From positions 1-22,639 of IMG/VR virus record IMGVR_UViG_3300017740_000091: DNA of 22,639 nucleotides; one strand, written 5' to 3'. Shown one piece after another: positions 1-22,639 of this stretch (positions within the stretch are counted from its first letter, which is position 1; each line of letters starts with the position of its first letter). A model generated the notes under the pieces. It was not told the DNA's origin. It ran no database searches and worked only from the letters and a program-made list of their open reading frames with translations. The stretch comes from a virus. The translations under genes and the position numbers were made by a program.

Positions 1-3000
1 CCAGTAGCATATTTTACATTTGCTAAATTTGTACTGGAATTTGCTGTGTAAGTTAAAACATTTGAGCTTGTACTTAATGTAGCAGTTGCAGTTACAGTAA
101 CTAACTCTTCACTTGTTGTATTGAATGTAAATTGTTGTGGCTGTGACTCTGCAAAGCCTACTGTATCACCATTTACTAAATTATAAACACTTGTACTAAT
201 CTGCATAGTACCTGAACTTGCAGTAGTGTTTGCTGTTGCAACAGAGCTGTCTGTTATTGCTGGTGTAATATTGCTTATACTCAGTACACTATTTGGTTCA
301 ATACGAGTAATATTTGCGGCTACCATGTTTACACCCGCAAAGTCTGATATTTTTACACCTTTTTTATTAACTACTTCCTGGTTAGTCCAAACAACAAACT
401 GATCTGATAAATCTGCATCTCTAATTACCAAATGGTAATCTAGGTATCTGTTGTTGTCTGTTCCGCCTATGGCATTGTTATCAACATAACTAAACAAGTC
501 AACATCATTTAAGTATAAGTATGCTGTTTCAGTATCATCATCTTGTTCAACAAAACTTAATGTTGAGTCTGTATCTTTTAATTGGAAAACATTCCAATCC
601 TGATTTTCTGCTTTAGCAACATGAATAGTATCGTTTGCTTCAGGTGTAAATCTTATATTAGGGCCAAACAGTTGACTTATGCTAGGTATATTAAATGCAC
701 TAAATGTTACATTATCTGTATTAACATATCCTGCGTTTGGTAAAGGATTAAATTTGCTGTCTGTAATACCTAATGCACTTACATTAGATGTAGTTTTCCA
801 AAGTTCATCTGATCTTAGTCCAGAAGGTTTTTTGAGGAATCTGTTATTGTCGTCTATATCTATTAATATTATTTCATCGTCACTTACATCTGGTGTTATT
901 TCATAATTTCTAACTGGTTTAATTATAGCAGTTATGTCATCATTTGTTGCTACTTTAATGTTTAAATTTGCTCCAGGTATATCTCCCATAAATGAATCTA
1001 CAAAGTCGATTGTGGAATGTTCTACAACATAAACATTTGCATCTTTAGATATTTTTCCTTGTGGTAATATTGTAACATCAGGGAATACTACAGAATTATT
1101 CGTTAGTGTGTAATATATAATATCGCCTTCATTTTCAATATAATCTCCGTCAATGAAAACATCAACAAAAGCATAATCATTGTTGTCTATAGTTGTTTGG
1201 TTTGTAGTATCAAAACTTGTACTACCATTAATAATATTTGTTACGTTAGCCGCCGCTGTTGTACTTAACGAATAAGTTGCTACGTTTCCACTTACTGCAT
1301 TAGGTGTCTCTTGAGTTGGTTTTATTTCCCATCTGTCTCCAGCATCATAAATTGCTATAGTATCAGCATGATTTCTTAGTTGAACATTTGCTCCACTATC
1401 TACTATTTTATTTGCACTATAAGTTGTATTATCTATAGTAACTGTAATATTTCCTGTTTGTAGTTGATTATTTGCTGTGCTTACAACATAATTTGTACCC
1501 ACAGTATTATTTGCTGTTAAAACTTTATATCTTTGCCTTGGTTGGTACCTTTTTGTATTTCCTAACTGTAATTTGCCTAATGTAACGTTACTGTTATTAT
1601 CACTAAGACTAAAATCATTACCTTCAATCTTTAAATAAGTTGCTTCAAAATAAACTGGAGCAACATTTGATAAACTAACATTATTATATTCTGTAGCAAT
1701 TACTAAGTTACCGTTTGTAACTGTAGTACTGAATGTTCCTGCAGTACTTGTGGCTGTACCAGTATCTAGTTCTAGTTTATATACTGTAGTACCATTTGCT
1801 ATTCTGGCATTTGCAGGATATGAAGTATTTGCATACCAATTTACAACATTTCCTGTATTATCACTTACACCAGTAACAGTAATTATACTTGCTGTGATGT
1901 TAGAGTTCATGTCTGCATTTGTATTAATAAGTGTGGCAACATTGGCAATATCTGTAATACTACCTAAGTTATATGTTGCCGCGTCAGTACCTGCACTATA
2001 ATTACCAAAATGGTCTGTGACAGTTAAACTTCCTAGTCCTGAAATATTTGTAACATTACTGCTACCACTAAGATAAACGTTATTTAAATAATTGTCATAT
2101 GCCTTAAATGTAATACTAGCAGATGAAACTGCATCTACTTTAGTAAATAATTGGCTAGTATCATTAGTGCTAATATCTGCATTTGCTGTTGAAATATTTA
2201 ATGATGCGTCTGCTGTATATCCTGCACCAGGATTAGTAACAGTTATTGAGCTTATCTCTCCAACACTATTAAGATTAGGCACAACTGTTGCAACGTTACT
2301 TCCTGTTGTAGGATTACTAATTGTGATAGTTGGTACTTCAAAGTACCTGTGTTTTGCATTAACAACCTTTACACCAGAAATTGTTCCTGTTGTATCTTGT
2401 GGGAAAGCAAGTGTTATAAGTTGTGGATCTTGTACTACATTAGCACGGTTTAAATTTATTTCTATACTTTGGTTATTTGCAACGTCTCCAAAATCACCAA
2501 CTTTTATGCACCACTCATCGTAAACGTTCATATCTCCCTGAACAATTTTACTACTTCGTGCAATCCTGCTTAAACTGGTTTCTGTACCTTTGTTTTGAAT
2601 CATTCCTTTATAGAATTCAAACTGGTTGTCGTCTGTAATATCTAATTCATTTAAGTATGTTCTTTCTTTGTAACCATAAATTCTTCTACTTGCTTCATAT
2701 ACGTCTCTTTCTACAGGTACAAATCCTAATTCACTGTATCTGCCCATTGTTTGTGCAAGGTTATCTAAGTTAGGTATAAGTTCATCGCCATTTACAATAA
2801 ATCCTTGTGTACTTAATTTACCGTCCCAATTTACTGTTCTTGTTGCTTTTAATTTTATTCTGTTTTGTCGTTGATTTAGTACAGGATCATAAATTGTATC
2901 TGCAAAGTCAGTTACATTATCTATGACCATTGCATGTTCTATTTCTTTACTGTATAATACAATGCCGTATATTTCTACTCCTGTTGGAGGAACAATTTCT

Positions 3001-6000
3001 ATACTTGTTCCTTCTCTTAAAATATCACACTCTGTAGGCTCTATTGCTTTACCAGTTTGGTCTACTATGGAGAACATGTCTCTTTCTGATCTGTTTACTT
3101 TTGCCACAAATCCTGAAGGTGGTGTAAATTTACATTTACTTGCCAATGGAGAAAGTTCTATAGTATTACCTACCTGCCAACTACCTGTTGTCCAGAATAA
3201 ATATTGCTTCGCACCAAATAACCAATCTCTTGTATCGCCTATGCTAACATCATAATTTGTTAAGTCATATCCTGCTCTTGCTTGGAATCTTCCTAAAGCA
3301 ATTAAGAAATTAAATAAACTTTGCGTATCAGTATATTCTGTTTCATAGTAAACACGTTCAACAACATCTGTTGATTGCTGGTAGTATGTTGCTGTTGCAC
3401 TTTGTTCTTGCGGTAATGAACTTATTGATTGCCAAAATAATACGTTAAATGTTTCTGCACTTGGCACGTCAGAAGTTGCTCTGTAATACCCACCATTATG
3501 TATAACATAGGAATTATTAGAGTAAGATACGTTTGCTGTCCATGGGCTATGACTTACTGTGTTTCCACCTACTTGTACACTTTCTGTGGGACCATTTGTA
3601 TTTAATTGTAAAGTATCAAAATATCCTGATTTTTTATCATACCCTCTAACTTTCCAGCCGTCTGTAGTTTTTTCAACAATTACACCACTATAATAGTTTC
3701 TGGTTTTGTATGCTGAGTCATGTATATCAACTGTAATATTATCTTCTGGTAAAATTAAATTTGTTGATGAACCAGTAGCACTATATTGATCTAATGTCAA
3801 TCTCATAGTATCTTTGTCTACAAATCCAGCAAATCTATGGCCTAATTTTATATTTAAAGTTCTTAATTTTTGTGCAAAATTATCTGAACTGTTAAGTCCC
3901 TGGAAGTTTAACCAGGAATTTATAAACTGTGTATAACCAATATTTGTTATTAGTTCGCCGTTACTGTCTTTATCACCATGTATTAGGAAATCTGTTGTGT
4001 CTGTAAACAACCATTTTTTCCTAGACACCGTACTGATATAACTTCTTGCATCTGCAGAAGGTTTTGTAATTTTAGTTGGATCTGAATATACTGTAGCAAA
4101 TATACCAGGTTTAGCAATTAATAATGCTTCAACAACTGCAAACGGGTACTCTACTGAATATTTCCATGCATTTTCTACAGGAGCACCGTCACCTATTCTC
4201 CATGGATCATTTATATTATTTGTGGTAGTTTGTACTTCACTAAATTCGCTCGTTATGGCATCTGTTGCCGTTGGATCAAAGTTTGCATTATTGCTGTGAC
4301 TGTTTAAACTTGGAACATTAAAATACTGGTTTGCATAAGTTGTAGTTGCACTATGTAAGTCTTTCCAACCTCCGCCCACATGATATGGGAACATAGGATT
4401 ACCAGTATCATCTTGTGTGCAAACATAATACTGTATTGCTGTGCTAGGAGAATCTGGTGTTTTACTATATCTTACATTAAACTTACCTCTATTACTACCA
4501 CCACCAACATAGCCATTTGCGCCGTCATTATCTGCTTTGTATTCGTAATCTTCTGTAAATTCTCCTGTATGAGCGCCACCTGGCCCTGAGGGTCTTGTTC
4601 CTGCTTTTAACTCGAAACAACTTTTAATGTTTGTTATAGTATTATCTATAATCTCTCCATTTGCGGCCACATTGGTATAACCATATGGACCATAAATTGG
4701 TAAGCCATCAAAGGCCCAACCCACTATACCTGAGTGTGTTGTTGCATTACCCCATGCTGTAGAACCTACTACATCAGCATTTAATGTAATATAATGTTGT
4801 ATTCCGTTACTATCTGTATTTCCTAATGCAAAAGGACTATTTTCTGTTTCTACTTTGTTATAATGATATGCTGATACTGTCCCGTCTTTGGCTGTCCATA
4901 CCGCAGTATCCTGTATATTATAAATAGGTTGTCCACTATTTGTTACTGCTACAGCAGGACTATTCATTGCTGTACCTACATTAGCAAGACTACCTAAATT
5001 TCTTCTAGGTATAATATAACTTAATTTTTGTTCTTTAGCATCTATATAAGTTGCATTGGTATCTGTTATTGTTATACTGTGACTTACAATATTTTTACTT
5101 TCTAAATACACATTAGAATTATCAAATGTTAAATTTACACCATCTAGGCTTTTAAAACTTGTTGTTACATAACCTAAACTTGTATTAGGTGTTGTATTTG
5201 TCCATGTAGGTGTTAATGTTGTACTTCCTGTTGTTGCTATATCGTAAGGTGATTTTAATGTTGCAGTACTTGTTACTGGCAATATATCTAATAATCCTAT
5301 TCTTATAAATGGATTAAATTCTACTTTTTTGTATAGTTCATTTGTAACGTTATCCCTTACACCACTTACTATTTTTCCTTGCTCTATATCATTCCACATA
5401 GGTGTATTACTACTACCATAGTCTGTATATGTTGCAGTAATATATGTGGTATCCCACCAAGTTGGCTTTTCTGTGAAGCCAAGCATTTCCCAAGGATGGG
5501 TATGTGGTCTTACAGTATCGTAATAGTACTCGTACCAACCTCTCCAATGTCCTGGTAGGTTCCCTGAACCTCTGTAGTTCCAAGTGAACTCGTTTGTTAA
5601 GTCATAAAAATCATTTTTTATAGGGTCAACATTATTTTCTGTTATCCAATTATGGAAATTTAGATTTAATAAATCGTTCCAATCTGAACTATCATAATCT
5701 GTAGTTCTAAAATGTCCTGGGCGTATATTGATTGCACTATAATTGCCCAAACTGTTTGCATTTCTAAATTCTGCTTTTGCAGAGTTGTATAATCTGTTTT
5801 CAAATTCTAATATTATGTCGTCTCGTCTATCACCTAATAAAGCCCTTTTACTTCCGTCATGTCCTACTAATAGTATTTGTGCTGTTTGGAAACTATTATC
5901 TGTTTCTTTTACTGGTTGGTATAACGGATATAGGCCCAAAGCACTTGGTGTTGGTGGGCACTGAGCACTATCTCTTTCCGAGTCATAAAACTTAAAGGTT

Positions 6001-8855
6001 AATACATCACCAGTTTTAAAATCTCCAATAGATAATAAACTAATTGTGATAGGATTGTACGACGTAAATGTGTAGTCTTTATCAACACATAATAAAGTTC
6101 TATCAGTTCCTCTGTCTTTGTAAACCAATAAACTATTTTCTATTTTATCTAAATCATAATATAATGTAGGAGTGTAGTCTACTATATTTGTATCTGTAAC
6201 CGTTACAGTTTCTTCATAAAAATTATCACCAAATGGTAATAAATATGTTTCATTAAATACTTTTCTTCCTACACTAAATGATATTACATTTCTTAATACT
6301 TTTTCTAACACAAATTCATTAGATAAATTTGTAACGTCAAAATTATTAAAATAATTATCTAATTCATTAATGAATCTTTTCTTATATTTTGCAAATTCTT
6401 GTGCATTAAATCTTATAGAGTTTACAAGGTTATGAGGTTTATCATCTAATAGATATGCGCCTAGTAAAGTATCTTGTGTTGTTTTTACTATGTCTGTTGC
6501 ATATTGTAATTCTTTATCAGTACTGTTAAAATTGTTTACAGATAAAACATTACCTGTAAACCCTTTCTGAGACTTCATATAATTCGAAATATGGTCTAAA
6601 TACTCAGGTTCTGAAATAGTTATTGTATCAGTGTTAAGAGGATTTGCTCTCCAACTTAAAGGCAGGTCATATTTACTAATACTATTTTCTGCAATTAATC
6701 CATTTTTAGATTTAACACTTACATCAATAAGTGTGCCTTTTACAAAATCAAAACTGTTAAATTTAATAAATCCGTTTCCATCATAAGTAAAGTTTGTATT
6801 AGTGACACCATCTATCTTTACGATTATGTCATAATTACTACTGTTATTAGCATCTGCATCTGGTACGGCACCGGCAAAGTATATAAGTTTTTGATTGTCT
6901 ACATCAACTGTATTAATTTCATAATGTGTAGAAATACGTTGTTTATGCCTTTTATTTGAATTTTTATATAATGTATGATATTCTACAGTAGGTTTTAATA
7001 ATTTGTAATAAAAGTAACCTTTTTGTTCTGTTCTAGTACTTGCTCCAACGGCTGTATATTCATATGTAGAAGTAAGTGCAAAGTTTTCGTATTCTATTTC
7101 ACTTGCACTCTTAAATGCTTTAAAACTTAATGGGAAGCCGTACTCTGTGTCGTTTGTTCCTGTACTTATTTTATGAGCAAATAACTTATTACCTGTAAAG
7201 TTATTAAGTGGATATAAACTGCTATCGCCTAAATAAGACTTATCATCTTTATAGAGATTAAATAAAGGTGCTGTTGATCTATTTGGTTTAGATTGTGCTA
7301 TCTTTAAACTAGTTCCATCATAGTAATATTCTGATCCTATGAAGTTTACTCCTCGATGTACACTTACAACATCTCCTGTTGTAAAAGTGTCTACAACACT
7401 AAATGCTAGTGTTGAACCTGACGTTGTGATTTCGTATATGTTTTTGTTTATTGAACTATCTTCGTTAGGAAATATACATCTGTACTTAGGTGTAACATTA
7501 CCGGCAAGCATTGGAGTACCGTCAATTAATGTAGTTGATTGTAAATTTTTTGCTTGTTCAAATGTAAAATCTGCTAGTGACAAATCAACATTACCTTTGT
7601 AAGTTGTTCCATGATTATACAATTCTAAATCCGCATCATATTCTAATATAGGTCTTAATGCTCTTTTTTCCTGATTAGGAATTCTGTCTTCTGAATCTAA
7701 ATAATTGTCTTTATGCCACCAAAAGTTATTTCTACTCCAAATGTTATTGTTGGTAGATCCTTTACCTAAATGTATGTAATCTTTTCCTGTAATATAGGAA
7801 TATGGAGCAGACCTACTTACAGTTCTGTCAATTAGTTTAATACTACTTCCTACACCCTCAACAATGTAATCTATATCTTTTGTAATTGTTGTTGATATAA
7901 CATAATTGCCACTAAATCTAACAATCATGCCGTTTCTAAATGCTTTACCACCTGCAGGCGTGTATGTTTTTTTATTTGTTATGTGTTGCTCTACATCAAT
8001 ATAGTTTGTGACGTTTCCTGTAATACTAATTGCACTAGGCCCACTAGTATGAGTTATTGTACCACCTGATGTCCATGTTGTGAATCCTGAACTATCTAAT
8101 GGTGTTCTTATATCTTTATCAGTATAAAGTTTAAATGTTCTTGAAGTAATTTTTTCTACATAGTAAGTTTGGTTATTGACTTCAGTCATGCCACTTACAC
8201 CGGTAATAAGTATTTTATCGCCTGTATAAAAATTATGGTCTTGATTAGTTGTTACTGTAGCACTTGTACTTTTTGTAATATCAGCCGTAAATGTATAAGT
8301 ATCTATCGATGCATCTTTTACAAAAGTGTTTCCAGCAGTAAAGTTTCTGTTTGCAATATAATAATCTGTTCCATTTTTTATAACATCATTTGTGACATAA
8401 CTATTACCTGCTGTCCAAACCTCAACATTATGACAATTTGCTGTTGTTTCAGGATCAAAATAGTATTCTTGGAAATTGATTAATTTATCAGTATCAACAG
8501 GTGGCATGTATGCCTGAAAGTCTGTTGAAAAAATCTTATCCTGATTAATAGTATTTGCGCCATATATTTTTAATGTGTTTATATACTCATCAAAAAACAC
8601 AAAGTCTTCACTTTTACCTGTTGTTAAATTTAATGTATTTACAACTGGAGATAAACTATAAAAAGTTCTATCTATAGTAGGTTCTGTAAGATAAGCAATA
8701 TCCACATTGTGGTCATCACTAGTCTTTTTACCTATAAAGCCAGTTATAATTTCACTATTTGCTTCTGCAAAAAGTTGCTCAACAGTACTTTCAAAAAAGT
8801 TTTTTACTGCTGTAGTTTGATTTACTACTGGTAATTGTTCGTAAATTTTTGCCAT
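1..8855 (-). CDS. Giant baseplate/tail structural protein in the gp7 position (partial, C-terminus beyond left edge)
   Basis: The frame opens at an ATG (8855-8853) two bases after the gp6 stop and has no stop for 2951 codons, so both its true length and C-terminus lie outside the window. It begins MAKIYEQLPVV, followed by FFESTVEQLF. At about residues 115-137 comes a PPVDTDKLINF...YY stretch of a kind I recall from large cyanophage baseplate proteins. The middle holds a YHYH-like domain (about residues 1320-1500, listed separately). Near residue 2200 is an SITVTNPGAGYT segment typical of beta-rich phage tail modules. The last third is rich in Thr, Asn, Val and Ser, suggesting stacked beta domains. 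Its place after gp25 and gp6 matches T4 gene 7, the wedge initiator, but T4 gp7 is about 1030 residues, so this is at least 2.8 times longer. It may be a fusion of several wedge or fibre functions. The role as a virion structural protein is well supported; orthology to gp7 rests mainly on gene order. No good ribosome site is seen beyond AGG at -8. Confidence 0.8.
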   Translation of the reverse strand, partial: MAKIYEQLPVVNQTTAVKNFFESTVEQLFAEANSEIITGFIGKKTSDDHNVDIAYLTEPTIDRTFYSLSPVVNTLNLTTGKSEDFVFFDEYINTLKIYGANTINQDKIFSTDFQAYMPPVDTDKLINFQEYYFDPETTANCHNVEVWTAGNSYVTNDVIKNGTDYYIANRNFTAGNTFVKDASIDTYTFTADITKSTSATVTTNQDHNFYTGDKILITGVSGMTEVNNQTYYVEKITSRTFKLYTDKDIRTPLDSSGFTTWTSGGTITHTSGPSAISITGNVTNYIDVEQHITNKKTYTPAGGKAFRNGMIVRFSGNYVISTTITKDIDYIVEGVGSSIKLIDRTVSRSAPYSYITGKDYIHLGKGSTNNNIWSRNNFWWHKDNYLDSEDRIPNQEKRALRPILEYDADLELYNHGTTYKGNVDLSLADFTFEQAKNLQSTTLIDGTPMLAGNVTPKYRCIFPNEDSSINKNIYEITTSGSTLAFSVVDTFTTGDVVSVHRGVNFIGSEYYYDGTSLKIAQSKPNRSTAPLFNLYKDDKSYLGDSSLYPLNNFTGNKLFAHKISTGTNDTEYGFPLSFKAFKSASEIEYENFALTSTYEYTAVGASTRTEQKGYFYYKLLKPTVEYHTLYKNSNKRHKQRISTHYEINTVDVDNQKLIYFAGAVPDADANNSSNYDIIVKIDGVTNTNFTYDGNGFIKFNSFDFVKGTLIDVSVKSKNGLIAENSISKYDLPLSWRANPLNTDTITISEPEYLDHISNYMKSQKGFTGNVLSVNNFNSTDKELQYATDIVKTTQDTLLGAYLLDDKPHNLVNSIRFNAQEFAKYKKRFINELDNYFNNFDVTNLSNEFVLEKVLRNVISFSVGRKVFNETYLLPFGDNFYEETVTVTDTNIVDYTPTLYYDLDKIENSLLVYKDRGTDRTLLCVDKDYTFTSYNPITISLLSIGDFKTGDVLTFKFYDSERDSAQCPPTPSALGLYPLYQPVKETDNSFQTAQILLVGHDGSKRALLGDRRDDIILEFENRLYNSAKAEFRNANSLGNYSAINIRPGHFRTTDYDSSDWNDLLNLNFHNWITENNVDPIKNDFYDLTNEFTWNYRGSGNLPGHWRGWYEYYYDTVRPHTHPWEMLGFTEKPTWWDTTYITATYTDYGSSNTPMWNDIEQGKIVSGVRDNVTNELYKKVEFNPFIRIGLLDILPVTSTATLKSPYDIATTGSTTLTPTWTNTTPNTSLGYVTTSFKSLDGVNLTFDNSNVYLESKNIVSHSITITDTNATYIDAKEQKLSYIIPRRNLGSLANVGTAMNSPAVAVTNSGQPIYNIQDTAVWTAKDGTVSAYHYNKVETENSPFALGNTDSNGIQHYITLNADVVGSTAWGNATTHSGIVGWAFDGLPIYGPYGYTNVAANGEIIDNTITNIKSCFELKAGTRPSGPGGAHTGEFTEDYEYKADNDGANGYVGGGSNRGKFNVRYSKTPDSPSTAIQYYVCTQDDTGNPMFPYHVGGGWKDLHSATTTYANQYFNVPSLNSHSNNANFDPTATDAITSEFSEVQTTTNNINDPWRIGDGAPVENAWKYSVEYPFAVVEALLIAKPGIFATVYSDPTKITKPSADARSYISTVSRKKWLFTDTTDFLIHGDKDSNGELITNIGYTQFINSWLNFQGLNSSDNFAQKLRTLNIKLGHRFAGFVDKDTMRLTLDQYSATGSSTNLILPEDNITVDIHDSAYKTRNYYSGVIVEKTTDGWKVRGYDKKSGYFDTLQLNTNGPTESVQVGGNTVSHSPWTANVSYSNNSYVIHNGGYYRATSDVPSAETFNVLFWQSISSLPQEQSATATYYQQSTDVVERVYYETEYTDTQSLFNFLIALGRFQARAGYDLTNYDVSIGDTRDWLFGAKQYLFWTTGSWQVGNTIELSPLASKCKFTPPSGFVAKVNRSERDMFSIVDQTGKAIEPTECDILREGTSIEIVPPTGVEIYGIVLYSKEIEHAMVIDNVTDFADTIYDPVLNQRQNRIKLKATRTVNWDGKLSTQGFIVNGDELIPNLDNLAQTMGRYSELGFVPVERDVYEASRRIYGYKERTYLNELDITDDNQFEFYKGMIQNKGTETSLSRIARSSKIVQGDMNVYDEWCIKVGDFGDVANNQSIEINLNRANVVQDPQLITLAFPQDTTGTISGVKVVNAKHRYFEVPTITISNPTTGSNVATVVPNLNSVGEISSITVTNPGAGYTADASLNISTANADISTNDTSQLFTKVDAVSSASITFKAYDNYLNNVYLSGSSNVTNISGLGSLTVTDHFGNYSAGTDAATYNLGSITDIANVATLINTNADMNSNITASIITVTGVSDNTGNVVNWYANTSYPANARIANGTTVYKLELDTGTATSTAGTFSTTVTNGNLVIATEYNNVSLSNVAPVYFEATYLKIEGNDFSLSDNNSNVTLGKLQLGNTKRYQPRQRYKVLTANNTVGTNYVVSTANNQLQTGNITVTIDNTTYSANKIVDSGANVQLRNHADTIAIYDAGDRWEIKPTQETPNAVSGNVATYSLSTTAAANVTNIINGSTSFDTTNQTTIDNNDYAFVDVFIDGDYIENEGDIIYYTLTNNSVVFPDVTILPQGKISKDANVYVVEHSTIDFVDSFMGDIPGANLNIKVATNDDITAIIKPVRNYEITPDVSDDEIILIDIDDNNRFLKKPSGLRSDELWKTTSNVSALGITDSKFNPLPNAGYVNTDNVTFSAFNIPSISQLFGPNIRFTPEANDTIHVAKAENQDWNVFQLKDTDSTLSFVEQDDDTETAYLYLNDVDLFSYVDNNAIGGTDNNRYLDYHLVIRDADLSDQFVVWTNQEVVNKKGVKISDFAGVNMVAANITRIEPNSVLSISNITPAITDSSVATANTTASSGTMQISTSVYNLVNGDTVGFAESQPQQFTFNTTSEELVTVTATATLSTSSNVLTYTANSSTNLANVKYAT
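4356..4898 (-). other. YHYH-like domain inside the giant gp7-position protein
   Basis: Residues about 1320-1500 of the giant frame contain, in order: AYHYN (1329-1333), GWAFDGLPIYGPYGY (from residue 1379), a Gly-rich GKFNVRYSKTP segment, and FPYHVGG (from residue 1489). This order (AYHYH, then VGWAFDGFPIYGP, then a terminal FPY..G) is what I know from the YHYH protein family (Pfam PF14240), which is found in marine bacteria and algae and has no established function. The fourth residue of the name motif is Asn here instead of His. All three motifs were checked to be in the frame of the giant protein. What the domain does on a tail is unknown; sugar or surface binding is only a guess. Confidence 0.7.
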
Positions 8856-8857
8856 CT

Positions 8858-11800
8858 TTACCTATCAGTTCTTAATGTTTGTGAAGTAATTTTTTCTACT
8901 ATTGCTATATCGTCAACTGTTGCAGTACTAATAAATAATTCATTAGGTTCTGCTTTTACTTGGAATAAATCTCCAAATGTACCTGCTGTATTTTTTGGCA
9001 ATATAACTATACTACCAACTGCATTACCTAAGTTTTGATGTATAAAACTTGATAGTTCTGTAAAGTAGAATGTTTCGCCAAACTCCCAATTATTTGCATC
9101 AAAATATGTATTAATTAGGTTTATAATTCTTGATTTAATTTCGTTATCACTTAAACTTGTTCCTGGTATTTTTACTATTTTAAATTTAGCCTGGAAAGTA
9201 TCTTCTGCATCTGCACCAAACAGTAATTTAAATTTAGCACTTCTGTACACTATGGTATCACTAGCACTCTTAAATTCATTAAGTTTTTCAAACTCGTTTG
9301 AAAGTTCTTCACTTGTTGGTGAAACAGGGTATGCTGTGCCTGGAACATTAATATATTTTAAAATTTCCTGATAATATGTTTCTGTAAGTACTAGCATTTC
9401 AACGACATTACTAATACTTGGATCTATTCTGACATCGTTAGGTGCTGTATGATTCCATTTAAGTATAACATTTTGTGGGTCTTGTACAGCAGTATTCTGT
9501 GTACTTGCTCTACCTTCTCGTACAATATAATCAGTAGTTTCATTTAATGTAACATTATTAGGTGCTGTACTGGATTTTTGCATCTGATAAACTTTTTTGT
9601 TTGCTGTAACATAAACAACTAGCCCACTATATCTTGTTTGGTCATTGTTTAACTCCTGTGCTATTGCAAGTGTATCTACTATTAAGTAATTTACAGTATT
9701 CCAGTCTGTTTGATTTGAGTAACTTTTAGGCGACAAATAATCAGGATCTGTTAAATCTATACCCTCTTCGCCTCTGTAGTCTAAAAATACTCCACTTACT
9801 GGTCTATCGTATGTATATCCATCAAAATCTGTATAGTATTCAAAAAATACTAAACTTTGTGAACTAACAAAATCATCATATTGCAATGGATCATCTGGTA
9901 CTAAATCCTCATCTGAATCTATAGGAGCAACTTTAACTTTTCTAGGGTCACAATATCCATCTGCTTCTTTAAATGTATCTGCGATAGTCCACACAATATC
10001 TTTATCAAGTTTTTCTTTATCACTAAAATATATGACTTTTAATTTATCTACACTAAAATTACTACTACTATCTGAGGCATGTAAAAAGCCTACATTTGTT
10101 TGTAAATCCCTATACGTTAATGTACCTGTTTGAGCGACTGTATTTGCATTAGATAAAACTAATTTACCAGAAGCGGCTGTGTTTGCCACACCGCCTGTGA
10201 CACCCCATGAATGGCTTACACCATTTGCGTATGCCTTATAAAATTCTGTTACACCTGCATTAACGTTTTCTTGTCTAAAATTAACCACATTTGCACTATC
10301 AAATAAATTATATCCAAATGTTGTATTAGTAAAGTTAATTACTATATTTGCTGGAAAATGTTCTACCCTACCACTTATATTTGCGATAGTAACGTTTGTT
10401 CTGTCTGCAAATGGTGTATTATCTTCAAAGAAAGTATTAATAGTAATTGACGCTTCATCAACAAATCTATTATTTGCGATAACGTTAGCAGGAATATCAC
10501 CGCCTCTTAAAATACCAAAATTACTTTGCCATTCTGTTCCAATATCGTACCATCTATAATTTCTACTTCTAAGCGGTATGTTAGGTAATGTAGAAAGAGG
10601 TTTATAAAATTGTGCTGTTTCTTGACTTTGCCAAACTTCTCCTAAATTGTCATTATCGTTGTCGTACCATTTAAATACTTCTGTTACACCAGGTTTAGTA
10701 TTTAACGTGTTTAGTGTAATTTTATCTCTTACTGCTTTAGTGCTATTATCTGTTACTTTGACACTCTTTACATTATAAAACTTTAAATCTTCTTTACTCT
10801 GTATAACATAATCAAGTCCTCTTACACTTACAGAATAACTGTAAGAAGTATTAGATATTGCATTATATTTAAAATGTATAATATAACTGGCGTCTCTTTT
10901 TGCGGATGCTGTATCTTTTGCAAAAGCATAACTAAACTCAGGCAATACTCCATTTGTAGGAGCAGATAAATTTTCATTTTGTACGACATAATATTCATCT
11001 GTTGCAGGGTCATAACCTAAACCAAAATTTCTTTTATTGTTTAATTCGTTTATAATTGCAGTTTGCTCTGTAGCAGTAAATGTTTTTCTTAATGTGGAAA
11101 TAATTTCATTTGCCTTCCATCCGTTTGTTACCGTACTGCTTATTGTAATTGGTCCTGTAGATGTACTTAATCCACTTGATAATTGACCATTATTATCTAT
11201 TTTTGTCAGCCTTACCCATTTGTAATCTGCAACATTGTTTGGGTCAACAAATTTTACAAAGTTATTTTCTTTAAACATTGATGTTTCTGCTGTTGTATTA
11301 ATTAAAACACTAGTAGTAACACTACCGTCAGCAGATGTTGATTCCGTAATATACCCTGTTGAGCCTAAAGTTTTAACAGGAAGTGTTGCCCAATTTATAG
11401 TTCTGCCACTAGTATCAAAGGTAGCAGGTGTTGTGTCTACTACACTTTTTCTAAATGTGTTATATATAAAATTGTTTAAATTTTGTTTCTTTAAATATAA
11501 TGGCAATATACTATTAACTATCTCTGTTGCTGTATTGTTTTCATTAATTGTAAAATCTTCTGAACTGTTGTTTATATCCGCATAAACAACTCCGTCTTCT
11601 GCATAAGACTCTATGCTTTGGAATGTTCCTGTGGGATCTGTAATATCTATATACCTACTATGCCCTGCATGTGTTCTATTTGTCGCCTTTAATTTTTTAA
11701 TATTTGCAGATTGGCTTGATGGAAATACCTGATAATCTTGAGCACTTACCATTCTGTTTTGCGTATAGAATGTTTCAGGAGCATTTGCCTTAACTGTTGC

Positions 11801-13042
11801 TAATGTTTCAGGAGGTAAACTGTTATTAACTGCTGATCTTAATCCAAAACTTAGGGTTAAATTATACTGTTCTCCATTAGTATTTTCATAAGGTACTACA
11901 ACACTTAAATTAGTTGCATCATCAGGCTGTATAGAATATGTTACTGGATCACTTTGTCTGTACCATATTCTGAAAACACCATTAGGTATGTTTCCAAAGT
12001 TTCCGTCTGGAAATCTAATTCTTATGCCGTCATTATTTAAATTTTCTACAGCATATAGGTTTCTAGAACCCAATGTTTGACTATTGTAGTTTAATGTTTG
12101 TCCCACAGTATTGGGTATTTTAGTCCACTGATTTAATACTGTACCACCTGTGGTAATTTCCTGTACATATACATCAGTTTCATTAATATTTTGAATGTTT
12201 ATATCTTGAACTCTACTTACAACAGGAGTTGTAAAGTTAAAGTCTTGAAACTGTAATGTACCTTGTTTAAATAACAGGAAGAATCCTGTATTATTACTTG
12301 CTATACCTTGTCCATCGTTTCTGTAAAAAATACCAAAGTCACTTAATGGATTAGGTTTGTCTTCGTAAAAGAACTTACCATCATTAAAATCGCCATTTAC
12401 TATTTCGCATTGTCTGTTTACCCCATTTGCATTTATATTAAATGAGTGTGCTATAGGATTACCAATTACAGAATTAAGTAAATATTTTTCTGTATTGATA
12501 TTTGCAATTTTACCTGTTTTAACTGGTGCTGTAAATCTGTTTGTGCTACTCATTGCAGAGTTTAATACTGTAATAAACTGCTCGTAACTGTTTGGGTTAT
12601 TTGCGTCGTCCCAAAATATTTTTTGATTGTTTAATTGGTTGCCTTCACTGTCTGTTAGTGGCTCTGTGGTAGTAACTGCTGATAATTTCATTAGTCCACT
12701 TGCAGGAACATTTCTTTTAGGATTATATCCTAACATTCTTGCCAGTTTAAATACTGAGTCTCTTCTTTCGGCTGTTTCTAAAAAATTCTCTCTTGTATTG
12801 ACATCCATTCTAAATGCAATACTGGTACTTAAAAATGCAAGTAATTCCAAAATTGCAATAAACTCTGAACTCTCAGTATAGTCATTAAAGTTTTCAGGGA
12901 AGTTTGTTCTTATATATTCAACAAGTGCTGTTCTTATTGAATCAAAATCGTATGCCTGGAAGTCTACTTGGCTATAAATTTTATAAGCAAGTTTCCAATC
13001 TTCTGCCGCGAATAAATTATTTTGTCTATTTACTGTTGCCAT
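8858..13042 (-). CDS. gp6: Baseplate wedge protein gp6-like (J-domain), expanded
   Basis: A 1394-residue homologue of T4 gp6, the wedge protein whose dimers form the ring that holds the baseplate together and reorganises on contraction. The N-terminus carries the family signature: FPENFNDYTESSEF, a hydrophobic helix and FRMDVNTRENFLETA (about residues 48-91). A J-type core follows, with RIRFPDGNFG (342-351) and LATVKANAPETFYTQNRMVSAQDY (414-437). The C-terminal 200 or so residues (LSDNEIKSRIINLINTYF and onward) are also gp6-like. Between them, about residues 480-1150 have no T4 counterpart that I recognise; T4 gp6 is about 660 residues, so this one is twice as long. Its ATG overlaps the gp25 stop by one base (TAATG), pointing to translational coupling, and the giant gp7-position gene starts two bases after its stop. 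Family assignment is firm; the function of the insertion is unknown. Confidence 0.93.
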   Translation of the reverse strand: MATVNRQNNLFAAEDWKLAYKIYSQVDFQAYDFDSIRTALVEYIRTNFPENFNDYTESSEFIAILELLAFLSTSIAFRMDVNTRENFLETAERRDSVFKLARMLGYNPKRNVPASGLMKLSAVTTTEPLTDSEGNQLNNQKIFWDDANNPNSYEQFITVLNSAMSSTNRFTAPVKTGKIANINTEKYLLNSVIGNPIAHSFNINANGVNRQCEIVNGDFNDGKFFYEDKPNPLSDFGIFYRNDGQGIASNNTGFFLLFKQGTLQFQDFNFTTPVVSRVQDINIQNINETDVYVQEITTGGTVLNQWTKIPNTVGQTLNYNSQTLGSRNLYAVENLNNDGIRIRFPDGNFGNIPNGVFRIWYRQSDPVTYSIQPDDATNLSVVVPYENTNGEQYNLTLSFGLRSAVNNSLPPETLATVKANAPETFYTQNRMVSAQDYQVFPSSQSANIKKLKATNRTHAGHSRYIDITDPTGTFQSIESYAEDGVVYADINNSSEDFTINENNTATEIVNSILPLYLKKQNLNNFIYNTFRKSVVDTTPATFDTSGRTINWATLPVKTLGSTGYITESTSADGSVTTSVLINTTAETSMFKENNFVKFVDPNNVADYKWVRLTKIDNNGQLSSGLSTSTGPITISSTVTNGWKANEIISTLRKTFTATEQTAIINELNNKRNFGLGYDPATDEYYVVQNENLSAPTNGVLPEFSYAFAKDTASAKRDASYIIHFKYNAISNTSYSYSVSVRGLDYVIQSKEDLKFYNVKSVKVTDNSTKAVRDKITLNTLNTKPGVTEVFKWYDNDNDNLGEVWQSQETAQFYKPLSTLPNIPLRSRNYRWYDIGTEWQSNFGILRGGDIPANVIANNRFVDEASITINTFFEDNTPFADRTNVTIANISGRVEHFPANIVINFTNTTFGYNLFDSANVVNFRQENVNAGVTEFYKAYANGVSHSWGVTGGVANTAASGKLVLSNANTVAQTGTLTYRDLQTNVGFLHASDSSSNFSVDKLKVIYFSDKEKLDKDIVWTIADTFKEADGYCDPRKVKVAPIDSDEDLVPDDPLQYDDFVSSQSLVFFEYYTDFDGYTYDRPVSGVFLDYRGEEGIDLTDPDYLSPKSYSNQTDWNTVNYLIVDTLAIAQELNNDQTRYSGLVVYVTANKKVYQMQKSSTAPNNVTLNETTDYIVREGRASTQNTAVQDPQNVILKWNHTAPNDVRIDPSISNVVEMLVLTETYYQEILKYINVPGTAYPVSPTSEELSNEFEKLNEFKSASDTIVYRSAKFKLLFGADAEDTFQAKFKIVKIPGTSLSDNEIKSRIINLINTYFDANNWEFGETFYFTELSSFIHQNLGNAVGSIVILPKNTAGTFGDLFQVKAEPNELFISTATVDDIAIVEKITSQTLRTDR

Positions 13043-13416
13043 TATGCGTCGTCCGTACTACTTGTGACATATTCTAAAAATAAAGTATCTGAACTATTGA
13101 GTAATTTATATTTTATTTTTACTTCTGCTTGTATTGAATGATCTAATACAATTAAATTAGTTTCCAGATATGTTACCCTAGGATCACTATTAACTATTCT
13201 TTCTATATCTTCTTTTATAATTTCTTGTACTTCAGGATCTTGTGGTTCCATTAAGTAGTCCCAAATTATACTTCCAAATGTGGGTCTCATTATTCTTTCA
13301 CCAATTCTGGTATAAAAATGATTTAATAAATCTCTCTTTACAAGATCAGCATCTGTAAGGGTATAAGGTGCCCTAACTTTATCAACTGTACTAAATCCTT
13401 TAAATAATGTTGCCAT
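13042..13416 (-). CDS. gp25: Baseplate wedge protein gp25 (GPW/gp25 family)
   Basis: A 124-residue protein of the GPW/gp25 family, a small wedge component conserved from phages to type VI secretion (TssE), which with gp6 and gp53 forms the wedge core and helps start sheath polymerisation. Recognisable features are DLVKRDLLNHFYTRIGERIMRPTFGSIIWDYL, here spread over about residues 25-56, then an acidic helix and a Pro-Arg-Val strand (NSDPRVTYLE). T4 gp25 is 132 residues. I chose the ATG at 13416 (MATLFKGF); an in-frame ATG at 13437 would add seven residues, but the late promoter octamer lies between the two, so a transcript from it cannot contain the upstream start. No Shine-Dalgarno precedes either ATG. 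The stop overlaps the gp6 start by one base. Confidence 0.93.
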   Translation of the reverse strand: MATLFKGFSTVDKVRAPYTLTDADLVKRDLLNHFYTRIGERIMRPTFGSIIWDYLMEPQDPEVQEIIKEDIERIVNSDPRVTYLETNLIVLDHSIQAEVKIKYKLLNSSDTLFLEYVTSSTDDA

Positions 13417-13421
13417 GCAAG

Positions 13422-13429
13422 TATTTATC
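13422..13429 (-). promoter_or_regulatory. Late promoter octamer GATAAATA upstream of gp25
   Basis: On the minus strand the bases read TGATAAATAC, one base away from the T4 late consensus TATAAATA recognised by gp55-type sigma factors. The same nonamer TGATAAATA occurs upstream of gp48. With the usual start about six bases downstream, transcription would begin at or next to the A of the gp25 ATG at 13416. Confidence 0.65.
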
Positions 13430-13459
13430 ATATTCATTATAACAAGTTTTAATTAATAG

Positions 13460-13487
13460 TTGACAAAACAAAAATTTAGTGTATTAT
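13460..13487 (+). promoter_or_regulatory. Sigma70-type promoter of the hydrolase cassette
   Basis: A perfect -35 TTGACA (13460-13465) is followed by 16 bases and a -10 TATTAT (13482-13487). The predicted start, about seven bases after the -10, falls at the hydrolase ATG (13494). The gp55 promoter has the same -35 and the same spacing. The elements lie back to back with the gp25 late promoter in a region of 77 bases between the two start codons. Confidence 0.75.
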
Positions 13488-13493
13488 GTATAT

Positions 13494-14099
13494 ATGAATA
13501 AAGTGATCTACTTACATGGTGCTAATGCCAGCCCAGAAAACTTCAATTATTACACTTTGAAGTTGCCTGAGCACCAATTTTTTGCTCCTGCATACGATAT
13601 GGAAGATGATCCTTTTGATATTGTAGAAATTTTAAGAATCAGAAAGGAAAGAGAGTTTGGTAAAGAGCCTGTTGTACTTGTAGGGCATAGTTTTGGTGGT
13701 TTAATTGCCAGTTGGTATGCTAGTGTATATCCGAGGCGAGTTAAACATTTAATTACTATTGCTACACCATGGGAAGGAACTCCTGTTGCAAGAATATTTG
13801 CTATGCTATGGAAGGATAAGGTTTTCCAAAACACTAAACCAGGAGCAGAAGTTTTATCTTTACTAAAGGAAAAAAACTTTAATGGTAAACATACAAATAT
13901 TATTTGTACCAGAGGTTCAAACCCTGTTGCAGGTTTAGGTGGTAAAGCAAATGATGGCATGATATCATGTGATAGCCAGGGTGCAACACCGCCTGGTTTT
14001 AAAAATACTCAAAATGTTACTATAGAAGCAGGTCATAGTGAAGTTTTGTTAAATAATACTGTAACAGATATGTTACAAAATATAATCTTTGAGGACTAA
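13494..14099 (+). CDS. Alpha/beta hydrolase (lipase/esterase-like)
   Basis: A 201-residue alpha/beta-hydrolase with a complete set of catalytic features: an oxyanion HG near the N-terminus (YLHGAN, residues 6-11), nucleophile elbow GHSFGG with Ser66, likely acid Asp154 in NDGMIS, and His181 in AGHSEVL. The Asp-Gly and His contexts resemble lipases and PGAP1-like esterases; the substrate cannot be told. There is no signal peptide or membrane segment, so it should act in the cytoplasm. An in-frame GTG at 13479 would extend it by five residues but overlaps the -10 box, so the ATG at 13494 is preferred. No Shine-Dalgarno precedes it. It is the first gene of a two-gene plus-strand cassette lying against the direction of the baseplate operon, as expected for an accessory early gene. 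Possible roles are altering host lipids or small esters; none is shown. Confidence 0.85.
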   Translation: MNKVIYLHGANASPENFNYYTLKLPEHQFFAPAYDMEDDPFDIVEILRIRKEREFGKEPVVLVGHSFGGLIASWYASVYPRRVKHLITIATPWEGTPVARIFAMLWKDKVFQNTKPGAEVLSLLKEKNFNGKHTNIICTRGSNPVAGLGGKANDGMISCDSQGATPPGFKNTQNVTIEAGHSEVLLNNTVTDMLQNIIFED

Positions 14100-14100
14100 A

Positions 14101-14295
14101 ATGGCTGATGTATCCACATTAAATAATACTCTTGAAGAAGAGCTAAGAATTATGCTTGTAGAAAAAAATAATGAGTGTAATAGTTTAAGAAATCATATTG
14201 AACTTTTGGAAAAAGCAGTTGCTGATGAACAAGAGCAAAAATACAGGTTGCTTGTTCAAGTTGCAGATCTAAAAATAGAAATTAATAAACTTTAA
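14101..14295 (+). CDS. Small coiled-coil protein
   Basis: A 64-residue protein beginning MADVSTLNNTLEEEL, almost wholly helical in appearance, with Leu, Ile and Val at heptad-like spacing from about residue 7 to the end, charged residues between and no glycine or proline. It resembles short SlyX-like coiled coils in character only; I do not recognise the family. A clear GAGGAC ribosome site (14091-14096) lies within the last codons of the hydrolase, one base separates the two genes, and they are surely cotranscribed. An upstream in-frame TTG at 14089 is unlikely because it overlaps that site. Its last 14 bases overlap the 3' end of the convergent gp5 gene. Confidence 0.75.
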   Translation: MADVSTLNNTLEEELRIMLVEKNNECNSLRNHIELLEKAVADEQEQKYRLLVQVADLKIEINKL

Positions 14296-17071
14296 TATCT
14301 TTATAACCTAATTCTATATATTTTTTATCTTTAGCAGACCTAAGTAAAGTTCTTAATTGCCTAAAAGAAAGGTTTTTATCATTTACTATGCCCATTTCTT
14401 CATGACTTAGTTTAAGCCAATCAGGTGTAGTAAATAATTCTATTTCATACTCTCTTCTTTGTACATAATCTTGTCTAACCTGTACTTCGCTATCAGCACC
14501 TACTTTACCTGTTCTCCATCTTTTCATATATTTTGGAACAGTAAAATGATGTCCTTTATTAAGTTCTATAAGTAATTCGCTGTTTGCAAAATTGTTTAGA
14601 CCTATATGTGATGCAAAACTTGTAAGTGCAAGTAATTGATTTCCACTTACATCAACAGTAATTAATTGAGCAATTTGCTTTTTAGCAAGTTGTAGTTCGC
14701 TTCTTAACCCCATATTAGAACCTACAGGACCTATTCCATTTGAAATGTCTACTATCTTGGTGCCAGTTTTTCTATCTGCAAAAATTAAACTAGGCCCATC
14801 TACAGTTACATCTATGCCCTTTTCAGAAAGTTTTTCTTTTACTGCTGTAAAGTTATTGCTGTTAATACCCATAGAGCCCATTGGTAAACCTGATTGCTCA
14901 TCTACTGCATAATTAGGATGTCCACTTTTTAATTTATCAGCATGACTTTTAAATTCACCATATTGATCGTAAAAACCTTCTGCTTTGTTTATAGCATCGG
15001 TTACTTCTGATACCGCACCCATTATTTCATCTTTCATTTTACCCACATCAAAACCATCAATGTCTATAGGTAAGTCAAAGCCATCTAAACTAAATTGCCC
15101 TAATCTGGCTTCCATTTCTTTTATCTGTTTTGCTATACCAATAAACTTATCTCCTAAAGCATTTCCTGTAGGGAATCTAAATGGTGGTATTGCTATGCCC
15201 ATTGCGGCCATTAAGCCGTCCATGTTTTGTAAACTTGCTAAATCTTGTAAACTTGCTGGTAAGAAGTCACTAATCATTCCTTCTACGTCTGCCATATTAG
15301 GTATAAGATCCATCATACCACCTATAGCACCTGCTATTGCTCCAGTTCCGTCGGCAATACCTTGTCCAACAGCATCTGCTATCTCACTGGCTTTACCTAC
15401 AGCACCACTTGCCTTGTCTTTAAAGCCGTCACCTACTTTATCTCCTTCAGGAGATTGTGTATCTGCAGGATCTTCATCGCCTGGACTTGTTTGTCCTTCA
15501 TGTGTTTCTGCATCTGCAGATGTGTCTTCTTCCATGGATTCTTTATCTTCTGATTGTGGATCAAATTGGCCGTGTCCTGCATAAGGTTCTGCAGTAATAA
15601 GAGTACCAACAATAGATGTAATTTTAGTTTTTGTGCCTGGTCGTTGGCCGCCACTTGTAAGGGCCACATCTCCTTCTCTGTCATACTCTGGTGGATCGCT
15701 AGGTTGATCTTCTTGCTCAACACCATCTAAAGGCGTAGCAGTCATTTTTAATACATCTAATCCTGTTAATAAAGGAGCAGGACCAGTATTTAAATTAATA
15801 ATGCCTCCTGATATACCTGTTAATGCTGATGTAATGCCTACTGCTGGAGCGGCCATGGCCACAACACCTGCTTTTGCATTAATATCAACACCCATTGTGG
15901 TGCTGGATATAGATGTTGCTGTACCACTTAAAGTTTTAAACATGTTACCACTGTTAATATCTACATCTCCGCCTACTGCTGATAATTGTGCATTACGAGT
16001 TGCTAACATACTAACATCTTGATTAGCATGTAGCATAATACTACCACCTGAGCCACTTGGTCCTAAACCTAGTTTGGCTAATGTTTCACCTGTATAATCT
16101 CCACCAATATTATCACCTGCGGCCTTCATTCTGATATTTTGGCCTGCCTCTAAAACTATATCGTAATCTGCTCGTAGATTAAAATTCTTTTTGGCTCTAA
16201 GGTTCATATCCCCTTCACCAAATATATTAATATTTCCTAGCATATCCATCTCTACCCAGGATTTGCCATCTTTATTAATTGCGTAGATAGTGCCTGTGAC
16301 ATCATCTAATAAAATTTGTTGTCCTTTACCACTCCTGATTCTGATCATTGCTGACTGAGGATCATCGTCCATTATAAACTGATGTCCTGCCTGTGCAGGT
16401 TTAACACCGTCTTTACCTCTGGAACCTTTTGTAAGAATACCTAAAACTTGACTTGGTGTATCTCTTCTTGAACCTGCCGTTCCGGCACCCCTAAGAGCGT
16501 CATTTATTAAGCCTTGTTTTGTAATGGCTTCTGCCATGTCATGATGTATAGGTCTTAAAATATCATTATGCCCAGGCTGTTCTGAATATTTGTTTTTTTC
16601 TGCTACAGGTGTTAAAAAGTTTCCGCCCTGAAAACTTTTACCTGCTGGAATGCCAGGTACCATGTGATTAAATTCTGGTGGTAAGATATGGCTTATTACA
16701 TATCCATATTTTCTGTTACCGTCTGCAAAACATACTAATACCATACTGCCAATGTCTGGCGGCTGAAACCACATACCATAACTTTGCTGAGTGTTTTCAA
16801 ATTTTTCTGTATCGTCTGATTTTACATTGTCTACATTAGATATTCCTCCAAAAGGAGTAGCAAATCTAACCTTTTTAATTGACTTTACTTTTTTGCCTGT
16901 TGTTCTGTGTAGTGCAGGTATTTCAACATCTATTGAACCTGTTAAAAACTCGTCTTTATTATTGACAACTTTAGCCAAATAAATACCATTGTCTATAAGA
17001 GCCTCTTTATTTGGATCAGGATCGCTGTATGCTGAACCTAAAATTTTATTGCTGTAATCACCTTTAGCCAT
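14282..17071 (-). CDS. gp5: Baseplate central spike protein gp5-like, without the usual central lysozyme
   Basis: A 929-residue spike protein; T4 gp5 is 575. The N-terminal OB-fold is clear (about residues 28-140: GIYLAKVVNNKDEFLTGSI, VRFATPFGG, QPPDIGSMVLVCFADGN, YGYVISHILPP). About residues 225-430 form a VgrG/gp5C-like beta-helix (IRSGKGQQILLDD, INIFGEGDMNLRAKKNFNLR, DIVLEAGQNIRMKAAG). In T4 a lysozyme sits between these two; here residues 150-225 are too short and lack it. Then follow an acidic, low-complexity stretch (445-550), a Gly/Ala-rich hydrophobic stretch (552-600), helices (640-720), and a C-terminal segment resembling the second lobe of a GH24 lysozyme (listed separately). It is five bases downstream of the hub gene, with only a weak GGGG-type ribosome site. 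The protein should trimerise on the hub and pierce the outer membrane. Its 3' end overlaps the small coiled-coil gene by 14 bases. Confidence 0.85.
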   Translation of the reverse strand: MAKGDYSNKILGSAYSDPDPNKEALIDNGIYLAKVVNNKDEFLTGSIDVEIPALHRTTGKKVKSIKKVRFATPFGGISNVDNVKSDDTEKFENTQQSYGMWFQPPDIGSMVLVCFADGNRKYGYVISHILPPEFNHMVPGIPAGKSFQGGNFLTPVAEKNKYSEQPGHNDILRPIHHDMAEAITKQGLINDALRGAGTAGSRRDTPSQVLGILTKGSRGKDGVKPAQAGHQFIMDDDPQSAMIRIRSGKGQQILLDDVTGTIYAINKDGKSWVEMDMLGNINIFGEGDMNLRAKKNFNLRADYDIVLEAGQNIRMKAAGDNIGGDYTGETLAKLGLGPSGSGGSIMLHANQDVSMLATRNAQLSAVGGDVDINSGNMFKTLSGTATSISSTTMGVDINAKAGVVAMAAPAVGITSALTGISGGIINLNTGPAPLLTGLDVLKMTATPLDGVEQEDQPSDPPEYDREGDVALTSGGQRPGTKTKITSIVGTLITAEPYAGHGQFDPQSEDKESMEEDTSADAETHEGQTSPGDEDPADTQSPEGDKVGDGFKDKASGAVGKASEIADAVGQGIADGTGAIAGAIGGMMDLIPNMADVEGMISDFLPASLQDLASLQNMDGLMAAMGIAIPPFRFPTGNALGDKFIGIAKQIKEMEARLGQFSLDGFDLPIDIDGFDVGKMKDEIMGAVSEVTDAINKAEGFYDQYGEFKSHADKLKSGHPNYAVDEQSGLPMGSMGINSNNFTAVKEKLSEKGIDVTVDGPSLIFADRKTGTKIVDISNGIGPVGSNMGLRSELQLAKKQIAQLITVDVSGNQLLALTSFASHIGLNNFANSELLIELNKGHHFTVPKYMKRWRTGKVGADSEVQVRQDYVQRREYEIELFTTPDWLKLSHEEMGIVNDKNLSFRQLRTLLRSAKDKKYIELGYKDIKVY
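14432..14707 (-). other. GH24 lysozyme C-terminal-lobe-like segment at the end of gp5
   Basis: Residues 789-880 of the gp5-like protein match the second lobe of phage lysozymes of family GH24 in order and spacing: ELQLAKKQI, then NQLLALTSFASHIG (where endolysins have NQ..ALVSFAFNVG), SELLIELNKG (STLLRKLNAG), KYMKRWRTG (.F.RWV.AGG) and RREYEIELF (RREAERALF). The first lobe should carry the catalytic Glu-x8-Asp-x5-Thr before it; residues 740-788 show only a remote echo (IFADRKTGTKI) and no proper triad. Comparison is with patterns I remember, not a search. Confidence 0.6.
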
Positions 17072-17076
17072 AATAG

Positions 17077-20073
17077 TTACCCATTACCCCTTCTTCTTTT
17101 CTCTTCAGCATCTGCCTCTTTTTTCCAGGCCACATAAGCATCATATTGCTCTTTTGTAATTTTTTCATCTTTAAGTAATGATTGAGGTGTTGCATCTTCG
17201 TTCGCCGCCAGAGCCCCTTGTACATATCTGTGACTTGGTTGTCTAGCATCAGTATCCGTAGCACCTTCTCTATCACTTTCTGAAACAACACCATCTTGTA
17301 ACTTGGCTGAGAACCCTGTACGGTTTTCATCTATATACCTAAAGTTACCATCTCTTTGCATGTTGTTTAAACTTATTGCTGTTTCTTTTACACCCATAAT
17401 GTCCATGGTATAAACACCATTATCAAACTTATGTGTTACGTTTCTTACCTGATATATTCCAGATATAAAGTAAGATGTTCCGTCTCCTTCTTTAATCCAT
17501 AAACCTGTATTGTTATCTTCGTTTTCTACATCAGGATCAAATAACCTTGGTGAATTTAAACTAAAAAGGAAAAAATTATCTGTTGTAGTTGTTAAGTAAT
17601 TATTACCGTCTTCATCTGTTTCTTTTAATTGCTGGGAAGTAAATCCTACAGGAGTTTTAGTTGTGCCGTGTTTGTGTACCGCTCTTCCTAACCACCAAGG
17701 ATCGCCTCTTAATTGCATTTCTAATTTCATTAAAAACTCTATTGCTTGATGTTGATCATAAAGATATGTAAACAAGTTGTTCTTTATACCCTTAGTGGTA
17801 CCTACATTACTGAATCCTGTTTTATATTCGAATTTCTTTCTTTGTGCTACACCATCTGTAATTTCTTTGTCTGCTTCTGGTTCGTCTTTACTTTTTCTAT
17901 CTTCTTTAAACTTTTGTCCTCCATCCGCTATTTGCTCTGCATATTTTGTGTTACCTATTAGATCTCCGCCATAAACAAAACCTGATTGTGAAGGACTAAA
18001 TTCTTCACTTTGTGTTACAACATTAGCCTGATTTGTTTCTTTTCTTTGTGCAGTAACATTATCTGCTATTGCTTGTGCTGTTTCTTTTTTAGACAATGCT
18101 TCTTCTAGTTCTTTTGCGGCCTTTCCATTACTGTTTGTTATTAAATCTTTAATCTTTGATTCTGTAAAACCAGCCGCACTACCTATTTCTTTAAGGTATG
18201 CTTCTCCTTTTTCTACATTTGCTTTTAATTTTTTTAATTGATCAAAGAAACTGCCACCTTGTTCATCTTGTGCGGCTTCTTTTAATTTTTCAATACCTCC
18301 TTCGTCTAGACTTTCATCTTTAGGTACTGGTGTAGATTTTAAAACACTAGCGGCATTTAAACTTACATCTCCTAACATACCTCTATCTGGAGGTAGTAGT
18401 AATGCTATGCCTTCGTTAAACTGAATATTGCAACTTAAAATTTGATCGTTTCTGCCAGTAAATATATATTCGTATGCCTTTTGAATTTTCATTTGATTAA
18501 CTCTGGTAGTAGTTTGGTCTTTAGATAAATTATTATTACTGTCTACTTCCCAGGGAAAAACTGCTATGTCTGTTTTATCGCTCATAAAAGTGTATGCGTT
18601 TAAATGTGCTAATTTGTAGTATTGCTTTTCTTTCCTGTCGTAATCCATGTATTCCATACTACCATTAAAATCATACCAACATATTTGTTTTGTTGCATCT
18701 GTTTCTTCTTTTGAAGGATCCTCAACGTCTGTTGCTCTGGTTGCCTTTTGCATAAACTCTTTATTCATAGACAACAACAATCCTAATACTCTTGTCATAT
18801 CCATGCCTTCTTTAAGAGTAAGTTCTATCATATTTGTTTCTGGATTTTTATTAATAGAGGATTTATTTTCTCTAGGCTTCTTTGCTTCTTCTTCTGCTCC
18901 TTCTGTACCTTCTTCTGCCGCCTTTTCTGTGACTGCTAAATTTGTTACTTTGGCAGTAGTTTCTGTATCTTCAATATCTAGAGACTGATCTGTAATGTGT
19001 TCTAACCCTGGCACATTATAATTTTGTTTTATTGAGGCAGATGAATCCACACCTGTAGCCGCGGCAACGGCCCCTCCAACAGCACTTCCGGCTCCCGCAA
19101 CACCACTTGTTGCAGATCCTTCTTCTAATCCAAAAGATATCCTTTGTGGTTTTCCTTGCTCTAAATTATAAGTGTTGGTTTGATTTTCTAGGTCTCCAAG
19201 CATTTGGCCTATTGTGGTGCCTACTATTGTGTACATTTTACTTGTTCTAAAAAATGCATCTGCTGTGTACATATCATCTTTGACAACAGTTGAAAATTCG
19301 TATGTAGACCCTGCTTCTGTAATTTCCATTGAAAAGTTACTCAGCAATAAAGGATATACAAATGGCCCTGTAACATTTCCTATTATTTCGCCACCAGCAA
19401 CATCTGTTTCCCAATTATCTGGATCTAAATTAGATTCTTTCCTGCCTCTGAAACTTACTTCTAAAAACATAGGACAATCCATAGCATCAGCAGGAGCACC
19501 TAAATATGTCCGTGCTTTTACTATTTGATCCGGGAAATCAGCCGCATTAGGCTGTGTAATTGTAAAATTAACTGTAGAAGCATGGCTTCCACCTGAACCA
19601 CTTGGTACTGTGACTATCTCTACACCGTCTATACCTACTTCTGTTACACCTGTTTCTGCAAGTACTACTGTATCTGAAGGATCGTCTGTATCCATACGAT
19701 TGTTTAAATAGCCTGTTGCTCCTGTGCTTTGACTATTCCCGTCACCTGGGCTTACATCCTGTCTTGCATCTTCTGATGATGTGACTTCGGTATCTTCAGT
19801 TGTGCCTGCTTCTGAACCTGCTGAGCTATTTTTACTGCCAGGTCCAATCATATAAAGTTTTAAATGGTATGTTGGTAGGTCGACAGTATCTAAAATATTT
19901 CCTAGTACTTCTCCAATATATTCGTTTACTATTAATGGTGGTTTTTTCTTATCAGTATTCAACCATCCTTTTTTCTCTTCAGTTGTTGTACTTTTTGGAT
20001 CTGTTGACGAGCTGTCTTGACTGCCATATATGTTTTTGACATTTTCTGAATGATCGTTCATTATGTCAGACAT
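17077..20073 (-). CDS. Baseplate hub protein, gp27-like candidate (998 residues)
   Basis: Large structural protein between gp53 and gp5. I infer a gp27-type hub from position directly upstream of the spike gene and from tube-like and hub-like segments: YPLLLSNFSMEITEAGSTYEFSTVV (240-264, a tube-fold strand pair), IQKAYEYIFTGRNDQILSCNIQFN (530-553), LEMQLRGDPWWLG (784-796) and SGIYQVRNVTHKFDNGVYTMDIMGV (871-895). The last resembles the closing strands of other contractile-tail hubs (G.Y.V..VTH.F..G.F...L). T4 gp27 is about 390 residues; the excess comes from charged low-complexity insertions (about 78-165, 370-415, 580-740) and an Ala/Gly stretch (318-345). It may be the protein annotated as a virion structural protein at this place in cyanophages. 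A strong AGGAGG lies five bases before the ATG. Frame and structural role are certain; hub identity is inferred. Confidence 0.75.
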   Translation of the reverse strand: MSDIMNDHSENVKNIYGSQDSSSTDPKSTTTEEKKGWLNTDKKKPPLIVNEYIGEVLGNILDTVDLPTYHLKLYMIGPGSKNSSAGSEAGTTEDTEVTSSEDARQDVSPGDGNSQSTGATGYLNNRMDTDDPSDTVVLAETGVTEVGIDGVEIVTVPSGSGGSHASTVNFTITQPNAADFPDQIVKARTYLGAPADAMDCPMFLEVSFRGRKESNLDPDNWETDVAGGEIIGNVTGPFVYPLLLSNFSMEITEAGSTYEFSTVVKDDMYTADAFFRTSKMYTIVGTTIGQMLGDLENQTNTYNLEQGKPQRISFGLEEGSATSGVAGAGSAVGGAVAAATGVDSSASIKQNYNVPGLEHITDQSLDIEDTETTAKVTNLAVTEKAAEEGTEGAEEEAKKPRENKSSINKNPETNMIELTLKEGMDMTRVLGLLLSMNKEFMQKATRATDVEDPSKEETDATKQICWYDFNGSMEYMDYDRKEKQYYKLAHLNAYTFMSDKTDIAVFPWEVDSNNNLSKDQTTTRVNQMKIQKAYEYIFTGRNDQILSCNIQFNEGIALLLPPDRGMLGDVSLNAASVLKSTPVPKDESLDEGGIEKLKEAAQDEQGGSFFDQLKKLKANVEKGEAYLKEIGSAAGFTESKIKDLITNSNGKAAKELEEALSKKETAQAIADNVTAQRKETNQANVVTQSEEFSPSQSGFVYGGDLIGNTKYAEQIADGGQKFKEDRKSKDEPEADKEITDGVAQRKKFEYKTGFSNVGTTKGIKNNLFTYLYDQHQAIEFLMKLEMQLRGDPWWLGRAVHKHGTTKTPVGFTSQQLKETDEDGNNYLTTTTDNFFLFSLNSPRLFDPDVENEDNNTGLWIKEGDGTSYFISGIYQVRNVTHKFDNGVYTMDIMGVKETAISLNNMQRDGNFRYIDENRTGFSAKLQDGVVSESDREGATDTDARQPSHRYVQGALAANEDATPQSLLKDEKITKEQYDAYVAWKKEADAEEKRRRGNG

Positions 20074-20074
20074 A

Positions 20075-20374
20075 CTAACCTCCTACTACTTTTACTGCTT
20101 CTGCTGATGGTAATTTTATAATAGTACCTGCTTTAAAATCTCGTATAGGGTCTTTTAATATATCTGGATTTCTTAATGCAAATACCCACCATAAAGATGT
20201 AGTACCATATACTTTGTATGCTAAAATATCAGGTCTACCGTCAACGTCTGCTTGTATTTTATAATCCTCATCATATAATCCTTTAGGCATTTTGGGAAGA
20301 TTATTTATATCTAGAAACACATCCATTGCACCTGCATTTTTTAAAAAACTAGTTGTACTGTGAAATTTAGCCAT
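20075..20374 (-). CDS. gp53: Baseplate wedge protein gp53-like
   Basis: A 99-residue protein with the gp53 hallmarks: a short N-terminal strand region (FHSTTSFL), DILAYKVYGTTSLWWVFALRN (about residues 50-70) and a closing IRDFKAGTIIKLP that resembles a LysM-like fold. T4 gp53 is 196 residues, so this is a short marine-type version. In T4 it joins the wedge to the hub together with gp6 and gp25, making a clamp over the wedge core. The ATG shares one base with the gp48 stop (TAATG), and its own TAG ends one base before the hub ATG. Family assignment is good. Confidence 0.88.
   Translation of the reverse strand: MAKFHSTTSFLKNAGAMDVFLDINNLPKMPKGLYDEDYKIQADVDGRPDILAYKVYGTTSLWWVFALRNPDILKDPIRDFKAGTIIKLPSAEAVKVVGG
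20079..20084 (-). promoter_or_regulatory. Strong Shine-Dalgarno of the hub gene, embedded in gp53 codons
   Basis: A perfect AGGAGG lies five bases before the hub ATG and forms part of the codons for the last Val-Val-Gly-Gly of gp53. It is the best ribosome site in the operon and fixes the hub start. The Val-Val-Gly-Gly end of gp53 may therefore be shaped by this signal. Confidence 0.85.
20302..20309 (-). promoter_or_regulatory. Possible internal late promoter TATAAATA within gp53
   Basis: A perfect T4 late consensus octamer lies on the minus strand inside the gp53 frame, about 230 bases before the hub start. It could give extra transcription of the hub and spike genes. In such an AT-rich sequence it may be chance; the intergenic sites in this window carry GATAAATA instead. 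Confidence 0.3.
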
Positions 20375-21315
20375 TAGATAAATCCGTCCGAGTATGCTTG
20401 ACCTGAAGTAAGGCCAGTTATGTCAAATCTTTTTCTAAGTTTCTGTGGTGTGTAGTTTACTGATAAGTTGATTGAAACCAGTGCGGCTGTAGGAACATAA
20501 GTTACTGTGTCTTTCGAACCCATTTTATAATGTACTGGTACATAGTCAACATCTTCTCCATATTGTATGGAATAATCTTTTACAATTACAGGCACTTTAT
20601 TAAATCCATGTTCTCCTAAATATTCAAATAAAAGAACAGGTGGTGGTGTTCCACCTACACCTTGCGCCACTGCGGCATCGCCTGAAAAACTTTTTGTAAT
20701 TACTTTAAGAAATTGAAATACTGCTAACATGTACCTGGCTTCGTCAATATCGTTTGCTGTAAATTCTGAAGCAATTGGCAGTTCTGGTGGTCTACTATTA
20801 ATATAAGAATGAATAGGATAATTCATACCTTGTAATTCATGTATATTGTAATTAGCACCTGCTGATACGAAAATTTGAGGAGTATATTGCCAAATAAGAC
20901 CGCCTGAATCTATAATTGGTTGTAATATGTTTGTACCGCCTACTGTACCATCTTGAGCATACTCTATACCATACACATAGTCTGCACCGCCTCTTTTAGG
21001 TCTTAGTCTTGCTCTCCAGTCATAATTTTGTTGTACTGGAGATTCATTACCAACTAAATCAAAATTACCAAATTGTTCGCTTTGTTGTTGAAGTTCTTGT
21101 CTTAATTGTAATTCACTCAACATTCTTGCACCAAAAAGTAAATTTTGGTCTGGGTTTCTGGGAGGATTTCTTAGTCCTGGAATGAACTGTCCAATAGGAC
21201 TAGCACCCAGAAGGTTTCCTGCAATTCTTCTTGCATGAGGATTTTTAATGCCACTTAATTTACTATTGGCTTTATTTCCCAAATATCCACTAGCAATGTT
21301 TTTTAAAAAACTCAT
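20374..21315 (-). CDS. gp48: Baseplate tail-tube cap/junction protein gp48-like (gp48/gp54 family)
   Basis: A 313-residue protein, close to T4 gp54 (320) and gp48 (364), two related tube-fold proteins that cap the hub and start tail-tube assembly. The N-terminus (MSFLKNIASGYLG...ARRIAGNLLGASPIGQFIPG) is a basic, glycine-rich arm. The body carries GGLIWQYTPQIFVS (about 138-151), a helix EARYMLAVFQFLKVITKSF (about 190-209) and the strands VLLFEYLGEHGFNKVPVIVKDYSIQY and ALVSINLSVNYTPQKLRKRF, as in tail-tube domains. It is the first gene of the minus-strand baseplate operon: an AGGAG ribosome site (21321-21325) lies five bases before the ATG, and a late promoter octamer just upstream. Which of gp48 or gp54 it matches best cannot be settled here; marine relatives are usually annotated gp48. 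Confidence 0.8.
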   Translation of the reverse strand: MSFLKNIASGYLGNKANSKLSGIKNPHARRIAGNLLGASPIGQFIPGLRNPPRNPDQNLLFGARMLSELQLRQELQQQSEQFGNFDLVGNESPVQQNYDWRARLRPKRGGADYVYGIEYAQDGTVGGTNILQPIIDSGGLIWQYTPQIFVSAGANYNIHELQGMNYPIHSYINSRPPELPIASEFTANDIDEARYMLAVFQFLKVITKSFSGDAAVAQGVGGTPPPVLLFEYLGEHGFNKVPVIVKDYSIQYGEDVDYVPVHYKMGSKDTVTYVPTAALVSINLSVNYTPQKLRKRFDITGLTSGQAYSDGFI

Positions 21316-21333
21316 TTAATCTCCTAATAGTTC

Positions 21334-21341
21334 TATTTATC
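21334..21341 (-). promoter_or_regulatory. Late promoter octamer GATAAATA of the baseplate operon (gp48)
   Basis: On the minus strand TGATAAATAG lies 18 bases before the gp48 ATG, leaving a short leader that contains the AGGAG ribosome site. The nonamer is identical to that upstream of gp25 and one base from the T4 late consensus. It is divergent from the gp55 promoter within the same 170-base intergenic region. Confidence 0.75.
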
Positions 21342-21415
21342 AATTTTATTAAAACATGTTATAATTATTATTCCTATAAAAATTTCCAGTTTTGCATAGA
21401 TCTGGTAAATATTAA

Positions 21416-21443
21416 TTGACAATACACTAGAACTGTGTATAAT
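21416..21443 (+). promoter_or_regulatory. Sigma70-type promoter of gp55
   Basis: Perfect TTGACA (21416-21421), 16 bases, perfect TATAAT (21438-21443). Transcription should start near 21450, giving a leader of about 36 bases with a GAGGAG ribosome site (21472-21477) eight bases before the gp55 ATG. Both hexamers are consensus, so the host holoenzyme should read it early in infection. Confidence 0.85.
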
Positions 21444-21485
21444 ACTAACAATATAAATGAACTATAATTTTGAGGAGAGTTATTA

Positions 21486-22355
21486 ATGGCACAGCCTAAA
21501 AAAGTAAACTATCTTAATAACAAAGATATTCTTAAAGAAATCCATAAAAGTAAAATGACATACTGCTGGTTAGCAGATGACAATTATGGATTTTTCGACA
21601 TCATATTAGAAGATGTAAAAAAGATCAATAGAATCAGTGTAAAAGCCGCAAGAGAAAATAAAGCCGCAAAGATGCAATATGATGCATACCAGGCCGCAAT
21701 GGCACTTCATGATCCTAAAGATTACAGAAATAAACCTAAGCAGAAAGAATTTGCAGTAGATCCTAAAAGCATAGACAAGGAAGATTTAGTTTTCCGTGTT
21801 ATGACTATGGATCACATTCCTTTAGAACCAGGCAGGAAGAAAAATCCTAGGAACGAAGCAGAAACTAAAGCAAAAGTAAACTTCCCTCCTTTTAAACATT
21901 ACGCATACGTTAATGATGAATTAAAGGAAGTTGGAAGAAGTCATTGGGAAGGAGGTTTAGGTAACGGACACTTTAATCCTGAACATGGAAAAATCACAAA
22001 TAAACTTGGCACTATGTTTTTAAAACTAGTGGAAAGATATAGTCACAGAGGTAACTGGAGAGGATATACTTATGTAGATGAAATGCGTGGACAAGCATTA
22101 CTGCAATTAAGTTATATTGGTCTTCAGTTTAATGAGCAAAAATCCGATAATCCTTTTGCTTATTATACAGCCGCCGTTAATAACAGTTTTACAAGAGTAC
22201 TTAACTTGGAAAAAAGAAACCAAATGATAAGAGATGACATTCTTATTGAGCAAGGTCATTTACCAAGTTATGGAAGACAAATACAACACGAAAACGAATT
22301 GCGTGAACTCAGAGAGGCCGCAATCGCAAGTCAAACAACTGATACTAACGATTAA
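21486..22355 (+). CDS. gp55: Late-transcription sigma factor gp55-like
   Basis: A 289-residue homologue of T4 gp55, the small sigma70-family factor that directs host RNA polymerase, with the sliding clamp, to late promoters. The sigma region 2-like part is about residues 190-245: GYTYVDEMRGQALLQL, then NPFAYYTAAVNNSFTRVLNLEKR, matching the T4 pattern NPFAYFTQI...R...EK. T4 gp55 is 185 residues. The extra length is mostly an N-terminal part (SKMTYCWLADDNYGFFDII, about 22-40, then a long Lys/Ala-rich helix) that I do not recognise in T4. The likely targets are the two GATAAATA sites in this window, one of them in its own divergent promoter region. The gp47-like gene begins five bases after its stop. 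Confidence 0.9.
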   Translation: MAQPKKVNYLNNKDILKEIHKSKMTYCWLADDNYGFFDIILEDVKKINRISVKAARENKAAKMQYDAYQAAMALHDPKDYRNKPKQKEFAVDPKSIDKEDLVFRVMTMDHIPLEPGRKKNPRNEAETKAKVNFPPFKHYAYVNDELKEVGRSHWEGGLGNGHFNPEHGKITNKLGTMFLKLVERYSHRGNWRGYTYVDEMRGQALLQLSYIGLQFNEQKSDNPFAYYTAAVNNSFTRVLNLEKRNQMIRDDILIEQGHLPSYGRQIQHENELRELREAAIASQTTDTND

Positions 22356-22360
22356 TTTTT

Positions 22361-22639
22361 ATGAGCCAACTGTTTAAGACAGCGGCTTGTTTTACTGACA
22401 TACATTACGGATTAAAGCAAAACAGCCGTTTACATTTAGAAGATTGCGGAAGATACATAGACTGGTTCATTGCTGAAGCACATGCCAGAAATGCAGAAAC
22501 ATGTATTTTCCTAGGCGACTGGAATCATCACAGAGCAAGTATTAGTGTTGCTACAATGAATGCTTCAATCAAAGCATTTAAAAAACTTAACGACAACTTT
22601 GAAAAAGTTTATATGATTATGGGTAATCATGATCTATAC
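22361..22639 (+). CDS. gp47: Recombination endonuclease subunit gp47-like (Mre11/SbcD family), N-terminal part
   Basis: The first 93 residues of a calcineurin-like phosphoesterase, cut by the right edge. Metal-binding motifs appear in the expected order: D13-x-H15 in FTDIHYG, GDWNH (residues 52-56) and GNHD (residues 88-91). This is the pattern of T4 gp47, which with the gp46 ATPase forms the Mre11/Rad50-type complex that resects DNA ends for recombination-dependent replication. It begins five bases after the gp55 stop, so it is surely cotranscribed. No Shine-Dalgarno is seen (the bases before the ATG are A/T only), so translation may depend on coupling to gp55. gp46 would be expected downstream, outside the window. 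Confidence 0.9.
   Translation, partial: MSQLFKTAACFTDIHYGLKQNSRLHLEDCGRYIDWFIAEAHARNAETCIFLGDWNHHRASISVATMNASIKAFKKLNDNFEKVYMIMGNHDLY

Follow-up and report, generated by a model that had tools for sequence, protein, structure and literature searches.

A gp5-like phage hub protein ends in a conserved module that pairs a GH24 C-lobe with a segment lacking any conserved glutamate where the catalytic lobe would stand

Baseplate locus and hub protein

The window, which is the whole stretch of DNA that we analyzed, comprises 22,639 bases of a virus record and encodes on its minus strand a large gp5-like hub protein with the following parts:

14282-17071, minus strand: gp5-like baseplate hub/spike protein, an open reading frame of 929 amino acids
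15722-17071, minus strand: hub proper, residues 1-450, OB-fold and beta-helix with no inserted lysozyme
14870-15409, minus strand: linker, residues 555-734, helical by a low-confidence prediction
14720-14851, minus strand: residues 741-784, where a GH24 catalytic lobe would stand (AlphaFold2 with 30 relatives, entropy)
14432-14719, minus strand: interlobe helix and GH24 C-lobe, residues 785-880 (PF00959, PDB lysozymes, pairwise similarity)
14285-14431, minus strand: family-specific tail, residues 881-929 (alignment of relatives, AlphaFold2)

Profile searches assign the N-terminus of the protein (residues 31-214) to phrog_13211, "baseplate hub subunit and tail lysozyme" (E 4e-25), with further matches to DUF2345 (E 3e-5) and, weakly, to Phage_base_V, and the N-terminal OB-fold and beta-helix typical of the gp5-like hubs of jumbo myoviruses are present. 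Residues 6-375 are 35% identical to PA5oct gp350, and over the N-terminal ~375 residues identity is 35% to the hub of Salicola phage SCTP-2, 32% to that of Atu_ph07, and 25% to that of RaK2; the hub proper is conserved across jumbo myoviruses. Among the genes near the hub are those for gp25, gp6, and gp53 and for a late sigma factor that resembles gp55 (neighbor profile matches include phrog_43/GPW_gp25, phrog_10646, phrog_7145, and phrog_12791), and their order is shared with PA5oct and RaK2. Given a gp5-like hub with baseplate neighbors in the PA5oct/RaK2 order, we take this region to be the baseplate locus of a probable marine jumbo phage.

Two genes on the opposite strand lie between the hub and gp25, one for an alpha/beta hydrolase (13479-14099, plus strand; Abhydrolase_1, E 1.3e-13) and one for a 68-residue protein (14089-14295, plus strand). 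The pair is retained in most relatives of the locus, and no relative of the hydrolase was found among cultured phages. On the other side of the hub, positions 17077-20073 (minus strand) encode a 998-residue virion protein (phrog_11190) that has no Pfam match and is ~320 residues longer than its 674-residue PA5oct counterpart.

The GH24 C-lobe and the borders of the module

The preliminary description of this DNA had recognized, in the last part of the hub protein, motifs of the second lobe of GH24 lysozymes in the order NQ..ALTSFA..IG, SELL..LNKG, RW..G, and RREYE.ELF. All of these are present, positions 14432-14707 corresponding to hub residues 789-880, and residues 789-874 match positions 44-123 of the 125 in the PF00959 profile (E 1.7e-9; 38.5 bits against a cut-off of 22.3), well beyond what chance would give; all 30 aligned relatives likewise match PF00959. 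The C-lobe also matches the PHROG 10457 endolysin (E 3e-11) and the PDB lysozymes 9kbq, 6h9d, and 8app, a profile built from nine relatives finding PDB lysozymes at E 3e-9. In pairwise comparisons, similarity to the majority of endolysins sets in at about residue 789, in the interlobe helix, and this helix and the C-lobe are recognizable both by sequence and by fold. Behind them, the tail (residues 881-929) holds a TTPD motif in which T882 and D884 are invariant, and its last predicted helix spans residues 903-921.

Profile searches found no second GH24 match elsewhere in the hub protein or in the window. Because the only match covers residues 789-874, the position occupied by the lysozyme in T4 is empty here, as had been proposed. 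T4 gp5 resembles the window's hub in joining an OB-fold/beta-helix hub to a lysozyme-derived part, but differs in that its lysozyme is active and stands between the OB-fold and the beta-helix. The suggestion that the lysozyme had been permuted can be set aside because N-terminal segment, interlobe helix, and C-lobe follow each other in the usual order and the sequence beyond residue 880 has no resemblance to lysozyme.

Whole-length relatives of the protein were found with 64-100% identity in the best segments, and a profile search with the C-terminal module shows that it is carried by 63 IMG/VR loci. No relatives were found in bacterial or archaeal genomes, and cultured phages gave no module-like protein, the matches listed being ordinary lysozymes and endolysins. 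Comparing gene organization in 18 loci, we observed the module fused to the hub in L099 (from the window's clade), L109, L171, and L172; together with linker-like sequence in a separate open reading frame, with the cut falling ahead of the linker, in L140, L147, and L167; and as a separate gene of ~190-260 codons directly behind the hub in the other 11 (L104, L106, L135, L136, L142, L145, L151, L152, L158, L163, and L166). Linker-like sequence closes the hub gene in L104, L135, L136, and L158, and gp25 and gp6 always lie downstream of the module. These gene borders in sister loci show that residues ~735-929 form one unit to which residues 735-785 belong, and that the module of ~185 residues is autonomous.

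Nei-Gojobori estimates of dN/dS, from which saturated pairs were left out and which are rough because synonymous divergence is high, are 0.04-0.15 for residues 740-785, 0.11-0.26 for the C-lobe, and 0.11-0.20 for the hub. The module is thus under purifying selection, nothing in these values suggests decay, and 21 columns are invariant in 30 sequences that are each 35-75% identical to that of the window. The preliminary description had regarded the lobe as a relic, or as a decayed lysozyme; such values, the invariant residues, and retention of the module in 63 loci speak against this, as does the finding that the segment at 741-784 is among the most conserved parts of the module.

The segment in place of the catalytic lobe

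Residues 741-784 are strongly conserved from residue 753 onward and carry the motif D758-G-P-S / D766..G770-x-K772 / N778-G-x-G-P782. Among 25 non-redundant sequences, mean entropy is 0.82 bits at residues 758-782, compared with 1.34 bits in the C-lobe core (806-850) and 0.85 bits around RRxYExELFTTPD (866-884), and D758, S761, I763, G770, K772, G779, G781, and P782 are invariant; D766 is present in 24 of the 25 and replaced by His in L104. In GH24 enzymes a general-acid Glu ends the first helix, but no Glu is conserved anywhere in residues 741-784 of the 25 relatives, the commonest (E750) being found in nine of them. As a result, the canonical Glu-Asp-Thr triad is absent. The T-I-G-x-G-H motif with its water-positioning Thr/Ser is likewise not found in the alignment of relatives, where the region mostly reads I/V-D-x-S-N-G. 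A Glu outside the segment, in NKAEGFY (residues ~694-700), was considered as a catalytic residue and rejected since it is not conserved in L020 or L017. The claim that the catalytic lobe is missing therefore holds for the triad but not for the space, which is filled by ~45 conserved residues with a predicted helix and three strands.

AlphaFold2 modeling with 30 relatives (mean pLDDT 83.8, pTM 0.67) predicts a helix at 741-750, strands at 753-758, 761-766, and 772-775, an interlobe helix at 781-803, and then the C-lobe, with pLDDT about 64-84 for the part resembling a catalytic lobe; an earlier model of residues 560-929 from eight sequences was poor (pLDDT 45.7). This order corresponds to what we take to be the layout of T4 lysozyme minus its second small helix. 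Confident Foldseek matches are to GH24 lysozymes only, SpmX included. Foldseek does not superpose the segment, and alignments that take it in mostly have an rmsd of 12-18 Å, compared with 3.9 Å over 114 columns for 8app_A.

Which acid of the segment would correspond to the catalytic Asp depends on the alignment. Predicted element order would put D758 at the place of Asp20 in T4 lysozyme, while profile alignments, which match ADRKTG with YPDPATG of the catalytic Asp loop, put D766 there. In a column-shuffle test of the segment alone against the GH24 catalytic lobe, 13 of 150 shuffles reached the observed score, and anchored shuffle tests against GH24 sets (68/120, 4/120, 82/100, and 70/100) gave results that depend on the set. 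By sequence, then, residues 741-784 are not established as homologous to the GH24 catalytic lobe.

Origin and possible roles of the module

A tree built from C-lobes requires only one origin for the module family and places it among endolysin-type GH24s. Lysozymes at the C-terminus of other hubs fall elsewhere in this tree, as do the T4-type lysozymes of RaK2 and pEa, although many forks are weak and the module group has a support of 68/100. Derivation from an endolysin-type GH24 lysozyme appears to be the best explanation of the module. The C-lobe is ~37-40% identical to those of GH24 endolysins from Atu_ph07, Acinetobacter phage TRS1, and Roseobacter phage CRP-3, which differ from the module in being free proteins with a complete catalytic lobe. 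The RaK2-like phages RaK2 and pEa_SNUABM_47 have the same hub with a GH24 fold at its C-terminus and the gene order of the window (gp55, structural protein, gp53, structural protein, hub, ... gp25/gp6). Their domain, however, is a lysozyme of T4 type that bears the Glu...Asp...Thr signature "TYTDSRGFPTIGYGH", and in the tree it sits on a branch of length 3.35, outside every other GH24 row. In the same group, CBB_240 was reported in 2017 to have a C-terminal lysozyme/GH24 on a gp5-like hub (PMC5259590), and placement of a lysozyme at the hub C-terminus was therefore already known. The IMG/VR hubs L022, L023, and L186-L201 also carry a C-terminal GH24 on this kind of hub, but most have an intact triad (for example "KFEGKKSQTYLDSAGLPTIGIGH") and they form a separate tree group. 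Movement of the lysozyme from its T4 position, which had also been suggested, is not supported: the C-lobe is of endolysin type, the tree sets the module apart from the T4-type and other hub lysozymes, and the L022 hub has one internal and one C-terminal GH24.

Other hubs end in other domains: a GH24 and an M23-like stretch in RaK2, a GH19-like domain in L076, and Phage_lysozyme2 in L084 and L066. In jumbo phages the hub end accepts exchangeable domains, among them lysozymes of several types, a protease, a chitinase-like domain, and this remodeled lysozyme.

Where a lysozyme might be expected, the hub of Agrobacterium phage Atu_ph07 (L005:5938-8532) has a protease domain of trypsin-like type at its end (Trypsin_2, E 6e-17), and the hub of Sinorhizobium phage Phosso (L003:5947-9078) has, by eye, a similar end. 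The 1170-residue L022 hub (L022:5908-9417) has its two GH24 domains at residues ~595-770 and at the C-terminus and, again judged by eye, an SGNH-hydrolase-like stretch at ~318-460.

The gp5 hub/spike is trimeric in T4, and the GH24 C-lobe of known enzymes contacts the peptide side of peptidoglycan. The preliminary description had offered either a peptidoglycan-binding or structural part or a much diverged active enzyme, and we favor the former. On balance, and with little to spare, we consider it probable that the module is a conserved GH24-derived pseudo-lysozyme that engages peptidoglycan or a partner, or holds structure, at the end of the spike. An endolysin-type GH24 module (residues ~735-925) at the C-terminus of the gp5-like hub/spike would have kept the interlobe helix and C-lobe, whereas its catalytic lobe would have been replaced, or remodeled past sequence recognition, giving a short helix and three-strand segment without the general-acid Glu. 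GH24-type cutting, and with it muramidase activity, would most likely have been lost, and from a presumed position at the spike end the module might bind peptidoglycan, or a baseplate or periplasmic partner, as the tail passes through the cell envelope. All families of the lysozyme superfamily are listed with a Glu as general acid (PMC2976769), whereas no Glu is conserved at residues 741-784 of the 25 relatives; together with the strong constraint on both parts of an autonomous module at a hub end that hosts exchangeable domains, this argues for a pseudo-lysozyme. A precedent is the muramidase-like domain of SpmX (PDB 6h9d), a structural and profile match to the module, which is GH24-derived, serves protein contacts, and has no detected activity (PMC5347347); it differs in that its lobe is complete and retains the catalytic Glu (E19), and it belongs to a bacterial polarity protein rather than a virion. 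Phage A-1(L) has a hub with a lysozyme-like domain, and it is for the two other domains of that hub that hydrolysis was shown (PMC10966104). As a stand-alone protein of ~185 residues, the module offers a handle on whether a spike can use a non-cutting lysozyme-derived domain and a case for how a catalytic lobe is exchanged while its partner lobe stays; the automatic label "tail lysozyme" would mislead for the window's hub.

Two observations weigh against a pseudo-lysozyme. The invariant polar residues D758, S761, and K772 lie on the former active-site side, as in a working site, and the 250-kb contig G001, in which the module stands alone (L145), has no second GH24, amidase_2, M15, SLT, M23, or CHAP domain, searches with PF00182, PF05838, and PF11860 being uninformative because their controls were silent. 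Among the families that could be tested, then, no other hydrolase was seen, and peptidoglycan hydrolysis in that phage may fall to the module. Both points fit a much diverged active glycosidase, acting as tail lysozyme, in which acids of the D758/D766 type replace Glu and Asp in a new signature hairpin; we regard this as possible but rather unlikely. The catalytic hairpin is the most conserved part within each lysozyme family (PMC2976769), and the hairpin-like part of the module is strongly conserved too, yet its Glu is gone. The invariance of D758 and near-invariance of D766, the alignment of ADRKTG with the catalytic Asp loop, and the hydrolase families that sister hubs carry at the same place are also in keeping with activity. 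D758 and D766, however, are placed by prediction in beta-turns (DG, DxxG), in which an Asp often has a structural role, the second of them is His in L104, and the segment is not significantly similar to the catalytic lobe of GH24. The bolder claim that the module cleaves peptidoglycan with a new Glu-less catalytic lobe on a GH24 C-lobe, and so represents a new branch of the lysozyme superfamily, is doubtful; if true, this Glu-less enzyme would be the tail lysozyme of marine jumbo phages.

Still less probable, in our view, is domain replacement, in which a small alpha/beta unit of unrelated descent became joined to a GH24 C-lobe on its own and gave the module a different function, such as protein or glycan binding or hub assembly. 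Most endolysin similarity does start only at the interlobe helix, the segment at 741-784 shows no sequence link to GH24, and including it mostly gives Foldseek rmsd values well above that of 8app_A, but the predicted order of elements is that of GH24 without the second helix, and a remodeled lobe needs fewer steps. Finally, a functionless, decaying remnant of an ancestral tail lysozyme would account for loss of the triad, but is very improbable in view of the purifying selection, the invariant columns, and the number of loci in which the module is kept.
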